From Ornithinibacillus bavariensis (GTDB lineage: Bacteria > Bacillota > Bacilli > Bacillales > Amphibacillaceae): a stretch of 64,000 nt of DNA. The stretch lies in NCBI RefSeq assembly GCF_018333235.1, contig NZ_BORP01000007.1:62001-126000 (forward strand), written 5' to 3'. This document shows, in pieces, positions 1 to 64,000 of the stretch (positions are counted from its first letter, which is position 1; the number at the start of each line of letters is the position of its first letter). The position numbers and the translations under genes were made by a program. Under the pieces are notes generated by a model. The model was not told the DNA's origin and did no database searches. It saw only the letters and a list, made by a program, of their open reading frames with translations.

Positions 1-156
1 ACCACCAATAAACAAGCAAATATAGGCTAATATAGATACGATAATGGCAAATACACCTTTTAATTTATATCTACTGAAAGCAATTAATCCGATTGATAAA
101 ATTAAAAAGACCATTCCGCCAATCGATATCCACATATTTAACATTGATTCTGACAA
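1..156 (-). CDS. DUF2768-like small membrane protein (YphE-type), 3' end cut by window edge
   Basis: Small hydrophobic protein of unknown function. The visible 52 residues read as a short N-terminus, one membrane helix, a short basic loop (SRYKLKG) and the beginning of a second helix, which resembles the DUF2768/YphE family that sits close to gpsA and spoIVA in Bacillus. I chose the TTG start at 156 because AAGGGTG lies 7 nt upstream; an in-frame ATG at 144 lacks a comparable ribosome site. The gene runs off the left edge, so its length and C-terminus are unknown. Family assignment rests on topology, the basic loop and position, not on a search. Confidence 0.6.
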   Translation of the reverse strand, partial: MSESMLNMWISIGGMVFLILSIGLIAFSRYKLKGVFAIIVSILAYICLFIGG

Positions 157-359
157 CTTTATTCACCCTTTTTAAGACTAATCCTTTGTTCCTGCAAGTG
201 GTATTATAACATATACATTATTTTCCGGCATTGAATATGGTAAAAGTTACAATTAATCTATCTATTCAAGTATAGCTTACATTGTAAATTCGAAGTATCT
301 GTTTACTTTAACAAGGCGACAGTTCCGTTTAATGGAAAAGTAAATTGTTGCTTAAACAG

Positions 360-398
360 AAAAACCCGGGATGAAGAGGGGCCGTCTTCATCCCGGTT
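360..398 (-). terminator. Rho-independent terminator after spoVIF
   Basis: Twelve-base-pair GC-rich stem (arms about 366-377 and 385-396, seven-base loop) followed on the minus strand by five T residues. It ends the gpsA-spoVIF transcription unit. The rest of 157-498 is AT-rich spacer in which I see no further gene. Confidence 0.85.
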
Positions 399-498
399 GA
401 CTAAATAATACCCACAGCAGGCTCTATCTATGAATGCTTGTGCGTTTCATTTTATGCGAGTAGACGCGAGGTTGTATCCTCACCTGCCCAGCTTTTAG

Positions 499-759
499 CT
501 ACTTTTTAAATAACTGACTCAGCGAGTTGAGATCTGATGGAATTTTGTTATTTGTAATGGATTGAACAAGTTTGTCTTCTTTTTCTTTTGAGATTGGTTT
601 ATTTGCCATTCTTGCTAATTGTCGAACTAGTTTTCTTACTGTTCTCTCATCCGAAAAATTTGCATTTTTAACCGAGTCAGCAACTTTATATATCTCGCTA
701 GGACTAATACCTGCGCTTTGCTGAATTTTGTCAAAGGGATTATTGCTTTTATTGCCCAC
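499..759 (-). CDS. Stage VI sporulation protein F (SpoVIF/YjcC family)
   Basis: An 86-residue soluble protein. The central stretch with DERTVRKLVRQLARMANKPISKEKED matches the core pattern of SpoVIF, a small factor known in B. subtilis to be needed for late spore coat assembly and spore resistance under sigma-K/GerE control. Start is GTG at 759, supported by AAGGAGG seven bases upstream. It follows gpsA by about 60 bp and is closed by a strong terminator, so it may be read from gpsA or from its own late sporulation promoter, which I could not identify. Function is by family resemblance. Confidence 0.8.
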   Translation of the reverse strand: MGNKSNNPFDKIQQSAGISPSEIYKVADSVKNANFSDERTVRKLVRQLARMANKPISKEKEDKLVQSITNNKIPSDLNSLSQLFKK

Positions 760-820
760 ACGCTCGCCTCCTTGCTGCTAGATACTTCAAAATAGTATAT
801 GCAAGGTGCTAAATAGTGTG

Positions 821-1858
821 TTAGCGAGCATAACGGTTCTTTAATAATGAGGCAAGGTCATCCATTTCTTCCCGTTTATCTCGTTTCATTAATTCCTCAA
901 CAATCTCTTTCGGTTTCTTTTGATTGTGGATGATTGCATAAATGCCAGAAGTAATAGGCATTTCGACTTGTTCCGCGACAGCAAATTGGTGAGCAGCTTC
1001 AGCAGTTCTTACACCTTCCACTACCATACCCATATGCTCTAAAACATCCTCTAATTGCTTTCCTTTACCTAATAAATTCCCAGCTCGCCAGTTTCTACTA
1101 TGTACGCTCGTACAAGTAACAATGAGGTCACCTACACCAGGCAATCCTAAAAAACTTAAGGGATTTGCCCCTAGATACGTACCAAGTCGAGTAATTTCTG
1201 CTAGTCCTCTAGTGATTAGGGCTGCTTTTGCATTATCGCCATAGCCAAGCCCATCGGAAATACCTGCACCTAGAGCTATGATGTTTTTCAATGCACCTCC
1301 AAGTTCAATACCTATAACATCATTGGATGTATATACACGAAATACCTCATTAAAGAATAGATCTTGGCTGATTTTTGCATATTCCTCATTGAGAGATGCA
1401 ACTGTTACTGTTGTTGGTTGTCGCATAGCAACTTCTTCTGCATGACTAGGACCCGACAGAACGACAATATCCTCATATTGAACGGAAGGCATTTCTTCAT
1501 CAATCATTTGAGAAACACGTTTCAACGTACCAGGCTCAATTCCTTTGGTAGCATGGATAATAACAGGTTGGTGTGTTAAATTTGCTTCAAGCTGAAGACA
1601 TACTTCTCGTATCGCTTTAGTTGGGACTACGATTAGTACTACATCAACATCTTGTAACGCTTCTTTCATGTCATGAAATGCGACTATTTTTTCTGGTATC
1701 ATAATTTCCAAATAATGCTCGTTTTTATGTGTAGAGTTTATTAACTCTGCCTGTTCCTTCCGATGTGTCCATAGACGTACATCATGTCCATTATCAGATA
1801 ACACAATACTAAGTGCGGTTCCCCAGCTTCCAGCACCTAAAACAGCTACTTTTTTCAT
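821..1858 (-). CDS. gpsA: Glycerol-3-phosphate dehydrogenase [NAD(P)+]
   Basis: Reduces dihydroxyacetone phosphate to sn-glycerol 3-phosphate, the backbone precursor for phospholipids and lipoteichoic acid; cytosolic. The 345 residues have the N-terminal dinucleotide-binding motif GAGSWGTAL at about 8-16, the HATKGIEPGT segment near 100-110, the catalytic-lysine region ELGGALKNIIALGAGISDG near 185-205, and the C-terminal GLPGVGDLIVTCTS/SRNWRAG block typical of GpsA. The ATG has GGGGAGG eight bases upstream. It lies 14 bp downstream of der, an arrangement kept in Bacillus, so the two are probably cotranscribed. Confidence 0.97.
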   Translation of the reverse strand: MKKVAVLGAGSWGTALSIVLSDNGHDVRLWTHRKEQAELINSTHKNEHYLEIMIPEKIVAFHDMKEALQDVDVVLIVVPTKAIREVCLQLEANLTHQPVIIHATKGIEPGTLKRVSQMIDEEMPSVQYEDIVVLSGPSHAEEVAMRQPTTVTVASLNEEYAKISQDLFFNEVFRVYTSNDVIGIELGGALKNIIALGAGISDGLGYGDNAKAALITRGLAEITRLGTYLGANPLSFLGLPGVGDLIVTCTSVHSRNWRAGNLLGKGKQLEDVLEHMGMVVEGVRTAEAAHQFAVAEQVEMPITSGIYAIIHNQKKPKEIVEELMKRDKREEMDDLASLLKNRYAR

Positions 1859-1872
1859 GATGTATGCCTCCC

Positions 1873-3183
1873 CTAACTACGTTTACGTGCAAATATTTTT
1901 ATAGGCGTACCTACAAATCCGAATGCATCACGTATTTTATTTTCCAAAAAACGTTGGTATGAAAAATGCATCAACTCTGGTTCATTGACAAAGACTACAA
2001 AGCTTGGTGGTTTTACAGCGACCTGTGTCGCATATAATACCTTTAACCTTTTTCCTTTAACTGTTGGTGTTGGATTCATAGCAATTGCATCCATAATCAC
2101 ATCATTCAATACATTTGTAGCAATTCGCTTCGCATGGTTTTCACTTGCTTCTTTCACCATTGGTAGTAAGGTATGAATTCGTTTTTTTGTTTTTGCAGAT
2201 AAAAAGACTATAGGAGCATAATCCAAATATTGAAAATGGGCTCTAATTTTTTCTTCGTACTCTTTCATCGTCTTCTCATCGGTCTCAACTGTGTCCCATT
2301 TGTTGACAACAATTACTATTCCTCGGCCAGCTTCATGTGCATAACCAGCAATTTTTTTATCCTGCTCTCTTATACCCGTTTCCGCATCAATTAATACTAG
2401 TACCACATCAGACCGCTCGATAGCCTTTAAAGCTCTAAGCACACTATATTTCTCAGTTGTTTCGTAAACTTTACCACGCTTTCTCATACCTGCTGTATCA
2501 ATTATGACATAATTCTGTCCATCTCGTTTAAGATGAGTGTCTATTGCATCTCTTGTAGTACCCTCAATATCACTAACAATGACACGGTCCTCATTTAACA
2601 ATGCATTCACTAAAGAAGACTTACCGACATTCGGTCTACCAATTAAACTAAAGTAGATGGTATCCTCATCCTCCTCTTCCTCAGAGAATGTTGGAAAATG
2701 TTTGACAACTTCATCTAAAAGATCACCTAGTCCAAGTCCATGTGCACCTGAAATTGGAAACGGTTCCCCAAAGCCTAATGAATAGTATTCGTAAATTTCA
2801 GCGCGCATTTCAGGGTTATCAACCTTGTTTACTGCAAGAACTACTGGTTTATTCGATTTAAATAGTAATTTGGCCACTTCTTCATCAGCAGCGGTAATGC
2901 CTTCTTTTGCGTTCACAATAAACACAATAACATCTGCTTCATCGATAGCAACCTGTGCTTGTTCACGCATTTGTACTAGTAATGGTTCATCTCCAATTTC
3001 AATTCCACCTGTGTCAATTAAGTTAAAACGCGTATTTAACCATTCTGCCTGTGCATAAATTCTGTCTCTTGTAACACCTGGAATATCTTCTACAATAGAG
3101 ATTCTCTCTCCGACTAATCTATTGAAAATAGTAGACTTACCTACATTTGGTCTGCCTACAATTGCTACTACTGAATTCCTCAT
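1873..3183 (-). CDS. der: Ribosome-associated GTPase Der (EngA)
   Basis: Essential tandem-GTPase that assists 50S subunit maturation. Two GTPase domains are visible, each with GRPNVGKS (about residues 10-17 and 185-192), DTGG or DTAG, and NKVD or NKWD, followed by the C-terminal KH-like domain ending [16 protein letters not shown] place the start at the ATG at 3183 (436 residues, the usual length), because the upstream in-frame ATG at 3195 directly abuts the AGAGAGG ribosome site, whereas the inner ATG is about 12 bases from it. Precedes gpsA. Confidence 0.96.
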
Positions 3184-3417
3184 CGAAAGGAACATCCTCT
3201 CTATATAACATATTTATGTAAATTTACTACCATACCCTTCCATAACTTTATTTATTCTAGCAAAAGATAGTAAGATTAACAATGTTTAATGTTTTCTATG
3301 ATAAATTCTTTTCTGTTGGCCAAAGGTTAGTCACATCTTGTATTACTAAATACTGTTATTCTTTCAAACATACAGAACCCTAATTAGTCTTAAGTATGGC
3401 TTTGATTTTTTCAAAAT

Positions 3418-4008
3418 TTAACGGCCTTTTGGTATAACTTTTGATAAATAGAGGAAGAACTTATTTTTACCTATTTGGTATATTTCTATACTACCGAGAA
3501 GTAGCAAAACAATCAGAAGGGTATCTAGGAACAAAAGCTCTCCAACAATGTCTGGCATGGATAGATTCGTTAACAAAATGCAATACAATAGCTCTCCACC
3601 ACATAACCCTAATGTGCTGATAGCAAGTCTACTGGATAATCCTTTTGTCAAGACCAAGGTTAATAGTACACAAAGGACTGGAATAATGATTAGTCGAGGC
3701 ATGAATAACCATACTGGTGCAATCGATTCCCATATTAATATACTAGAATAACCAATCATAATGGTCATCGCAGAAAAAAGATGATAGCTTAAAGGTTTGA
3801 GACTTTTAATGTATAAGATACTACCTAAAAAAACACAAACATACGCCATCGAAACCTCTACATTGTATACAGAAATGTAAAGATTAGAAAACGTAAGTGT
3901 CAGTAGTATCCATACCGCCATCATTGTTCGAGTTTTTTCCTTTGGCATTAGAAAAGTAACAACGACCCAAATCATCCAACAAAACCAATAAAAAAATATT
4001 CCATCCAT
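3418..4008 (-). CDS. yphA: YphA-like polytopic membrane protein
   Basis: 196 residues, almost entirely hydrophobic, with about six predicted membrane helices and a short basic tail. No catalytic motif is visible. The N-terminus (DGIFFYWFCWMIWVVVTFLMPK) and the position between der and the ypfD-cmk block correspond to B. subtilis YphA, a membrane protein of unknown function. GAAGG lies just upstream of the ATG. Stands alone, about 220 bp downstream of the next-in-line DUF72 gene terminator region and 220 bp upstream of der. Confidence 0.8.
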   Translation of the reverse strand: MDGIFFYWFCWMIWVVVTFLMPKEKTRTMMAVWILLTLTFSNLYISVYNVEVSMAYVCVFLGSILYIKSLKPLSYHLFSAMTIMIGYSSILIWESIAPVWLFMPRLIIIPVLCVLLTLVLTKGLSSRLAISTLGLCGGELLYCILLTNLSMPDIVGELLFLDTLLIVLLLLGSIEIYQIGKNKFFLYLSKVIPKGR

Positions 4009-4347
4009 CTATCCTTCACCCATCCATATTATGGGTTTGTTCACCGTTTTTTAAACTTTTCCTATAGGTTTTCTGATTAATAAATAGATACATACTTTTT
4101 TACAGAATACATAAGGATAAAACAGTTCTAATTTCTAATTTTCCAATGTTATATTTACTAAAGTCGAAAAACATTGGAAATAAAAGAAATATAAAAGCAT
4201 GTCAGCTGGAACTGCGATTAAGACATTTACCAACATCTCTATTCATTGACTCTGGATATGGAAGTGAAGAAAACTATGAGTAACATAGGAAAGATGTAAC
4301 AAAAAGTGGTAAATCTATAATTTGAAATAATCTTATTATAATCCCAA

Positions 4348-4390
4348 TAAAAAACAGGAGGTTAGCATCAAAAACCTAATCCTCCTGAAA
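4348..4390 (-). terminator. Terminator of the DUF72 gene
   Basis: Inverted repeat CAGGAGG(A)TTAG / CTAACCTCCTG with a one-base bulge, followed on the minus strand by a T run. It ends transcription of the gene at 4504-5355. The rest of 4009-4503 is AT-rich and holds no ORF that I can support. Confidence 0.8.
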
Positions 4391-4503
4391 TTATATCCAT
4401 CATTAACCTATCCTCATTTCCAATACGCTACTTCATCTACTTCAAAGTTACTTATCCAAATGTGCTTTATTAGCCTGAAGTCACTATTAGGTTCTGAATA
4501 GGA

Positions 4504-5355
4504 TTAAAATAAATCCAGTTGTCTCGGTGCTAGTCCATCATATTCAATGCCAAGTATTTCTTGAAATTGCTTAGCATTGTTGGCGGCATCGCCACCTGAA
4601 TTATTATTAAATATTACGATTACATCTCTCGATTGTTTCGATATCTTTAGAACTCTTTCTTTCCACTCCAGTAGTTCTTCTTTGTTGTAACTATATAGAT
4701 ATCTGACATCACGCCAATTTGTATCTGCATTTTTCGGCCTTGTCCATCCATGGACATTGCGACCGTGCATTCTAATTAATGTAAGGTCGCTATTTGTAAC
4801 CACTGGAACTATCGGAATTGAACCGTTACCCGCCTGTGGTTCATCCGCAATCCCGTGAATCCAACCATTTTGATTCATAAAATCAATGGTGCTTTCGCGG
4901 TATTTTTCATGATACCAGGTTTGATTTCGAAATTCTAAAGCGACTGGAATATCTCCCATCATACTTTTACAGTATCGTAAATAGCTTACATTTTCCCTGT
5001 TACAATCAAACCACGGTGGAAATTGAAACAAGACCATCGTTAACTTATTTGCATCCTGATAAGGCTTCAATGATGCAATAAATGCTTGAAACATCTCTCC
5101 ATAATCCTTATAAAACCCTTCAGACCGTTGATGTCTAGTCATTCCTTGATAAGCTTTTACCACAAATCGAAAATTATCAGGTGTATCTTTTACCCATTTT
5201 AATGCGTTATGTAATGGTTGTATTGCATAAAAGGAGGCATCGACTTCAACAACAGGAAAATGACTGCTATATTCGGATAATTTATCTTTAGGTTTTATGT
5301 CATGTGTGTAAAGTAAATCATGATCTCCCCAGCCTGTTAGTCCTATGTATATCAT
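4504..5355 (-). CDS. yunF: DUF72 family protein (YunF/YecE-like)
   Basis: 283-residue TIM-barrel-type DUF72 protein; the biochemical function of this family is not established. Recognisable blocks are the N-terminal IYIGLTGWGDH, the FPVVEVDASFYAI strand, RFVVKAYQGMTRH, LFQFPPWF near the middle, PVALEFRNQTWY, and the C-terminal VIVIFNNNSGGDAANNA. GGAGGGGG is seven bases before the ATG. It is monocistronic, with its own terminator. In B. subtilis this slot is next to fni, which is absent here. Confidence 0.85.
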   Translation of the reverse strand: MIYIGLTGWGDHDLLYTHDIKPKDKLSEYSSHFPVVEVDASFYAIQPLHNALKWVKDTPDNFRFVVKAYQGMTRHQRSEGFYKDYGEMFQAFIASLKPYQDANKLTMVLFQFPPWFDCNRENVSYLRYCKSMMGDIPVALEFRNQTWYHEKYRESTIDFMNQNGWIHGIADEPQAGNGSIPIVPVVTNSDLTLIRMHGRNVHGWTRPKNADTNWRDVRYLYSYNKEELLEWKERVLKISKQSRDVIVIFNNNSGGDAANNAKQFQEILGIEYDGLAPRQLDLF

Positions 5356-5740
5356 TTCGATTCCCCCTCCTTTTCTAATAACTTCTACAGAAAGTTTTAG
5401 CTTTTCTATAGTAAACTAGTCTTTTCATCATATCATATTCTAATAAAATCGTAGAAAGCAATTAACAATAAAATAAACATCCTGTTGAATGAAGAGGTTT
5501 ACTATTATCCTTCACCTTCAACAGGTTACAACTTTCTACACACCATTCCATGCTGGAATTCTCTCTTCTTCTCCTAAAAAAATTTAAATTTGACTATCTT
5601 CAAGCATATTCACTTTAATCCTTAGCTTTATTTCAATAGGACTGTAATTCTCCTAGTATGGATTAACTACTACAAGCTTAATTTATTCGCTAGAAGTGGT
5701 TATATGAACAGCTTGAAAAAGCTATAATACGTTCTCACAT

Positions 5741-5775
5741 AAAAAAACTCCTTCCGCTTACTCGCGAAAGGAGCA
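5741..5775 (-). terminator. Terminator of ypfD
   Basis: Ten-base stem CTCCTTTCGC/GCGGAAGGAG with a six-base loop and seven T residues on the minus strand, eight bases after the ypfD stop. A second imperfect repeat (9 bp arms at about 5482-5491 and 5517-5526) lies further on with a weaker T tract. No gene is visible in 5356-5783. Confidence 0.9.
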
Positions 5776-5783
5776 TTGACTAT

Positions 5784-6920
5784 TTATTGTTGTTTAAATT
5801 TATCTAATTTATCGCCAATTAATTCACCAAATTGGAAGTGAGATTGTTCTTCAACTTTTTCGTATTGCTTAAATTCTACAGATTCTTGTTCTGCTTCAAG
5901 TTCTTTAATACTTAAAGACAATCTTTCTTCTTCTTCGTTCATATCTAGAACTTTTACATCAACCTTTTGTCCAACCTCTAAAACCTCCTGAGGTGTGCCG
6001 ATATGTCGATTAGCGATTTGAGAAATATGAACTAAACCCTCAACACCTGGTAAAACCTCAATAAACGCTCCAAAACTAACTAATCGCTTAACCGTACCTT
6101 CAACCACTTGTCCAGGTTTAATTTTTTCTTCAACGCCTGCCCATGGTCCAGGAAGAAGTTTCTTTCTGGATAAAGAAATACGTTCATTATCACGATCAAT
6201 TGATAGTACTTCAACCTTCACCTTTTCACCTACTGCAACTACGTCAGCAGCATTGCGAACATGTTCATGTGCTAATTGTGAGATATGTACTAATCCGTCA
6301 ATACCACCCAAATCAACAAATACCCCGAAATCTGTAATTCGTTCAACAGTTCCTTCTAACACTTGACCCGCTTCAATTGTTTTTAGAACTTTTGCTTTTT
6401 CATTTGCCTGTTCTTCTTCCACAACAGCACGATGGGAAAGAACGACACGGTTTTGCTCCTTATCTAATTCAACTATCTTAACTTCCAAAGTTCTGTCCTG
6501 GTAATCGGAAAAATCATCAACAAAAAACGTTTCAACTAGTGATGCAGGAATAAAGCCTCGAACACCTATATCTGCCACTAGTCCACCTTTTACTACTTCC
6601 TTAACCTGAACATTAAAAACTTCTCCTTGCTCGTATTTATTCTCTAAATCCTCCCAAGCAAGCTCGCGATCTACTACTTTTTTGGAAAGTATAACTTCAT
6701 CATCTTCCACTTTTTTTACGGATAATGTTAATTCATCACCAACATTCACTACTTCATTAGGCGTCTCGATGTGAAGATTCGATAGTTCACTTATAGGTAT
6801 GATTCCTTCCGTTTTATACCCAAAGTCAACAAGAACATGTTTTTCCTCTATCTTAACTACTTTTCCTGTCACTTGATCCCCAACTTGTACATTTAGATTA
6901 TCTTGGTTTAATTCACTCAT
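5784..6920 (-). CDS. ypfD: S1 RNA-binding domain protein YpfD (bS1-like)
   Basis: 378 residues with four consecutive S1 (OB-fold) RNA-binding repeats at about 13-80, 100-165, 187-255 and 272-341; the last two carry the classic endings GLVHISQLAHEHV and GLVHISQIANRHI. The family resembles ribosomal protein S1 but Firmicute forms are shorter and not essential in B. subtilis. An acidic, glutamate-rich C-terminal tail follows the repeats. AGGAGGAATTGGA precedes the ATG. It is downstream of cmk by about 160 bp, the same pairing as in B. subtilis and E. coli (cmk-rpsA). Confidence 0.93.
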   Translation of the reverse strand: MSELNQDNLNVQVGDQVTGKVVKIEEKHVLVDFGYKTEGIIPISELSNLHIETPNEVVNVGDELTLSVKKVEDDEVILSKKVVDRELAWEDLENKYEQGEVFNVQVKEVVKGGLVADIGVRGFIPASLVETFFVDDFSDYQDRTLEVKIVELDKEQNRVVLSHRAVVEEEQANEKAKVLKTIEAGQVLEGTVERITDFGVFVDLGGIDGLVHISQLAHEHVRNAADVVAVGEKVKVEVLSIDRDNERISLSRKKLLPGPWAGVEEKIKPGQVVEGTVKRLVSFGAFIEVLPGVEGLVHISQIANRHIGTPQEVLEVGQKVDVKVLDMNEEEERLSLSIKELEAEQESVEFKQYEKVEEQSHFQFGELIGDKLDKFKQQ

Positions 6921-7079
6921 TCCAATTCCTCCTATTCCATAAATACGAAAGACGCAAGGGTGAAATAAAACGTTCCGCCTGCATCATAGACCCTCTTTTA
7001 ATAACTTCTAATATTTGCATTTATTTGTCAAGCGAGATAATCATTGCAATGCATTAAACTATTCATCATTATCATTTAT

Positions 7080-7763
7080 TTATTGATTAAATTTATTCAC
7101 TTCACGTAGAATACAGTCTGCAACCTCTTCAATAGTTAATGAAGTGGTGTCAATTTCTATTGCATCTTCTGCTTTTACTAATGGTGAAGCTTCACGTTTT
7201 GAATCTATTAAATCTCGTTTTTCTATTTCTTTTTTCAATTCCTCTAAATCAGAGGAAAAACCTTTAGACAAATTCTCTTCATGACGCCTTTTTGCCCGTT
7301 CTTTAACCGAAGCTACTAGAAAAATCTTCACTTCTGCATCTGGGATTACCTTGGTACCGATATCACGCCCATCCATAACTACACCACGCCGTTCAGCAAG
7401 TTTTTGCTGTCGAGCTACCATTTCTCCCCTTACTTTTGGATGCTGGGACACATAGGAAACATTATTTGTTACTTCCTTGGAACGTATATCCATAGTAACG
7501 TCATGTTCATCTAAGTATACACGCTGACCATCAGCTTTCTGGATCAGTTGGATGTCAGTAGACTTAAGTAATTCCTCTAATGCACTTTCATCATGAACAT
7601 CAACCAATTTTTCCAAAGCCTTTAACGTAATAGCACGATACATTGCACCTGTATCAATATAAATATAGGAAAGCTTTGCGGCTACTATTTTTGCTACTGT
7701 ACTTTTACCAGCCGCTGCAGGACCATCAATCGCTATGGCTATTTTTTTGTTCATAAGTTCCAA
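7080..7763 (-). CDS. cmk: Cytidylate kinase
   Basis: Phosphorylates CMP and dCMP with ATP in pyrimidine nucleotide metabolism; cytosolic. The P-loop GPAAAGKST lies at about residues 14-22, followed by [12 protein letters not shown], and the substrate and lid regions [21 protein letters not shown] and RAKRR. Length 227 matches the family. The start is TTG at 7763, five bases after GAGGGG; an ATG three codons later is 14 bases from it and less likely. Upstream is ypfA, about 30 bp away, so the two probably share a transcript. Confidence 0.96.
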
Positions 7764-7795
7764 TCATTCCCCTCATCTAAACCGTTGACCTAACT

Positions 7796-8455
7796 TTACA
7801 GTGTTTCTTTTTGCCTTGCTTCACGTTGTTTTTCGAAGCAGTATAGGATTATAACCTGTTTATCCTGTTCACTTAATGATAATAATTTGATTGATGCGGT
7901 ATTTGCTGAAGATTCATTCTTTATAACTCTTACAATTTCACCTGATAAATGAAGATAATAGTATTTACCAGAATGCATAGGAAGAACAAGATGGAGATAT
8001 ATTTCCTCGCTTTCCCCAATACTTATATGTTTAGGAACAACAATAGAAAGTCCTCCACCACTAATATCAGTAGATACCGTAGTAAAAGGAGAAAATTTTT
8101 GGCTAGCGCTATGAATGGCAACATCGACAGAAGCTTCAACTCTTACATATTGTCTTCGTTGTACACGTTTAATCTCGTCTTCCTTTGGTAATTCAATTAC
8201 AAGTGTTGGTATTTTTCCCTTACGCTTTTCTTTTATTACCGTATTAAACCGATATACGGATTGGTCTTCTCCTATATATTCAGCAATTATATGTGTGCCA
8301 ATTCGAAACGTAGATGTTCTTTTCGTTTTTACATGTACTGGATAATCGATATAAACATATTGTTCATTTATATCCACTACTTTACAACGATACTTATCAT
8401 AATCGCCCAATTCTTGTTCAAATGCTTCAAGAGTTAAAAAACTGCCTATCTTCAT
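7796..8455 (-). CDS. ypfA: PilZ-domain cyclic-di-GMP receptor (YpfA/MotI-like)
   Basis: 219 residues with an N-terminal YcgR-type domain (about 1-90) and a C-terminal PilZ domain. Both c-di-GMP-binding motifs are present: RRQYVR (RxxxR) after residue 100 and DISGGG near residue 132. In B. subtilis YpfA binds c-di-GMP and acts as a clutch on the flagellar stator MotA. The ATG at 8455 is chosen because GGGGG is six bases upstream; the ATG five codons earlier has no ribosome site. Just upstream of cmk. The motility role is inferred from the homologue; no flagellar genes lie in the window. Confidence 0.88.
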   Translation of the reverse strand: MKIGSFLTLEAFEQELGDYDKYRCKVVDINEQYVYIDYPVHVKTKRTSTFRIGTHIIAEYIGEDQSVYRFNTVIKEKRKGKIPTLVIELPKEDEIKRVQRRQYVRVEASVDVAIHSASQKFSPFTTVSTDISGGGLSIVVPKHISIGESEEIYLHLVLPMHSGKYYYLHLSGEIVRVIKNESSANTASIKLLSLSEQDKQVIILYCFEKQREARQKETL

Positions 8456-8514
8456 GCTTATCCCCCACATTATATCTCAACTGAAAGATACACTCTCTAT
8501 TCCATTATCACAAA

Positions 8515-8550
8515 AAAATGAAAAAAGGGAAAGGACAAATACCTTTCCCA
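8515..8550 (-). terminator. Terminator of sleB-ypeB
   Basis: GGGAAAGG/CCTTTCCC stem immediately after the ypeB stop, followed by a six-T run on the minus strand. Confidence 0.85.
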
Positions 8551-8552
8551 AA

Positions 8553-9893
8553 TTAAATTCCTGCGTAATTAATTTCTTTTCCATTAAGTTTTTCAACTTT
8601 TTCCTCTGTTCCATCCATCGCGTTTATGAATATCCGGTATGTGTCATTGCCGAGAATACCTAGGAATTCATAGGTTAAAACTTCATCTCCCAAATCATTC
8701 GTAATAACAGCAAGGAACTCTTCCTGTATCTCAACATTTGGGTTAACGAAATCCTTTGCCTCTTCCTTATCAATAGAAGGTTTTGGAATATCTCGTTTAT
8801 GATGATTCATATAGTAATTATTCGCTGTTAAGCCGAGTATTTCGCCATTATCAAGTGCAACCTTGACTTCAATTGCATCTGAGAAAACTCGAACACCATT
8901 TTGATTATAAACAAACGTATAGTTACCTATGTTATCATATTGACTACTATTCAGAAGTTCCATATTCTCAAATCCATGCTTTTTGATATATTTTTCGGCC
9001 TGGACAAAGCCTTCATTAAGACTAATCTTTTTCTCACCAACTGGTCTATTCACTATCAGCGTAATTGGATTGCCACCTTGCTGCGTGAGATCTAAATAAG
9101 CTCGCTTGTTTCCATCTGAATAAGAAATACTATATAAAGGAATGGTTGCTCCATCACCTGTCTTCGTTACGTTTAAATCTTTAGTCCCATTCACATTAAA
9201 TAATTGCCTACTATATTTGATTGCGTCTTTTTGACTTATTTTCTTACCCTTTACATTTTCATATTGATGATTTTCTGAGGAACTTCCAGGGGTAGTAGGA
9301 TCCACTGTTCCTTCAGAGAATCCCTCAACCTTTTTTTCAACTGTTTTAAACCCATCAATTATTGTATTATCAGCTTGCTCATCATCTGTAGCCAATGCTA
9401 GCTGAACATCCATCCAGCGAAGATTATTTTCCATTGCCGCATATTGCACCTGTCTAAGCTCGTCTTTAATTTCTCCAGCTTGCGTGTATAAATTATTTAA
9501 GGTGTCTAATTCTTTATCTGTTAAAGGATCTTTTTTCAAATCTCGAACTGCTGTACGATACGTAAAGTCTCCGATATTGGACAAAAATTCCTCTGTTTTA
9601 TTAAATGGTAAAAGGGTTAGTGGTAATTGCCCGACATTGGATAACGCATCGGAAGTTAATCGCCAAATTTCTGCGAGCTGTGGTGACAAACGTTCTCTAG
9701 AATTCATGGCAATTGCAGTTCCAATTTTATCATGCATTAAATCCATATTGTATGAGAGCTCGTGAAAGGCTCTTTGATACGTATTTTCTGCTTGCAATAA
9801 GATTGCATTTTTTTCTTGATGCTCTTTATAACCCCACGCAGCAGTTCCGGCAACACCGATAACTAACACAACAATAGAAATCCATCGTAACAT
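8553..9893 (-). CDS. ypeB: Germination protein YpeB
   Basis: 446 residues, matching the roughly 450-residue YpeB. An N-terminal signal-anchor (MLRWISIVVLVIGVAGTAAWGY) is followed by a helical N-terminal region and C-terminal PepSY-like repeats. YpeB is required for stability and localisation of the cortex-lytic enzyme SleB in the dormant spore, and the two genes are adjacent here, 12 bp apart, in the same order as in B. subtilis. Expression is expected in the forespore from a sigma-G-type promoter ahead of sleB. Confidence 0.94.
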   Translation of the reverse strand: MLRWISIVVLVIGVAGTAAWGYKEHQEKNAILLQAENTYQRAFHELSYNMDLMHDKIGTAIAMNSRERLSPQLAEIWRLTSDALSNVGQLPLTLLPFNKTEEFLSNIGDFTYRTAVRDLKKDPLTDKELDTLNNLYTQAGEIKDELRQVQYAAMENNLRWMDVQLALATDDEQADNTIIDGFKTVEKKVEGFSEGTVDPTTPGSSSENHQYENVKGKKISQKDAIKYSRQLFNVNGTKDLNVTKTGDGATIPLYSISYSDGNKRAYLDLTQQGGNPITLIVNRPVGEKKISLNEGFVQAEKYIKKHGFENMELLNSSQYDNIGNYTFVYNQNGVRVFSDAIEVKVALDNGEILGLTANNYYMNHHKRDIPKPSIDKEEAKDFVNPNVEIQEEFLAVITNDLGDEVLTYEFLGILGNDTYRIFINAMDGTEEKVEKLNGKEINYAGI

Positions 9894-9905
9894 GCTTTCT
9901 CACCT

Positions 9906-10787
9906 CTATTTACAGAAAATATGCTTTCCGATTTGTTTTATTTGCGGTCTGCCCCAAATCCAGCTTGATGTAGCTGTTTCTGGGTTAAAATAATATATCG
10001 CACCTCCAGTTGGATCCCAACCATTAATTGCATCAAGAACTGCTTGCTTCGATTGTTCGTTAGGTGTTAACCAAATTTGGCCATCTGCAACCGCTGTGAA
10101 TGCTCTAGGCTCAAAAATCACGCCTGATACGGTATTTGGAAACAAAGCACTTTCAACGCGATTTAATATGACAGCAGCTACTGCAACCTGTCCCTCATAG
10201 GGTTCTCCACGTGATTCCCCATGTACCGCATTGGCCATCAGGTTGATATCATTTTGAGAGTATCCTTGTGGTACATTAACTGCTGGGGTCGTTTGAGGGG
10301 TATTTGCAGTATTATTACCTGTATTAGGTGTCGGTGTTTTAGGTTGTTGCTTTGATGGAGTAGTATTTGCTCTGCCTCCAGTGTTTCTCTTCGGTTTTAC
10401 TTGTTTATTTAAATCGGTCCCACCATAGTAGGTAAAATCATTACCCTTCGCTATTTGCGTGTGAACCCATTTCCCATCAAACCTACTGACACTAACTAGC
10501 TTTTGTCTTGTCTTTAGTCCAGCAAGACCATCAATATCTAGTCCATAATCATTCTGAAAGTTTCGAAGTGCCCAATATGTGCCCCAACCAAAAACGCCAT
10601 CTATTTTTCCACGATAATAGCCAATGTATTGAAGCCTTGCTTGTAATTCAATAACATCATTTCCAACCGCACCGCGTTGGATAACCTGATTTGTAAAGGC
10701 ATCTACACTATTAGGATGACTAGTTCCTTGAAGTCCAATCACAAGTAAACATATAATAAGTAAAAGGAAGAATTTTTTAGAATTCAT
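9906..10787 (-). CDS. sleB: Spore cortex-lytic enzyme SleB
   Basis: Germination-specific lytic transglycosylase acting on muramic-delta-lactam cortex peptidoglycan. The 293 residues comprise a signal peptide (about 1-30), a peptidoglycan-binding PG_binding_1 domain (about 38-95; GAVGNDVIELQARLQYIGYY...GVFGWGTYWALRNFQ), a Thr/Pro/Asn-rich linker, and the hydrolase_2 catalytic domain beginning DINLMANAVHGESRGEPYEGQ, whose glutamate is the expected catalytic residue. Followed by its partner ypeB. Confidence 0.96.
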   Translation of the reverse strand: MNSKKFFLLLIICLLVIGLQGTSHPNSVDAFTNQVIQRGAVGNDVIELQARLQYIGYYRGKIDGVFGWGTYWALRNFQNDYGLDIDGLAGLKTRQKLVSVSRFDGKWVHTQIAKGNDFTYYGGTDLNKQVKPKRNTGGRANTTPSKQQPKTPTPNTGNNTANTPQTTPAVNVPQGYSQNDINLMANAVHGESRGEPYEGQVAVAAVILNRVESALFPNTVSGVIFEPRAFTAVADGQIWLTPNEQSKQAVLDAINGWDPTGGAIYYFNPETATSSWIWGRPQIKQIGKHIFCK

Positions 10788-10825
10788 CTGGATTCCTCTC
10801 GCTTTCTTGATTATCTAGTAGTATC

Positions 10826-10854
10826 TATTTTTCGATGAATCAATCATTTTATGC
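10826..10854 (-). promoter_or_regulatory. Candidate sigma-F/sigma-G promoter of sleB
   Basis: On the minus strand GCATA (-35 like) is separated by 15 bases from CGAAAAATA (-10 like), about 40 bp before sleB. The pattern fits forespore promoters and sleB is sigma-G dependent in B. subtilis. Assigned by eye. Confidence 0.45.
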
Positions 10855-10904
10855 ATGAGAATCCATTTTTTAATAAGGTATGCGAATTAAACGTTCATAT
10901 TTTA

Positions 10905-10950
10905 ATAAAAAAAGACTGTGAACATAACCTTTTAAGGCTGACACAGTCTT
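10905..10950 (-). terminator. Terminator of prsW
   Basis: AAGACTGTG/CACAGTCTT stem with a long loop, then seven T residues on the minus strand, just downstream of prsW. Confidence 0.8.
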
Positions 10951-10969
10951 CTTAAGAAAAATTATATTA

Positions 10970-11605
10970 TTATGCGGTAATTGCAATCTTCATTCGATGT
11001 AAACCGAAAAACCATAGAATAATCATAAATGGAACAGCAAATAATGCCCAATTTTCATGTACTGTTCCTAATATAAAATTATAAATTCCATGTAATATTA
11101 TTGGAATTATTAAGGCTAAGAAGATATTCCCACCAACATAATGATTGTTCATTTTTGCTTTTCCAAAATAATATCCCATAATAACACCAAATAACGCATG
11201 GGAGGAAACTGGGAATAAGGCTCTTGTGAATGCATATTGAATTCCATTCACTAATAGATAAAGAATATTTTCGATAGAAGCAAATCCCAAACTAATTGAC
11301 ACAGCATAAACGATACCATCATAGTGTGCATCAAATTCTGTGTGCTGATAAATTAAATATAAAAATAAAAACCATTTAAAAAATTCTTCTAAAAAAGCGA
11401 CTACAAAAAAAGATTGGATAAATAAATTCCCAATTTGATCACTTTGAAATGCATATTGAATAAACATGATTGGAAAAACGATTAAACAACCAGATATAAA
11501 GGTACGAATAATGAGTGGAAGTGGCTCGGTAATTTTGTCCTTTAAATAGAAAAAAGACAAAAGAGCTAGTGCTGGAGCTACTCCCGAAGTTATAATTGCC
11601 AGCAT
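10970..11605 (-). CDS. prsW: Intramembrane protease PrsW
   Basis: Glutamic-type membrane protease; in B. subtilis it makes the first (site-1) cut in the anti-sigma factor RsiW, releasing sigma-W. The 211 residues contain about seven membrane helices, and the family motifs are visible: the paired glutamates in FLEEFFKWFLFLY (about residues 70-82), SHALFGVIMGYYFGKA, and HGIYNFILG near the C-terminus. Divergent from ansA, from which it is separated by about 90 bp that must hold both promoters. Neither RsiW nor SigW is in the window. Confidence 0.9.
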   Translation of the reverse strand: MLAIITSGVAPALALLSFFYLKDKITEPLPLIIRTFISGCLIVFPIMFIQYAFQSDQIGNLFIQSFFVVAFLEEFFKWFLFLYLIYQHTEFDAHYDGIVYAVSISLGFASIENILYLLVNGIQYAFTRALFPVSSHALFGVIMGYYFGKAKMNNHYVGGNIFLALIIPIILHGIYNFILGTVHENWALFAVPFMIILWFFGLHRMKIAITA

Positions 11606-11696
11606 AAATATTCCCTTTCCCCTTGTTCTATTTCCATGGTACCATTTAATAGAAGGATTGGAAATACATAATATTACAGAATTGTAGGTGTTATGA

Positions 11697-12671
11697 ATGA
11701 AAAAGATAATGATCGTTCATACTGGCGGCACGATTTCCATGCTTGAAAATAAAGAAACCGGCGAAGTAAATATTACAGGTGGTGAACATCCACTTGCAAA
11801 TATCCCATATAATTTCGGTGATGATGTGACAATAGATGAATACAACGCATATTCACTACCATCACCACATATTACCCCACAACATATGCTTAGCCTAGCA
11901 AAAACAGTTGAGAATTTACTGCTTGAATTTGATGGAATAGTAATTACACATGGAACAGATACTTTGGAAGAAACGGCATACTTCTTAGATTTAGTGTTAG
12001 ATACGGAAAAACCGGTAATTATTACAGGGGCAATGCGTTCTAGTAATGAAATTGGTTCAGATGCATTGTATAATCTCATCAGCTCCATTCGAGTTACGCT
12101 TAGTCCGGATGCATATTCGAAAGGTGTCTTGGTTGTGATGAATGATGAAATTCACAGTGCCATAAATGTTACCAAAACGTCTACTAGTAATATTGCAACA
12201 TTTCAAAGTCCGCAATATGGACCATTAGGAATAATTACAAAAGAGTCGATCATTTTTCATCACCAATTGGTTTCGAGAACAACCTATCCTGTTGATAACA
12301 TTTCGAAAAATGTCTTTTTACTAAAAGCATATGCTGGTATGGATAGCCAGATTTTTGATTCCATTCATCATGGGCGACCAGACGGAATTGTCGTTGAAGC
12401 ACTTGGACAAGGGAATCTGCCAAAAGAAACACTACCAGCAATAAAAAGAATTCTAGCAGATCAAATTCCTATCGTATTAGTATCAAGAAGTTTTCGCGGC
12501 ATAGTGCAGCCTACATATGCTTATGAGGGCGGTGGAAAACAATTACAAGACTTAGGGATTATCTTTTCCAATGGACTAACCGGGCCAAAAGCAAGACTTA
12601 AGTTACTAATCTCCCTGGAAAACACGACAGATCACCACGTAATACAGGAGATATTTGAAAACGAGTCATAA
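11697..12671 (+). CDS. ansA: L-asparaginase, type I
   Basis: Hydrolyses L-asparagine to aspartate and ammonia. Both catalytic threonine regions are present: HTGGTISM at residues 8-15 and ITHGTDTLEETAYFLDLV near 84-101; the GAMR segment follows. At 324 residues and with no signal peptide it is the cytosolic, AnsA-type enzyme. It is the first plus-strand gene of the window and stands alone between prsW (divergent) and ypdA (convergent). The product may feed the nearby glutamate dehydrogenase with other amino-acid-derived nitrogen, but that link is inference. Confidence 0.94.
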   Translation: MKKIMIVHTGGTISMLENKETGEVNITGGEHPLANIPYNFGDDVTIDEYNAYSLPSPHITPQHMLSLAKTVENLLLEFDGIVITHGTDTLEETAYFLDLVLDTEKPVIITGAMRSSNEIGSDALYNLISSIRVTLSPDAYSKGVLVVMNDEIHSAINVTKTSTSNIATFQSPQYGPLGIITKESIIFHHQLVSRTTYPVDNISKNVFLLKAYAGMDSQIFDSIHHGRPDGIVVEALGQGNLPKETLPAIKRILADQIPIVLVSRSFRGIVQPTYAYEGGGKQLQDLGIIFSNGLTGPKARLKLLISLENTTDHHVIQEIFENES

Positions 12672-12685
12672 ATGTAAATGTAATG

Positions 12686-12713
12686 GAAAGAAGCCTGAAA
12701 ACCAGGCTTCTTA
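12686..12713. terminator. Bidirectional terminator between ansA and ypdA
   Basis: GAAGCCTG/CAGGCTTC stem between the convergent stops, with short A/T tracts on both sides. Confidence 0.7.
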
Positions 12714-12758
12714 ATTATTACTTATGAATATTGCTTTATCGGTACACGGAGTATAGTT

Positions 12759-13736
12759 TTACCTTTTCACTATGGCATTTGCAATTTTTTCTCCATGAAA
12801 TCTACCATTCTCAATAAAAATCTCATTATTATTATTTCCAGCAGCAACAACACCTGCTATAAAGACGCCTTCAATATTGGTTTCGTACGTATCCTCATCA
12901 TAAAAAGGCTTACCGTTTTCTGAATTGAATTGAACTCCTAGTTCCTTTATTAATGCGAAATTCGGTCTATAGCCTGTCATGGCAAAGACAAAATCATTAT
13001 CTATTTCAAATTTTTCCTCATTTGCCGTATAACAAACTGAATGCTTTGTGATATTCGTAACTTCTGCATTAAATACCATCTGGATGCTCCCTTTTCTCAC
13101 TAATGAGTCAAAATCAGGCAATATCCATGGCTTTATGCTTTTAGAATAAGAGTCTCCACGATATAGTACAGTAACAATTGCTCCTGCTTTATGGAGTTCT
13201 AATGCTGCATCTACAGCTGAATTTTTACCACCAATTATGACAACATTTTTCTTATAATATGGGTGTCCTTCTTTAAAGAAATGCATTACTTTCGGTAAAT
13301 TTTCACCAGGAATATGCATATAGTTTGGTTGATCATAATATCCAGTAGCAATGATGACAAAATCAGCTAAGTAATAGCCTGCTTCACCAGAAATTTTTTC
13401 AGAAGTTACCTTAAATTTATTGCCTATTTTCTTAAGAGCTGTTACTTTTTCAAAAGAATTAATACGTAAGTCTGTTCTTTCAGCAACATTTCTATAGTAT
13501 GCTAATGCTTGATTTCTAACTGGTTTCTGTCTTTCAGTAATGAAGGGAATACCACCGATTTCCAGTTTATCACTTGAACTAAAAAAAGTTTGGTGGGTTG
13601 GGTAATTATATATAGAATTGGCGATATTTCCTTTTTCAAGTAGTAACGTATCAATCCCTTGTTCTTGTAAGGCAATTGCAGCTGCTAAACCGCAAGGACC
13701 AGCACCAACTATAATGACTTTTTCTTTTTGTTCCAT
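12759..13736 (-). CDS. ypdA: YpdA-type FAD-dependent oxidoreductase (putative bacillithiol disulfide reductase)
   Basis: Predicted NADPH-dependent flavoenzyme that regenerates bacillithiol from its disulfide. It has an FAD-binding GAGPCGLAAAI motif near the N-terminus, a second dinucleotide motif IGGKNSAVDAAL in the middle, and a C-terminal IAGVVAAG flavin segment, with length about 325, as in YpdA. The ATG at 13736 is chosen over an upstream frame extension because AAGGAAG lies seven bases before it. Downstream of gudB but separated from it by a terminator. Confidence 0.9.
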   Translation of the reverse strand: MEQKEKVIIVGAGPCGLAAAIALQEQGIDTLLLEKGNIANSIYNYPTHQTFFSSSDKLEIGGIPFITERQKPVRNQALAYYRNVAERTDLRINSFEKVTALKKIGNKFKVTSEKISGEAGYYLADFVIIATGYYDQPNYMHIPGENLPKVMHFFKEGHPYYKKNVVIIGGKNSAVDAALELHKAGAIVTVLYRGDSYSKSIKPWILPDFDSLVRKGSIQMVFNAEVTNITKHSVCYTANEEKFEIDNDFVFAMTGYRPNFALIKELGVQFNSENGKPFYDEDTYETNIEGVFIAGVVAAGNNNNEIFIENGRFHGEKIANAIVKR

Positions 13737-13834
13737 TGTTGCACTTCCTTTTCTCATTCCTTGCATTCTCATTAGAGAACCTTTTATATGTTCTTCATTT
13801 ATCATAGCATCAATTATATAAATTAAAAATTATA

Positions 13835-13862
13835 AAACCCTCATCTAAAATAGATAAGGGTT
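13835..13862 (-). terminator. Terminator of the glutamate dehydrogenase gene
   Basis: Stem AACCCTTATCTA/TAGATGAGGGTT followed by a short T tract on the minus strand, about 25 bp after the stop. Confidence 0.75.
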
Positions 13863-13884
13863 CTTCATATATTCATGTTATAAT

Positions 13885-15165
13885 TTATACCCAGCCACGG
13901 AAACGTGATGCTTCTGCCATTTTTCTAACACCAACCATGTAAGCAGCTAGACGCATATCAACTTGTCTTGTTTGAGCTGTATCATATATCGCGTTAAATG
14001 CCTTGATCATCGTAGCATAAAGCTTCTCTTCAACTTCTTCTTCAGACCAGTAATATCCTTGATTATTTTGCACCCACTCAAAATACGATACGGTGACACC
14101 ACCAGCAGATGCAAGTACGTCTGGAACAAGTAAAATTCCACGCTCAGTTAAAATTTTCGTAGCTTCCATTGTAGTAGGACCATTAGCTGCTTCTACCACA
14201 ATACTTGCCTTAATATTATGTGCATTATCCTCAGTAATTTGATTTTCAACTGCAGCAGGAACGAGAATATCGCATTCGCTCTCTAATAATTCTTTGTTCG
14301 AAATTGTATTATTAAATAATTTCGTTACTGTTCCGAAGCTGTCTCTTCGGTCAAGTAGATAATCAATATCTAGACCTTCAGGATCATACAATGCACCATA
14401 AGCGTCAGAGATACCTACTACAATTGCACCTTCGTCATGTAGGAATTTAGATAAGAAGCTTCCCGCATTACCAAATCCTTGAACAATAACTTTCGCACCC
14501 TTTACACTCATATTACGCTTTTTAGCTGCCTCATTAATACAGATAGTAACTCCTTTTGCCGTTGCAGATTCTCTACCGTGTGAGCCTCCTAAAACAATTG
14601 GTTTACCTGTGATGAAGCCTGGACTATTGAATTCATCCATTCTACTATATTCATCCATCATCCAAGCCATAATTTGTGAGTTTGTAAATACGTCAGGAGC
14701 AGGAATATCCTTCGTTGGACCAACTATCTGACTAATTGCACGGACATAACCACGACTTAATGCTTCAAGCTCGCGAAAAGACATATCACGTGGATCACAA
14801 ATGATACCACCTTTTCCCCCACCATACGGTAAGTCAACAATTCCTGCTTTTAAACTCATCCACATAGAAAGAGCTTTAACCTCTGTTTCAGTCACGTCAG
14901 GATGGAATCGGATTCCACCTTTTGTAGGACCAACAGCATCATTGTGTTGCGCACGATAACCAGTGAAGATTTTAGTTGAACCATCATCCATTTTTATTGG
15001 AATACGTACAGTCATCATACGAAGCGGTTCTTTTAATAACTCATAAACTTCATCAGGGTAACCCAATTTCTCCAGTGCGTTCTTAACAACAGCTTGTGTT
15101 GAACTAAGTACATCCATTTGTTTCTTTGCCTCTTTGGTAGAATCTGCTGCTTTCTCGGCTACCAT
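13885..15165 (-). CDS. gudB: NAD-specific glutamate dehydrogenase
   Basis: Catabolic oxidative deamination of glutamate to 2-oxoglutarate and ammonia. 426 residues, with the active-site lysine segment KAGIVDLPYGGGKGG near residue 110, the VQGFGNAGS NAD-binding motif, and the family C-terminus. The region before the active site reads EVKALSMWMSL with no duplicated VKA, so it lacks the small duplication that inactivates GudB in the B. subtilis laboratory strain and should be functional. GudB and RocG cannot be told apart from sequence alone; position next to ypdA matches gudB. AGGAGG lies nine bases before the ATG. Confidence 0.95.
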   Translation of the reverse strand: MVAEKAADSTKEAKKQMDVLSSTQAVVKNALEKLGYPDEVYELLKEPLRMMTVRIPIKMDDGSTKIFTGYRAQHNDAVGPTKGGIRFHPDVTETEVKALSMWMSLKAGIVDLPYGGGKGGIICDPRDMSFRELEALSRGYVRAISQIVGPTKDIPAPDVFTNSQIMAWMMDEYSRMDEFNSPGFITGKPIVLGGSHGRESATAKGVTICINEAAKKRNMSVKGAKVIVQGFGNAGSFLSKFLHDEGAIVVGISDAYGALYDPEGLDIDYLLDRRDSFGTVTKLFNNTISNKELLESECDILVPAAVENQITEDNAHNIKASIVVEAANGPTTMEATKILTERGILLVPDVLASAGGVTVSYFEWVQNNQGYYWSEEEVEEKLYATMIKAFNAIYDTAQTRQVDMRLAAYMVGVRKMAEASRFRGWV

Positions 15166-15275
15166 GAATTTACCTCCTAAGGATCAATAAATATTTATAA
15201 TAGCTATTCTCAGAGATTAGTATACACGTTAAATCTAAATATGCAATACAAAACCCTCATAAAATTCCAAAAAAA

Positions 15276-15289
15276 TGAAAGCGCTTCAT
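15276..15289. promoter_or_regulatory. Imperfect cre-like site upstream of gudB
   Basis: TGAAAGCGCTTCAT lies about 110 bp before the gudB start. It resembles the CcpA operator consensus TGWAARCGYTWNCA but is one base short in the right half, so binding is uncertain. A carbon-catabolite input on glutamate dehydrogenase is known for rocG in B. subtilis. Confidence 0.3.
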
Positions 15290-15338
15290 ACGAATACCTA
15301 TTTTACAAGAGATGCTAGTTTTATTTTAAAAAATATAG

Positions 15339-15920
15339 TTATTTATTGAATGTCTCCATGATTGTTTGTATTGCATTTGCGTTTATAATAACCTTTCCGT
15401 ATTCCTTCAATCGATATGAGGTTACTATACTAGGACTGGCAAATTCAGACATTAATGCAATAATATTTTCTTTATTATTTCCATTTAAATCATTACGTCT
15501 TAATAACATATAATATCGATTTCCCATATAAAACACTTGACCACCTTGAACATTTAAGGTGTTTAAATAATTGGTAACTCGAATGACATTTTCGAAATCA
15601 TCAAAAGAAAAAATCAGTTCTTTGCTTTCATCAAGTGTTACTTTCATTTCAATGAAATCCTCATCCCAATCTATATTCTCAGAGTTCTGTGTGACAATCA
15701 CATGCATACCTTGTGCCTGCATTAAATAAACCTGCACAAAAAGCTTACCCTCAAGCTCAAAGCCAAGTTCAGTACTGGCTTCATACATAACTTCCGTAAA
15801 AAGATTTTGGATGCTTGAGGCATCAAAGAACAAATCCTCTTTATTAAATCCACGTTCAACTAAATCGTCAAACGTTAAAAAAATTGTAAATTGACTGCTG
15901 GACACCCGTTCTACTCTCAC
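15339..15920 (-). CDS. mecB: MecA/MecB-family adaptor protein (YpbH-like)
   Basis: Adaptor that delivers substrates to the ClpCP protease. The 193-residue protein starts MRVERVSSSQFTIFLTFDDLVERG, the typical MecA-family N-terminal domain, and ends with the C-terminal ClpC-binding domain (FDDFENVIRVTNYLN...YRLKEYGKVI). The context next to the ypbE-ypbD-recQ group points to the paralogue MecB (YpbH) rather than MecA. A CTGAGGAGGATG ribosome site precedes it. Substrates here cannot be inferred. Confidence 0.88.
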   Translation of the reverse strand: MRVERVSSSQFTIFLTFDDLVERGFNKEDLFFDASSIQNLFTEVMYEASTELGFELEGKLFVQVYLMQAQGMHVIVTQNSENIDWDEDFIEMKVTLDESKELIFSFDDFENVIRVTNYLNTLNVQGGQVFYMGNRYYMLLRRNDLNGNNKENIIALMSEFASPSIVTSYRLKEYGKVIINANAIQTIMETFNK

Positions 15921-16037
15921 ATAGCATCCTCCTCAGTAATTAGAACTCTATCTTTCATTCCAGTCAAAAATGAAATCAAATATGGATAATGTTTAATATA
16001 GTATATGCCAACTTTGCAATTGTTGAACGGTATACAA

Positions 16038-16081
16038 GTTTAAACGGAATAGCTCCGTATAGTAGCTGAGTTACCCTTCCG
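16038..16081 (-). terminator. Possible terminator of the ypbD operon
   Basis: ACGGAA/TTCCGT outer arms with an inner AGCT pair, directly after the stop of the 102-residue gene; the T tract is weak. Confidence 0.4.
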
Positions 16082-16083
16082 TA

Positions 16084-16392
16084 TTAAAAAACATCGCTAT
16101 TCAAGAAAAACAGCACCCCGAAAATAATTATTAGTACCACAACAATCACTAAGCGAATAAAAGGCTTACTAAATTTTATCCGTGCCCTTTTTTTCTTTTG
16201 ACTGTGGACTTCTTTACGAGGAGGTAGATTTAACACATTCATTTCCGTGTCCACGTCCTGTTCTGGCACTTTTTCTTCCTGTATCTCTCTTGAAAAAATA
16301 GTGGATGAATCATCTGTATTTTCTTGTAGCTCGTTAATTATCGCTCGAAGCTCTTTCGCCTGATCATCGTACTCTTTTTTAATTTCTTCCAA
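16084..16392 (-). CDS. Small tail-anchored membrane protein at the ypbE position
   Basis: Unrecognised 102-residue protein. Residues 1-75 are charged and partly coiled-coil-like (MEEIKKEYDDQAKELRAIIN), with a basic patch KKKRARIKF just before one membrane helix at about 80-98 and a five-residue tail. It sits where B. subtilis carries ypbE, whose product has a similar charged N-terminus and helix but continues into an extracellular LysM domain; no LysM is present here. It is two bases downstream of ypbD and surely cotranscribed. Function unknown. Confidence 0.65.
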   Translation of the reverse strand: MEEIKKEYDDQAKELRAIINELQENTDDSSTIFSREIQEEKVPEQDVDTEMNVLNLPPRKEVHSQKKKRARIKFSKPFIRLVIVVVLIIIFGVLFFLNSDVF

Positions 16393-16394
16393 TT

Positions 16395-16973
16395 CTAATC
16401 CCCCCGATACTTAAAGCGAATTAATAATCCTGACAATACATCCACAGTAAAATGGGCAACTATTGTTACAAGTAGATTTTCAGTAATCTCATACAATAAT
16501 CCTAGTAAAAAACTAACAAGCACGATAGAAGCTAATAATACTGGCTTTTTTAAATAACGCACATGAACTACTGCAAACAAAAGACTTGCAAAAATAAACC
16601 CAAATGTCGTTTGAATAATACCGCGAAAAAGTACTTCTTCTGCTATAGCAATTAACATTGTTAGGAGGATTATTTTCGGTATGGAGAGATTAGAAAATAC
16701 GCGTTTATTAATTCCACCATCGTCAAAATAATCCATCGGAAGGAAGTACATAAGGAGAAGGTCAATAAGTATGATACCAATTCCCGGAAGAACACCATAA
16801 TAAACTACTTCCTTCACATCCAATTGAATTAAGCTAGTCCAAGCCAATAACCCATCAAGTAAGAATACGCTTAATACATGCCCAATAATTAAAAATAGAA
16901 ATTGTGAATAAACAACCGATTTCCTTAATTCATCATCTGTTATATGTTTAAGTAGTTCACTTTGTTTCATCAT
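16395..16973 (-). CDS. ypbD: CPBP-family intramembrane metalloprotease YpbD
   Basis: 192-residue polytopic membrane protein with the CPBP (type II CAAX protease-like) signature: EEVLFRGIIQ (motif 1, EExxxR) near residue 115 and FAVVHVRY (motif 2, FxxxH) about 20 residues later. A third, HFTVDV, is near the C-terminus. Substrate unknown; family members act in peptide maturation, prenyl-protein processing or immunity. Its start overlaps the 3' end of recQ by 17 bp, showing operon linkage. Confidence 0.88.
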   Translation of the reverse strand: MMKQSELLKHITDDELRKSVVYSQFLFLIIGHVLSVFLLDGLLAWTSLIQLDVKEVVYYGVLPGIGIILIDLLLMYFLPMDYFDDGGINKRVFSNLSIPKIILLTMLIAIAEEVLFRGIIQTTFGFIFASLLFAVVHVRYLKKPVLLASIVLVSFLLGLLYEITENLLVTIVAHFTVDVLSGLLIRFKYRGD

Positions 16974-18510
16974 TTTCCCCTACTAACAATTGATGTAATC
17001 TTTTCTCCCAGTTGATGGCTAGTCTTGGATTACTATTGGATTGTTCTGGATTAAAAAGGTCTAAGGCTATTCCACAATTACTGCAGCATTGGTGCTCTAA
17101 AACAGTGTAGTCATTCTGAAACTTTGTATATAGTTCTTTTCGCAGACAATTCTCTGTCTTTAACCAGGCTAGCATCTCATGATATTTAGACATTTTTAGC
17201 TTAAAGCGTTTATCACGAACTTGTTGTATTTTCATCAATAATCTATCTAATCTATCTTGGTCATATTTTAAAACATTTTCCAGGCTTATGCTATGTTTTT
17301 CTAGCTGAACTAAAATGAACCTCCATTGTGTTTCACTAATCTCAAATAAGGTCTGAATATCAGATATATCAAGTGAAGTTAGTTTATCGGCTTCTTTTTG
17401 GATATAACGAAAAACCCTTCGTAAATCCTCATCCTGCGGAAGCTCGCTTTGGATTAATTGTTTTGGCAGAGCCTCATCTCGACGACAATACAGGAGAACA
17501 CTTAAGCTCTCTTTCCCATCTCTGCCTGCACGACCTATTTCCTGTATATAGGATTCAATTTGACCGGGAAAGTGATAGTGAAATACTAATCTAATATTAT
17601 TCTTATTTATCCCCATTCCAAAGGCGCTCGTACAGCAAATGACATCTAATTGTTCATTCATAAACTGTTGCTGTATGCTAATTCGATCCATCTGTTCCAT
17701 ACCACCATGGTAGTATGCGATTCGTTGATTAGGTAGCCGTACCGATAATTGTAAGGCAACACTCTCACAAGACACTTTACTAGAAAAATAAATAAGCGTT
17801 GGTACCTTATAGTTGGACAGGTATCTCGTTAATACTTCAAGCTTTTCGTCTTGATCTTCTACTTCTTGAATAGTAAGCATAATATTTTCTCGATCCATAG
17901 GATAAATATGCTTTACCATCCTTGGCCTTTCAAGAGACTTTATGATGTCTTGTTGTACCTCTCTTGTTGCTGTTGCACTAAGAGCAAGGACAGGAGGATT
18001 TCCTAATTGTTCTAAGACCTTATTTAATTTTTGGTAATCTGGTCTAAATTCATGCCCCCACTGAGAAATACAATGTGCCTCATCAATGACAAATAAGCTA
18101 ATGGTTTGTTGTTTCAGATAAAGAAACAGTTCTTTCTGTTGTAATATCTCTGGTGAAACAAAGATTAGTTTATAGTCTTGTAATGTTTGATAAATATATC
18201 TTTTCTGGTCAAAATCAAGAAAGCTATTAATAGCAACAACATCTTTAAATCCTGAAGACTTTAATTGTTTTACTTGATCCATCATCAAAGAAATTAATGG
18301 GGATACTACAATCGTTATTCCTGATAGTAATAAAGAGGGTAGTTGATAACAAATAGACTTCCCTGTACCTGTCGGGAGAATTCCTAAAACATCGCTCCCA
18401 TTTAAAATATCCATAATAATTTCTTTTTGCCCTATCCGAAATGTTTTATAACCAAAATTGCTTTCTAATACTTGTTCTAGGGATATGGAAGTATTATTCA
18501 TATAACTCAT
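16957..18510 (-). CDS. recQ: RecQ-family DNA helicase (RecS-like)
   Basis: ATP-dependent 3'-5' DNA helicase of replication and repair. Walker A GILPTGTGKSICYQLP at about residue 39-54, DEAHCISQWGHEFRPDY (motif II), SATA (motif III), and motifs IV-VI ending QEIGRAGRDGK are all present. The C-terminal zinc-binding cysteines are visible (CLRKEL, CCSNCG). At 517 residues it lacks an HRDC domain and corresponds to the short B. subtilis RecS (YpbC) rather than the long RecQ. Follows ypbB by 16 bp. Confidence 0.92.
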   Translation of the reverse strand: MSYMNNTSISLEQVLESNFGYKTFRIGQKEIIMDILNGSDVLGILPTGTGKSICYQLPSLLLSGITIVVSPLISLMMDQVKQLKSSGFKDVVAINSFLDFDQKRYIYQTLQDYKLIFVSPEILQQKELFLYLKQQTISLFVIDEAHCISQWGHEFRPDYQKLNKVLEQLGNPPVLALSATATREVQQDIIKSLERPRMVKHIYPMDRENIMLTIQEVEDQDEKLEVLTRYLSNYKVPTLIYFSSKVSCESVALQLSVRLPNQRIAYYHGGMEQMDRISIQQQFMNEQLDVICCTSAFGMGINKNNIRLVFHYHFPGQIESYIQEIGRAGRDGKESLSVLLYCRRDEALPKQLIQSELPQDEDLRRVFRYIQKEADKLTSLDISDIQTLFEISETQWRFILVQLEKHSISLENVLKYDQDRLDRLLMKIQQVRDKRFKLKMSKYHEMLAWLKTENCLRKELYTKFQNDYTVLEHQCCSNCGIALDLFNPEQSNSNPRLAINWEKRLHQLLVGENDETK

Positions 18511-18526
18511 CCTCTGAATAACTTTC

Positions 18527-19561
18527 TTATAGTCTTGTTAAGACTAATCGTATTTGAAAATAACTTATATACGGATTGCAATTGTCCTTAATTGTCTTTA
18601 GTTTATAACTTTTACAACGATTAATAACGGAAACTATCTCTTTTCTTGTTTTTGTATCCACAAAGGGCTCAATTGAGAATTCTTTATCGTATAATGCAAT
18701 TTCAACAATATGATCATACACCGTATTTAATTTTAGTTTTCTTATTTTAGCAATTGTTTCTGGACTGTACCGTTCAAGTAAGAGTTGATAGGTTTGGTTT
18801 GCTGTTTTGGTAATAAACTTGTTATTATTATTTTCTCTTATTAGCTGATAAAGTACTGGGTAGTCTTCTTTATGACGATGAATCTGATACATCATCTGAT
18901 GAATTATTCCTACTGTAAGAAGATTAACATCGTGTATCGGTAATTGATAGTTGAGAGCAATTTGATCCATGCTCATCCCGTAGTGATGGTATCCACTTAA
19001 TCGATTCACCAATACTTCGGCTTCTTTTTCCTCAAGGCCTTGTAATAGTTTATGAAGCTCCTCGTAAAGGATTAAAGATGCAGTCACGCTCCAGTTTTTC
19101 TTATAAAAGGCTTTTACCCAACCTGCTACATCTACATCGTCCACAACAGGAATAAAAGCGGTATTTTTCATTCGTATATTTGAGTATGTCTGGATTAATA
19201 AATGTAGTCTCTTAAAAAACAAAACATCTGTACCATTATATAATAAGCCTCTATAATAGGCGTACAATGGGGACTTTTTAAATTTGATTAAATGCCTTCT
19301 TCCTTTCTCTGTAATTTGATAAAAACCATCCTTAGACCCATTATCCACTAATTTCTTCTGTTGTAAATTTGAAACGATTGCTTGTAAATCTATGCGACGT
19401 AATGTTGGATAGATCCCGTAATATTGTTCTAGCTGAAAGAGTCTTGCATCATGGACAGATTGTATCGATTTCTTTCCAACTAATAGGTGAAATATCCCAG
19501 AAATGCTTCTATTTTCATTAATTTCAGTTATACAATCTAATATTATCCCTTCGAAATACAT
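18527..19561 (-). CDS. ypbB: YpbB-like helix-turn-helix protein
   Basis: 344-residue protein matching YpbB in position and architecture: a largely helical body and a C-terminal helix-turn-helix segment (QLLLERYSPETIAKIRKLKLNTVYDHIVEIAL) of the type found at the C-terminus of RecQ-like helicases. It is immediately upstream of and presumably cotranscribed with recQ. It may supply the DNA-binding HTH that the short helicase lacks; this is an inference from the family name and gene pairing. Confidence 0.85.
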   Translation of the reverse strand: MYFEGIILDCITEINENRSISGIFHLLVGKKSIQSVHDARLFQLEQYYGIYPTLRRIDLQAIVSNLQQKKLVDNGSKDGFYQITEKGRRHLIKFKKSPLYAYYRGLLYNGTDVLFFKRLHLLIQTYSNIRMKNTAFIPVVDDVDVAGWVKAFYKKNWSVTASLILYEELHKLLQGLEEKEAEVLVNRLSGYHHYGMSMDQIALNYQLPIHDVNLLTVGIIHQMMYQIHRHKEDYPVLYQLIRENNNNKFITKTANQTYQLLLERYSPETIAKIRKLKLNTVYDHIVEIALYDKEFSIEPFVDTKTRKEIVSVINRCKSYKLKTIKDNCNPYISYFQIRLVLTRL

Positions 19562-19647
19562 TCTAATCTACCTCTTTCTATCCTATCTCTATCATACCAT
19601 CAGTTGGCAAAGGTTGAATTATAAAATGATAGTTATTAAAATAATAG

Positions 19648-19941
<294 letters not shown>

Positions 19942-19990
19942 AAAAAAACAGGCTGACTTTAACAATAACAAGGATAAAGTCAGCCTTTTA
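19942..19990. terminator. Bidirectional terminator between fer and the ECF S gene
   Basis: GGCTGACTTTA/TAAAGTCAGCC stem flanked by an A run on the left and a T run on the right, between convergent genes. Confidence 0.85.
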
Positions 19991-20503
19991 TTAATTAATC
20001 GTATGCAAATGATTGTTAATATATTTTTTAAATACGTAGGCTATTGTTGGATACAGCAACATCATAAACACTGCATTTCCTATCGCATGATACGTATCAA
20101 AGGGCAGTCCAGCTAAATAATATACGATAAAGCCTTGACCAGTTACTTGATAATTAGTTAGCGAAACAATAATCCCGTATAGGTAACCACTGAAAAAACT
20201 AAAAATAACAATGACTATGAACGGAATCTTTTTGAACGCCTTTCCCATCAAACCACTCAAGATACCGATAATTCCCCATGCTAGAATTTGCCAAATTGTC
20301 CAAATGCCAGTTCCTAGAATCATATTGGATAAAAACGTTACTAAAAACGCTAAAATAAAACCAGCTATCGGTCCTAAAAAAATGCCACTAATAATAATAA
20401 CTGAAGTTACGGGTTGGACATTTGGTATATAATTAACTGCGATACGTCCAACTACAGCAAGTGTGGCAAGTAATGCTAGTAGAGTAATTTTATAGATATT
20501 CAA
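19991..20503 (-). CDS. ECF transporter S component, probably for cobalamin
   Basis: 170-residue membrane protein with about five to six helices and the alanine-rich first helix typical of ECF substrate-binding (S) subunits; the loop NYIPNVQPVTSVIIISGIF (about 24-42) and a C-terminal GNAVFMMLLYPTIAYVFKKY helix fit the family. It lies five bases after a DUF4430 lipoprotein gene, and both are under a cobalamin riboswitch, so vitamin B12 or a corrinoid is the likely substrate. No EcfA or EcfT gene is in the window; a shared energy-coupling module elsewhere is assumed. Confidence 0.85.
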   Translation of the reverse strand: MNIYKITLLALLATLAVVGRIAVNYIPNVQPVTSVIIISGIFLGPIAGFILAFLVTFLSNMILGTGIWTIWQILAWGIIGILSGLMGKAFKKIPFIVIVIFSFFSGYLYGIIVSLTNYQVTGQGFIVYYLAGLPFDTYHAIGNAVFMMLLYPTIAYVFKKYINNHLHTIN

Positions 20504-20508
20504 TTAAA

Positions 20509-20961
20509 TCATTCCCAAGATTGGTAATCAAAATTAACCGTATCTCCATCGTTTAGTTTTACATCGCCTGCACCTACCATGGATGGCTCACCATTTACCG
20601 AAAACATCCATGACATTTTGTTCGCTTCGTCATACTCTATACCTTCAATCGCTTTTATAAACCCACCTTCTTCAACCATGTCAAAGTTTGCTTTCATAAC
20701 TGCTAATAAATTATCGCCATCTTTGATAACAACTTCTTTTTCATCAATTACTTCGGCCTCTTTATCCTTTGATAAGATAATGGTAACCTTAGCCTCTTCT
20801 TGGTCATCTTTTGAATTTGCGGAAGTATTAGATTTTTCATTTTGCGTTGCGTTATTTTGCCCGCTATTGTTGTTGCTTTCCGTCTTTTCATCATTCGTAC
20901 ATCCTGTTAAAACAACTATTACTAGTAGCATTGAGAATAACTTAAATAAAATAGATTTCAT
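20509..20961 (-). CDS. DUF4430 (transcobalamin-like) lipoprotein
   Basis: 150-residue lipoprotein: signal peptide with lipobox LTGC (acylated Cys21), a low-complexity Asn/Ser/Glu-rich tether (about 22-58), and a C-terminal DUF4430 domain containing GDNLLAVMKANF, WMFSVNGEPSMVGAGDVKLNDGD and a final FDYQSWE. The same domain forms the C-terminal lobe of animal intrinsic factor and transcobalamin, which cap bound cobalamin. It likely captures corrinoid at the cell surface for the S component encoded next. Expression is controlled by the riboswitch upstream. Confidence 0.88.
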   Translation of the reverse strand: MKSILFKLFSMLLVIVVLTGCTNDEKTESNNNSGQNNATQNEKSNTSANSKDDQEEAKVTIILSKDKEAEVIDEKEVVIKDGDNLLAVMKANFDMVEEGGFIKAIEGIEYDEANKMSWMFSVNGEPSMVGAGDVKLNDGDTVNFDYQSWE

Positions 20962-21002
20962 GATTTCTCCTCCATTAACTTAATCTGTTGAGAACAGGGT
21001 GT

Positions 21003-21295
21003 ATAAAAATAGAGCTAACCCCGTAACAAGGTTAGCTCTTTTGACAGTCTCATAACCATAATAAGTAATCAATACTCTTATGTACTTGATTGTCTCAATT
21101 GTCCTATCCTCGGGATCATTGATACAAATGAATACTGGCAGGTCTACTGACTTGTGATTAATAGCCTACTATAAGCCCTTCCCGTATATATTATATACAG
21201 TGGTTATGCTTATTTCGTCATCACTTACAGTTGCGAGGACAGTTCTAGATTTTCACTAGATTCCCTTTTAAGTTCACAACACCAACATCATCAAT
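21003..21295 (-). promoter_or_regulatory. Cobalamin riboswitch with intrinsic terminator
   Basis: On the minus strand the leader of the DUF4430/ECF pair shows the conserved core AAAAGGGAA followed by a short hairpin (GTGAAAATC between TCTAG and CTAGA), an AACTGTC...GCAACTGT block, and the B12 box AAGTCAGTAGACCTGCC (21137-21153). Short complementary arms (21290-21295 with 21118-21123) can close the aptamer. An expression-platform hairpin AGAGCTAACC/GGTTAGCTCT followed by ATTTTTAT lies at 21003-21040, 40 bp before the start codon, so cobalamin binding should cause premature termination. Matching is by eye to the known consensus. Confidence 0.88.
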
Positions 21296-21346
21296 TTTGT
21301 ATTCAATTCTATTAATTAGGATAACATACCATTCTAAAATTACAAG

Positions 21347-23116
21347 TTATATTTCATCTGTTTTAGGAAGCTGAAAATTGAATGTCGTACCAACATTGAG
21401 TTTACTTTTAACGGTAATTGTTCCCTTATGACTTGTAATAATATTCTTTGCTATTGATAATCCAAGCCCTGTACCTTTCACATGTTTATTTCTCGTTCTT
21501 GATTTATCTGCCTTGTAAAAACGTTCAAAAACAAATGGTAAATCCTCTTCTGGTATTCCACTTCCACTATCTTCAACAGATACAGATAATCCATTTTGGT
21601 CATTTTCTACCTTTACCTTCACAAACCCACCCTCACTAGTATGTCGGATTGCGTTGTCAATTAGGTTAGTAAATACTTGTTCGATTCGGTCTGGATCAAA
21701 AATTGCTTGAGAATCGGCCATATTCTTTGTAAGTACAAGCTCGATATGATGTTCCTCTGCAACCCCTCTAAATTTCCGATAGATTCGATCAACATAAGGC
21801 TCTACTTCAACCATTTCAGTTTTTAGCGTCAGATGACCCGCTTCCATACTTGCTAAGTCAAGCAGTTCATTAACAAGGCGACTAAGTCTTAAGGATTCCT
21901 CATAAATGATTTGGGCTAATTCATTCTTTTCCTCTTTCGTCTCGGCAATATCATCTACAATAGCTTCACTATAGCCTTGTAACATCGATATTGGAGTTCG
22001 AAGCTCATGTGATACATTAGCGATAAAGTCCTTACGAAGCTTATCTAGTCTTCTCTCTTCCGTCATATCACGCATTACTGCAACTGCACCACGGATATAT
22101 GACTGATCATATAATGGTGTCATAATCATAACCCAGGTTCTACCTTGAATAGTGATTTCTTCGAGAACCTCTTTTTCACCATCAATAACCTCTTGAAATA
22201 GTGCAAGTAATTCCTTTGGCAGCTTCCGAACACCATCTGATTTTTCTATATTTTGCTCAAACTCCCATGCTTCCATAAACATTTCAGCAGGGCGATTCGT
22301 TGCAATAATTTCACCACTACGACTTAATGTTATCACACCATCTGCCATCGAATTAACAATGCTAGATAACTGTTCTTTTTCCTGTCTTAAAGCATTAATA
22401 TGGAATTTCAGCTGTCGTCCCATGTGATTGAATGCCATTGCTAGTTCGCCGATTTCATCATGTGTTAAAATCGGTACTTTGGTGTTAAATTCACCTCTAG
22501 TTAGATCAAATGCTGCTTCTCTCATTTTGATTAGTGGCGATGTAATACGCGTCGATAGAAAGAAGGCAAAGATAGTCGTTAGAATGATAGCTACTGCGGC
22601 TGCTAAAAGAATAATTTTCGTAGTTTCAGCTTTTGTCTTATCCACTATCGCTAGGGATTGATAGATAAGAACTGCTGCATCTGTATTAGGTACAGCCACT
22701 CCAACAAGCATCACACCTAATTCTTGATTAGGAACTTCGATTTGCTTTTTAATCGGATCATGCGAATTTAAAACCTCTTGTATATACATCTCTTTAGTAA
22801 ACCAGTTATCATTAATAGCAGTAAGATTAGAGTCATTAGTATCAGAAGCCCAAATATCACCATTGGAAAATTCGATAATTACCTTACTAGCTGGATCTTT
22901 TACACGCTCAGTCGTTTCATATATTAGTGATCTGTCTTCATGATTCTCTACCATTACGGAAACCTTTGTAGCGGTTTGTAATAAATCCTCTTCTGCCTCT
23001 TGAATATGAAAGTTCTCAAAAAACTCAAGTAAAAATATCGTTAATAAAAATAATACAAAACAAACTAGCAATAAAATGGTTACTGCTAGTTTTCCTACTA
23101 CACTACGCCAAAACAT
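21347..23116 (-). CDS. resE: Sensor histidine kinase ResE
   Basis: Membrane sensor kinase partner of ResD, controlling aerobic and anaerobic respiration genes. 589 residues: first helix about 9-30, extracytoplasmic sensor, second helix about 168-188, HAMP linker, PAS domain (EQLSSIVNSMADGVITLSR), HisKA with phospho-accepting histidine in NVSHELRTPISML, and HATPase_c with N, G1 (DSGSGIPEEDLPFVFERFY) and G2 (GTGLGLSIAKNI) boxes. Its ATG overlaps the resD stop by one base (TAATG), indicating translational coupling. Confidence 0.95.
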   Translation of the reverse strand: MFWRSVVGKLAVTILLLVCFVLFLLTIFLLEFFENFHIQEAEEDLLQTATKVSVMVENHEDRSLIYETTERVKDPASKVIIEFSNGDIWASDTNDSNLTAINDNWFTKEMYIQEVLNSHDPIKKQIEVPNQELGVMLVGVAVPNTDAAVLIYQSLAIVDKTKAETTKIILLAAAVAIILTTIFAFFLSTRITSPLIKMREAAFDLTRGEFNTKVPILTHDEIGELAMAFNHMGRQLKFHINALRQEKEQLSSIVNSMADGVITLSRSGEIIATNRPAEMFMEAWEFEQNIEKSDGVRKLPKELLALFQEVIDGEKEVLEEITIQGRTWVMIMTPLYDQSYIRGAVAVMRDMTEERRLDKLRKDFIANVSHELRTPISMLQGYSEAIVDDIAETKEEKNELAQIIYEESLRLSRLVNELLDLASMEAGHLTLKTEMVEVEPYVDRIYRKFRGVAEEHHIELVLTKNMADSQAIFDPDRIEQVFTNLIDNAIRHTSEGGFVKVKVENDQNGLSVSVEDSGSGIPEEDLPFVFERFYKADKSRTRNKHVKGTGLGLSIAKNIITSHKGTITVKSKLNVGTTFNFQLPKTDEI

Positions 23117-23832
23117 TATTCATCATCTACCTCAAATTTGTATCCTACCCCCCAAACAGTCACAATCATTTTTGCGGCTTCCTTGGAAACGGTATTAAGC
23201 TTCTCACGTAACCGTTTAACATGTGTGTCAACTGTTCGTAAGTCGCCGAAAAATTCATATTGCCAAACATCCTTTAATAATTGTTCACGATTGAATACTT
23301 TATCTGGTGATTTTGCCAAGTAACATAATAATTCATACTCTTTAGGTGTTAAAGCTACTTCTGTACCATCAGCTGTTACACGATGTGCATCATGATCAAT
23401 TGTTAGGTGAGGAAATACTAATAGATCCTTCGTTTGCGCATTCTTGCCATTATAACTAGTAGCAGTTGTACGTCTTAATAATGCCTTTACACGAAGAACA
23501 ACCTCTCTAGGGCTAAATGGCTTCACAATATAATCATCGGTTCCAACTTCAAACCCTTGAACTCTATTTGCCTCTTCACCCTTTGCTGTAAGCATGATAA
23601 CCGGAGTATCCTTTTCTTTCCTTAGCTGCTCACAGACTTCTATTCCATCCATCTCTGGCATCATAATATCCAATAGAATAACATCATAATCATTTTCTAG
23701 TGCCAGTTGAAGTCCCTCTTTACCGTTCTCTGCTTCTTCGACCTCAAATTCCTCTCGCTCTAAATACATACGAATTAGCCGACGAATTCTTTCCTCATCA
23801 TCAACAACTAATACTCTAGATTGCTTCTCCAT
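23116..23832 (-). CDS. resD: Response regulator ResD
   Basis: OmpR/PhoB-type transcription factor. Receiver domain with phosphorylated aspartate in VILLDIMMPEMDGIEV, conserved threonine and lysine (MLTAKGEEANRV; DDYIVKPFSPREVVLRV), then a winged-helix domain (EVALTPKEYELL...WQYEFFGDLRTVDTHVKRLREKL). The ATG at 23832 is preferred to a start 11 codons upstream because AAGGGGAG is six bases before it; this gives 238 residues, the family length. Lies between resC and resE in the conserved res order. Confidence 0.96.
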   Translation of the reverse strand: MEKQSRVLVVDDEERIRRLIRMYLEREEFEVEEAENGKEGLQLALENDYDVILLDIMMPEMDGIEVCEQLRKEKDTPVIMLTAKGEEANRVQGFEVGTDDYIVKPFSPREVVLRVKALLRRTTATSYNGKNAQTKDLLVFPHLTIDHDAHRVTADGTEVALTPKEYELLCYLAKSPDKVFNREQLLKDVWQYEFFGDLRTVDTHVKRLREKLNTVSKEAAKMIVTVWGVGYKFEVDDE

Positions 23833-23929
23833 GAATATCTCCCCTTTACCAATTATATCAGTCAACGGATTTCATTTAACAATGTACAAGAAAACATGAC
23901 AATTGTTTTGCCATGTTTTCTTCATTCAA

Positions 23930-25123
23930 TTATGCATAAGAATGTAGCCCTGCTAATACAAGGTTTACAACAATCAAGTTAAATAAAATTATACCAAAAC
24001 CAGCTACTGCAAGCCATGCAGACTTTTCTCCATGCCAGCCACGTGAAAGTCTTAAATGTAAGTAAGCAGCATAGAAGAACCAAGTAACCAAGGCCCAAAC
24101 TTCCTTAGGATCCCATCCCCAGAATCGTCCCCAAGCTTCTTGAGCCCAGATGGATGCAAAAATTAATCCACCGAGTGTAAATACAGGGAATCCTATAGCT
24201 ACGGAACGATAATTAATCTCATCGACTAAATCAGGTTTAACATTTTTAAGCAGTGGCTGAATAGCAGCCCCAATACGTTTTCTACATAGTAATCGGACAA
24301 GTGCATACAATACAGTACCTGTTAAAAACGACCAAATCACTGTATTAAATTTTTTACCAGCGTCAGCACCGTGCATCCATGTAGGTACTTCAAACCAAGG
24401 CTTCATTGCATCTTCCGTAAGAAGCTTACCATCATGTGGTGCAGCTATAGGTGGTAAATGGTACTCGGATTGTAGTGTTTTACCATTTGATTGATATTCG
24501 AAGCTTGCATTATAATGCATAGCTCCAAAGACTGAAGAAATTACTATGAATCCGATAATAAGGAAAATAATATATAAAACGATCTCAAGTGAAATTGTTC
24601 GTGCCGATCGAACGCTTTGATCAATTCCATGAATCAAGTAAATCAAACCAGCTACAAAGCTAATGAATAGTATTCCAGAGCCTAATGCAACAGTAGTAAC
24701 ATGAATATAAAGCCAGTGGCTTTTTAAAGATGGTACTAGTGGAGCAATTTCTGTCGGGAATATGCTAGCATAAGCAATAAATATCATAGCAATTGGTAGT
24801 GCAAATAAACCTAATACATTAAGCTTGTAAATAAAATAAATAATGATAAAAGCCAATACTAAGCACATACCCAAGAATGTTACGAATTCGAACATATTAC
24901 TAACAGGAGCATGTCCAGATGCCATCCATCTAGTAATAAAATAAATTAGCTGGCTAAGAAATCCGATTATTGTCAATGTGATAGCTAATTTTCCAGCAAA
25001 TTCAGTTCTTTTTCGTTCTTTATTTTTATCCTTTATCGTAAAGCTAAATATAAATGTTGCCACCAAGTAGAGTATAAATGCCGTAAATAGCATCGTACTA
25101 CTAGTATTTAATAAGCTCTCCAT
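23930..25123 (-). CDS. resC: Cytochrome c biogenesis protein ResC (CcsA/CcsB-type)
   Basis: Polytopic partner of ResB in system II cytochrome c maturation, which exports and attaches haem to apocytochrome on the outer face of the membrane. 397 residues with about eight helices and the haem-handling tryptophan-rich WWD motif WGRFWGWDPKEVWALVTWF near residue 325. Histidines suited to haem ligation occur in helix-flanking loops. Twenty-four bases downstream of resB. Confidence 0.94.
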   Translation of the reverse strand: MESLLNTSSTMLFTAFILYLVATFIFSFTIKDKNKERKRTEFAGKLAITLTIIGFLSQLIYFITRWMASGHAPVSNMFEFVTFLGMCLVLAFIIIYFIYKLNVLGLFALPIAMIFIAYASIFPTEIAPLVPSLKSHWLYIHVTTVALGSGILFISFVAGLIYLIHGIDQSVRSARTISLEIVLYIIFLIIGFIVISSVFGAMHYNASFEYQSNGKTLQSEYHLPPIAAPHDGKLLTEDAMKPWFEVPTWMHGADAGKKFNTVIWSFLTGTVLYALVRLLCRKRIGAAIQPLLKNVKPDLVDEINYRSVAIGFPVFTLGGLIFASIWAQEAWGRFWGWDPKEVWALVTWFFYAAYLHLRLSRGWHGEKSAWLAVAGFGIILFNLIVVNLVLAGLHSYA

Positions 25124-25147
25124 GAGCTCCCTCCTTTAAACAACCAC

Positions 25148-26863
25148 TTACTCATTATTTTGATCTTTTACCATCTGTATTGGTGTATTCTCAATAGCCT
25201 TTTCAATATCTTTTTTCAAGCCAAACCAGTTTTTATTCGTATGACCAGCCAATAGAATGCCTTGTTTTTTCGGATGTATCCATATTCTTCTATGTTGCCA
25301 GTACATACCTTGGACAACACCAATCATAAAAATAAGTGCACCGATAATAAATAATGGAAGTGTTCTATCTCGTTTTACTGAAAGTCCACTCTTTCGATCA
25401 AAATCTATGGAATCAATAAGTATTCGATAATTATTTTCACCTGTAGGGTCAACCGATGGAGCGAAGGAACCAATAACATTTCCCATAGGTTGTAATTCTA
25501 CTACAGTAGGATCAATTCCTAGACCTTCTACAGCTCCTAATACGTTACCTACAAAACTAATTTCAGATTCTTCACTGTTTGGAGGGAATAGCTTAAAAAC
25601 AAATGCAGGATTATTGGAATCCTTTGTTTTCGAACTTATTCCATCTTCTGTAATGATATAATCCGGATAATATTCCGTTACTTCAACCTTAAAACCATTA
25701 TCTAGTTTATATTCTGTTTTCGGATTAAATAAATCAACGGTGAATTCTCCTAATACATCAGCATCTGGATCATTCATTTCATAGATTTTAAAGGTCATTT
25801 TTGAGAATTCGTTTAATTGATAACCTTGCTGATACAATGTATAACCACCAAACTTAACTGGATGGTTCATACTAATTTCGTCATCCGTTATTTTGTTAAG
25901 CTTCGTTTCTGCACCGATAACCTCTTGATCTTCTGCCTGATAAATAATGGCATTGGTTTGGAAGTTACTTGGAATGACCCTACCCTGTTTTGCAATGGCA
26001 TCTTTAAAGCGTTCATCATCCTCAGCATATGTATCAAGAACAAATTCCTTGTTTTCGATATAATACTCTCCATCCGTTCCTGGTACTACCTTTACTTCCC
26101 CTTCTCTAACCCATAAATATTCATTTAAATACATAAATGGTGTTATCCGAAGTAATGCTGCAATTAATATAATAATCAATCCAATATGATTAACATACGG
26201 ACCCCATCTCGAGAAGCGTCCTTTTTCCGCTACAATATGACCGTCTTCTTCTGTTATTTTGTAACGTTGTTGCAAGAGACGCTCTTTAACTGTATTCAAA
26301 TCTTCACTTGAAACATGATCTGTTTCACTATAGAATCGCTGTCTATTAATAAATGTTTCATGTCTCTTCGGCTTCTGACGTTTTAGCGCTTTATACAAAG
26401 GTACAAATCGATCCAGACTACAAACTACTAGTGATACCCCGATTAGTGCAATTAAAATTAGATACCACCATGAGCTGTATAGGTTATGAAAGCCTAATTG
26501 GTAAAAAATCTTGCCAAAAATACCATAGGTCTCTGGATAAAAAATTTGTGGATCTCGAGAAATAGCATCAGACGGTATGTATTGCTCCTGTGGAAAAATA
26601 GTTCCAATACCGGAAGCGATTAATGCCAAAACGATTAACCAAACTCCAACCTTTACAGAGGAGAAAAAGTTCCATATTTTATCTATAATCGTCTTATTAT
26701 ATGTAGTTGATCTTCTTGCACTACCTTCGTAACGCATATTCAATAATTTCTTTTTATCGTTACCATCTATATGCTGATTCTCTGCGATAGGCTTTCCACA
26801 TGCTTCACAAAGGACTGTACCTTCTGGATTTACGTGACCACATTCACATTTTATATGATTCAT
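25148..26863 (-). CDS. resB: Cytochrome c biogenesis protein ResB
   Basis: 571-residue membrane protein of system II cytochrome c maturation. An N-terminal zinc ribbon with four cysteines (CECGHVNPEGTVLCEACG) precedes the conserved ARRSTTYNKTIIDKIWNFFSS segment, three N-terminal helices, a large extracytoplasmic domain (about 250-500), and a last helix ending WYWQHRRIW-like (MYWQHRRIW). Length and order match B. subtilis ResB. Probably cotranscribed with resA and resC. Confidence 0.95.
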   Translation of the reverse strand: MNHIKCECGHVNPEGTVLCEACGKPIAENQHIDGNDKKKLLNMRYEGSARRSTTYNKTIIDKIWNFFSSVKVGVWLIVLALIASGIGTIFPQEQYIPSDAISRDPQIFYPETYGIFGKIFYQLGFHNLYSSWWYLILIALIGVSLVVCSLDRFVPLYKALKRQKPKRHETFINRQRFYSETDHVSSEDLNTVKERLLQQRYKITEEDGHIVAEKGRFSRWGPYVNHIGLIIILIAALLRITPFMYLNEYLWVREGEVKVVPGTDGEYYIENKEFVLDTYAEDDERFKDAIAKQGRVIPSNFQTNAIIYQAEDQEVIGAETKLNKITDDEISMNHPVKFGGYTLYQQGYQLNEFSKMTFKIYEMNDPDADVLGEFTVDLFNPKTEYKLDNGFKVEVTEYYPDYIITEDGISSKTKDSNNPAFVFKLFPPNSEESEISFVGNVLGAVEGLGIDPTVVELQPMGNVIGSFAPSVDPTGENNYRILIDSIDFDRKSGLSVKRDRTLPLFIIGALIFMIGVVQGMYWQHRRIWIHPKKQGILLAGHTNKNWFGLKKDIEKAIENTPIQMVKDQNNE

Positions 26864-26883
26864 TAAAAATCCCTCTCATGGTT

Positions 26884-27462
26884 TTATGATTCGCTTGGTT
26901 CAATTTTTTGTAAATACCCTTCCAATCGTTCAAGTGTGAGAGCACCGTTTACAACCTCTACTATCTTCCCTTCCGGACTAATAAAGAAAGTGCTAGGAAT
27001 TGGTCCAACTTTGTATAAGTCACGGACCTGGTCTTTGGTATCATGCGGAACTGGGAATGTCAAATTATATTTATTTATAAATTGATCAACTACAAATTCT
27101 GTTGCATCAAGATTCACTGCTATAATTTCTATTCCCTTTTCCTTATATTCAGGATAGAGCTTCTGCATATAAGGCATTTCCGACTCACATGGCTTACACC
27201 ATGTTCCCCAGAAATTAAGCATTACACCTTTGCCACGAAAATCACTTAAGCGCACTGTCTTTAATTCATTATGATCATTCACTTGATTTAATTGAAAATC
27301 TGGTGCCTCGTCTCCTACACTGTAAATAGCCTTATCCTTGTTCAGATTTGCTACTAAAGCGTAGGCTACTGCTATTACTAATAAAACTAATATAGCTGAA
27401 CGATAAATAAAGCGGTTCCGTTTCTTTTTAACCTTATTCTCTCTTGCCTGCTCTATTCTCAC
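26884..27462 (-). CDS. resA: Thiol-disulfide oxidoreductase ResA
   Basis: Membrane-anchored thioredoxin-like protein that reduces the haem-binding cysteines of apocytochrome c outside the cell. A basic N-terminus (KKKRNRF) and a single anchor helix are followed by a thioredoxin fold with the active site WCKPC in NFWGTWCKPCESEMPYM and the cis-proline region GPIPSTFFI. Several GTG codons can start the frame; I choose the one at 27462 because the GGGGAG ribosome site is about eight bases upstream, whereas the first GTG at 27471 touches it. First gene of the res operon after rluB. Confidence 0.94.
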   Translation of the reverse strand: MRIEQARENKVKKKRNRFIYRSAILVLLVIAVAYALVANLNKDKAIYSVGDEAPDFQLNQVNDHNELKTVRLSDFRGKGVMLNFWGTWCKPCESEMPYMQKLYPEYKEKGIEIIAVNLDATEFVVDQFINKYNLTFPVPHDTKDQVRDLYKVGPIPSTFFISPEGKIVEVVNGALTLERLEGYLQKIEPSES

Positions 27463-27513
27463 AACCACCACTCCCCGCCCAATTATACCATTTATTGGGC
27501 ATTGAAATTATGT

Positions 27514-28257
27514 CTATTCTTCAACATTTTTAGAAGCAAGGTTACGCATTTGATTAACCTCTTTCGGTGTTAGCTTACGGAATTCTCCAACTCGAAGACC
27601 ATCTAAGGTCAGAATTCCATATTTCTCACGCTTCAATTTTATAACTGGATAGCCCAACTGCTCCATCATACGCCGAACATGCCGATTCTTACCTTCTCTT
27701 AAGGTTAGTTCCAGTAGACTAGTATTTTTCTTTTTATCCGTAGATAGTACTCGAAATCGTAAGGCTTTTAATACTTCACCCTTATCCTTAACACCCTTGA
27801 TGAGCTTTCTTAAATCCTCTTTTGAAGGGATGCCTTTTACTTTTGCTACATATACCTTTTCGACACCATACTTTGGATGCATAACTAAATTTGCAAACAC
27901 ACCATCATTGGTTAATAATAGTGCACCAGACGAGTCATAGTCTAATCTTCCAATAGGGTAAATTCGTTCTTCTACCTCTGGAAAGAAATCAGTAACTACC
28001 TTTCTTCCTTTTTCATCCTTTACACTAGAGATAACACCACGCGGCTTATAAAAAAGATAATAAACGGATTGTTCCTTTTCAAGGGGAACTCCATCTACTT
28101 CAATTTTATCTTCAGGAGTTACTTTGGTACCAAGTTCTGTTACTACTTTATTATTGACTTTAACTTTACCTTCTACTATTAATATTTCTGCTTTTCTTCT
28201 TGAAGTAATTCCACTTTGTGCAATTACTTTTTGTAAACGTTCATTTGTATTCGACAT
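27514..28257 (-). CDS. rluB: 23S rRNA pseudouridine synthase RluB-type
   Basis: Makes pseudouridine in the peptidyl-transferase region of 23S rRNA. 247 residues: an S4 RNA-binding domain (about 4-60; ERLQKVIAQSGITSRRKAEILI) and the RsuA/RluB catalytic domain with the aspartate in GRLDYDSSGALLLTNDG near residue 105 and the C-terminal EGKNRHVRRMMEQLGYPV motif. Immediately upstream of resA, as in B. subtilis (ypuL). The gene normally follows spmB directly; here the erm locus separates them. Confidence 0.95.
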   Translation of the reverse strand: MSNTNERLQKVIAQSGITSRRKAEILIVEGKVKVNNKVVTELGTKVTPEDKIEVDGVPLEKEQSVYYLFYKPRGVISSVKDEKGRKVVTDFFPEVEERIYPIGRLDYDSSGALLLTNDGVFANLVMHPKYGVEKVYVAKVKGIPSKEDLRKLIKGVKDKGEVLKALRFRVLSTDKKKNTSLLELTLREGKNRHVRRMMEQLGYPVIKLKREKYGILTLDGLRVGEFRKLTPKEVNQMRNLASKNVEE

Positions 28258-28531
28258 AAAATCACCAATTTATCCTCAATTTTTTTAATCCTATCCATAA
28301 TCATAGCGATAATCTTTGGTTAGCCTAACCACTTATGTATGAAGTGTTTTTGCACACACTTAAAGATTGCTTACTAAATGAAATTACAGCTATTTATAGG
28401 ATTTGGATTTCGCTTGCTATTATATCATTCGAATGGAGAAAAACAAAAATATTGAGGTTAGATGAGGTTTCGGGGAGGAACTTCAAATATATATCATCCT
28501 GAACTACTATTAGTAATAAATCATGTACCCA

Positions 28532-28560
28532 TTGACTTTATCAAAAGTTAAAATTATAAT
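28532..28560 (+). promoter_or_regulatory. Sigma-A promoter of the erm transcript
   Basis: TTGACT, a 17-base spacer, then TATAAT: a near-consensus vegetative promoter. It lies about 410 bp before erm and about 45 bp before the first leader ribosome site. The adjoining 28258-28531 region between rluB and this promoter contains no gene I can support. Confidence 0.88.
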
Positions 28561-28606
28561 ACTCTTGTGTTTATTGTAACTAATCTAAGGAGGGTTGCTT
28601 AAAATT

Positions 28607-28642
28607 ATGGGTGTAATTATTACTTTCCGTGCTTTGAACTAG
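28607..28642 (+). CDS. Erm leader peptide 1 (11 residues, MGVIITFRALN)
   Basis: Short ORF at the 5' end of the erm transcript. A very strong AAGGAGGG lies 12 bases before the ATG; an in-frame TTG four codons earlier is adjacent to it. The deduced peptide MGVIITFRALN resembles macrolide-sensing Erm leaders: ErmC-type leaders start MGIF and stall after an IFVI stretch, and the ErmD leader ends FPTLN, compared with FRALN here. Ribosome stalling in the presence of a macrolide would alter downstream RNA folding. Similarity is judged from memory of those leaders and the stalling codon is not known. Confidence 0.65.
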   Translation: MGVIITFRALN

Positions 28643-28742
28643 TAATTTAATACGTTCGAAGGCTCTGTTTTCGCTTACAGAGTAAACGGGATAAGTCTGC
28701 CCATTTTTAACAATCTTCCATGAAAATAAATTTCTATTATTA

Positions 28743-28776
28743 AGAGGAAAGACTGACTTTTCAATCTTTCCTTTTG
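28743..28776 (+). terminator. First terminator-like hairpin in the erm leader
   Basis: AGGAAAGA/TCTTTCCT stem (arms 28745-28752 and 28765-28772) followed by CTTTTG. The short U tract makes it weaker than the second hairpin. A smaller CTCTGT/ACAGAG hairpin (28663-28682) precedes it. Both are plausible parts of the attenuator. Confidence 0.5.
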
Positions 28777-28862
28777 TATTGTTATGAGAAAATATTTGAC
28801 TTTTAAATAAAGAAAAGTCTATTTTGGGTTGTCTTTGCATTTTATTTGCCAAGGATACTTTT

Positions 28863-28958
28863 ATGTCATACTGCAAACTTAATGATTCCGTTTACTGGAA
28901 GCCACAGACGCTTATGTCTGTGGTTTTTTTTGCGATCAGAGTCATAAATCCAATATGA
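28863..28958 (+). CDS. Erm leader ORF 2 (31 codons) running through the attenuator hairpin
   Basis: AAGGA seven bases before an ATG opens a 31-codon frame beginning MSYCKLNDSVYWKPQ and ending VINPI, with its TGA 14 bases before the erm start. The terminator hairpin at 28902-28931 is wholly inside this frame (about codons 14-23). A ribosome translating or stalled in the first half would cover the left arm and prevent the terminator from forming. Not recognised as a known peptide. It could be a fortuitous open frame, but the ribosome site spacing is good. Confidence 0.5.
   Translation: MSYCKLNDSVYWKPQTLMSVVFFAIRVINPI
28902..28931 (+). terminator. Strong attenuator terminator upstream of erm
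   Basis: Perfect eight-base stem CCACAGAC/GTCTGTGG, six-base loop and eight T residues, only 42 bp ahead of the erm start and about 340 bp after the promoter. Without antitermination most transcripts should end here. Confidence 0.88.
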
Positions 28959-28972
28959 AATGAAAGGTTTGA

Positions 28973-29845
28973 ATGATTATGACAAAAAGAAGAACAAAAG
29001 ATACGAATAAAAGATATACTTCCGGAAATCCTCCAAATTTTAGTGGGCAACATTTGCTTCATAGTAAAAGCATAGTAAAAGATATTGTGGACATTGCTCG
29101 CATTTCAAAAAATGATTTAGTATTAGAATTGGGGGCCGGAAAAGGGGCAATTACGGAAGCCCTAAGTAATAAAGCTAGAAAGGTTCTTGCTGTTGAATAC
29201 GATCAAAAGTTTATAAATAAATTAAAACAACTTGAAATGAAAAATACAGCGATAATCCAGCAGGATATATTAAAAATTTCATTACCACGAGAACATTTTG
29301 TAGTTGTGTCAAATATTCCATATGCCATCACTACAGCTATTATGAAAATGCTTCTCAATAATCCAGCAAACAGTTTTCAACGAGGTGTTATTACGATGGA
29401 AAAAGGTGCAGCAAAAAGATTTACGTCAACTATTGTAAAAGATCCTTATATAATAGCATGGAGAATGTGGTTTGATATCCGATATGTAAAAGACATTTCA
29501 AGAAAGAATTTCTCACCACCACCAAGAGTTGATTCTGCAATAGTTACAATTAAGAAAAAAACGGAACCAATTGTACCTGTAAACGAATATTTAATATTTT
29601 GGGGACTTGTCGACCACATACTTAAAAAGCCACAATTACCTATCGATTTAGCACTAAGAGGTATATTTACACCACCTCAAATGAAGCATCTAAAGAGAAA
29701 TCTTAAACTAAATGATGAGGTTCCTGTTGCTGCTTTATCGGAACAACAATGGGGATATCTATTTGACACAATGGTAAAGCATGTTCCAAAATTTAGATGG
29801 CCAAAAATAAATAAAGCCAAATTAAACCATCTTATTAAACGCTAA
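28973..29845 (+). CDS. erm: 23S rRNA (adenine-N6) methyltransferase, Erm(D)-like macrolide resistance
   Basis: Methylates A2058 of 23S rRNA and confers macrolide-lincosamide-streptogramin B resistance. SAM-binding motif ELGAGKGAIT (near residue 46), the catalytic SNIPYAITT (N-I-P-Y) near 114, and the FSPPPRVDSAIV C-terminal KsgA/Erm block are all present; 290 residues. The overall wording (NPPNFSGQHLLHSKSIV..., GVITMEKGAAKRF, LRGIFTPPQMKHL) is closest to the Erm(D)/Erm(K) branch from Bacillus. Alternative ATG at 28979. It is on the plus strand inside a minus-strand block and is framed by its own promoter, leader and terminator, so it was probably acquired as a cassette. Phenotype is inferred. 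Confidence 0.93.
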   Translation: MIMTKRRTKDTNKRYTSGNPPNFSGQHLLHSKSIVKDIVDIARISKNDLVLELGAGKGAITEALSNKARKVLAVEYDQKFINKLKQLEMKNTAIIQQDILKISLPREHFVVVSNIPYAITTAIMKMLLNNPANSFQRGVITMEKGAAKRFTSTIVKDPYIIAWRMWFDIRYVKDISRKNFSPPPRVDSAIVTIKKKTEPIVPVNEYLIFWGLVDHILKKPQLPIDLALRGIFTPPQMKHLKRNLKLNDEVPVAALSEQQWGYLFDTMVKHVPKFRWPKINKAKLNHLIKR

Positions 29846-29860
29846 AAAGTTTCAACAAGT

Positions 29861-29899
29861 AAAAAGTCGAATTCCTTCATTCTAAGGAATCGACTTTTT
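29861..29899. terminator. Terminator of erm
   Basis: AAAAAGTCGA(A)TTCCTT / AAGGAATCGACTTTTT stem with a short loop, 15 bp after the erm stop; the symmetrical A and T runs allow it to serve both strands, including the spmB transcript. Confidence 0.85.
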
Positions 29900-29995
29900 C
29901 TTGATATGCTTAAAATTTACGGTTAATTAACTTTCCCGAATGATCCGCTGGCAATAAGCTTCCTTCCAATATAAACCGTCTTGATTACTATTTCT

Positions 29996-30526
29996 CTAAC
30001 CAAATACCAATGTTACGATAACAATAGCTGCTAATATACCAAATAAATCTGCTAAAAGACCAACCTTAAGCGCATATCCCATTTTTCGAATGCCTACCGC
30101 ACCAAAATAAACCGTTAAGATATAAAGAGTTGTATCGGTACTACCTTGCATGGTCGACGCTAGCCTCCCTATAAAAGAGTCTGGTCCATATGTAGCAATA
30201 AGCTCGGTCGTAATCCCAAGTGCTGCAGAGCCCGATATTGGCTTAACAAGTGCCAGGGGTACCACTTCTGGAGGAACACCAAAGAAATTAAGCACTGGAG
30301 CAATCAGTCCAATTAATGCATCAAGTGCACCGGAACTTCGAAATATAGCAATTGCGACAATCATCCCTACTAAAAAAGGAAGTAAAGAAAAGGCCATTTT
30401 AACCCCTTCTTTCCCTCCCTCAACGAACATTTCATACGAAGGTACCTTTTTCCAGGTAGCGGTTAATAGAACAAGCATAATAAATAAAGGAATAATCCAA
30501 ATGCTTATTTGTGAAATAACAACCAT
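29996..30526 (-). CDS. spmB: Spore maturation protein B
   Basis: 176-residue integral membrane protein of the nucleoside-recognition (Gate) domain family, with about five helices; typical stretches are GGKEGVKMAFSLLPFLVGMIVAI and LVKPISGSAALGI. In B. subtilis SpmA and SpmB are needed for normal dehydration of the spore core. One base separates it from spmA, so the pair is translationally linked. Last gene of the dacB-spmA-spmB operon. Confidence 0.92.
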   Translation of the reverse strand: MVVISQISIWIIPLFIMLVLLTATWKKVPSYEMFVEGGKEGVKMAFSLLPFLVGMIVAIAIFRSSGALDALIGLIAPVLNFFGVPPEVVPLALVKPISGSAALGITTELIATYGPDSFIGRLASTMQGSTDTTLYILTVYFGAVGIRKMGYALKVGLLADLFGILAAIVIVTLVFG

Positions 30527-30527
30527 A

Positions 30528-31112
30528 TTACTTCCTCCACATACTTCGGTAATAGAAAAGTCGGTCTATCATAATGGCACTTAATGTGGAAATAATCGTT
30601 GCTAGTATAGTCGCGCCTACAATCTCTGTAGGTGAGGCAGAATCATACTGCATACGTACTGCAATAATAGTAGTTGGAATCAAGGTAAGGCTAGAAGTAT
30701 TAATTGCCAGGAATGTAATCATGGACCTAGATGCCTCATTTGAGCCACTTAGTTTTTTCATTTGCTCCATCGCTTTTATTCCCATAGGTGTAGCTGCATT
30801 CCCAAGCCCAAATATATTTGCTGTTATATTCGATAGAATATAACCAATTGCAGGGTGGTCCTTTGGTATTTCTGGAAATAGCCGTACAACAATAGGTCGA
30901 AACAGCCTTGCTAAAATTTTTAGAATTCCTGCTTCTTCAGCTATACGCATAATACCTAACCAAAATACTAGAACACTAATCAGGCCAATGGAAAGGGTAA
31001 CAGCCTCATTGGCGCTTTCAAATACTGCCTTGTTAACATCCTCCATCGTTCCATTAAACATGGCAAAAACAATTCCGATAATGGCCATAAATGCCCAAAT
31101 TAGATTAACCAT
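30528..31112 (-). CDS. spmA: Spore maturation protein A
   Basis: 194-residue partner of SpmB with the same Gate-domain fold; key segments are WLGIMRIAEEAGILKILARLFRP and FGLGNAATPMGIKAMEQMKKL. Overlaps the 3' end of dacB by eight bases, showing that the dacB-spmA-spmB operon is intact. Expected to be made in the mother cell under sigma-E. Confidence 0.92.
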   Translation of the reverse strand: MVNLIWAFMAIIGIVFAMFNGTMEDVNKAVFESANEAVTLSIGLISVLVFWLGIMRIAEEAGILKILARLFRPIVVRLFPEIPKDHPAIGYILSNITANIFGLGNAATPMGIKAMEQMKKLSGSNEASRSMITFLAINTSSLTLIPTTIIAVRMQYDSASPTEIVGATILATIISTLSAIMIDRLFYYRSMWRK

Positions 31113-32223
31113 TGGAATCCATCCTAAAGATTTGTTTCAATACGGATACAAAATCTACTAAATATGATATTTCTTTTTCGGCTAGATTCTCTTGAAATAT
31201 ATTCACCTCTACAATAGGTTCATTATTAAAGTAGTAGATTTGCTTGGCAACAACCTGTGCGTCAGGTGCAGGAGGAGATTCCCCTACTGGGATAACATCA
31301 CTACGAATCAAACCTTTTTCTCCTTCTGATAGTGGATATACTGCATCCTCATGTGTATAGCCTCTCATTTCCTCCCCGGAATCTAATGAAATAGAGATTT
31401 GCCCTTTTTTACCCATTTTTTCCATAGTAAAGTTCTTAAAGCCCCATTCAAACATATCGGTATGGTCTTGCCAATCATTCGGTGCATCTAACGTAACTGC
31501 AATTAAATCCATCCCATCCTTTGATGCTGTTGAGACAAGTGTTCTACCAGTCTGTTTCGTAAATCCAGTTTTTCCACCTGTGCAATATTTATAGTAAGCT
31601 GTTAATAATTTGTTTTTATTTTTCCAGCCATAATCACGATTAGAAGACTGATAGAATTTGGTTCCTGTTATTTTACGAAACTCCTCATTTTGCATTGCAT
31701 ATTGCATCAAAAGGGCCATATCATAGGCTGATGAGTAATGGGTTTCAGAATCTAATCCATGTGGATTATCAAAATGTGTATTCGTCATGCCCAGCCACTG
31801 CGCCTTTTCATTCATGAGATATACAAATCCCTCTTCACTTTCCCCAACATGCTCCGCAATGGATATTGCTGCATCATTACCGGATCTTAGCATTAACCCA
31901 TATACTAGATCCTCCACTGTCATTTTTTCTCCTTGTTTTAAATAAATCGATGACCCTTCCGTATAAACGGCCTTTCTACTAGCTGTTGCCTTTTCCTTCA
32001 TTTTTCCCGATTCAATCGCTATAATGGCAGTCATTATCTTAGTAATGCTCGCTATATTAGATTTCTCATGCGCATTTTTCTCGAACAATATTCTTCCTGT
32101 TGACTGTTCAATTAACACAGCATTTTTTGCCGAAACAGCTGGACCTTCATCGGCATGTCCAATAATTGGACATACAATAGTAAATAATAATATTAACATT
32201 AGGGTTTTTGCTATAAAACGCAT
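31105..32223 (-). CDS. dacB: Sporulation D-alanyl-D-alanine carboxypeptidase DacB (PBP5*)
   Basis: Trims peptide stems in spore cortex peptidoglycan and so controls cross-linking. Serine penicillin-recognising enzyme motifs are all there: SITK (active serine, near residue 54), SGN about 60 residues later, and KTG in TGGKTGFTKQTG. A signal peptide (MRFIAKTLMLILLFTIVCPIIGHA) starts at the ATG at 32223, seven bases after GGGGGAGG; the longer frame beginning 14 codons upstream is not needed. Operon with spmA and spmB. Confidence 0.94.
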   Translation of the reverse strand: MRFIAKTLMLILLFTIVCPIIGHADEGPAVSAKNAVLIEQSTGRILFEKNAHEKSNIASITKIMTAIIAIESGKMKEKATASRKAVYTEGSSIYLKQGEKMTVEDLVYGLMLRSGNDAAISIAEHVGESEEGFVYLMNEKAQWLGMTNTHFDNPHGLDSETHYSSAYDMALLMQYAMQNEEFRKITGTKFYQSSNRDYGWKNKNKLLTAYYKYCTGGKTGFTKQTGRTLVSTASKDGMDLIAVTLDAPNDWQDHTDMFEWGFKNFTMEKMGKKGQISISLDSGEEMRGYTHEDAVYPLSEGEKGLIRSDVIPVGESPPAPDAQVVAKQIYYFNNEPIVEVNIFQENLAEKEISYLVDFVSVLKQIFRMDSNG

Positions 32224-32291
32224 GGTTTGTCCTCCCCCAAAAATCTGTCTATACATTTTATGCAAAGGGAGCTTTCTTATGATAAAAAAAG

Positions 32292-32320
32292 AAATGGTAG
32301 AGTGATTTTACCATTTTTTT
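32292..32320 (-). terminator. Second terminator after scpB
   Basis: AAATGGTA/TACCATTT hairpin with T runs, ahead of dacB; it may reinforce the scpB terminator. Confidence 0.6.
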
Positions 32321-32354
32321 ATTTACTGTGAAGGATAGAAGTTAGCCTTCATAA

Positions 32355-32403
32355 AATAAAAAAAAAGGATGTTTAAAAGAACTCACTCTTCAAACATCCT
32401 TAA
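32355..32403 (-). terminator. Terminator of scpA-scpB
   Basis: AAGGATGTTT/AAACATCCTT stem with a long T run on the minus strand, about 30 bp after the scpB stop. Confidence 0.8.
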
Positions 32404-32430
32404 AAACTATTATATATAATGGCAACAAGT

Positions 32431-33015
32431 CTAATTACTATTCTCCTCTAACTCACTGAAACGATCAAAAAATAAATCTGCTTCATCCTCAATATCACTA
32501 GCATCCATATTATCTGGTAGTGGTGGTAGTTCCTCTAACGATGTTAGCCCAAAAAATGTTAGAAAATCTTTACTTGTACCAAATAATACAGGTCGCCCAA
32601 CTCCTTCTTTTCTACCAACCTCTTCAATCAGCGACCTTGCAAGTAGAGTTTGCACGGGGCGATCGCTTTTTACCCCTCTTATTTCATCAATTTCCGAACG
32701 AGTTATTGGCTGCTTATAAGCAATTATAGCTAGTGTCTCTAGTGCTGCTTGTGACATTCTACTTAAATGTGGAGTCTCGAGGAACCGTTTAAAGTATTCA
32801 CTATGCTCCGGCTTTGTTGTTAAATGATAGACATCATTAGCTTGCATAATCATAATTCCACGACTCGCATGCTCATAATCATATTTTAGCTCTTCGATTA
32901 AATGCTCAACTGCCTTAACAGATATTTCCATGATATTTGCAAGTTCTTTAATCGTTATACCTTCATCACCACTTGCAAATAACAATCCTTCTAAGATCGC
33001 TTTTACATTCTTCAT
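32431..33015 (-). CDS. scpB: Segregation and condensation protein B
   Basis: Winged-helix (kite) subunit of the SMC-ScpAB condensin complex needed for chromosome segregation. 194 residues beginning MKNVKAILEGLLFASGDEG, with the conserved ALETLAIIAYKQPITRSEIDEIRGVKSD core (about 95-122) and an acidic tail. The ATG at 33015, one base after the scpA stop, is preferred to upstream in-frame ATGs inside scpA by comparison with family N-termini. Translationally coupled to scpA. Confidence 0.94.
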   Translation of the reverse strand: MKNVKAILEGLLFASGDEGITIKELANIMEISVKAVEHLIEELKYDYEHASRGIMIMQANDVYHLTTKPEHSEYFKRFLETPHLSRMSQAALETLAIIAYKQPITRSEIDEIRGVKSDRPVQTLLARSLIEEVGRKEGVGRPVLFGTSKDFLTFFGLTSLEELPPLPDNMDASDIEDEADLFFDRFSELEENSN

Positions 33016-33016
33016 C

Positions 33017-33760
33017 CTACACGTCATCCCCCGAATAATAAACATACAAAGTATCGAAATGCTTCTCTTGTTTACAGGTTATTTGATTTACTTTCATCAA
33101 TTCCAAAATTGCCATGAAGGTAACTACAATATGTGATTTTGTTCGGTGGGTAAACAATTCGTCAAAAGTTATGCCTTTCTTCCTTGATCGTTTTACCGAA
33201 TCTAATACTTCTTCCATGCGTTGCTCAATTGGAATTTCAGCCTTGTGTATTTTTGTTTCAAGTGGTTCTTTCCATTTTTTGCGCTCAAGCATTTTTCCTA
33301 AGGCGCCAAGCATATCATAAATGGAAATATCTCCTTGAACAACAGTTTTTTCAATTGGAAGGTCTTCAAATATTACTGGAGGTCTAGTAAATATCTGATT
33401 TGCTTCAATTTCTTTTTCCTTGAAAACTTCGGCGGCTTCTTTAAATTTTCGATATTCAATCAGACGCTGCATGAGCTCTTCTCGTGGATCTTCCATATAT
33501 TCTTCCATTTCTTCCTCAATTTCTTGTTTAGGAAGAAGCATCTGACTTTTAATTGCCAAAAGGGTAGCAGCCATGACAAGATATTCACTAGCAATATTTA
33601 ACTCTAAATGCTGCATGGTATGAATATAATTCATATACTGTTCAGTAATTTGGGCTACAGGAATATCATATATATCAATCTCATAGTGATTTATTAAATG
33701 TAATAATAAATCAAGCGGTCCTTCAAAGGATTCTATTTTCACCTGATATGCCTGATTCAT
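33017..33760 (-). CDS. scpA: Segregation and condensation protein A
   Basis: Kleisin subunit of the SMC-ScpAB complex. 247 residues with the N-terminal signature YQVKIESFEGPLDLLLHLI (SMC neck binding), a central acidic stretch (EIEEEMEEYMEDPREEL), and the C-terminal winged helix FDELFTHRTKSHIVVTFMAILELMKV that binds the SMC cap. Forms an operon with scpB. Confidence 0.95.
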   Translation of the reverse strand: MNQAYQVKIESFEGPLDLLLHLINHYEIDIYDIPVAQITEQYMNYIHTMQHLELNIASEYLVMAATLLAIKSQMLLPKQEIEEEMEEYMEDPREELMQRLIEYRKFKEAAEVFKEKEIEANQIFTRPPVIFEDLPIEKTVVQGDISIYDMLGALGKMLERKKWKEPLETKIHKAEIPIEQRMEEVLDSVKRSRKKGITFDELFTHRTKSHIVVTFMAILELMKVNQITCKQEKHFDTLYVYYSGDDV

Positions 33761-33929
33761 AAAAGTCGCCCTTTCTATATCTATAGAGTTCTTAGCAATA
33801 TAGCATCGATTATATTTGTTTCAACTTGTATAAGCGCCTATACACCATCGTCATGTTTTACATAAGTTATTAACGTAAGATAAATGTTACCCAAACATTT
33901 ATTCAAGTATTTAAAAGGAGGAATTTAGA

Positions 33930-34022
33930 ATGAGTGCAGGTGCAGGATATTACGGTGGAGGATTTGCTTTAATCGTAGTATTATTTATTCTTTTAATTAT
34001 TGTTGGTGCTGCTTGGTTGTAA
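33930..34022 (+). CDS. YjcZ-family sporulation micropeptide (30 residues)
   Basis: 30-residue peptide MSAGAGYYGGGFALIVVLFI... with a Gly/Tyr-rich head and a single membrane helix ending GAAWL. The phrase GGGFALIVVLFILLIIVGA is the hallmark of the YjcZ/SscA-type sporulation peptides abundant in Bacillus. AAAGGAGG lies eight bases before the ATG. A dedicated terminator follows. It is on the plus strand, divergent from scpA. Exact function unknown; homologues are associated with spore coat or germination. Confidence 0.9.
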   Translation: MSAGAGYYGGGFALIVVLFILLIIVGAAWL

Positions 34023-34077
34023 AGTAGCATGAAACTACGATAAGTATATTCCATCAACATACAACCAAATTTTAAAT

Positions 34078-34114
34078 AAAAATCAGCCCATGGAAGAATC
34101 AGGGCTGATTTTTG
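34078..34114. terminator. Terminator of the YjcZ-like gene
   Basis: AATCAGCCC/GGGCTGATT stem extended by A/T pairs, usable on both strands, between this gene and ribT. Confidence 0.85.
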
Positions 34115-34160
34115 TTTAGAAATTACTTTCTACTGTAAAATGCTTCCCCTTCAATTCTTG

Positions 34161-34514
34161 TTAATCTTCTTGAATACAACGCATAAAATATTGTTGTATC
34201 GAATCAACAGCACTAACCTTATACTTTGTATCGTAAAGGTTCCGAATTTCTTTAATCATTCGTTTACCTACCCCACAATTACGATGGGATGGATTTACAG
34301 AAATATGCTGTATGATTGCTTGATCACCATCAATCCGAACACCGATTGCACCGATCACATCATCTTCTTGCTTCCATAGATAAAGATGCCAGTCTGGATT
34401 GGTCTCATATTCCTTAATGGTATGAAGTAGGTTTTTAACATCTTTTCCTTCTGGCATAAAAGACAATAAACCCATTGCAATCTTTTCCGAATTTTTTTTG
34501 TAGCGATTTAACAT
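34161..34514 (-). CDS. ribT: RibT-like GNAT acetyltransferase
   Basis: 117-residue GCN5-related N-acetyltransferase with the N-terminal phrase RYKKNSEKIAMGLLSFMPEGKD typical of RibT, and an acetyl-CoA-binding motif in ISVNPSHRNCGVGKRMIKEI. In B. subtilis it is the last gene of ribDEAHT; here no riboflavin synthesis gene is next to it, although it keeps its place near scpA. Substrate unknown. The last residues differ from the B. subtilis tail and the gene is slightly shorter than the 124-residue homologue. Confidence 0.88.
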   Translation of the reverse strand: MLNRYKKNSEKIAMGLLSFMPEGKDVKNLLHTIKEYETNPDWHLYLWKQEDDVIGAIGVRIDGDQAIIQHISVNPSHRNCGVGKRMIKEIRNLYDTKYKVSAVDSIQQYFMRCIQED

Positions 34515-34769
34515 ATATACCCCTCATTATGTGAAATACTTTTGGTCTAAGATGAAATAATTTTGATAAAGTAATCATCGACCAGTAATGTTTCTCACGA
34601 CTATCGAACATAAGATGACCTAAATAAAACATGAACTGAGTGCTAAAACCCTTCCTTACTTCTCAGCAATTCAGATTAATAAAGGCAGGAATCTTACTCC
34701 TATAAACTTACGGGATAATTGAATTATAGTTCTATTTATGACCTATTAATCTATATTTGTCAAATACGA

Positions 34770-34874
34770 TTAAAGCACAAATATCATCCAATATGCAAAT
34801 CCCCAAATGATGGCAAGCACAAGTAATACAAGAAATAAAAGGATATTTTTCTTTCGTTGATTCAAATTACTCAT
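34770..34874 (-). CDS. Possible 34-residue one-helix membrane peptide
   Basis: Frame MSNLNQRKKNILLFLVLL... with a basic head (NQRKKN) and a hydrophobic helix to the C-terminus (WMIFVL). It begins 27 bases after the M50-like protease gene stop. AAAGG directly abuts the ATG, a poor spacing, so independent initiation is doubtful and reinitiation is possible. No family recognised. The 34515-34769 interval before ribT otherwise shows no gene. Confidence 0.4.
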   Translation of the reverse strand: MSNLNQRKKNILLFLVLLVLAIIWGFAYWMIFVL

Positions 34875-34901
34875 CCTTTACTAGCATTGACAAAAATTAC
34901 C

Positions 34902-35372
34902 TTATTTAGTACGTTTCGCTATGATTTCTTTCAACATTATGAAACCATCTGATTCTTGTTCCTTTATTTTAAAGGGAACACAATTCATCAGGAACAACCA
35001 GCTATTATAAAGCATGAAAACTAAAATAAATTCATTGGAAGTAAATTGATATATACCAAAAAAGATGACTACAATAATAGCATTAAAAAAAGGACCCAGG
35101 AAAGTTATGTATAGTTTTTCAAAAGAAGTATAGTCCTTTTCTCTTGTACTCTCTGTTACACCAGCTGTAAAAAACAATAGCCCAACATGCACTTCAAGCT
35201 TGGGGAAAACAATCTTTATAATCCTTTTCCCCCTACCAATACTGATTAAGATATTGCTTGCCTTTGCGATCTTAGCACCCACTGTATGGCCAATCTCATG
35301 AATTAGATTACTAATTGGTGCGACAAACACGATAAGATAAAGCAACAAATAGACACTCATTTGCTCTTTCAA
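34902..35372 (-). CDS. Small M50-like (site-2 protease type) membrane metalloprotease
   Basis: 156 residues from TTG at 35372 (or 152 from the ATG at 35360). Four to five membrane helices. Zinc-binding motif HEIGH in ISNLIHEIGHTVGAKIAK near residue 25, and the second-site motif appears as NCVPFKIKEQESDG, in place of the usual NxxPxxxxDG. GPFFNAIIVVIFFG matches the central helix of the family. It follows ppiB by 13 bp and is probably cotranscribed. Much smaller than RseP or SpoIVFB, with no PDZ or CBS domain; substrate unknown. Confidence 0.75.
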   Translation of the reverse strand: MKEQMSVYLLLYLIVFVAPISNLIHEIGHTVGAKIAKASNILISIGRGKRIIKIVFPKLEVHVGLLFFTAGVTESTREKDYTSFEKLYITFLGPFFNAIIVVIFFGIYQFTSNEFILVFMLYNSWLFLMNCVPFKIKEQESDGFIMLKEIIAKRTK

Positions 35373-35385
35373 AAGTATTTATCAA

Positions 35386-35823
35386 TTAGGCATTAAATAC
35401 TTTTACCTCTTTCATGACATCACCATTGCGCATTTCCTTTACATATTCCATACCAGAAGTAACTTGTCCAAACACGGTATGAACTCCATCTAAATGTGGT
35501 TGTGGTTCATGAACAATGAAAAATTGACAGCTTCCCGTATCTCTTCCAGCATGTGCCATAGATAACGTACCCTCAACATGCTTATGTGGGTTATTATCTG
35601 TTTCACATTTAATCGTATACCCAGCGTTACCTGTACCATTGCCGATTGGGCATCCACCTTGGCTAACAAAACCAGGGATTACGCGATGAAACGTTAATCC
35701 ATCATAAAAATTTTCATTTGAAAGTTTTTCAAAATTAGCAACTGTACCTGGTGCCTCATTTGGATATAAATCAAATTCAATTTTATTACCATTTTCCATT
35801 AAAATATAGCCTTTTTTAGCCAT
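35386..35823 (-). CDS. ppiB: Cyclophilin-type peptidyl-prolyl cis-trans isomerase
   Basis: Cytosolic protein-folding helper. About 145 residues with the cyclophilin signature [15 protein letters not shown] (near residue 49), [18 protein letters not shown], and [12 protein letters not shown]. The ATG at 35823 is nine bases after AGGAG and gives a protein of the B. subtilis PpiB length; an in-frame TTG three codons earlier is too close to that site. Ends just ahead of the M50-like gene. Confidence 0.95.
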
Positions 35824-35914
35824 ACTATACAACTCCTATTCTGATAAAAACTTTTTGCCAATCAAATTAATCATACCATTTCTAGCGTTTTATTAAAAGA
35901 TTTTATACTGCATC

Positions 35915-37222
35915 TTATTCATAGGATAAGTCATTTTTAACAATATCCTTAACTGTTTCACGACGAATAACTAATTTATCTATACCATTCTCAATAAATA
36001 CAACTGCCGCTCTTGCAAATCGATTATAATTACTCGCCATGGAGTAACCATACGCACCGGTTGAAAGAATTGCCAAAATATCTCCTTTTTTAACCTTAGG
36101 AATAGGTAAGTCCCATATTAGCATATCTCCTGATTCACAACACTTCCCAGCTATGGAAACAACCGTATCCGCCTTTTGATTCGCTCTATTTGCTAACAAA
36201 CCGACATACTTCGCTTGGTATAAAGCAGGACGAATATTATCAGTCATTCCGCCATCAACGGCAACATAATCACGTACATTGGGTATGACCTTAGTAGAGC
36301 CTGTAGTATAAAGGGTTACTCCTGCATCCCCAACAACGGACCGACCAGGTTCTATCCAAATTTCTGGTACCTCCATATTTAATCTAGAACAATGATTTTG
36401 AATTACTTCTACTAATCGGTATACATATTCATCTAATGGAATTGGTTGATCATTTTCCGTATATCGAATTCCAAATCCCCCACCTAAGTTTATGACCTCA
36501 GGTGTATATCCATAGGTTCCTTTCCATTCTTCTATTTTTTGGAATAGTATATTTGCTGCAGTTACAAAACGGTCCGTTTCAAAAATTTGCGAACCGATAT
36601 GACAGTGTAATCCTTTAAAGTTTAGATATTTATTTTCACGTATAAGCTGAAATGCCTGATCTACTTGTCCATTATGTAAATCAAAGCCAAATTTAGAATC
36701 CTCATTACCTGTCATAATATATTGGTGTGTATCGGAATTAATCCCTGGAGTAACCCGAATAATAACATCTGCTGTCTTTTGCTTTTTACGTAATATCTCT
36801 GTCAAAATCTCAATTTCATAAAAGTTATCCACGACAATACAGCCAATCTCATGCTCTATTGCCATCTCGAGTTCACTTCTACTTTTATTATTTCCATGCA
36901 TATGGATTTTCTGTGGAGCTATTCCCGCTTGAAGTGCGGTATACAGTTCCCCTTCTGATACCACATCAACCGATAATCCTTCCTGCTTGATAACTTGAAG
37001 AATTGCAATGGAAGAAAAAGCTTTACTAGCATAGGTCACCTGTGCCTTAACACCTAACTTCTTAAAAGCTTCAACAAATGCACGACAATTTTTACGTACA
37101 ATTGAAACATCATACACATATAGAGGTGTACCGTATTTTTTCACTAAATCAACACTGTCAATACCACCAATTTCTAGATGACCTAAATCATTTATTCGGT
37201 ACGGATAATTCTCCATTTGCAT
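35915..37222 (-). CDS. lysA: Diaminopimelate decarboxylase
   Basis: Last step of lysine synthesis: decarboxylation of meso-diaminopimelate, PLP-dependent. 435 residues of the alanine-racemase-like barrel type. PLP lysine in VTYASKAFSS (about residue 64), HGNNKS, the glycine-rich LNLGGGFGIRY, and the catalytic-cysteine-containing KCCESGDML are visible. The gene sits next to the spoVA operon, as in B. subtilis, where this allows a link between sporulation and diaminopimelate use. It is separated from the spoVA operon by a terminator. Confidence 0.96.
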   Translation of the reverse strand: MQMENYPYRINDLGHLEIGGIDSVDLVKKYGTPLYVYDVSIVRKNCRAFVEAFKKLGVKAQVTYASKAFSSIAILQVIKQEGLSVDVVSEGELYTALQAGIAPQKIHMHGNNKSRSELEMAIEHEIGCIVVDNFYEIEILTEILRKKQKTADVIIRVTPGINSDTHQYIMTGNEDSKFGFDLHNGQVDQAFQLIRENKYLNFKGLHCHIGSQIFETDRFVTAANILFQKIEEWKGTYGYTPEVINLGGGFGIRYTENDQPIPLDEYVYRLVEVIQNHCSRLNMEVPEIWIEPGRSVVGDAGVTLYTTGSTKVIPNVRDYVAVDGGMTDNIRPALYQAKYVGLLANRANQKADTVVSIAGKCCESGDMLIWDLPIPKVKKGDILAILSTGAYGYSMASNYNRFARAAVVFIENGIDKLVIRRETVKDIVKNDLSYE

Positions 37223-37280
37223 GCTTTCACACCCATTTCATGAATACTTATAAAAAATTTATCATAAACAAATTAAAAAC

Positions 37281-37313
37281 AAAAATAAAACCCTCACAGA
37301 GAGGATTTTATTT
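37281..37313 (-). terminator. Terminator of the spoVA operon
   Basis: AAATAAAA(T)CCTC / GAGGGTTTTATTT stem; its upstream arm contains the spoVAF stop codon. T run follows on the minus strand. Confidence 0.75.
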
Positions 37314-38783
37314 AACCGATTCTTTTTGCGGTTGCGTAAATACATTCTTCGGATGAACAATGGATGGTCTTGTATGAACAAAAGGTGTTGGAACTCGAAA
37401 TAATATCCGTACCATAGCCTTTGGATTAAAAGGAATTAATGGCCAAAAATAAGGTGCCTTAAAGGATTTTAAACTTATCAGGAATAAAAGTAGAACTGTA
37501 ATACTAATGACATACCCATATATTCCGAATAATGCTGTTGCAATTATCAAATATAGTGTTGCCATTTTATTCGCTACACTTAATTCATAACTAGGTGTTA
37601 CATACGTCCCGATTGAACCAATAGCAGTATAGAGGATTACCTCAGGACTAAGTAACCCAACATCAATTGCAATTTGTCCAATTAATACTGCAGCAATTAA
37701 TCCCATAGCCGTTGATAGCGCAGTCGGCGTATGAATAGCCGCCATTCTTAAAAATTCCATTCCAACTACGCCTAGGATTAACTGAGCTACAATTGGAATA
37801 TTCCCTTCCTTATTCGGCCCAATAAATGAAAGCTCGGGTGGCAACAATGTAGGATCCATCACAAACAGTAGCCATGTCGGTAACAAAAACAATGATAAAA
37901 ATATCGCTAAAAAGCGGATCCAACGGATAAAAGTACCGATGATGGGTGCTTGACGAAACTCCTCAGCATGCTGTGTATGATGAAAATATGTGGTTGGAAC
38001 AACCATTACACTTGGTGAGGTATCCACCGTTATTAAAGCATGCCCTTCCAATAAATGATTAGAAGCAACATCTGGCCTTTCTGTAAAACGTATAAGTGGA
38101 AATGGGTTCCACTTACGCTCTACAAAAAATTCTTCTAGCGGTTTTTCAGCCATAGTGATACCATCAATATCAATTTTACGAATCTTTTTCTTCAATAAGT
38201 CGACTAAGCCATCATCAGCAATATCTTTTATATAACTTAGGCAAACATCTGTCTTAGATCGTTCCCCTACCTTCAGCATCTCATTGCGTAATCTCGCATC
38301 ACGAATTCTTCTTCTCGTTAAACTAGTATTGAGGACAATATTTTCTGTATACCCATCTCTTGATCCACGTATAACCCGTTCTGTATCTGGCTCTTCAGGC
38401 TGTCTTCCAGGGTAGCTTCTAACGTCTACGGCAAAGCCAAATTTTTCACCGTCGATGAGAATGACAATTAATCCAGATAGAACCTGATCAACTGCCTCAT
38501 CTAATGTTTTAATTGTCGATAACTGCTGGTGGAGAATTCGGTTTTTAACTATCTCACTTGCCTTATCACGCTCACGCTCTTTTTCATTTAGATCCACTAA
38601 TTCCTTAAGAATTTGCTGTATGATTAAGCTATCCACTAATCCATTTACATAATAAAGCTGAATACGTGTTTTTAATAGCACTACCTCGCGAAAGCCAACA
38701 TCATAGGAAACATCAATTCCTACTCTCTCTTTAAAAAACCTAGAATTTTCATCAATCTTGGCTGAAATGGGATACTTGGACAA
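37308..38783 (-). CDS. spoVAF: Spore germination protein SpoVAF
   Basis: 491-residue membrane protein of the GerA family, related to germinant receptor A subunits. A long soluble N-terminal region (about 1-280; MSKYPISAKIDENSRFFKERVGI and DSLIIQQILKEL) is followed by five or so membrane helices beginning near residue 290 (WIRFLAIFLSLFLLPTWLLFV). In B. subtilis SpoVAF forms an ion channel with FigP that amplifies germination. It lies 22 bp downstream of spoVAB, where spoVAC-D-Eb-Ea would be expected. Confidence 0.94.
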   Translation of the reverse strand: MSKYPISAKIDENSRFFKERVGIDVSYDVGFREVVLLKTRIQLYYVNGLVDSLIIQQILKELVDLNEKERERDKASEIVKNRILHQQLSTIKTLDEAVDQVLSGLIVILIDGEKFGFAVDVRSYPGRQPEEPDTERVIRGSRDGYTENIVLNTSLTRRRIRDARLRNEMLKVGERSKTDVCLSYIKDIADDGLVDLLKKKIRKIDIDGITMAEKPLEEFFVERKWNPFPLIRFTERPDVASNHLLEGHALITVDTSPSVMVVPTTYFHHTQHAEEFRQAPIIGTFIRWIRFLAIFLSLFLLPTWLLFVMDPTLLPPELSFIGPNKEGNIPIVAQLILGVVGMEFLRMAAIHTPTALSTAMGLIAAVLIGQIAIDVGLLSPEVILYTAIGSIGTYVTPSYELSVANKMATLYLIIATALFGIYGYVISITVLLLFLISLKSFKAPYFWPLIPFNPKAMVRILFRVPTPFVHTRPSIVHPKNVFTQPQKESVK

Positions 38784-38805
38784 ATGTAACCCCTCCTTAA
38801 ACTTT

Positions 38806-39234
38806 CTATCTCACTAAAACAATCCATTGAAATAATGATCCCACTATTTTCCCAAACACGATTGCCATCATTAGAATAATGATTTTATTATCTAAATTAA
38901 TCCGTTTTGAAATGATTGGAAATACATTAAGTACTTCTGTTAATGCTGCTGCAAGCATACCGTTAAAAATCCCATGAAAAACACCCCAAATAGCTAACAA
39001 AATTCTTGGTTGGCTCCAAGTAACTACTGTAAAGGAAAGGTAAGTTCCAAATAAGGCTCCAACGATTATACATGCCGTATATACCTTCACTAAGTGTAGG
39101 CTTTTACTAAGCTGAATTAATCTTGGAATAATACCTAATAAGGTCAGAAAAGCCACAAATCCACACCCAACCGCTAGTCCCCCAGAAAACCCAATAAATA
39201 TCTGAATAAAATTAATGAGGAGGTCTTGTATCAT
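38806..39234 (-). CDS. spoVAB: Stage V sporulation protein AB
   Basis: 142-residue protein with four membrane helices, beginning MIQDLLINFIQIFIGFSGGLAVGCGFVAF; part of the SpoVA system that moves dipicolinic acid into the developing spore. Its start overlaps spoVAA by 23 bp. It is followed directly by spoVAF, not by spoVAC. Confidence 0.9.
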   Translation of the reverse strand: MIQDLLINFIQIFIGFSGGLAVGCGFVAFLTLLGIIPRLIQLSKSLHLVKVYTACIIVGALFGTYLSFTVVTWSQPRILLAIWGVFHGIFNGMLAAALTEVLNVFPIISKRINLDNKIIILMMAIVFGKIVGSLFQWIVLVR

Positions 39235-39832
39235 TTAGTTTATTTTCGTGATAATTTACATAATCATCAAGGGACTGTTGGTATTTGTATATTTCTACCT
39301 CTAACGGGCTTGGCTCTTCATTAAATCGCTTATTAAACCAGTGGTTAAAAAACAAAATCATCCCTATTCCAAGGCCGAGGGAATACGGAATTTGTATCCA
39401 TAGGGGAAATTCATTTTTTTCTCCAGTTAATAAGAAGTGCAACTTCTGTTGAACCTCCTGCATACTTACGTCATAGTGAAAATTCACGATGGTCATGGCA
39501 GTTCCGATAAATAGCAGTAGCCAAACAAAAATAAAAACCAATACATTTGGATTTTTATTCGACTTATCCACTTTTACGATTGTCTGCTCTGGACCAGTTA
39601 ATTGAATTTCCAAGTTCGGATAAAGCTCATTTAAGTGTTTGATAATTAAAAAGCTATCAATAATCACAATTTCTTTATCTTCCTTTGTGACACGATAAAT
39701 TTTTAATTTTAAAAGCTCCTGTACTAGCTCTTTTGAGGTAGAAGAAACAAAGGCGATATCCTGTAGCTTGATTTCTCTTTGGGTATCGATTTCTATTTTC
39801 TTTTTCATGCGTAAATAAACCATATCTGTCAT
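39212..39832 (-). CDS. spoVAA: Stage V sporulation protein AA
   Basis: 206-residue protein: an N-terminal soluble domain with the motif IYRVTKEDKEIVIIDSFLIIKHLNELYP, then two membrane helices (about 95-115 and 145-165) and a charged tail. First gene of the spoVA operon; function within the dipicolinate channel is unclear. A forespore-type promoter candidate lies about 40 bp upstream. Confidence 0.9.
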   Translation of the reverse strand: MTDMVYLRMKKKIEIDTQREIKLQDIAFVSSTSKELVQELLKLKIYRVTKEDKEIVIIDSFLIIKHLNELYPNLEIQLTGPEQTIVKVDKSNKNPNVLVFIFVWLLLFIGTAMTIVNFHYDVSMQEVQQKLHFLLTGEKNEFPLWIQIPYSLGLGIGMILFFNHWFNKRFNEEPSPLEVEIYKYQQSLDDYVNYHENKLNDTRPPH

Positions 39833-39869
39833 TATGATGTCACCTCAAGAAACCAATTTGGGTACTACT

Positions 39870-39898
39870 TAGTATTTGTCTAAAAAGAAATAATATAA
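39870..39898 (-). promoter_or_regulatory. Candidate sigma-G promoter of the spoVA operon
   Basis: TTATA, 15-base spacer, CAAATACTA on the minus strand. The -10 element matches the sigma-G form well; the -35 differs from GYATA at one base. The B. subtilis operon is sigma-G dependent. Confidence 0.4.
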
Positions 39899-39960
39899 TT
39901 GTTTTTTACAGAAGCTAATAAGATTATGAATGCACGTATGGAGAAGCAGGTAAAAATAAA

Positions 39961-39998
39961 AAAACCATAAGAGCCATCATTCATGACGGCTCTTATGG
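39961..39998 (-). terminator. Terminator overlapping the end of sigF
   Basis: CCATAAGAGCC/GGCTCTTATGG stem followed by a T run; the upstream arm includes the last two codons of sigF. It separates the spoIIA operon from spoVAA. Confidence 0.88.
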
Positions 39999-40754
39999 GT
40001 CCATTTTATTTTTCATATCATATAATATTTTCTTTTCTAGACGAGAAACCTGTACTTGAGATATTCCAAGCCTTTCCGCGACCTCTGATTGCGTCTTATC
40101 CTTATAATAACGAAGATAGAGAATTAGCCTTTCTCGTTCACTTAATCCACGAATTGCCTCTTGTAATGATAGCTTATCAAACCAATTCGAATCTTGATCT
40201 GCTATCTGGTCTAGTAATGTAATAGGATCTCCATCGTTTTCAAATACTGTTTCATGTATGGAATGTGGTGCCTTTGCAGCTTCCTGCGCATGAACTACCT
40301 CTTCAGGAGAAATCTCTAGCTCTAAAGCAATTTCGTTAATCGTAGGAGATCTGCCAAATTTCTTCGTCAGCTCATCCTTCTTTTTACGAATTTTATTTCC
40401 CACTTCTTTTAAAGACCTGCTTACTTTAACACTACCATCATCGCGGAGAAATCGCTGTATTTCTCCAATAATCATGGGTACGGCATACGTAGAAAATTTA
40501 ACATCATACGAAAGGTCGAACTTATCAATTGATTTAATAAGTCCTATGCTTCCAATTTGAAAAAGATCATCCGGGTCATATCCTCTATTCATAAAACGCT
40601 GAACAACAGACCAAACAAGACGAATGTTCTTTTCTACTAAATAGTCTCGGGCTTCCTTATCCCCTTGTTGACTCTTTAATATTAGCCCTTTCACCTGTTC
40701 GTCAGATAGCGCCTCACTCCGATTATATTGCTTTACATTTACATCCATAGGCAT
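39993..40754 (-). CDS. sigF: Forespore sigma factor F
   Basis: First compartment-specific sigma factor of sporulation. 253 residues of the SigB/F/G class: region 2 DLFQIGSIGLIKSIDKFDLSYDVKFSTYAVPMIIGEI, region 3 SLKEVGNKIRKKKDEL, and region 4 LSERERLILYLRYYKDKTQSEVAERLGISQVQVSRLEKKI with the helix-turn-helix. Kept inactive by SpoIIAB encoded six bases upstream. Third gene of spoIIA. Confidence 0.97.
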   Translation of the reverse strand: MPMDVNVKQYNRSEALSDEQVKGLILKSQQGDKEARDYLVEKNIRLVWSVVQRFMNRGYDPDDLFQIGSIGLIKSIDKFDLSYDVKFSTYAVPMIIGEIQRFLRDDGSVKVSRSLKEVGNKIRKKKDELTKKFGRSPTINEIALELEISPEEVVHAQEAAKAPHSIHETVFENDGDPITLLDQIADQDSNWFDKLSLQEAIRGLSERERLILYLRYYKDKTQSEVAERLGISQVQVSRLEKKILYDMKNKMDP

Positions 40755-40760
40755 CGCATC

Positions 40761-41204
40761 CTAATTATAAACCGTTTTACTATTTGTTAACTGCTTTTTC
40801 ATATGAACAGAGGTACCCTCACCTTGCTTGGAAATAACTTCTACAGAGTCCATAAAATTCTCAATAATCGTAAATCCCATTCCAGACCGTTCTAAGTCTG
40901 GCTTCGATGTAAATAATGGTTGTCTTGCCTCATCGATATCAGCAATCCCAATACCGTTATCACGAATTGTTATCTCCACTTCCCCATCCTCATGTAAAAT
41001 ACAAGAGATATGGACTTTATGGTCTGGCTCACTATTATAACCATGGATGATTGCATTCGTTACTGCTTCAGATACAACTGTTTTTATCTCTGTTAATTCC
41101 TCCATGGTTGGATCAAGCTGAGCAACAAATGCTCCAACAGTTACACGAGCAAATGATTCATTTTGACTAACACTCGAAAATTCCACATGCATTTCATTTT
41201 TCAT
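40761..41204 (-). CDS. spoIIAB: Anti-sigma F factor and protein kinase
   Basis: 147-residue GHKL-fold serine kinase that sequesters SigF and phosphorylates SpoIIAA. N box [16 protein letters not shown]1 box [12 protein letters not shown], and G2 box [11 protein letters not shown] are present. ATG overlaps the spoIIAA stop (ATGA), giving coupled translation that fixes stoichiometry between the antagonists. Confidence 0.97.
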
Positions 41205-41554
41205 GAAGCCACCCCCAAAGTTTCTAAAGCAAATTCCTCGTTCTCCTCTAAACGAATAATTTTAAACATACCAGACATTTCAAATAACCGTTTGATTGAA
41301 GGTGGTACAGAGCATACTACCATTTCCCCTCCTAACTGGAGAACTTCCTTGTATCTACCCAAAACGACTCCAAGTCCTGAACTATCCATAAAGCTTATCT
41401 TTTCAAGATTTAAAATCACATGTTTTACTGGATTTAAATATAGCATGTCCTTCCACTGGTCTCGTAGCTCTTCTGCTTCATGATGATCTAATTCACCAGC
41501 TAAACGAACAACTAATACGTCTTCTTTTACATCAAACATATATTTTAGCCCCAT
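41201..41554 (-). CDS. spoIIAA: Anti-sigma F factor antagonist
   Basis: 117-residue STAS-domain protein. The regulatory serine lies in [17 protein letters not shown] (near residue 58). Dephosphorylated SpoIIAA frees SigF from SpoIIAB in the forespore. First gene of the spoIIA operon; a good sigma-H promoter lies within 65 bp upstream. Confidence 0.96.
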
Positions 41555-41585
41555 TTATATCCTCCTTACATTCCTTTGTAAGTAT

Positions 41586-41615
41586 CAATTCTTTATTAAA
41601 TGGGTAAATTCCTGC
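41586..41615 (-). promoter_or_regulatory. Sigma-H promoter of the spoIIA operon
   Basis: On the minus strand GCAGGAATT (-35, consensus RNAGGAWWW) and AAAGAATTG (-10, consensus RNNGAATWW) are separated by 12 bases, about 30 bp before spoIIAA. spoIIA is the classic SigH plus Spo0A-dependent operon. I could not identify a convincing 0A box. Confidence 0.75.
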
Positions 41616-41657
41616 TTTGTGACAAAAGAAGAAGAAAATCTGTTAAATTAGAAGGAA

Positions 41658-42833
41658 TTAATCATTTTTCGACAGCTTTTGAATCGAGCGTTTAAACAGC
41701 GTAAAATAAGATGCTTTGTCCACATCCTCATTAATAATTAATGGTGTTTCGGAAATCGATTTATCACCATTTTTCACATGTAATGTACCAACTTTTGTCC
41801 CTTTTTTAATTGGAAGCTTAACCTCATCAAGCTGAACAGATGTTGTTAATTTTTCAATTGATTCACCTTTTTTAAACACCATACTAATGGACTGACTAGC
41901 AACGACATCTATTTTTCTTTTTGCTGCCTTTAATACGTTAAGTTCCGTTATTCTATCGTTTTGATTAAATAGCTTCTTTGTTTCATACGTATTAAATGCA
42001 TAATCCAACATATTTGAAATGGTGGAATTGCGTTCTTTTGGTGTTTCAGCACCCATTACGACCGCTACTACACGCATATCATTCTTTTTTGCGGTAGCTG
42101 TAAGACAATATTTGGCCTCACTAGTAAAGCCTGTTTTCAAACCATCTACTCCAGGATAAAAACGAACTAATTTATTTGTATTCACTAACCAAAATTCGTT
42201 ATCCGTACCTTTTCGTAAATAATCTTCATATATTGAGGTGTATTTCGTAATAGATTCATGGCTTAATAATTCTTTTGCCATCATGGCCATATCATATGCG
42301 GTAGAATAATGATCCTTTGCCGGTAGACCAGATACATTCTGAAATTTAGTATTTTTTAAGCCTAGTTCCTTTACCTTTTGATTCATACGCTTCACAAATG
42401 CTTCTTCACTTCCGGAGATACGTTCTGCAAGGGCAACACTAGCATCATTTGCAGAAGCAACAGCTATTCCTTTTAATAGATCATCAACACTCATCTCTTC
42501 TCCTGCCTCGAGAAATATTTGTGATCCACCCATGGAAGCTGCATTTTCACTAATTCGGATCATTTCATTCTTTTTCAAGTTACCCTTATCTATTTCTTCC
42601 ATAATTAAAAGCATTGTCATGATTTTTGTCATGCTTGCAGGTGGTAAAGGTTCATGTGCCTTCTTTTCAAACATAACCTTTCCTGTATCACGTTCAATTA
42701 AAATGCCGGATTTCGCACTAGGTGCTAAATCAAATGTATCCTTACCATGTCCACTTTCCTCAGCAAACACAGTAATATTAAATAAAAAAATGGTTAATAC
42801 TAGTAAACCTACTATTAGGACATTCTTTTTCAT
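41658..42833 (-). CDS. dacF: D-alanyl-D-alanine carboxypeptidase DacF
   Basis: Forespore-expressed penicillin-binding carboxypeptidase that limits cross-linking in spore peptidoglycan, acting with DacB. Signal peptide about 1-25, then SMTK (PASMTKIMTMLL), SAN (VASANDAS) and KTG (GLKTGFTSEA) motifs and a C-terminal PBP5-like domain. 391 residues. Just upstream of spoIIAA, as in B. subtilis, where read-through from it boosts spoIIA expression. Confidence 0.95.
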   Translation of the reverse strand: MKKNVLIVGLLVLTIFLFNITVFAEESGHGKDTFDLAPSAKSGILIERDTGKVMFEKKAHEPLPPASMTKIMTMLLIMEEIDKGNLKKNEMIRISENAASMGGSQIFLEAGEEMSVDDLLKGIAVASANDASVALAERISGSEEAFVKRMNQKVKELGLKNTKFQNVSGLPAKDHYSTAYDMAMMAKELLSHESITKYTSIYEDYLRKGTDNEFWLVNTNKLVRFYPGVDGLKTGFTSEAKYCLTATAKKNDMRVVAVVMGAETPKERNSTISNMLDYAFNTYETKKLFNQNDRITELNVLKAAKRKIDVVASQSISMVFKKGESIEKLTTSVQLDEVKLPIKKGTKVGTLHVKNGDKSISETPLIINEDVDKASYFTLFKRSIQKLSKND

Positions 42834-42864
42834 TCTGTTTTACCTCCAGCAATCAATATAGTTC

Positions 42865-42894
42865 TAGGATTGCCAAAATTAAACAAACTTATAA
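42865..42894 (-). promoter_or_regulatory. Candidate sigma-F promoter of dacF
   Basis: TTATA, 15 bases, GGCAATCCTA on the minus strand about 30 bp before dacF; one mismatch in the -35. dacF is sigma-F dependent in B. subtilis. Confidence 0.4.
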
Positions 42895-42925
42895 CCTCAG
42901 CCCACTAAATAAAAAATTAGTTCCC

Positions 42926-42962
42926 AAAAAAATAAGGTAACGCTATATTCTAGCGCTACCTT
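42926..42962 (-). terminator. Terminator of the drm-punA-pdp operon
   Basis: AAGGTAGCGCTA/TAGCGTTACCTT stem with one internal mismatch, then ATTTTTTT on the minus strand, 15 bp after pdp. Confidence 0.88.
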
Positions 42963-42976
42963 GATGAATTTTATAA

Positions 42977-44281
42977 TTATTCGGTAATAGATCCATAAAT
43001 TAATACTGGTGCATCAACTTCTTCTTCTGTAATAACGATACTATTTCCAATTAGATCTAAAACGGCATCTACAGAATCAATATTGGTGTGCAGCGTTAAA
43101 AGAGGCTCGCCCTTTTGTACGGCATCCCCAACTTTTTTATGTAATAGGATACCAGCTGAAAGATCAATTTCTGATTCTTTTGTTGCTCTACCAGCACCTA
43201 GCATCATGGCAGCAGTCCCAATATTATCAGCAATCAATGTCTGAATTGTACCAGACTTACCGGCGGGTACATCTATTACTTTAGAGGCCTTCGGTAGAAG
43301 TTCTGGATTATCCACAACCGAAGTATCTCCTCCCTGTGAGGCCAAGAAAACTTTAAACTGTTCTAGGGCTGCTCCGTTCGATAGATTCTCTTCTAATTTC
43401 TTTCTAGCTTCTTCAAGAGAGGTTGCCTTTTCAGCTAGTAATACCATCTTACTACCTAGAACTAAACATAATTCTGTTAAATCCTCCGGGCCTTTTCCTT
43501 GAAGTGTTTCAATAGCTTCCTTTACCTCTAACGCATTACCTATTGCATAGCCAAGAGGTTGACTCATATCCGAGATTACTGCCATCGTTTTTCGCCCAAC
43601 TTGATTTCCTATCGAAACCATTGCTTTAGCTAATTCCTTTGCATCATCCAAATTTTTCATAAATGCACCAGCACCGGTTTTTACATCTAGAACAATAGCA
43701 TCGGCGCCAGCAGCAATTTTCTTACTCATAATAGAGCTGGCAATTAACGGAATGGAATTAACAGTTGCTGTCACATCCCGAAGGCTATACAATTTTTTAT
43801 CTGCTGGCGTTAGGTTTCCGGTTTGACCAATGACAGATACTTTGTTTTGATTAACTAGATCGATGAATTCCTGATTGCTTATTTCTGTATGGAAACCAGG
43901 TACAGACTCCAGCTTATCAATAGTTCCACCAGTATGCCCAAGGCCACGTCCACTCATTTTAGCAACTGGAGCACCTACCGATGCTACTAATGGCGCTAAT
44001 ACTAAAGTGGTAGTGTCTCCAACACCACCAGTTGAATGCTTATCAACCTTTATACCAGAAATACCCGAGAGATCAATTTTATCACCGGAATCTACCATCG
44101 CTTTTGTCAGAGTAGCTCTTTCTCTCTCTGTCATATCTTGAAAATAGATCGACATTAAAAGAGCACTTACTTGATAATCTGGAATATCCCCGTTCGTATA
44201 TCCATCAATAAAAAAGCGAATTTCTTCCTCGTTTAATTCATGACCGTCACGTTTTTTCTCAATTATGTCATACATCCTCAT
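42977..44281 (-). CDS. pdp: Pyrimidine-nucleoside phosphorylase
   Basis: Phosphorolysis of uridine, thymidine and deoxyuridine to base plus (deoxy)ribose 1-phosphate. 434 residues with [14 protein letters not shown], the signature [17 protein letters not shown], and SGxL-type phosphate loop [14 protein letters not shown]. The ATG at 44281 is eight bases after AGGAGG; an upstream GTG is inside that spacing. Product sugar phosphates go to phosphopentomutase encoded two genes upstream. Confidence 0.96.
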
Positions 44282-44293
44282 TGTTTCCACCTC

Positions 44294-45121
44294 CTAGTTA
44301 GTAGTTGGTAATGAACGAACAATCCTTTTCACGAAATTTAAAAAGTCCTGCTTCACTTTATTCGTAGTCTCTATAACTTCATCATGCGTTAATGGCTGAT
44401 CCAAAATACCTGCTGCCATATTAGAAATACAAGATATCCCAAGTACTCTCATTCCTGCATGATTTGCTACGATGACTTCTGGAACAGTAGACATTCCTAC
44501 TGCATCTCCCCCTAAGGTTCTTAGCATTCTAATTTCTGCCGGAGTTTCATATGCTGGCCCAGTATTTCCAACATATACACCCGTTTGTACTTGAATTCCG
44601 ATTTCTTTAGCACATTCCAAAGCATAACGAATATATTCCTTGTCATAGCTTTCCGACATATCAGGAAACCTTGCACCTAGCTTTTCATCATTTGGACCGA
44701 TTAGTGGACTAGTTCCCATATTATTAATATGGTCAGATATAATCATTAAATCCCCTGGATGAAAGGATTCATTAATTCCTCCTGCAGCATTAGTTACTAA
44801 TAGGGATTTTATACCTAGCTCCTTCATAACCCGCATTGGAAAGGTTACCTGCTGCATCGAATAGCCTTCATAATAATGAAAGCGACCTTGCATGACAAGA
44901 ACTTGTCTTCCTTCTAACATTCCAATGACTAATTGTCCCTTATGGCCAAACACGGTTGACTCAGGAAAGTATGGAATTTCTTGATAAGGGATAACAGTAG
45001 TATCTGTTAACTCTTCAGCTAAAACCCCTAACCCTGATCCCAAAACAAGCCCCATCTCTGGTTTTACATTAATTTTATTTTCTATATAATTACTGGCTTC
45101 CTTAATTTTTCCGTAATCCAT
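44294..45121 (-). CDS. punA: Purine-nucleoside phosphorylase, trimeric type
   Basis: Phosphorolysis of guanosine/inosine-type nucleosides. 275 residues of the PNP/MTAP family with GSGLGVLAEE phosphate loop, GHKGQLVIG, RFHYYEGYSMQQVTFPMRVM, VTNAAGGIN and MSTVPEVIVANHAG base-binding segment. Sits between drm and pdp, the conserved nucleoside salvage operon (drm-pupG-pdp type). Confidence 0.95.
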   Translation of the reverse strand: MDYGKIKEASNYIENKINVKPEMGLVLGSGLGVLAEELTDTTVIPYQEIPYFPESTVFGHKGQLVIGMLEGRQVLVMQGRFHYYEGYSMQQVTFPMRVMKELGIKSLLVTNAAGGINESFHPGDLMIISDHINNMGTSPLIGPNDEKLGARFPDMSESYDKEYIRYALECAKEIGIQVQTGVYVGNTGPAYETPAEIRMLRTLGGDAVGMSTVPEVIVANHAGMRVLGISCISNMAAGILDQPLTHDEVIETTNKVKQDFLNFVKRIVRSLPTTN

Positions 45122-45137
45122 TAACGTTTCCCCCTAA

Positions 45138-46313
45138 TTAAATTTCATGTAAAAAGCTGACACCGTGCTCTGGCATTTCCACTTCGAAGTTATCAGCAAT
45201 TGTTGCACCAATATCGGAAAAGGTTTTACGTAATTGTAGCTCTCTACCTTCCTCAATGCCTTTGTAGTATACAAGTAATGGTACAAATTCTCGTGTATGA
45301 TCTGTACCGTGATGTACAGGGTCATTTCCGTGGTCTGCCGTTATGATGAGTAAATCATCATCCTTTAACTTATCCAATACTTCAGGTAAACGTGCATCGT
45401 ATGCTTCAAGGGCTTTTCCATAGCCGATAGGATCTCTACGGTGACCATATTTCGCATCAAAGTCAACTAAATTTAAGAAGCTAATTCCTGTAAAGTCCTC
45501 ATCCATCGACTCTACAATCTTTGTCATTCCATCATCATTATCTTTTGTACGAATCGCCTTGGTCACACCTTCACCATCGTATATATCGGAAATTTTCCCA
45601 AGTGCAATCACATCAAAATTATTATCCTGTAAGGTATTCATTACAGTTTTTCCAAATGGCTTTAATGCATAGTCATGGCGGTTAGATGTGCGTTCAAAGG
45701 CACCTGGTTTACCAACAAATGGTCTAGCAATAATCCTTCCAACCATATACTTCTCATCTAATGTCAGCTCACGAGCAATTTCACATATTTTATAGAGCTC
45801 ATCAAGTGGTACCACTTCTTCATGTGCTGCAATTTGTAGTACTGAATCTGCTGAGGTATAAACTATAAGTGCACCGGTTTCCATATGCTGAGGACCTAGT
45901 TCATCTAATATAGCTGTTCCCGAAGCTGGTTTATTCCCGATGACCTTACGACCTGACCTTTTCTCTAGCTCTTGAATTAATTCATCTGGGAAACCATCTG
46001 GAAATGTTTGGAATGGCTGTTCAATACGAAGCCCCATGATCTCCCAATGGCCAGTCATAGTATCCTTTCCATTCGAAGCCTCTTGCATTTTTGTATAATG
46101 CGCCATGGGCTTATCAGCCTTTGAAATACCTTTTAGCTCACGAATATTGCTCAGTCCAAGTGCCCCCATATTCGGCATTTTTAAGCCATCCATTTGTTCA
46201 GCAATGTGTCCTAACGTGTCTGCACCCTTATCATTAAATTGCTCCGCATCCGGTGCTTCCCCAATTCCAACTGAATCCATCACGATTAAAAATACTCTGT
46301 TAAATTTTCGCAT
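45138..46313 (-). CDS. drm: Phosphopentomutase
   Basis: Interconverts (deoxy)ribose 1- and 5-phosphate; also called DeoB. 391 residues, alkaline phosphatase superfamily: metal ligands in [14 protein letters not shown], active-site threonine in [12 protein letters not shown] (near residue 89), and [12 protein letters not shown] with the C-terminal histidine and aspartate. First gene of the nucleoside salvage operon, about 100 bp after the xerD terminator; cccatctcctaaa-type spacer contains its GGAGG ribosome site. Confidence 0.96.
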
Positions 46314-46400
46314 GATAATACCTCCTAAAGTCTATGTTGGCTTAAATCCCCGATTCTATGTCTATTTCATAATGTTGTAGGATGTCAGACAACTTAAAGT

Positions 46401-46424
46401 AAAAAACAAGAGCTATGCTCTTGG
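46401..46424 (-). terminator. Terminator containing the xerD stop codon
   Basis: CAAGAGC/GCTCTTG hairpin with a three-base loop, followed by TTTTTT on the minus strand. The xerD TAG is within the hairpin at its loop. Confidence 0.8.
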
Positions 46425-47303
46425 ATGATATGATTTATACATATCCTTTAGTCGCGTTTTTGTTACATGTGTATAAATTTGTGTTGTAGAGATATCTGCA
46501 TGGCCTAGCATCTCCTGAACTGCCCTTAAATCAGCACCATTTTCTAATAAATGGGTTGCAAAGGAGTGTCTTAATGTATGCGGTGTTATGTCTTTAGTTA
46601 TATGGGCACTGCTTGCTATTTTTTTTAATATTTTCCAAAAGCCCTGTCTTGTCATTGGTCTTCCATGCTGATTTAAAAATAATATATTCTCATCTTTATT
46701 CTTCTTTAGTAGACTTCGCCTTGCATCACGTAAATAAAGCTCTATAGACTTTTCGGCCATATCACCTAACGGTACAATACGTTCTTTGGAGCCCTTACCA
46801 AGGCATCGAACAAATCCCATCGTTAAATGTAAGTCACTGACCTTTAATGTAACTAATTCACTCACACGTAATCCAGTAGCATAAATTAATTCGAGCATCG
46901 CTTTGTTTCGAATATCAAGCGGAGCATTCCCCTGAATATCAAGAAGCCTGTCTACTTCTTGAACAGATAAGATATCAGGAAGTTTTCTTTCCTTTTTTGG
47001 TGTTTCAATATGTAATGTTGGGTCATGCTCAACAATATGTTCTCGAACTAAGAAATGATGAAACTGGCGGATAGAGGTAATGATTCTAGCAATAGTCGCT
47101 GAAGACTTTCCAGCATCCTTTACAGAATACAAGAATTTCAAAATATCTGCTCTAGTTATCTCACTCCATGTTGAATGATCACTCTTTTGCATATATTCCA
47201 TATACGATTTTAAATCTCTCTTATAGGATTTTAACGTGTTCTCAGCCAACCCTCGCTCTATTTGCAAATAATGAAAATAATCATTATACGCATGGTTCAA
47301 CAT
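46413..47303 (-). CDS. xerD: Site-specific tyrosine recombinase XerD
   Basis: Resolves chromosome dimers at dif together with XerC/CodV. 296 residues: N-terminal SAM-like core-binding domain (about 1-85) and catalytic domain with Arg in [20 protein letters not shown] (His and Arg), [14 protein letters not shown] (His and catalytic Tyr). Lies downstream of yqzK by three bases and of fur, as in B. subtilis (ripX). Confidence 0.96.
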
Positions 47304-47306
47304 TCT

Positions 47307-47513
47307 CTACTCCCCTAATCGAAAAAATATATTTAGACGATCCATAAAGCTTTGCTCACTATTAAAAACTTTGACAGCAGGGCCCTCTGGTGTATCGTAG
47401 CGATGGAACTGTTCATATTCGGAGTGCATAATTTGCAAACCGAAATAAAATATGAATGTACATGCTATGAAAATGATAAATACTTTTACAGTATCCCATA
47501 CCATCCTTTTCAT
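47307..47513 (-). CDS. yqzK: YqzK-like DUF4227 membrane protein
   Basis: 68-residue protein with one N-terminal membrane helix (about 8-28) and a short extracytoplasmic tail containing YEQFHRYDTPEGPAVKVF. Matches the YqzK/DUF4227 family in size, sequence style and place between fur and xerD. Function unknown. Confidence 0.85.
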   Translation of the reverse strand: MKRMVWDTVKVFIIFIACTFIFYFGLQIMHSEYEQFHRYDTPEGPAVKVFNSEQSFMDRLNIFFRLGE

Positions 47514-47664
47514 ACGGCATTTCTCCTTTAATAATAAGTTAATATTAAAAGATATGCCAAAAAAGAATCACTTTATACATAATAACTAGAAAACTAGTCC
47601 CATTATTTGATAGATGCGTTGCTTCCTTTATTTTACACCAATTTTTGTTTAAATGATATGAAAT

Positions 47665-47695
47665 AATAAAAGCCTTCTCTAAAAGAAAAGGCAAT
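47665..47695 (-). terminator. Terminator of fur
   Basis: GCCTTTTC/GAGAAGGC hairpin with a five-base loop and TTTTATT on the minus strand, immediately after the fur stop. Confidence 0.8.
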
Positions 47696-47696
47696 T

Positions 47697-48158
47697 TTAT
47701 GAAGTAATCGTTTCGACTCCAGCTTTTTGACAGGATTTGCAAAGACCGTGAAAGGTAAGGCGATGATCTTGTACTTTAAATCCCCATTCATTTTCTACTA
47801 TTTTTTCTACATCACCGAGTAGATCGTCCATTATTTCCTCTACGGAGCCGCATTCAATACATACAAGATGATGATGAAAGTGCTCGGCCCCTTCTTTACG
47901 TAAATCGTATCTGGAGACGCCATCGCCAAAATTGATTTTATCAACAATTTTTAGTTCTGATAACAGCTCTAACGTTCGGTACACCGTTGCAAGACCGATC
48001 TCGGGTGCTTTTTCTTTTACTAATAGATATATTTCTTCAGCGCTTAAATGATCTGATTCCCGTTCTAATAAGACACGTACCGTTGCTTCACGTTGAGGTG
48101 TTAGCTTATAGCTTTGAGCATGAAGCTGTTTCTTAATCCGATCAATTCGATGTTCCAT
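47697..48158 (-). CDS. fur: Ferric uptake regulator Fur
   Basis: Iron-sensing repressor. 153 residues: N-terminal winged helix (SYKLTPQREATVRVLLE... PEIGLATVYRTLELL), a HHHHLVCIEC metal-binding cluster and second CxxC in HGLCKSC. ATG at 48158 chosen because GGGAGGAG lies six bases upstream and it aligns with MENRIDRIKKQL of B. subtilis Fur; the in-frame ATG six codons earlier lacks such a site. Upstream of yqzK-xerD. The sequence matches Fur more closely than PerR or Zur. Confidence 0.95.
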   Translation of the reverse strand: MEHRIDRIKKQLHAQSYKLTPQREATVRVLLERESDHLSAEEIYLLVKEKAPEIGLATVYRTLELLSELKIVDKINFGDGVSRYDLRKEGAEHFHHHLVCIECGSVEEIMDDLLGDVEKIVENEWGFKVQDHRLTFHGLCKSCQKAGVETITS

Positions 48159-48243
48159 GGCGATCTCCTCCCTCATATCCCACCTTTATTATATGCACAC
48201 GGAATAGGAGTGTCAAAGCAAATATTTGAAAAGAACGATTCTC

Positions 48244-48888
48244 TTACTTGTATAACGACTTGATATATCCGACCATTGCATCGTTCGCAATATATGCTTC
48301 TATTGCTGCTGGTATACCGGTTAATGCAATTAATATTGCAAAAACGGACACATATTTAACGAAAGGATGTAACACAGGCTGTGAAAAAGAAGTTTTTCTG
48401 GAAAATAGTTTATTTAATAAGCCTAATGTAAATATCATCGATATGCTTCCAGCAATGATATAGATAGGAATGACGATTATATTCTGTGGTGCTATACCAA
48501 AGGTAGCTACTAAAAAGCCATTTATTCCAAGCTGATTGACGATAAAACCAACTGAAAATCCTACCACTAGCCCTTTTAAAAATATTAGTATCCACACAAC
48601 TGGTAAGCCAATTACGGATAACCCAAGAATAAATAACAAGAGAATATATTTTAAATGATAAAAAAAACTTTCCTTTAATAATTGTGTTTTTTCTATTGGC
48701 TGTTCATTGGAAATATGACCAAAAAAACGCTCCAAATAGAAAAACAAATCTTGTTTTTGCTGAAATCCCATACTATTAACAATAATAGCACCAAATATAA
48801 TTCCTGATAAAAATAGTATAATCATAAAAATGTAGATGGTTGCATATTCCTTCAGATGGTCAACTAATTGCATGCTACGTTTCAACAT
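48244..48888 (-). CDS. spoIIM: Stage II sporulation protein M
   Basis: 214-residue membrane component of the SpoIID-SpoIIM-SpoIIP peptidoglycan-degrading complex of engulfment. About five membrane helices; the family region LGLSVIGLPVVWILIFLKGLVVGFSVGFIV and the following FGIAPQNIIVIPIYIIAG are visible. Expected mother-cell, sigma-E controlled. Same position as in B. subtilis, between fur and yqxK. Confidence 0.93.
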   Translation of the reverse strand: MLKRSMQLVDHLKEYATIYIFMIILFLSGIIFGAIIVNSMGFQQKQDLFFYLERFFGHISNEQPIEKTQLLKESFFYHLKYILLLFILGLSVIGLPVVWILIFLKGLVVGFSVGFIVNQLGINGFLVATFGIAPQNIIVIPIYIIAGSISMIFTLGLLNKLFSRKTSFSQPVLHPFVKYVSVFAILIALTGIPAAIEAYIANDAMVGYIKSLYK

Positions 48889-48981
48889 AGAGATCCTCCA
48901 TTCACTATTCCTATATAGTAAACGTTATGAGAATATCTATAGAAACATTCCTATCAAATCTATCTTTTTTGTATCAAATAA

Positions 48982-50154
48982 TTAATCAGTTGTGGCTACA
49001 CTACCATATTTACCACCGCCGCCAGCGTTGATAGCTAATTTTCCTTCTCGCATTTGAATAATAGAGTTCGCAAGCTTTTCAGGTACTACATCCAACAGAC
49101 TCTCATATGGTATGTTGTGAAGGATATTCATTTCTGTGTGAAAATGTTCCAATAGTTTTTTAAATGTTTTTGGGCCTAAGCCTGGTAAATATTCTAATGG
49201 AACTTGGTACAAGTATGGTGGTCTTGGAATCTCCTTTCCGGTATAATCCGCTAATTCTTCAATCCTATCCGCTACTCCTTTCACAACCTTTTTAGATCCA
49301 CAGTTTTTACATTCCGTTACATCTGGTTCCATATGAGTTAAACACTTGTCACATACAGTCTTGTGATATTTTCCTAGCTGCGGATTCATTCCATAATTTC
49401 GGATAATCTGTCTGCCTTCCACTTGATGTAATGCATAGTTAAATTCCTTAAAAGATGGTTCCTTCATGAGAATTTCCTGGTACTCCCTACCAATCTTTGC
49501 AAGGGAGTGAGCATCTGAATTCGTTACAAATGTATAATGATGTAGCTCGCGAATTTTGTCTGCCATAAAGGTATCCGAACTTAAACCTAGCTCAATACCA
49601 TCAATTAAATCTGGATCAAACACTTCTTTTAGTGACTGTTGTACACCCTTTCCGTAAAGACTTTTATAAGGGGTAAAAACATGAGCGGGAATAAATAATC
49701 CGCTTAGCTCCTTCACCTTATATTGCAAATCCTTTGCGGATCCATAATAGCGTTGGGAGCTGAGTGTAATATTTTTCATTCTTGTAACTAGCCACTCTGA
49801 AAAACGCTCCATCTCTACTAGACTTGGTAGAAAACATAATACATGAATTGGGCCATGACAGTTGTCATCATAAACCTCTATTTCTGAACCGAGAAGAAGT
49901 GTTACCTCTTCAAAACGAACTCCACCATCCTCTAATTCATAAGCTAATCCATCGTTTATCAGTCTTTTTAGTTCCAGTTGTACAGCTGGAGATTGACAGT
50001 CGATAACACCTATTAGATTAATCCCCTTATTTCTACTCGATTCTTTTAAAATATTTGTTATGGTTAAGTTTTTCGAAGCAGTGATTTTAACAGGCTTGTC
50101 AAAGATATCCCTTCCGATATGGATGTGCATATCTGCAAAATAAGCATTTAGCAT
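48982..50154 (-). CDS. yqxK: Endonuclease Q-like PHP-domain protein (YqxK-type)
   Basis: 390 residues. An N-terminal PHP phosphoesterase domain (ADMHIHIGRD, GVIDCQSP, ... VTNSDAHSLAKIG) supplies the metal centre, followed by a zinc finger (CDKCLTHMEPDVTECKNCG at about 275-293), and a helix-hairpin-helix-like segment LEYLPGLGPKTFKKLLEHF. This architecture is that of EndoQ, which in archaea and in Bacillus pumilus cuts 5' of deaminated bases such as uracil and hypoxanthine. Directly upstream of spoIIM and two bases after nudF. Activity inferred. Confidence 0.85.
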   Translation of the reverse strand: MLNAYFADMHIHIGRDIFDKPVKITASKNLTITNILKESSRNKGINLIGVIDCQSPAVQLELKRLINDGLAYELEDGGVRFEEVTLLLGSEIEVYDDNCHGPIHVLCFLPSLVEMERFSEWLVTRMKNITLSSQRYYGSAKDLQYKVKELSGLFIPAHVFTPYKSLYGKGVQQSLKEVFDPDLIDGIELGLSSDTFMADKIRELHHYTFVTNSDAHSLAKIGREYQEILMKEPSFKEFNYALHQVEGRQIIRNYGMNPQLGKYHKTVCDKCLTHMEPDVTECKNCGSKKVVKGVADRIEELADYTGKEIPRPPYLYQVPLEYLPGLGPKTFKKLLEHFHTEMNILHNIPYESLLDVVPEKLANSIIQMREGKLAINAGGGGKYGSVATTD

Positions 50155-50700
50155 TTATAACAACTCCTGCAACTCAAGATATAATACCGCGTAATTTGTC
50201 TTCGCATCATGAATTCTCTCATTCTTCACATACTGTTTTGCTTCATCTAGAGTTAATTCCAGTATATCAATAAATTCATCTTCGTCTAATGCAGGAGGCT
50301 GATCCAGTTTTTGTAAATCCGTTGCTAGGTAAATATGCATAAGCTCATCTGCAAATCCTGGTGAAGTATAGAAGGATGTTAGTTTCGTCAATGTTTTCGC
50401 TGTATAGCCTGTCTCCTCCTCTAATTCCCGTATAGCAGTAATTTCTGGGCTTTCCCCACATTCTAATTTACCAGCAGGAATCTCGATAATTGATTTCTCT
50501 AGCGGCTTCCTATATTGCTCGACAAATATAATTTTTTTCTCATCTGTTATTGGAATGACAGCGACAGCACCAGGATGCTTAATAAGTTCTCGTTTTGATT
50601 TTTTTCCATTTGGAAGTTGGACATCATCTACTTGAAGCTTTATGACCTTACCTTCAAAAATCTTTTCTGTCTTTATCGTTTTTTCCTCATACTTTTTCAT
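50155..50700 (-). CDS. nudF: ADP-ribose pyrophosphatase (Nudix)
   Basis: Hydrolyses ADP-ribose to AMP and ribose 5-phosphate. 181 residues with the Nudix box GKLECGESPEITAIRELEEETGY (G-x5-E-x7-REUxEExGU) near residue 75 and the FYTSPGFADELMHIYLA segment typical of the family. ATG at 50700 follows TAGGTGA by seven bases; an in-frame codon 13 codons earlier is not supported. Transcribed with the EndoQ-like gene. Confidence 0.93.
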   Translation of the reverse strand: MKKYEEKTIKTEKIFEGKVIKLQVDDVQLPNGKKSKRELIKHPGAVAVIPITDEKKIIFVEQYRKPLEKSIIEIPAGKLECGESPEITAIRELEEETGYTAKTLTKLTSFYTSPGFADELMHIYLATDLQKLDQPPALDEDEFIDILELTLDEAKQYVKNERIHDAKTNYAVLYLELQELL

Positions 50701-50823
50701 TGAACTATCACCTACTTTTATTAAGTAATATAATATCATACGGATTGATACAAGTTAATGAATTGGGATTTAGTTGAAATAAAAGCCTATCATACCATAC
50801 AATCTGAGTAGGAGGTTTTTTAC

Positions 50824-51732
50824 ATGAAAAAAAATAAATTAGGTCATTCCGAACTTGAAGTTAGTGCATTAACACTAGGATGCATGACGATTGGAACAGA
50901 TATAGAAAAAGCAAGATTAATCATTGATTATGCGCTTGATAAGGGAATTAATCATCTTGATACAGCGGATTTATATGATTTTGGTATGAATGAAGAAATT
51001 GTAGGTGAAATAATTAAGGATAAAAGGAACCAAATCATCATAACGACCAAAGTTGGTAACCATTTTAATAAAGAAAAAAAGGACTGGTTTTGGGATCCAT
51101 CGAAAAAGTATATTCTAGAAGAAGTAAAGGAAAGTCTCCGTCGCTTAAAAACGGATTATATTGATTTCTATATGCTACACGGGGGTACAATTGAGGATCC
51201 GATTGAAGAGACGATAGAAGCATTTGAAGCATTGAAAAAAGAAGGTATTATTCGTTCTTATGGTATTTCCTCCATTAGACCGAACGTCATACGGGAATAT
51301 GTAGAGAAATCCTCTATTGATGGTGTAATGATGCAATATAGTCTTTTAGACCGCAGACCCGAAAAGGAAATTTTTGACCTCCTTCATAATCATGGAATAA
51401 GTGTTTTAGCTCGTGGTCCGTTAGCAAAAGGCATATTGAGCAACCATGGAAAGCATCAGATGATGAAAAAGGCAAAAGAAGGATTTTTAGATTATACGTA
51501 TGAAGAACTAGTCGAGGTTGATACAAAGCTCTCCGCTTATCTAAACCGCCAAGCGCTTGCTTTACAATATGTACTAAAGCACCCTGCAGTAGCTAGTGCA
51601 GTATTTGGAGCTAGTTCACTTGAACAAGTGAAAGAAAACCTAGCATTCGATACAACTTACGAACTCAAAGATAGCATTTATGAGGAGCTTCGATTGATAA
51701 CAAAAGCTAATGAATACAAGGAACACATATAA
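50824..51732 (+). CDS. yqkF: Aldo-keto reductase (YqkF-like)
   Basis: 302-residue NADPH-dependent oxidoreductase. Catalytic tetrad in HLDTADLYDFG (Asp and Tyr), ITTKVG (Lys) and FYMLHGG (His); the C-terminal GASSLEQVKENLAF cofactor-binding region is intact. Matches YqkF in position. GTAGGAGG is upstream of the ATG. Physiological substrate unknown. Divergent from nudF. Confidence 0.9.
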   Translation: MKKNKLGHSELEVSALTLGCMTIGTDIEKARLIIDYALDKGINHLDTADLYDFGMNEEIVGEIIKDKRNQIIITTKVGNHFNKEKKDWFWDPSKKYILEEVKESLRRLKTDYIDFYMLHGGTIEDPIEETIEAFEALKKEGIIRSYGISSIRPNVIREYVEKSSIDGVMMQYSLLDRRPEKEIFDLLHNHGISVLARGPLAKGILSNHGKHQMMKKAKEGFLDYTYEELVEVDTKLSAYLNRQALALQYVLKHPAVASAVFGASSLEQVKENLAFDTTYELKDSIYEELRLITKANEYKEHI

Positions 51733-51757
51733 ACGTACAATTGAAATAATAAATATT

Positions 51758-51797
51758 AATGATAAAAGTGGCATAGCTTTGCCACTTTTATCTTCTT
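51758..51797. terminator. Bidirectional terminator between yqkF and yqkB
   Basis: Thirteen-base stem GATAAAAGTGGCA/TGCCACTTTTATC with a six-base loop between convergent genes. Confidence 0.85.
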
Positions 51798-52122
51798 AAT
51801 CGTTTTCTAATACACTATTTACTGGGATAAAAGGATTCAGAATTCCCTCTGGACTAGACAGGCGAAACATACTATTAATAAAATCTAGCTTCATTTCTTC
51901 TGCAAAGAATACTGCTTGCATTTCGTTTATGAATGTAGGAAATTGTTGGTTATCTATCTTGATGAGATTACTATTTTCTGCGTTTGTTAAGCGAAAGGTA
52001 GGTAAGCCATTAACCGCACATCCCATCTTTTTCGTATCGTACGTTAACATCACATAGTTTTCATGATTTTGATTAATTTCGTATATCTTTTCCATAGCCT
52101 TATCTGTAATGGACAGTCTCAT
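51796..52122 (-). CDS. yqkB: YqkB-like HesB/iron-sulfur-biosynthesis family protein
   Basis: 108-residue member of the HesB-like fold; the N-terminal ITDKAMEKIYEI and the YDTKKMGCAVNGLPTF segment fit the YqkB subgroup, which keeps a single cysteine and lacks the C-terminal CGC of real A-type carriers. So iron-sulfur scaffold activity is doubtful. Located 16 bp after yqjQ. Confidence 0.85.
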   Translation of the reverse strand: MRLSITDKAMEKIYEINQNHENYVMLTYDTKKMGCAVNGLPTFRLTNAENSNLIKIDNQQFPTFINEMQAVFFAEEMKLDFINSMFRLSSPEGILNPFIPVNSVLEND

Positions 52123-52137
52123 CTTCTCTTCCCCTTA

Positions 52138-52932
52138 TCACTTTTTATTAAATTGCTTCTTCATGACTTTTTCTGTTAAACCAGGAAATAGCTGATAAAA
52201 TTTACTTCCAATATCCATCCATAATGGCGCATTAATCTCCCGCTTATTCGTTAAGAGATGTTTTGTAATTTTCTCTGCTACTTTTCCTGGATCCAACATA
52301 TATTTCTCAACATTTTTTTGATAATTACCTTCAGGGTCTGCTAGGGCAAAGAAATTAGTTCGAACTGGACCTAAATTCACCGCTGTTACCTGAATTTGAT
52401 TCCTTGCTACTTCCTGTCTCAATGCATTTGTAAAACCCAAAATTGCATGCTTTGTTGAAGCATATACTGCAGACTTAGGGGTAGAAATCTTACCCGCTTG
52501 AGAGGCAATGTTAATAATATGTCCTTCATTATTATCCATAAAGTGAGGTAGGAACAGCTTTGTTATCCGAATTACTGCCAGAACATTCAATTGGTACATA
52601 AGCTCGATATCTTCCCATCTCGTATCGATAACATATTGAAAGACACCTGCCCCTGCGTTATTAATTAAGGCATGGATAGTGCCTTGCTCCTTCAGAACAG
52701 TGTTAACTACGTTATAAACATCTGCTTCATCTGTTAAATCTACCATATAAAATGATGCATGAATCTGGTGTTCCTCTTTTAACTGCTTTTGAAGTTGCCG
52801 TAACTTGTCAAGTGAACGCGCAAGCATGATTGGTGTTCCGCCAGCAGAAGCAATTTGTTTCACTAACATTTCTCCGATTCCACTAGAGGCACCTGTAACA
52901 ACTATCTTTTTTCCGGTTAATTTAGATTGCAT
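52138..52932 (-). CDS. yqjQ: Short-chain dehydrogenase/reductase (YqjQ-like)
   Basis: 264-residue SDR oxidoreductase. NAD(P)-binding VTGASSGIGE near the N-terminus, NNAGAG, active-site YASTKHA (Y-x3-K) and LGPVRTNFF are present. The C-terminus (LWMDIGSKFYQLFPGLTEKVMKKQF) is basic and may be membrane-proximal. ATG at 52932 lies inside the last codons of yqjP (11 bp overlap); an ATG six codons earlier has no better ribosome site. Substrate unknown. Confidence 0.88.
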   Translation of the reverse strand: MQSKLTGKKIVVTGASSGIGEMLVKQIASAGGTPIMLARSLDKLRQLQKQLKEEHQIHASFYMVDLTDEADVYNVVNTVLKEQGTIHALINNAGAGVFQYVIDTRWEDIELMYQLNVLAVIRITKLFLPHFMDNNEGHIINIASQAGKISTPKSAVYASTKHAILGFTNALRQEVARNQIQVTAVNLGPVRTNFFALADPEGNYQKNVEKYMLDPGKVAEKITKHLLTNKREINAPLWMDIGSKFYQLFPGLTEKVMKKQFNKK

Positions 52933-53884
52933 GATATACGAAAACCCCATCTTCTATTGTTTTGGTCACTAGTCCTTTATCCTCTAGATAATCCAATTGT
53001 CCAATGGTTTCGGACATCGTTAAATCTAGCTGTAATTGATATTGTCTAGGAAATATCTGTTCACATAGCTGGAAAGGTGTATGTGAATAATTACGTAACA
53101 GACTTAAAACCTTAGTTGCCCGAGACTCTTGTTTCGCCCTTTGCCTAGCAACAACCTCTTCTAAATTAGAGAATATTTTACCGTGACCTGGTAGTATCAC
53201 TCGAATACCCAGATCAAGACATTTTGTTATGTTTTTTCTATATTGTAATAAAGGCTTTGGACGTTCAGTCTCACCAATTAAAGGTGGTTCCATGATTGGA
53301 TTTGGACTAATATGCTGAAGTAAATGATCTCCCCCAATAAATGTACCGTCCACCATGTTTAGAAACGATAGATGGCTCTGAGCATGTCCTTTCGTTTCAA
53401 TGACACGAAATTCAGAGTGACCAGGTAAACGATCACCCTCATCTATAACATCTGTAAGTTCCCCTTTTCCAGAGAATTTTAAGGGTACACGTAGTCTTTC
53501 AATAAAAACCTGAAATTCTTTCGGAACACCAGATAAGGTAAAGTAATGATAATAAAAGTCCTCAAAATGTTTGAAATAAGCCTCATCTCTCATAATCCAA
53601 GGGGTAATATTCCGATGTCCAATAATACGTTCAACCTGACTAAATCGCTCTATTAAACCAGTATGGTCAGGATGATGATGTGTTAAAATGATTTGTTCAA
53701 TATCATTTGGTTCATATCCGATATCCTTAAGTTGAGCTACAAGTGCGATCCATGCTTCTTCCGTATTTACCCCCGCATCTACTAATGATAATGTTTCACC
53801 CTTCAATAAATAGGTGTGAACATCACCTACAGCGTATGGCGTTGGGACTGTAAGTTGATGGATCATTTTGTTAATAACAGTCAT
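52922..53884 (-). CDS. yqjP: Metallo-beta-lactamase-fold hydrolase (YqjP-like)
   Basis: 320 residues. Zinc-binding motif LTHHHPDHTGLIERF (HxHxDH) near residue 65, a later histidine in ETKGHAQSHLSF and the aspartate in GGDHLLQ, and a final histidine in LPGHGKIF. A C-terminal winged-helix tail (about 240-320) distinguishes it from small MBL enzymes, as in LACTB2-like proteins. Cotranscribed with yqjQ. Reaction unknown; proposed to be a hydrolase of thioesters or nucleic acid. Confidence 0.88.
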   Translation of the reverse strand: MTVINKMIHQLTVPTPYAVGDVHTYLLKGETLSLVDAGVNTEEAWIALVAQLKDIGYEPNDIEQIILTHHHPDHTGLIERFSQVERIIGHRNITPWIMRDEAYFKHFEDFYYHYFTLSGVPKEFQVFIERLRVPLKFSGKGELTDVIDEGDRLPGHSEFRVIETKGHAQSHLSFLNMVDGTFIGGDHLLQHISPNPIMEPPLIGETERPKPLLQYRKNITKCLDLGIRVILPGHGKIFSNLEEVVARQRAKQESRATKVLSLLRNYSHTPFQLCEQIFPRQYQLQLDLTMSETIGQLDYLEDKGLVTKTIEDGVFVYHAI

Positions 53885-54041
53885 TTTCTCCCCCCTATTT
53901 CACCAAAATGAATAACCATTCATTCACCTTTCTTCATTGTAACGCTAAAATGAAAAGAAGTCACTTAATGAAAATTTAGAGCGTGTGTATTGGTTGACTT
54001 TCCCATAAAATTCAAACAAAATCAAATTAGAGGTGAAGGTC

Positions 54042-54788
54042 TTGATAACAGAAATTATTGCCCACCGCGGGGCAAGTAAAATTGCACCAGAGAATACCAT
54101 GTTTGCTTTTGAGCTTGCTTATATGCTTGGCGCTGAAGGCATTGAAACAGATGTCCAATTAACAAAGGACAATATCCCTGTACTTATTCATGACGAGTCA
54201 CTGAGACGAACAACGAACGGAAAAGGTTATGTTAAGGACTATACGTATAAGGAGCTTCAAAGCCTTGATGCTGGATCTTGGTTTTCTTCAGACTTTTGCT
54301 CGGCAAGAATCATCACATTAGAAGATTTCTTAGTCTGGATTAAACCAAAGAATTTAACCATTAATTTAGAATTAAAGAACAACAAAATTGACTATATTAA
54401 TTTGGAATCTATCGTATACCGAATGCTAAAGGAACATTGTCTGGAGAAACGAACAACCATCTCAACATTTAATCCGACAAGTGTTAAGAGGCTAAAAAAA
54501 TATCAAAATGAAATTGGAGTAGCCTTACTAACTTCCAGACAAAATCCCAATCTAGTTGAATATGCGAAGAGCCTCGGTGCTAATGCGCTACATATTAAAT
54601 ATCGACTAGTTAACAGATCATTAATTACCGAAGCACATGCTAACACTATGGCTGTCCGTGTCTATACAGTAAATCGATATAGACAAATGATAAACTGTTT
54701 TCATGAAGCATGTGATGGGATATTTACAGATGTACCCTATAAAGCAGTTACACTTCGAAAAGTATTTCAATATAAAAGACAATTATAA
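54042..54788 (+). CDS. Glycerophosphodiester phosphodiesterase family protein
   Basis: Hydrolyses glycerophosphodiesters to glycerol 3-phosphate and alcohol. 248 residues with the GDPD signature HRGASKIAPENTMFAF, the EGIETDVQLTKD metal site, and VLIHDESLRRTTNG. No signal peptide, so cytosolic. TTG at 54042 six bases after AGAGGTG is chosen; a GTG three codons earlier coincides with that site. Begins a plus-strand run with namA, rnz and an aldehyde dehydrogenase gene, the first 14 bp ahead of namA. Confidence 0.88.
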   Translation: MITEIIAHRGASKIAPENTMFAFELAYMLGAEGIETDVQLTKDNIPVLIHDESLRRTTNGKGYVKDYTYKELQSLDAGSWFSSDFCSARIITLEDFLVWIKPKNLTINLELKNNKIDYINLESIVYRMLKEHCLEKRTTISTFNPTSVKRLKKYQNEIGVALLTSRQNPNLVEYAKSLGANALHIKYRLVNRSLITEAHANTMAVRVYTVNRYRQMINCFHEACDGIFTDVPYKAVTLRKVFQYKRQL

Positions 54789-54801
54789 TGGAGGTATTTT
54801 A

Positions 54802-55818
54802 ATGGCAAAACTATTCTCACCAATAACGTTTAAAAACATGACCATAAAAAACAGGATTGTAATGTCTCCAATGTGTATGTATTCTTGTGATAAAGAGGAC
54901 GGTAAGGTTACACCATTTCATTTCACTCATTATGTTTCACGTGCGGTAGGTCAAGTAGGATTGATTATATTTGAGGCAACTGCTGTTGAACGTGCTGGAA
55001 GAATTTCTGCACAAGATCTAGGAATTTGGGATGATGAGCATATCGAAGGATTAAAAAAGCTAGTAGATGAAATTCATCAGTATAATACAAAGGTTGGTAT
55101 TCAATTAGCTCATGCAGGTCGGAAAGCTGAAGATGAACCCATCATTTACTCCCCATCCCCCCTAGCATTTAATGAAAATTATAAAGAACCTACTGAATTA
55201 GAGGAAGCTGGCATCAATAACATCATCCAAGCATTTAAAGAGGCAGCAGAACGTGCTGCAAAAGCTGGTTTTGACATGGTAGAAATCCATGCTGCTCATG
55301 GATATTTAATAAACCAATTCCTTTCTCCACTAACAAATAAACGGGATGATTCATATGGTGGAAATCGTGAAAATCGTTTCCGTTTATTAGAAAACATCGT
55401 CGAGCAAGTCAAAACTGTATTTACTGGCCCTATATTCGTACGCATATCTGCCGAAGAATATCATAAAGATGGAAATACATTAGAAGACTTTATATTTTTT
55501 GCCACCAGGCTTAAACAGCTTGATATTGCCTTAATAGACTGTAGCTCAGGAGGTGTAGTTCCTGCAAAAATAAATACTTTCCCAGGCTATCAGGTAAAGC
55601 GCTGTGAAATTATTAAACATGAGGTTGAGATCCCAACCGGAGCTGTTGGAATTATTACAAGTGGACCACAAGCAGAAGAAATTCTACAGAATGATCGTGC
55701 AGATATTGTACTTATTGGTCGATCACTGTTACGAAATCCCTATTGGGCTAAGGAAGCAGCTGATCAATTGAAATATCCATTAGATGCACCTACTCAATAT
55801 CGTAGAGGCTGGAGGTAG
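54802..55818 (+). CDS. namA: NADPH dehydrogenase NamA (Old Yellow Enzyme, YqjM)
   Basis: FMN-dependent reductase of activated C=C bonds, linked to detoxification of electrophiles. 338 residues, same as B. subtilis YqjM. SPMCMYS near residue 25 carries the flavin-tuning cysteine, [10 protein letters not shown] the substrate region, and [16 protein letters not shown] the paired histidines. ATG at 54802 is seven bases after GGAGG; the frame extends upstream within the preceding gene without support. Confidence 0.95.
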
Positions 55819-55829
55819 GAGGAAAAATA

Positions 55830-56753
55830 ATGGAAATCTATTTTCTTGGTACCGGTGCTGGAGTCCCTTCCAAGGAACGTAATGTCTCCTCGATAGCGCT
55901 TATGCTATTACAGGAAGCAAAAAGTGTATGGCTTTTCGATTGTGGTGAAGCAACCCAGCATCAAATCCTACATACTTCCATTAAGCCTAGAAAAATCAAT
56001 AAGATATTCATCACTCACCTCCATGGGGACCATATATTTGGTTTACCGGGGCTATTAAGTTCTAGGTCCTTTCAAGGCGGAGACGAAGAATTAATTATTT
56101 ATGGTCCTAATGGGATTAAAGAATATGTATTAACAAGTTTAAAGGTGAGTGGTACCCATTTAACCTATCCTCTTTCCTTCGTCGAAATTAGTGAAGGAAA
56201 AATAATGGAGGATGATCATTTTATCGTCTATTGTAAGCTACTTGAACACGGAATACCTAGCTATGGATTTCGTATTGAAGAAAAAGCGAAACCTGGTGAG
56301 CTGCTAGTTGAAAATTTAAAGGCAATAGGAATTAAACCTGGTCCAATCTATCAGCAGATTAAGCAAAATGAAACAACTTTCCTTGATGACGGAAAAATCA
56401 TTGAGAGAAAAGAGTTTATTGGGCCAGAAAAACCAGGGAGAACGGTGGTAATTCTTGGGGACACAAGGTCTACAGAAAAAAATCAAGAATTTGTCCAGGA
56501 TGCAAATCTCCTAATTCACGAAGCCACCTTTGACAAGGATAAAGCAGCACTGGCTCATAATTATTTTCATTCCACAACTGTACAAGCTGCATCCTTGGCC
56601 ATGGATGGTAATGTAAAGCAGCTAATCCTAACTCATATTTCATCTAGATACCAGCATCATGATGCACAACAACTATTGGAAGAAGCTAGACAGATTTTCA
56701 TCAATACTGAGATTGCCTATGATTTATTTCACGTATCAATACCATCCAACTAA
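55830..56753 (+). CDS. rnz: Ribonuclease Z
   Basis: Endonuclease that matures the 3' end of tRNA precursors lacking an encoded CCA. 307 residues, the short form. Metal-binding HLHGDH in [16 protein letters not shown] near residue 65, ILGDTR with the aspartate in the middle, and HEATF / HNYFHST plus LTHISSRY towards the C-terminus are present. Eleven bases after namA. Confidence 0.95.
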
Positions 56754-56768
56754 TGGGAGTTGAGTTTG

Positions 56769-58136
56769 ATGACTATTCAAGCATTAGTACAAAGTCAGCG
56801 AGATTACTTTTTAAGCGGAGAAACGCTCGATTATCGATTTCGTATAAACCAATTACGAAAACTGAGATCCATGTTAGAGAACTATGAGAAAAATATTTAC
56901 CGCGCCTTAAAGCAGGACTTAAACAAATCAAAATATGAATCCTTTACTACCGAATTAGGGTTTCTCTTTAATGAAATTAAGCATACTGAGAAACATCTTA
57001 AAGATTGGATGGAGGATGAATCTTGTGATGCCCCAATAACTCATAAAGGAACCAAAAGCTTTATCCGAAAAGAGCCTTACGGTGTCACCTTAGTCATTTC
57101 GCCATGGAATTATCCTTTGCAATTGGCAATTGCACCTGTAATTGGGGCAATATCTGCTGGAAATACAGTAATTATAAAGCCGTCTGAATATAGCCAATCC
57201 TCCTCTTCTCTGCTTGCAAAAATGATGAGAGAGACCTTTGACCCTAAATACATTGCTGTTGTAGAAGGAGCAAAGGAAGTTAGTGAACAACTATTACAGG
57301 AAAAATTTGACTATATTTTCTTTACTGGAAGTACCGCTGTAGGAAAAATTATTATGCGCGAAGCTAGTAAGCATCTAACCCCTGTTACTCTAGAGCTTGG
57401 TGGCAAGAGTCCTGCGATTATTGATAGAGATGCGAATATTGAGCTTTCCGCTAAACGTATTGTTTGGGGGAAATTTACTAATGCTGGTCAAACCTGTGTC
57501 GCCCCAGACTTTCTTTATATACACTCTAAAATCAAAGATAAGCTATTAAAAGAAATGAAAAAACAGTTAAAAAGCTTATATAAAAAGAACCCATTAGGTA
57601 ATGATGATTATGTAAGAATAATTAATGAAAACCATTTTAACCGCTTATTGACATATTTAGAGAATGGGACCATTGTGCAGGGTGGAAACATTGATAGAAA
57701 CCAATTAAAAATCGAACCGACTATTATCGATCACATTACTTGGAACGACCCTGTCATGCAGGAGGAAATATTTGGTCCAATTCTACCGGTTTTATCATTT
57801 GAAGACTTGGAAGAAGTCATAAGGACATTAAAAACAATGGATAAACCGTTAGCACTGTACTATTTTGGCGAAAAAGAAAAGAATCAAGAAAAAGTAATAA
57901 CTAAGTTATCCTTTGGTGGCGGATGTATTAATGATACGTTATACCATTTAGCAAACCCAAATCTGCCATTCGGGGGAGTCGGTGCAAGTGGAATGGGAGC
58001 ATATCACGGCAAATATAGCTTTGAAACATTTTCTCATCGTAAAAGCATTCTAAAGCAAACAACCAAATTCGATTTACCATTACGTTACCCAGGAGGAAAA
58101 CTAGCATTTTCCATTATTAAAAAAGTAATGAAATAG
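56769..58136 (+). CDS. Aldehyde dehydrogenase (class 3-like, YwdH type)
   Basis: NAD(P)-dependent oxidation of aldehydes. 455 residues. Catalytic glutamate in TLELGGKSPAII and nucleophilic cysteine in FTNAGQTCVAPDFLYI; the PWNYPLQLAIAPVIGAISAGN cofactor region and the C-terminal extension (SILKQTTKFDLPLRYP) fit the fatty-aldehyde type-3 group. The ATG at 56769 follows GGGAG by nine bases; an earlier in-frame TTG abuts it. Last gene of the plus-strand run. Confidence 0.9.
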   Translation: MTIQALVQSQRDYFLSGETLDYRFRINQLRKLRSMLENYEKNIYRALKQDLNKSKYESFTTELGFLFNEIKHTEKHLKDWMEDESCDAPITHKGTKSFIRKEPYGVTLVISPWNYPLQLAIAPVIGAISAGNTVIIKPSEYSQSSSSLLAKMMRETFDPKYIAVVEGAKEVSEQLLQEKFDYIFFTGSTAVGKIIMREASKHLTPVTLELGGKSPAIIDRDANIELSAKRIVWGKFTNAGQTCVAPDFLYIHSKIKDKLLKEMKKQLKSLYKKNPLGNDDYVRIINENHFNRLLTYLENGTIVQGGNIDRNQLKIEPTIIDHITWNDPVMQEEIFGPILPVLSFEDLEEVIRTLKTMDKPLALYYFGEKEKNQEKVITKLSFGGGCINDTLYHLANPNLPFGGVGASGMGAYHGKYSFETFSHRKSILKQTTKFDLPLRYPGGKLAFSIIKKVMK

Positions 58137-58150
58137 TTTTTAATACAATA

Positions 58151-58198
58151 ATAGGGGTAAGGCGTTAGAAGCGTTCAGAGCCTTTCCCCTATTTTTTA
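58151..58198. terminator. Terminator between the aldehyde dehydrogenase gene and dinB
   Basis: TAGGGG(T)AAGGC / GCCTT(T)CCCCTA stem with TTTTTT on the plus strand; the right arm covers the dinB stop codon. Confidence 0.8.
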
Positions 58199-59424
58199 TA
58201 ATCATCTAAAAAGTCCTTTTGAAAGCTTGTTCTTGGTTGATGATTATCAACCGCTTTAATATCAACAAATGGATTTTTCCCGAATTTTTGTGTTAACTCA
58301 TCAATTGCATCATAAAGCTTTTCCTTTTCTGCTTCCTTTTTGTACGTAAATAAGTCTAACTGCTTTACAATATTCTGTTTTTCTTCCATATCCGAAACGG
58401 TTATCCCTAATAAACGTATTGGTTCTTGATTCCAATGTGAATTAAATAATTCTAGTGCTACCTTTAAAATATCTTCTTTTTTTTCGATAAAATTTAACAG
58501 TTTTTTACTTCTTGTAATAGTCTTCCGGTCATGATAACGAACTGTAATTTGGACTGTCCCACCAGCAACCTGTTTCCGCTTCATCCGTATTTCCACATTC
58601 TCGGCTAATGCGGATAATAGACTTCTTATTTCCAGCTCATTTGTTGTATCCATTGGGAGTGTTTCAGAACTGCCTATACTTTTAAACTCATTTACAGCAT
58701 CCGGATCTACTGCACGAAGATCAATTCCATTAGCTCGATTTCTTAATCGCTCACCGTTAATACCTAGTATCTGTTTTAATTGATAAACATCAGCTGCTGC
58801 TAAATCTCCAATCGTATGAATGTCAATAGCAATTAGCTTTTCAGCGGTCTTCTTCCCTACCCCATACATCTCACCGACTGGCATTGGCCATAATTTATAA
58901 GGAATATCACGTTTTCGCAACACTGTAATACCCAGCGGTTTTTTCATATCAGAAGCCATTTTTGCTAAGAACTTATTCGGAGCAATACCGATACTGCAAG
59001 GTAAATCTAATTCATTCAATATTTTTTTTTGTAAATCTTCTGCGAGTTGAATCGTATTCTTTGGATCTACTACATCGGTAACATCCATATACCCTTCATC
59101 GATCGATACCGGTTCAACGAAGGGTGATATTGCATTTAATCTTTTAAAAATTTCTCTAGATGCATAGCGATATCGTTCAAAATTTGGTGTGCGTATTATT
59201 AGCTCTGGGCATAATTTTCTTGCCTGCCAAATTGGCATTGTGGTTTTAACCCCTTTGGCACGTGCCTCGTAATTACTAGTAATAATTATTCCTTTTCGTT
59301 CCTCAGGATTGCCAGCAACAGCAAGTGGCTTCCCTTTTAACATAGGTTCATACGCCATCTCCACTGAAGCATAGAAGCTATTCATATCAACATGAAAAAT
59401 AACCCGAGCTTTATTAGCGTTCAT
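58189..59424 (-). CDS. dinB: DNA polymerase IV (Y family)
   Basis: Translesion DNA polymerase. 411 residues. Catalytic site 1 in VIFHVDMNSFYASVE (metal aspartate), site 2 in SIDEGYMDVTD, helix-hairpin-helix thumb MYGVGKKTAEKL, little-finger domain (about 240-345), and the tail segment QLDLFTYK, a probable beta-clamp-binding motif. Corresponds to PolY1/YqjH. Confidence 0.95.
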   Translation of the reverse strand: MNANKARVIFHVDMNSFYASVEMAYEPMLKGKPLAVAGNPEERKGIIITSNYEARAKGVKTTMPIWQARKLCPELIIRTPNFERYRYASREIFKRLNAISPFVEPVSIDEGYMDVTDVVDPKNTIQLAEDLQKKILNELDLPCSIGIAPNKFLAKMASDMKKPLGITVLRKRDIPYKLWPMPVGEMYGVGKKTAEKLIAIDIHTIGDLAAADVYQLKQILGINGERLRNRANGIDLRAVDPDAVNEFKSIGSSETLPMDTTNELEIRSLLSALAENVEIRMKRKQVAGGTVQITVRYHDRKTITRSKKLLNFIEKKEDILKVALELFNSHWNQEPIRLLGITVSDMEEKQNIVKQLDLFTYKKEAEKEKLYDAIDELTQKFGKNPFVDIKAVDNHQPRTSFQKDFLDDYKK

Positions 59425-59560
59425 TTCAGCTAGTCACCTTCTCGAACAGTTGTTTCTAGTTTAATTATATCACAATTAGAAAGCTTGGGATAAGCTGTTA
59501 TTAATAGCGTTCTATTTGGTAAGAACATCTGCGAATCTCAATAGTTAACCGAAGGCCGAA

Positions 59561-59866
59561 TTAACTTACTTTGCCACCTATAGGGATAAGTGTACTAATT
59601 CTCTCCATTCCAGTAATCATTGTTTTTGCATGTGTGATGAGTTTTTTAGTTGATTCCAGTGATAAAGATTCCTGATGAGCTGTTTGATCTGACCAAACCT
59701 CATACACAAATATAGCGTTTGGCTCGTCCTCTGAAATACTCACATGATAGATTTCGCATTCTTCTAGGCTTTGCATAGACGCTGCTGCTTCCAATAAAAT
59801 TGCGACAAGCTTATCACGATCACCATCTTTAGCGATAAACTTACCAAATAATCCGAACTTATTCAT
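59561..59866 (-). CDS. Antibiotic biosynthesis monooxygenase (ABM) domain protein
   Basis: 101-residue dimeric ferredoxin-like protein of the putative quinol monooxygenase group (YgiN-like). LFGKFIAKDGDRDKLVAILLEAA begins the domain, followed by CEIYHVSI, IFVYEVWSDQTAHQESL (near residues 52-70). Reaction unknown. Downstream of a small membrane protein gene; 22 bp apart. Confidence 0.85.
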   Translation of the reverse strand: MNKFGLFGKFIAKDGDRDKLVAILLEAAASMQSLEECEIYHVSISEDEPNAIFVYEVWSDQTAHQESLSLESTKKLITHAKTMITGMERISTLIPIGGKVS

Positions 59867-59888
59867 TTTACTTCTCTCCTAACTTTGT

Positions 59889-60209
59889 CTAGTCTATTAC
59901 ATAAAGAATAATCATATGTATAAGGCAAACAGAAGTGTATAACACCGAACCATAGAAAACGACACCAACATTTGCTTTTATATCATTGTTTCCATACGTA
60001 TATCTTATATCTCCAGAGCTTGCTTCTAATGCTGATGACTTGGTAAAGAATCCTCCTTTACTATTGAAAAAAAACAGGATAAAAGACAGGCCTAATCCAA
60101 TGAAGAAATTCCAACCCAAATATGGAAATGAAAAGATTATACTGGTGACCCATACGAGAATTGCAATAATTATTGCTATAGCAACCGTCATTCCAATCAT
60201 TTTTTTCAT
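59889..60209 (-). CDS. Small three-helix membrane protein, unknown function
   Basis: 106 residues with an N-terminal helix (about 5-27), a second (32-48), and a C-terminal one (84-104); the loop GGFFTKSSALEASSGDIRYTYG is polar. I do not recognise the family. Close to the ABM gene and perhaps cotranscribed. The 60210-60523 interval contains AT-rich sequence and the yqjE terminator only. Confidence 0.7.
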   Translation of the reverse strand: MKKMIGMTVAIAIIIAILVWVTSIIFSFPYLGWNFFIGLGLSFILFFFNSKGGFFTKSSALEASSGDIRYTYGNNDIKANVGVVFYGSVLYTSVCLIHMIILYVID

Positions 60210-60465
60210 TAATCCTTCCCCCTATCACTCATCATTACATGCATTCACAATTCTACAATAAAGCCAGCTTCTTCAATAAATTCCGCTTCCTAATTTCATC
60301 ATTGAGTGATTACATCTTTGTAGTTTTAGTTTATCATAAATGTTTGTGCAATTATTAAAAGATTTGGATAATATATAATTATTAATGCTTATATAGGGAA
60401 CCAGTTGAACCATAGAATTAATCATACTCAATTTTAATAGCATTTTCCCTAATAAATAGTTGCAT

Positions 60466-60510
60466 AAGAAAAGCGGTTCTTACCCACTCGATGGTAAGAA
60501 CCGCTTTTAC
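60466..60510 (-). terminator. Terminator of yqjE
   Basis: Sixteen-base perfect stem AAAAGCGGTTCTTACC/GGTAAGAACCGCTTTT with an eight-base loop, 15 bp beyond the yqjE stop. Confidence 0.9.
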
Positions 60511-60523
60511 ATATTTTATTTTA

Positions 60524-61642
60524 CTATTTTGCAACCTCTTGAATAATGGCAGCAACAAGCTCGGTAACTTTAACTAATTCATTAACTGGAATTCGTTCAT
60601 TAGTTGTATGGATTTCTTCATATCCAACCGCTAAATTAACTGTTGGAATACCAAAACCAGCAATGACATTAGCATCACTTCCGCCACCACTTCTTAATAG
60701 CTTACTCTCTCTACCAATAGCTTTTGCTGCACTCCTTGCTATCTCGACAACCTCATCTCCTGCCTCTTGTTTAAACCCAGGATACATTACTTTAATATCT
60801 ACGATAGCTTCTCCACCCATTTCATTAGCAGCAGATTCAAAGGCTTCCTTCATTTTGGCTACCTGTGCTTCCATTTTTTCGGGTACAAGCGAACGTGCTT
60901 CAGCTAGAATTTCTACATGATCTACAACAATATTCGTCTGCTTTCCACCTTCAAATCGACCAATATTCGCTGTAGTCTCCTCATCAATACGTCCTAGTGG
61001 CATTTTGGCGATAGCCTTTGCCGCTATCGTAATAGCTGATACTCCCTTTTCAGGTGCCACGCCTGCATGTGCTGTTTTTCCTTTTATGATTGTGTTAATT
61101 TTAGCTTGTGTAGGTGCGGCAACAATAATGTCCCCAACATCGCCATCACTGTCTAATGCATAACCAAATTTAGCGTAAATCATAGATGGATCAATAGCCT
61201 TAGCTCCTACTAGTCCCGATTCCTCTCCCACTGTAATAACAAATTGAACATCACCATGTTCGATATTATTTTCTTGAATGACACGAATCGCTTCCAATAT
61301 TGCAGCAAGACCTGCTTTATCATCCGATCCTAAAATAGTTGTTCCATCTGAAACAATATATCCATCTTTAATCTGCGGTTTAATTCCCTTACCAGGAACT
61401 ACCGTATCCATATGGGATGTAAAATAAATTGGAGTGGCATCAGCCTTTGTACCTTTTAGCGTACAAATTAAATTATTTGCCCCATGCCCTGTTATTTCCT
61501 TTGCATTGTCCTCGACAACCGCTACGCCGAGGTCTGTAAATTTCTTTTTTAGTACTTTTGCAATTTCTTCCTCAAAGCCTGTTTCTGAGTCCACTTGAAC
61601 GAGTTCCATGAATTCATTTACTAATCTGTCTTGATTTACCAT
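60524..61642 (-). CDS. yqjE: M20-family peptidase T-like (YqjE)
   Basis: 372-residue zinc metallopeptidase of the PepT/M20 group. Metal ligands in FTSHMDTV (His, Asp), ILGSDDKAGLAAILEAI (bridging Asp), and catalytic glutamates in TVGEESGLVGAKAI. The dimerisation domain and the C-terminal GGGSDANV/ EIHTTNERI follow. Same place as YqjE in B. subtilis, downstream of yqjD. Substrate not known. Confidence 0.92.
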   Translation of the reverse strand: MVNQDRLVNEFMELVQVDSETGFEEEIAKVLKKKFTDLGVAVVEDNAKEITGHGANNLICTLKGTKADATPIYFTSHMDTVVPGKGIKPQIKDGYIVSDGTTILGSDDKAGLAAILEAIRVIQENNIEHGDVQFVITVGEESGLVGAKAIDPSMIYAKFGYALDSDGDVGDIIVAAPTQAKINTIIKGKTAHAGVAPEKGVSAITIAAKAIAKMPLGRIDEETTANIGRFEGGKQTNIVVDHVEILAEARSLVPEKMEAQVAKMKEAFESAANEMGGEAIVDIKVMYPGFKQEAGDEVVEIARSAAKAIGRESKLLRSGGGSDANVIAGFGIPTVNLAVGYEEIHTTNERIPVNELVKVTELVAAIIQEVAK

Positions 61643-61660
61643 GATGACTTACCTCCTAAT

Positions 61661-63217
61661 TTAAAGAGGAATATTACCATGCTTTTTACTTGGTCTATCC
61701 TCTTGTTTATGATAAAGCATTTCAAGACCTTGAATAAGCTTTATTCGTGTTTCTCTAGGGTCAATGACATCATCCACCATCCCTAGCTTAGCAGCAATAT
61801 ACGGATTTGCAAACTTATCGCGATAAATATTTATTTTTTCCTGACGTGTTTTTTCAGGATCCTCGCTAGCTGCTATTTCCTTCGCAAAAATAATATTAGC
61901 TGCACCTTCTGGCCCCATAACCGCAATTTCCGCATTCGGCCATGAAAATACTAAATCAGCACCAATTGACTTACTATTTAATGCCACATATGCACCACCA
62001 TATGCTTTTCGAACAATCACTGTTAGTTTTGGTACAGTTGCCTCTGAATAAGCATACAATATTTTCGCTCCATGACGTATGATACCACCATGCTCCTGTT
62101 TTATGCCAGGAAAGAAGCCTGTAACATCCTCAAATGTAATGATAGGAATATTAAAGCAATCACAAAATCGAATAAATCGAGCAGCTTTATCACTCGAATC
62201 AATGTCTAATCCACCAGCAAGATGTTTCGGTTGGTTACAAACTAATCCTACTGTTTGTCCGTGTATTCTCGCAAATCCAACCACAATATTTTTAGCAAAT
62301 TCAGAATGTATTTCATAAAAACTACCTTCATCTACCACTTGTTGAATAACATTTTTAATATCGTATGGACGAGTTGCATCAAACGGGACTATATCTACTA
62401 ACTCCGGACGATAATCCTCGAGTTGGTCATCGTGATATTCTGTTATAGCAGGCTTCTCCGTATTATTACTTGGTAGATAAGAAAGTAACTTTTTCACATG
62501 ATCTAATGCCTCTTCCTCTGTTTTCGCTTTAAAATGGGCATTTCCACTTTTACTATTATGGATATGTGCACCACCTAAGTCTTCGGAGGTTATTTTTTCA
62601 CCAGTCACTGTTTCGATAACCTTAGGACCCGTGATAAACATTTGTGAAGTCTTTTCCACCATAATCACAAAATCCGTAATGGCAGGGGAATAAACCGCTC
62701 CACCAGCACTTGGTCCCATAATAACAGAAATTTGTGGGATATAGCCAGAGTAAATGGAATTTCTGTAAAATACTTGTCCATATCCGTCCAAAGAGGATAC
62801 ACCCTCCTGTATTCTAGCACCACCTGAATCATTTAATCCGATAAATGGAACACCATTTTTTGCTGCTAGATCCATAACAGCTGCTATCTTTTTCCCGTGC
62901 ATCTCTCCTAAAGCTCCACCATAAAGTGTAAAGTCCTGTGCAAATAAATATACAGGGCGTCCATTGATTTTTCCATAGCCTGTAACAACACCATCACCCG
63001 CACCATTTGACCCATTCATATCAAAATCAGTTCCACGGTTTTCTATAAATGTATTCAACTCAACAAAGCTTCCATCATCAAGTAAATAATCAATTCTTTC
63101 TCTTGCGGTCATTTTGCCTTTTGCATGCTGCTTTTCAATCCGCTCATCTCCACCACCTAGCTCTGCAATTCTTCTTTTATCATATAGCTCATTTATTTTA
63201 TCGAACATATCCATCAT
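61661..63217 (-). CDS. yqjD: Acyl-CoA carboxylase beta (carboxyltransferase) subunit, YqjD-like
   Basis: 518-residue carboxyltransferase of the propionyl/methylmalonyl-CoA type. N-terminal [23 protein letters not shown]-like oxyanion elements ([25 protein letters not shown]), and the C-terminal [26 protein letters not shown] with AYGGAY. Could act as propionyl-CoA carboxylase beta subunit or methylmalonyl-CoA decarboxylase alpha subunit; the adjacent B12 domain and epimerase make the propionate/methylmalonyl pathway likely. Start overlaps the upstream stop (ATGA). Confidence 0.92.
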
Positions 63218-64000
63218 TGATCCTTACCTCCAGATTCTTCTGTTAACTCAAAAAGTACGCCATGAGTTGATCTTGGATGCATGAATGCTATCTTCGTTTG
63301 ATGAGCACCAGGCTTTGGTTCGGTATTAATAAATTGAATCCCATTTTTCGAATATTGCCTGATTCTCTCCTTGATATCTTCTATCCCTAGAGCGATATGA
63401 TGGACTCCCTCTCCTTTTTTCTCAAGAAATTTGTAGATCGCTGATGACTCACTTGTTGGTTCTAGCAGTTCAAAGCGAGTGTCACCTATCCTCAAAAAAG
63501 CTACCTTGACAAACTCTGAGGCTACTTCTTCCATCCCCTCAAGCACAAGCCCCAACGTATTCCTATAAAATGGTAATGTTTGTTCAATGGAATGAACTGC
63601 AATGCCAATATGCGAGATTTTTTTTGGTGGTGTAATCTTTTCATCTCCTACGAGTTTGATAATGTAATTTGCTAGTTCTTCGATGGATGAACCACTAGTA
63701 AATATATTGTTAATCCCTTTTTCTATTAGTACAGGAATATCTTCAGCAGGTATTACCCCTCCACCAATGACGGGAATGTCACTTGCATTTAATGCCTTAA
63801 GCTCTTCGATAACCTTTGGAAACAGAGTCAAATGGGCTCCAGATAAAGAAGATAGTCCAACAATGTCTACATCCTCTTGTACTGCTGCATTCGCTATTTG
63901 TGCAGGTGATTGTCTTAGCCCTGTATAAATAACCTCCATGCCATGATCACGAAGCCCTTGTGCAATAACTAATGCACCTCTGTCATGTCCATCTAGTCCT
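63214..64000 (-). CDS. Mutase B12-binding domain fused to methylmalonyl-CoA epimerase (5' end cut by window edge)
   Basis: Open to the right edge. The visible protein first shows a cobalamin-binding mutase domain: [16 protein letters not shown] with the D-x-H-x-x-G base-off cobalamin motif, [26 protein letters not shown] and [14 protein letters not shown]. After a short linker ([10 protein letters not shown]) a methylmalonyl-CoA epimerase domain begins at [18 protein letters not shown] with metal ligand histidines (SHIGIAV, GVHHIAL), and C-terminal FELTEE. The wording GLDGHDRG and [11 protein letters not shown] is typical of the small B12 subunit of two-subunit acyl-CoA mutases. The fusion is in frame from 64000 to 63214. 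Confidence 0.88.

Follow-up and report, generated by a model that had tools for sequence, protein, structure and literature searches.

The window analyzed in this study is a stretch of 64,000 nt from the genome of Ornithinibacillus bavariensis, and the feature of interest lies just upstream of a gene for a 23S rRNA methyltransferase related to Erm(D), found in the 3.47-Mb genome at G000:C7:90973. A promoter is followed by an 11-codon leader ORF, a conserved switch core, a weak hairpin (T1), a strong terminator ending in eight U's (T2), and finally erm (Table 1). Most of this anatomy had been claimed by an initial annotation made from the letters of the window, and it holds up well. The promoter described there as consensus (TTGACT-17-TATAAT) matches at 11 of 12 positions, and the transcript would start at about 28567. 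The 11-codon ORF does lie behind a ribosome site, AAGGAGGG, at a spacing (about 13 nt) that is long. The small and medium hairpins correspond to 28662-28683 and 28741-28776, and the eight-U terminator and the 31-codon second ORF (ORF2) are likewise present. The gene said to follow is indeed an erm (246.5 bits against the NCBIfam model Erm23S_rRNA_broad, above the curated cut-off of 212), while its start had to be moved: 28979 is probably correct rather than 28973, because most relatives start there. The annotation overlooked the long-range pairings, the attenuator family, and the other classes of genes that carry the module.

Table 1. Features of the region upstream of erm in the window. Positions count from the first nucleotide of the window.
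Feature	Position	Strand	Remarks
Promoter	28532..28560	+	-35 TTGACT 28532-28537; -10 TATAAT 28555-28560
Leader ribosome-binding site AAGGAGGG	28587..28594	+	largely doubles as 5' strand of helix P0
Helix P0	28589-28604 with 28705-28719	+	predicted; pairs leader SD with downstream strand
Leader peptide ORF MGVIITFRALN	28607..28642	+	tandem stops TAG-TAA
Helix Pc	28625-28630 (codons 7-8) with 28686-28691	+	predicted
Helix P1	28632-28639 (end of codon 9, Leu10, Asn11) with 28654-28661	+	predicted fold and alignment
Second antiterminator strand AGGCTCTGT	28660..28668	+	predicted; partner is T2 5' arm, 28904-28913
Hairpin P2	28662-28668 with 28677-28683	+	predicted fold and alignment
Antiterminator strand AGTAAACGGGAT	28681..28692	+	partner 28885-28896; forms in silico with leader occupied
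Hairpin T1	28741-28756 with 28761-28776	+	U-run after it in many relatives, broken in window
ORF2, 31 codons	28863..28958	+	ATG start, AAGG about 9 nt upstream
Antiterminator strand ATTCCGTTTACT	28885..28896	+	predicted; just 5' of T2
Terminator T2	28897-28910 with 28915-28928	+	fold and covariation; eight T at 28924-28931
erm, 23S rRNA methyltransferase related to Erm(D)	28979..29845	+	alternative start 28973

A consensus scan of the region found promoter-like sites in no excess (9 found, 9.6 expected), and T2, which folds at -16.4 kcal/mol, is absent from the listing of the consensus terminator scan. No Rfam family reaches its gathering score in the leader of the window, nor in eight related loci. 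The eight weak matches of the leader obtained at E up to 5 all fall below gathering score (the best is Spot 42, E 0.015) and were rejected. Elsewhere in the window there is a cobalamin riboswitch (21120-21301, minus strand, 104.6 bits).

One scan of GTDB genomes found 43 loci that encode a relative of the window's Erm, two of them fragments. With the window's own genome counted, at E up to 1e-60 the genus has such relatives in 2 of 11 genomes and the family in 21 of 159; at E up to 1e-70 the order has them in 12 of 397. The distribution of the gene is therefore patchy. Loci with identical 300 nt upstream were left out of the erm set. A homologous leader ORF was assigned by script in 50 erm loci (the window included), and by eye in L024, L025, L027, and L064. 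The Erm tree omits L045-L047 and an interrupted erm remnant (L002/L004), and eight of its rows have no assigned leader.

Most of the upstream sequences are built on the plan of ermD/K: the leader ORF, TTTGAAC, a loop holding the stop codon, GTTC, GGCTCTG...CAGAGTAAACGGGAT.AGTCTG, T1, T2, and the SD of erm. The leader of the window can be aligned with the ermD leader of Bacillus paralicheniformis (L030, peptide MTHSMRLRFPTLNQ) and with those of other erm loci. It belongs, as a divergent example, to the erm(D)/erm(K) family of transcription attenuators, and the earlier suggestion of attenuation of this kind is borne out. ermK has been described as being under transcription attenuation (PMC4335068, PMC5418344); passages of PMC2965389 hold nothing on erm(K). 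With erm(K)/erm(D) of B. licheniformis/paralicheniformis the window shares the order of elements, the sequence from SD through leader and core, both T1 and T2, and the place before erm. It differs in its broken U-run after T1, in the distance from T2 to erm (about 55 nt as against about 27 nt, a greater distance also seen in some loci with RLR leaders, such as L034 and L039), and in its leader peptide, MGVIITFRALN in place of MTHSMRLRFPTLNQ. A second leader peptide has been reported for ermD (PMC6333372), which I take in the L030 locus to be MQSKRDQSVLF. A peptide of this kind was looked for in the window and is absent; in the alignment TTA replaces its start codon.

The initial annotation noted no exact match of the leader peptide to known Erm leaders and suggested that its drug-sensing motif may be new. 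The difference from the published Erm(D)/(K) peptide is real, and the window peptide lacks the arrest motif R-L-R, an instance of the known macrolide-arrest motif +X+ (Arg/Lys-X-Arg/Lys). Inverse toeprinting has yielded erythromycin motifs such as +X(+), XP(X), +X(W), and XP(W) (PMC6238534), and the window peptide holds none of these three-residue motifs. In a larger set of 221 distinct cores, described below, 197 have +X+, 16 have leaders of the form ..[RH][AVST]LN, and 8 have another leader or none. One of the 16, L152 (RIWSRTLN), is regarded as different, and without it the set comes to 15 cores, 11 before erm and 4 before SDR oxidoreductase genes.

The leaders of the window's type, which I will call MG-type, occur in nine erm loci, the window and eight relatives from several genera. 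Besides MGVIITFRALN they are MGVIITFRALNC (twice, in Siminovitchia fordii and S. terrae), MGAIKTYRALNS, MGVIKTYRALNM, MGAIKTYHALNM, MGGIIIIRTLNR, MGSIIIFRSLNK, and MGAVNKSRALNK. The last contains K-S-R, formally +X+, and was assigned to the type by hand; the RNA core of its locus is nearest to MG-type cores. Gly2, Leu10, and Asn11 are found in all nine peptides, Ile4 in eight, and Arg8 in eight, with His at codon 8 in L051, while residues 5-7 vary (IIT, IKT, III, NKS). Eight of the nine loci make up one clade of the Erm tree (starred; SH-aLRT 95 by a quick method with no bootstrap), and L018 is placed elsewhere. The best promoter site 5' of the leader matches at 11 of 12 positions in six of the nine (the window among them), at 10 in one, and at 9 in two. 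A shorter leader, M[LI]x[IN][IF]R[AV]LN, precedes two further erm genes, L065 (MILIFRVLNW) and L066 (MIDIFRALNW), which form a separate branch of the Erm tree, and also four of six SDR-oxidoreductase relatives.

The loss of RLR could mean that the attenuator has decayed, leaving a sensor that no longer responds and an erm that is uninducible or leaky. The lack of any +X+ motif, the broken U-run after T1, and the replacement of Arg8 by His in L051 are all in keeping with decay. I judge it improbable, since an intact MG-type peptide persists in nine loci of several genera, with the conserved residues given above and eight loci in a single Erm clade, and since promoter, SD, and T2 have been retained, although the conservation of the peptide may be due in part to RNA pairing.

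The RNA was examined for conserved pairing in 37 aligned leaders, which remained after removal of four near-identical ones and of nine, including L015, that reach at least 450 nt. For P1, 99.0% of cells are paired, and for P2 99.2%, as against at most 61.4% and 58.8%, respectively, for slid controls. T1 shows 38 cells with changes on both sides (shuffle mean 15.4, slid at most 16) and T2 shows 36 (shuffle mean 14.1, slid at most 11). The case for P0 is less clear: 79.6% of its cells are paired, with 12 two-sided changes compared to a shuffle mean of 4.3, and one slid control also reached 12. Thus P1, P2, T1, and T2 are conserved by comparison with shuffled and slid controls, and P0 less clearly so. 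Pc has no covariation support in this set. The GGAG of the leader SD, within the strand predicted to form P0, is invariant across 28 aligned cores.

The two strands proposed as an antiterminator (28681-28692 and 28885-28896) are paired in 82.2% of cells, compared to 42.5-56.6% when slid, with covariation not above that of shuffles in the same 37 leaders. The duplex in the window has an energy of -37.2, the mean with shuffled partners being -26.1, and none of 200 shuffles was as strong. Of 50 loci, 44 give the duplex a z-score below -2, yet only four of the nine MG-type loci do so, the other five (L005, L007, L008, L015, L018) falling between -1.3 and -1.9; in L040 the z-score is -0.2.

The reading I prefer, and consider likely, is that erm is controlled as erm(K) is, by ribosome-mediated transcription attenuation, and that the sensor peptide is a variant one. 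The homology and anatomy of the leader are well supported, and attenuation is supported by the alignment to the erm(D) leader, the conservation of helices, a predicted antiterminator duplex that beats its shuffles, and the near constancy of Arg8. Induction, drug, arrest codon, and order of refolding, as I infer them, would be as follows. In the absence of drug, P0, Pc, P1, and P2 would fold, T2 would form, and most transcripts would end before erm. With an inducing drug, at a first guess a macrolide bearing cladinose, a ribosome would arrest on the 11-codon leader, at best guess with its P site at codon 7 and its A site at Arg8. For comparison, in ErmDL the stalled ribosome holds codon 7 (Leu) in its P site as Arg8 is about to enter (PMC8298421). 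The arrested ribosome would cover strands that hold the switch core together, so that 28681-28692 would be free to pair with 28885-28896 and 28660-28668 with the 5' arm of T2; T2 would be blocked by these pairings and erm transcribed.

Folding the transcript with and without a ribosome on the leader, as the initial annotation proposed, gave a mixed outcome. In the window the antiterminator forms in silico when the P site is at codon 1, 2, or any of 4-7. It does not form in free RNA, nor at codons 8-11 unless the SD is kept occupied, in which case all positions yield it. These are equilibrium folds of a truncated transcript. As a general rule this dependence on codon position was rejected, since it fails among the 26 loci folded. 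L007 resembles the window, the antiterminator forms even without a ribosome in L005 and in many RLR loci (L030, L010, L021, L023, L026, L012, L029, and others), and at codons 4-7 it hardly forms in five MG-type loci (L008, L009, L015, L018, and L051). The pattern of the window is treated as a hint, and the modeled folding of relatives supports the proposed stall codon and refolding unevenly.

The same attenuation might operate with the arrest farther upstream, at codons 4-6. These codons stand opposite R-L-R in an alignment of the leaders on Leu-Asn and P1. The leader alignments speak for this, as do the folds of the window, which allow P-site codons 4-7. I hold it to be somewhat unlikely, in view of the variation of codons 5 and 6 within the clade, where Arg8 hardly changes. 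For the preferred reading, the variable residues 5-7 speak against a strict arrest motif.

A serial cascade from T1 to T2 was considered and dropped, and the attenuation model does not rest on it, because T1 of the window re-forms once it is complete. With the SD and leader masked, at least 2 expected base pairs join the 5' arm of T1 to the segment that follows P2 in 34 of 36 loci, a count that covers the loci with both parts (13 had no match to the segment and one had no T1).

The initial annotation went further and saw a composite regulator with two translated sensors, ORF2 being the second and running across the terminator. There is precedent in ErmB, for which two leader peptides have been reported (PMC8274638), and ORF2 has an ATG with AAGG upstream. 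Read in the register that gives V-Y before the hairpin, 11 of 12 relatives have no stop until past T2 (the exception, L015, has one just before it). In L005 and L006 this frame opens with TTG where the window has its ATG, and its end overlaps the start of erm. An open frame is also what a constrained, stop-free hairpin would show. Five of the 12 relatives have no start codon in frame before T2, and by eye the SD-like AAGG stands at a usable distance in the window only. At the 3' end the frame shifts at the U-run between the window and L005 and L006. ATG ORFs of this length appear in 28.5% of 5000 shuffles of 28640-28972, and in 2.5% together with a 4-base match to the SD. Two translated sensors are thus unsupported, because ORF2 has no conserved start or ribosome site, and I regard ORF2 as very improbable in this role.

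The distribution of the switch core beyond erm was assessed with a covariance model (R1) that spans the core from SD to anti-SD and was built from 28 erm leaders. At E up to 0.001 R1 has matches in 73 of 156 genomes of the family, and at E up to 1e-4 in 132 of 397 of the order, far exceeding the genomes with erm. Among the matched loci that were read, the genes that follow are for the most part ABC-F, Mph-like, HflX, Mef-like, and RlmA-like. It scores the leader of the window at 144.5 bits, the window having been in the training set, and it found two other copies in the same genome, outside the training set, at E values of 4.7e-25 and 4.0e-14. It also gave +X+ leaders for four of the eight rows of the Erm tree that lacked one (G015, G427, G483, G498). 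I read 178 of the matched loci, a subset of those listed, where the window and two further places are given twice. These together with the erm set, after removal of identical 125-mers, constitute the 221 cores.

The gene after each core was classed by sequence pattern, nine cases by eye. The genes are Erm (60, plus one Erm(C)-like), ABC-F (51), Mph (35), HflX (26), Mef-like MFS (18), RlmA/TlrB-like (12), SDR (4), another MFS (3), and unrelated (2), with no gene within 900 nt in 9 cases, a count biased towards erm because 50 erm loci entered directly and R1 was trained on erm leaders. Representatives of ABC-F, HflX, SDR, Erm(C)-like, Mef, Mph, and RlmA were checked against NCBIfam. Curated cut-offs were passed by two Msr-type ABC-F, HflX, SDR (PRK08263), and the Erm(C)-like protein (270.1 against 212, broad Erm model); the Mef, Mph, and RlmA representatives and a split ABC-F on contig C4 match their models below the cut-offs.

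A tree of the cores was made from 121 columns, those of the ORF being left out, and has few supported branches. In it the core of the window groups with MG-type cores, and L065 and L066 are nearest each other and then to an SDR core. Gene class changes 53 times on this tree, compared to a mean of 126.5 when shuffled; the module tends to stay with its gene, yet it seems to have been exchanged often. Four of six SDR loci have R[AV]LN leaders, L260 has MIVIIRKLNS, and L261 has no such leader. Short hydrophobic leaders stand on this kind of core before SDR oxidoreductase genes at L195, L240, L249, L250, and L260.

The two strongest new points are that a defined clade has changed its motif and that the core has spread over many gene classes. 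Macrolide sensors of this class are customarily recognized by R-X-R, and a natural clade that has kept the RNA switch and replaced the motif is a ready-made test of which other peptides can arrest a drug-bound ribosome. The same core before at least seven gene classes offers a way to find antibiotic-induced genes whose role is unassigned, e.g., SDR. I would suggest, tentatively and as a possibility short of the probable, a portable RNA switch chassis in front of many unrelated resistance genes of Bacillales, with an exchangeable sensor: either +X+ or a hydrophobic ..R[AV]LN, the latter reading other ribosome-targeting drugs and existing in two forms, MG-type on erm and the short type on erm and SDR. 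If this were so, SDR would be an unrecognized antibiotic-induced gene.

Several described systems invite comparison. In rli80 of Listeria monocytogenes, which shares transcription attenuation, hflXr is reported to have an RLR leader, 14 residues in length (PMC6310831). Gene and leader motif differ from those of the window; the R1 core does occur before HflX genes. MsrDL (MYLIFM) is short, hydrophobic, and without +X+, requires the cladinose sugar, and stalls at its stop codon (PMC10314930); it resembles the short leaders MILIFR.. and MLVIFR.., in peptide only, and the window leader less so. The leader of tlrB (yxjB) in B. subtilis, MIIQFIRYR, likewise controls a 23S rRNA methyltransferase, and differs in its RYR motif, in that no overlapping antiterminator was identified, and in NusG-dependent pausing (PMC6851288). 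The authors of PMC4335068 saw no homology of the mef(E) leader to that of erm(K).

Literature searched with the leader peptide strings matched only FRALN, in papers that by title concern unrelated subjects. No published link was found for Erm leader classes (among the matches listed), for erm of Oceanobacillus, or for attenuation with erm, nor for ABC-F with HflX, for Mph, or (among the matches listed) for SDR, in a search of largely open-access papers. Passages of PMC8116656, on Oceanobacillus, show no such leader.

The genome of the window thus contains three copies of the attenuator. The copy at C1:922924 (L137) has the leader (M)MCAGRLRFPTLNQ and is followed by an RlmA-like gene and an Msr-type ABC-F; about 3 kb after this attenuator lies the interrupted erm-like remnant (C1:926237-926706, within G000:C1:922500-927500). 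The copy at C4:303633 (L138, G000:C4:301000-304300) has the leader MLIVRLRFPTLNS or MRLRFPTLNS and precedes an ABC-F split into two ORFs of 353 and 147 codons. A further weak match to R1 within the window (58088-58208, E 0.12) is probably due to chance. Two cores, L135 and L125, have no recognized resistance-type gene downstream, where there is instead a lipoprotein-like ORF or one for an ABC-transporter ATPase. At L175, an RLR leader of the attenuator core precedes the Erm(C)-like gene; erm(C) is known for translation attenuation.
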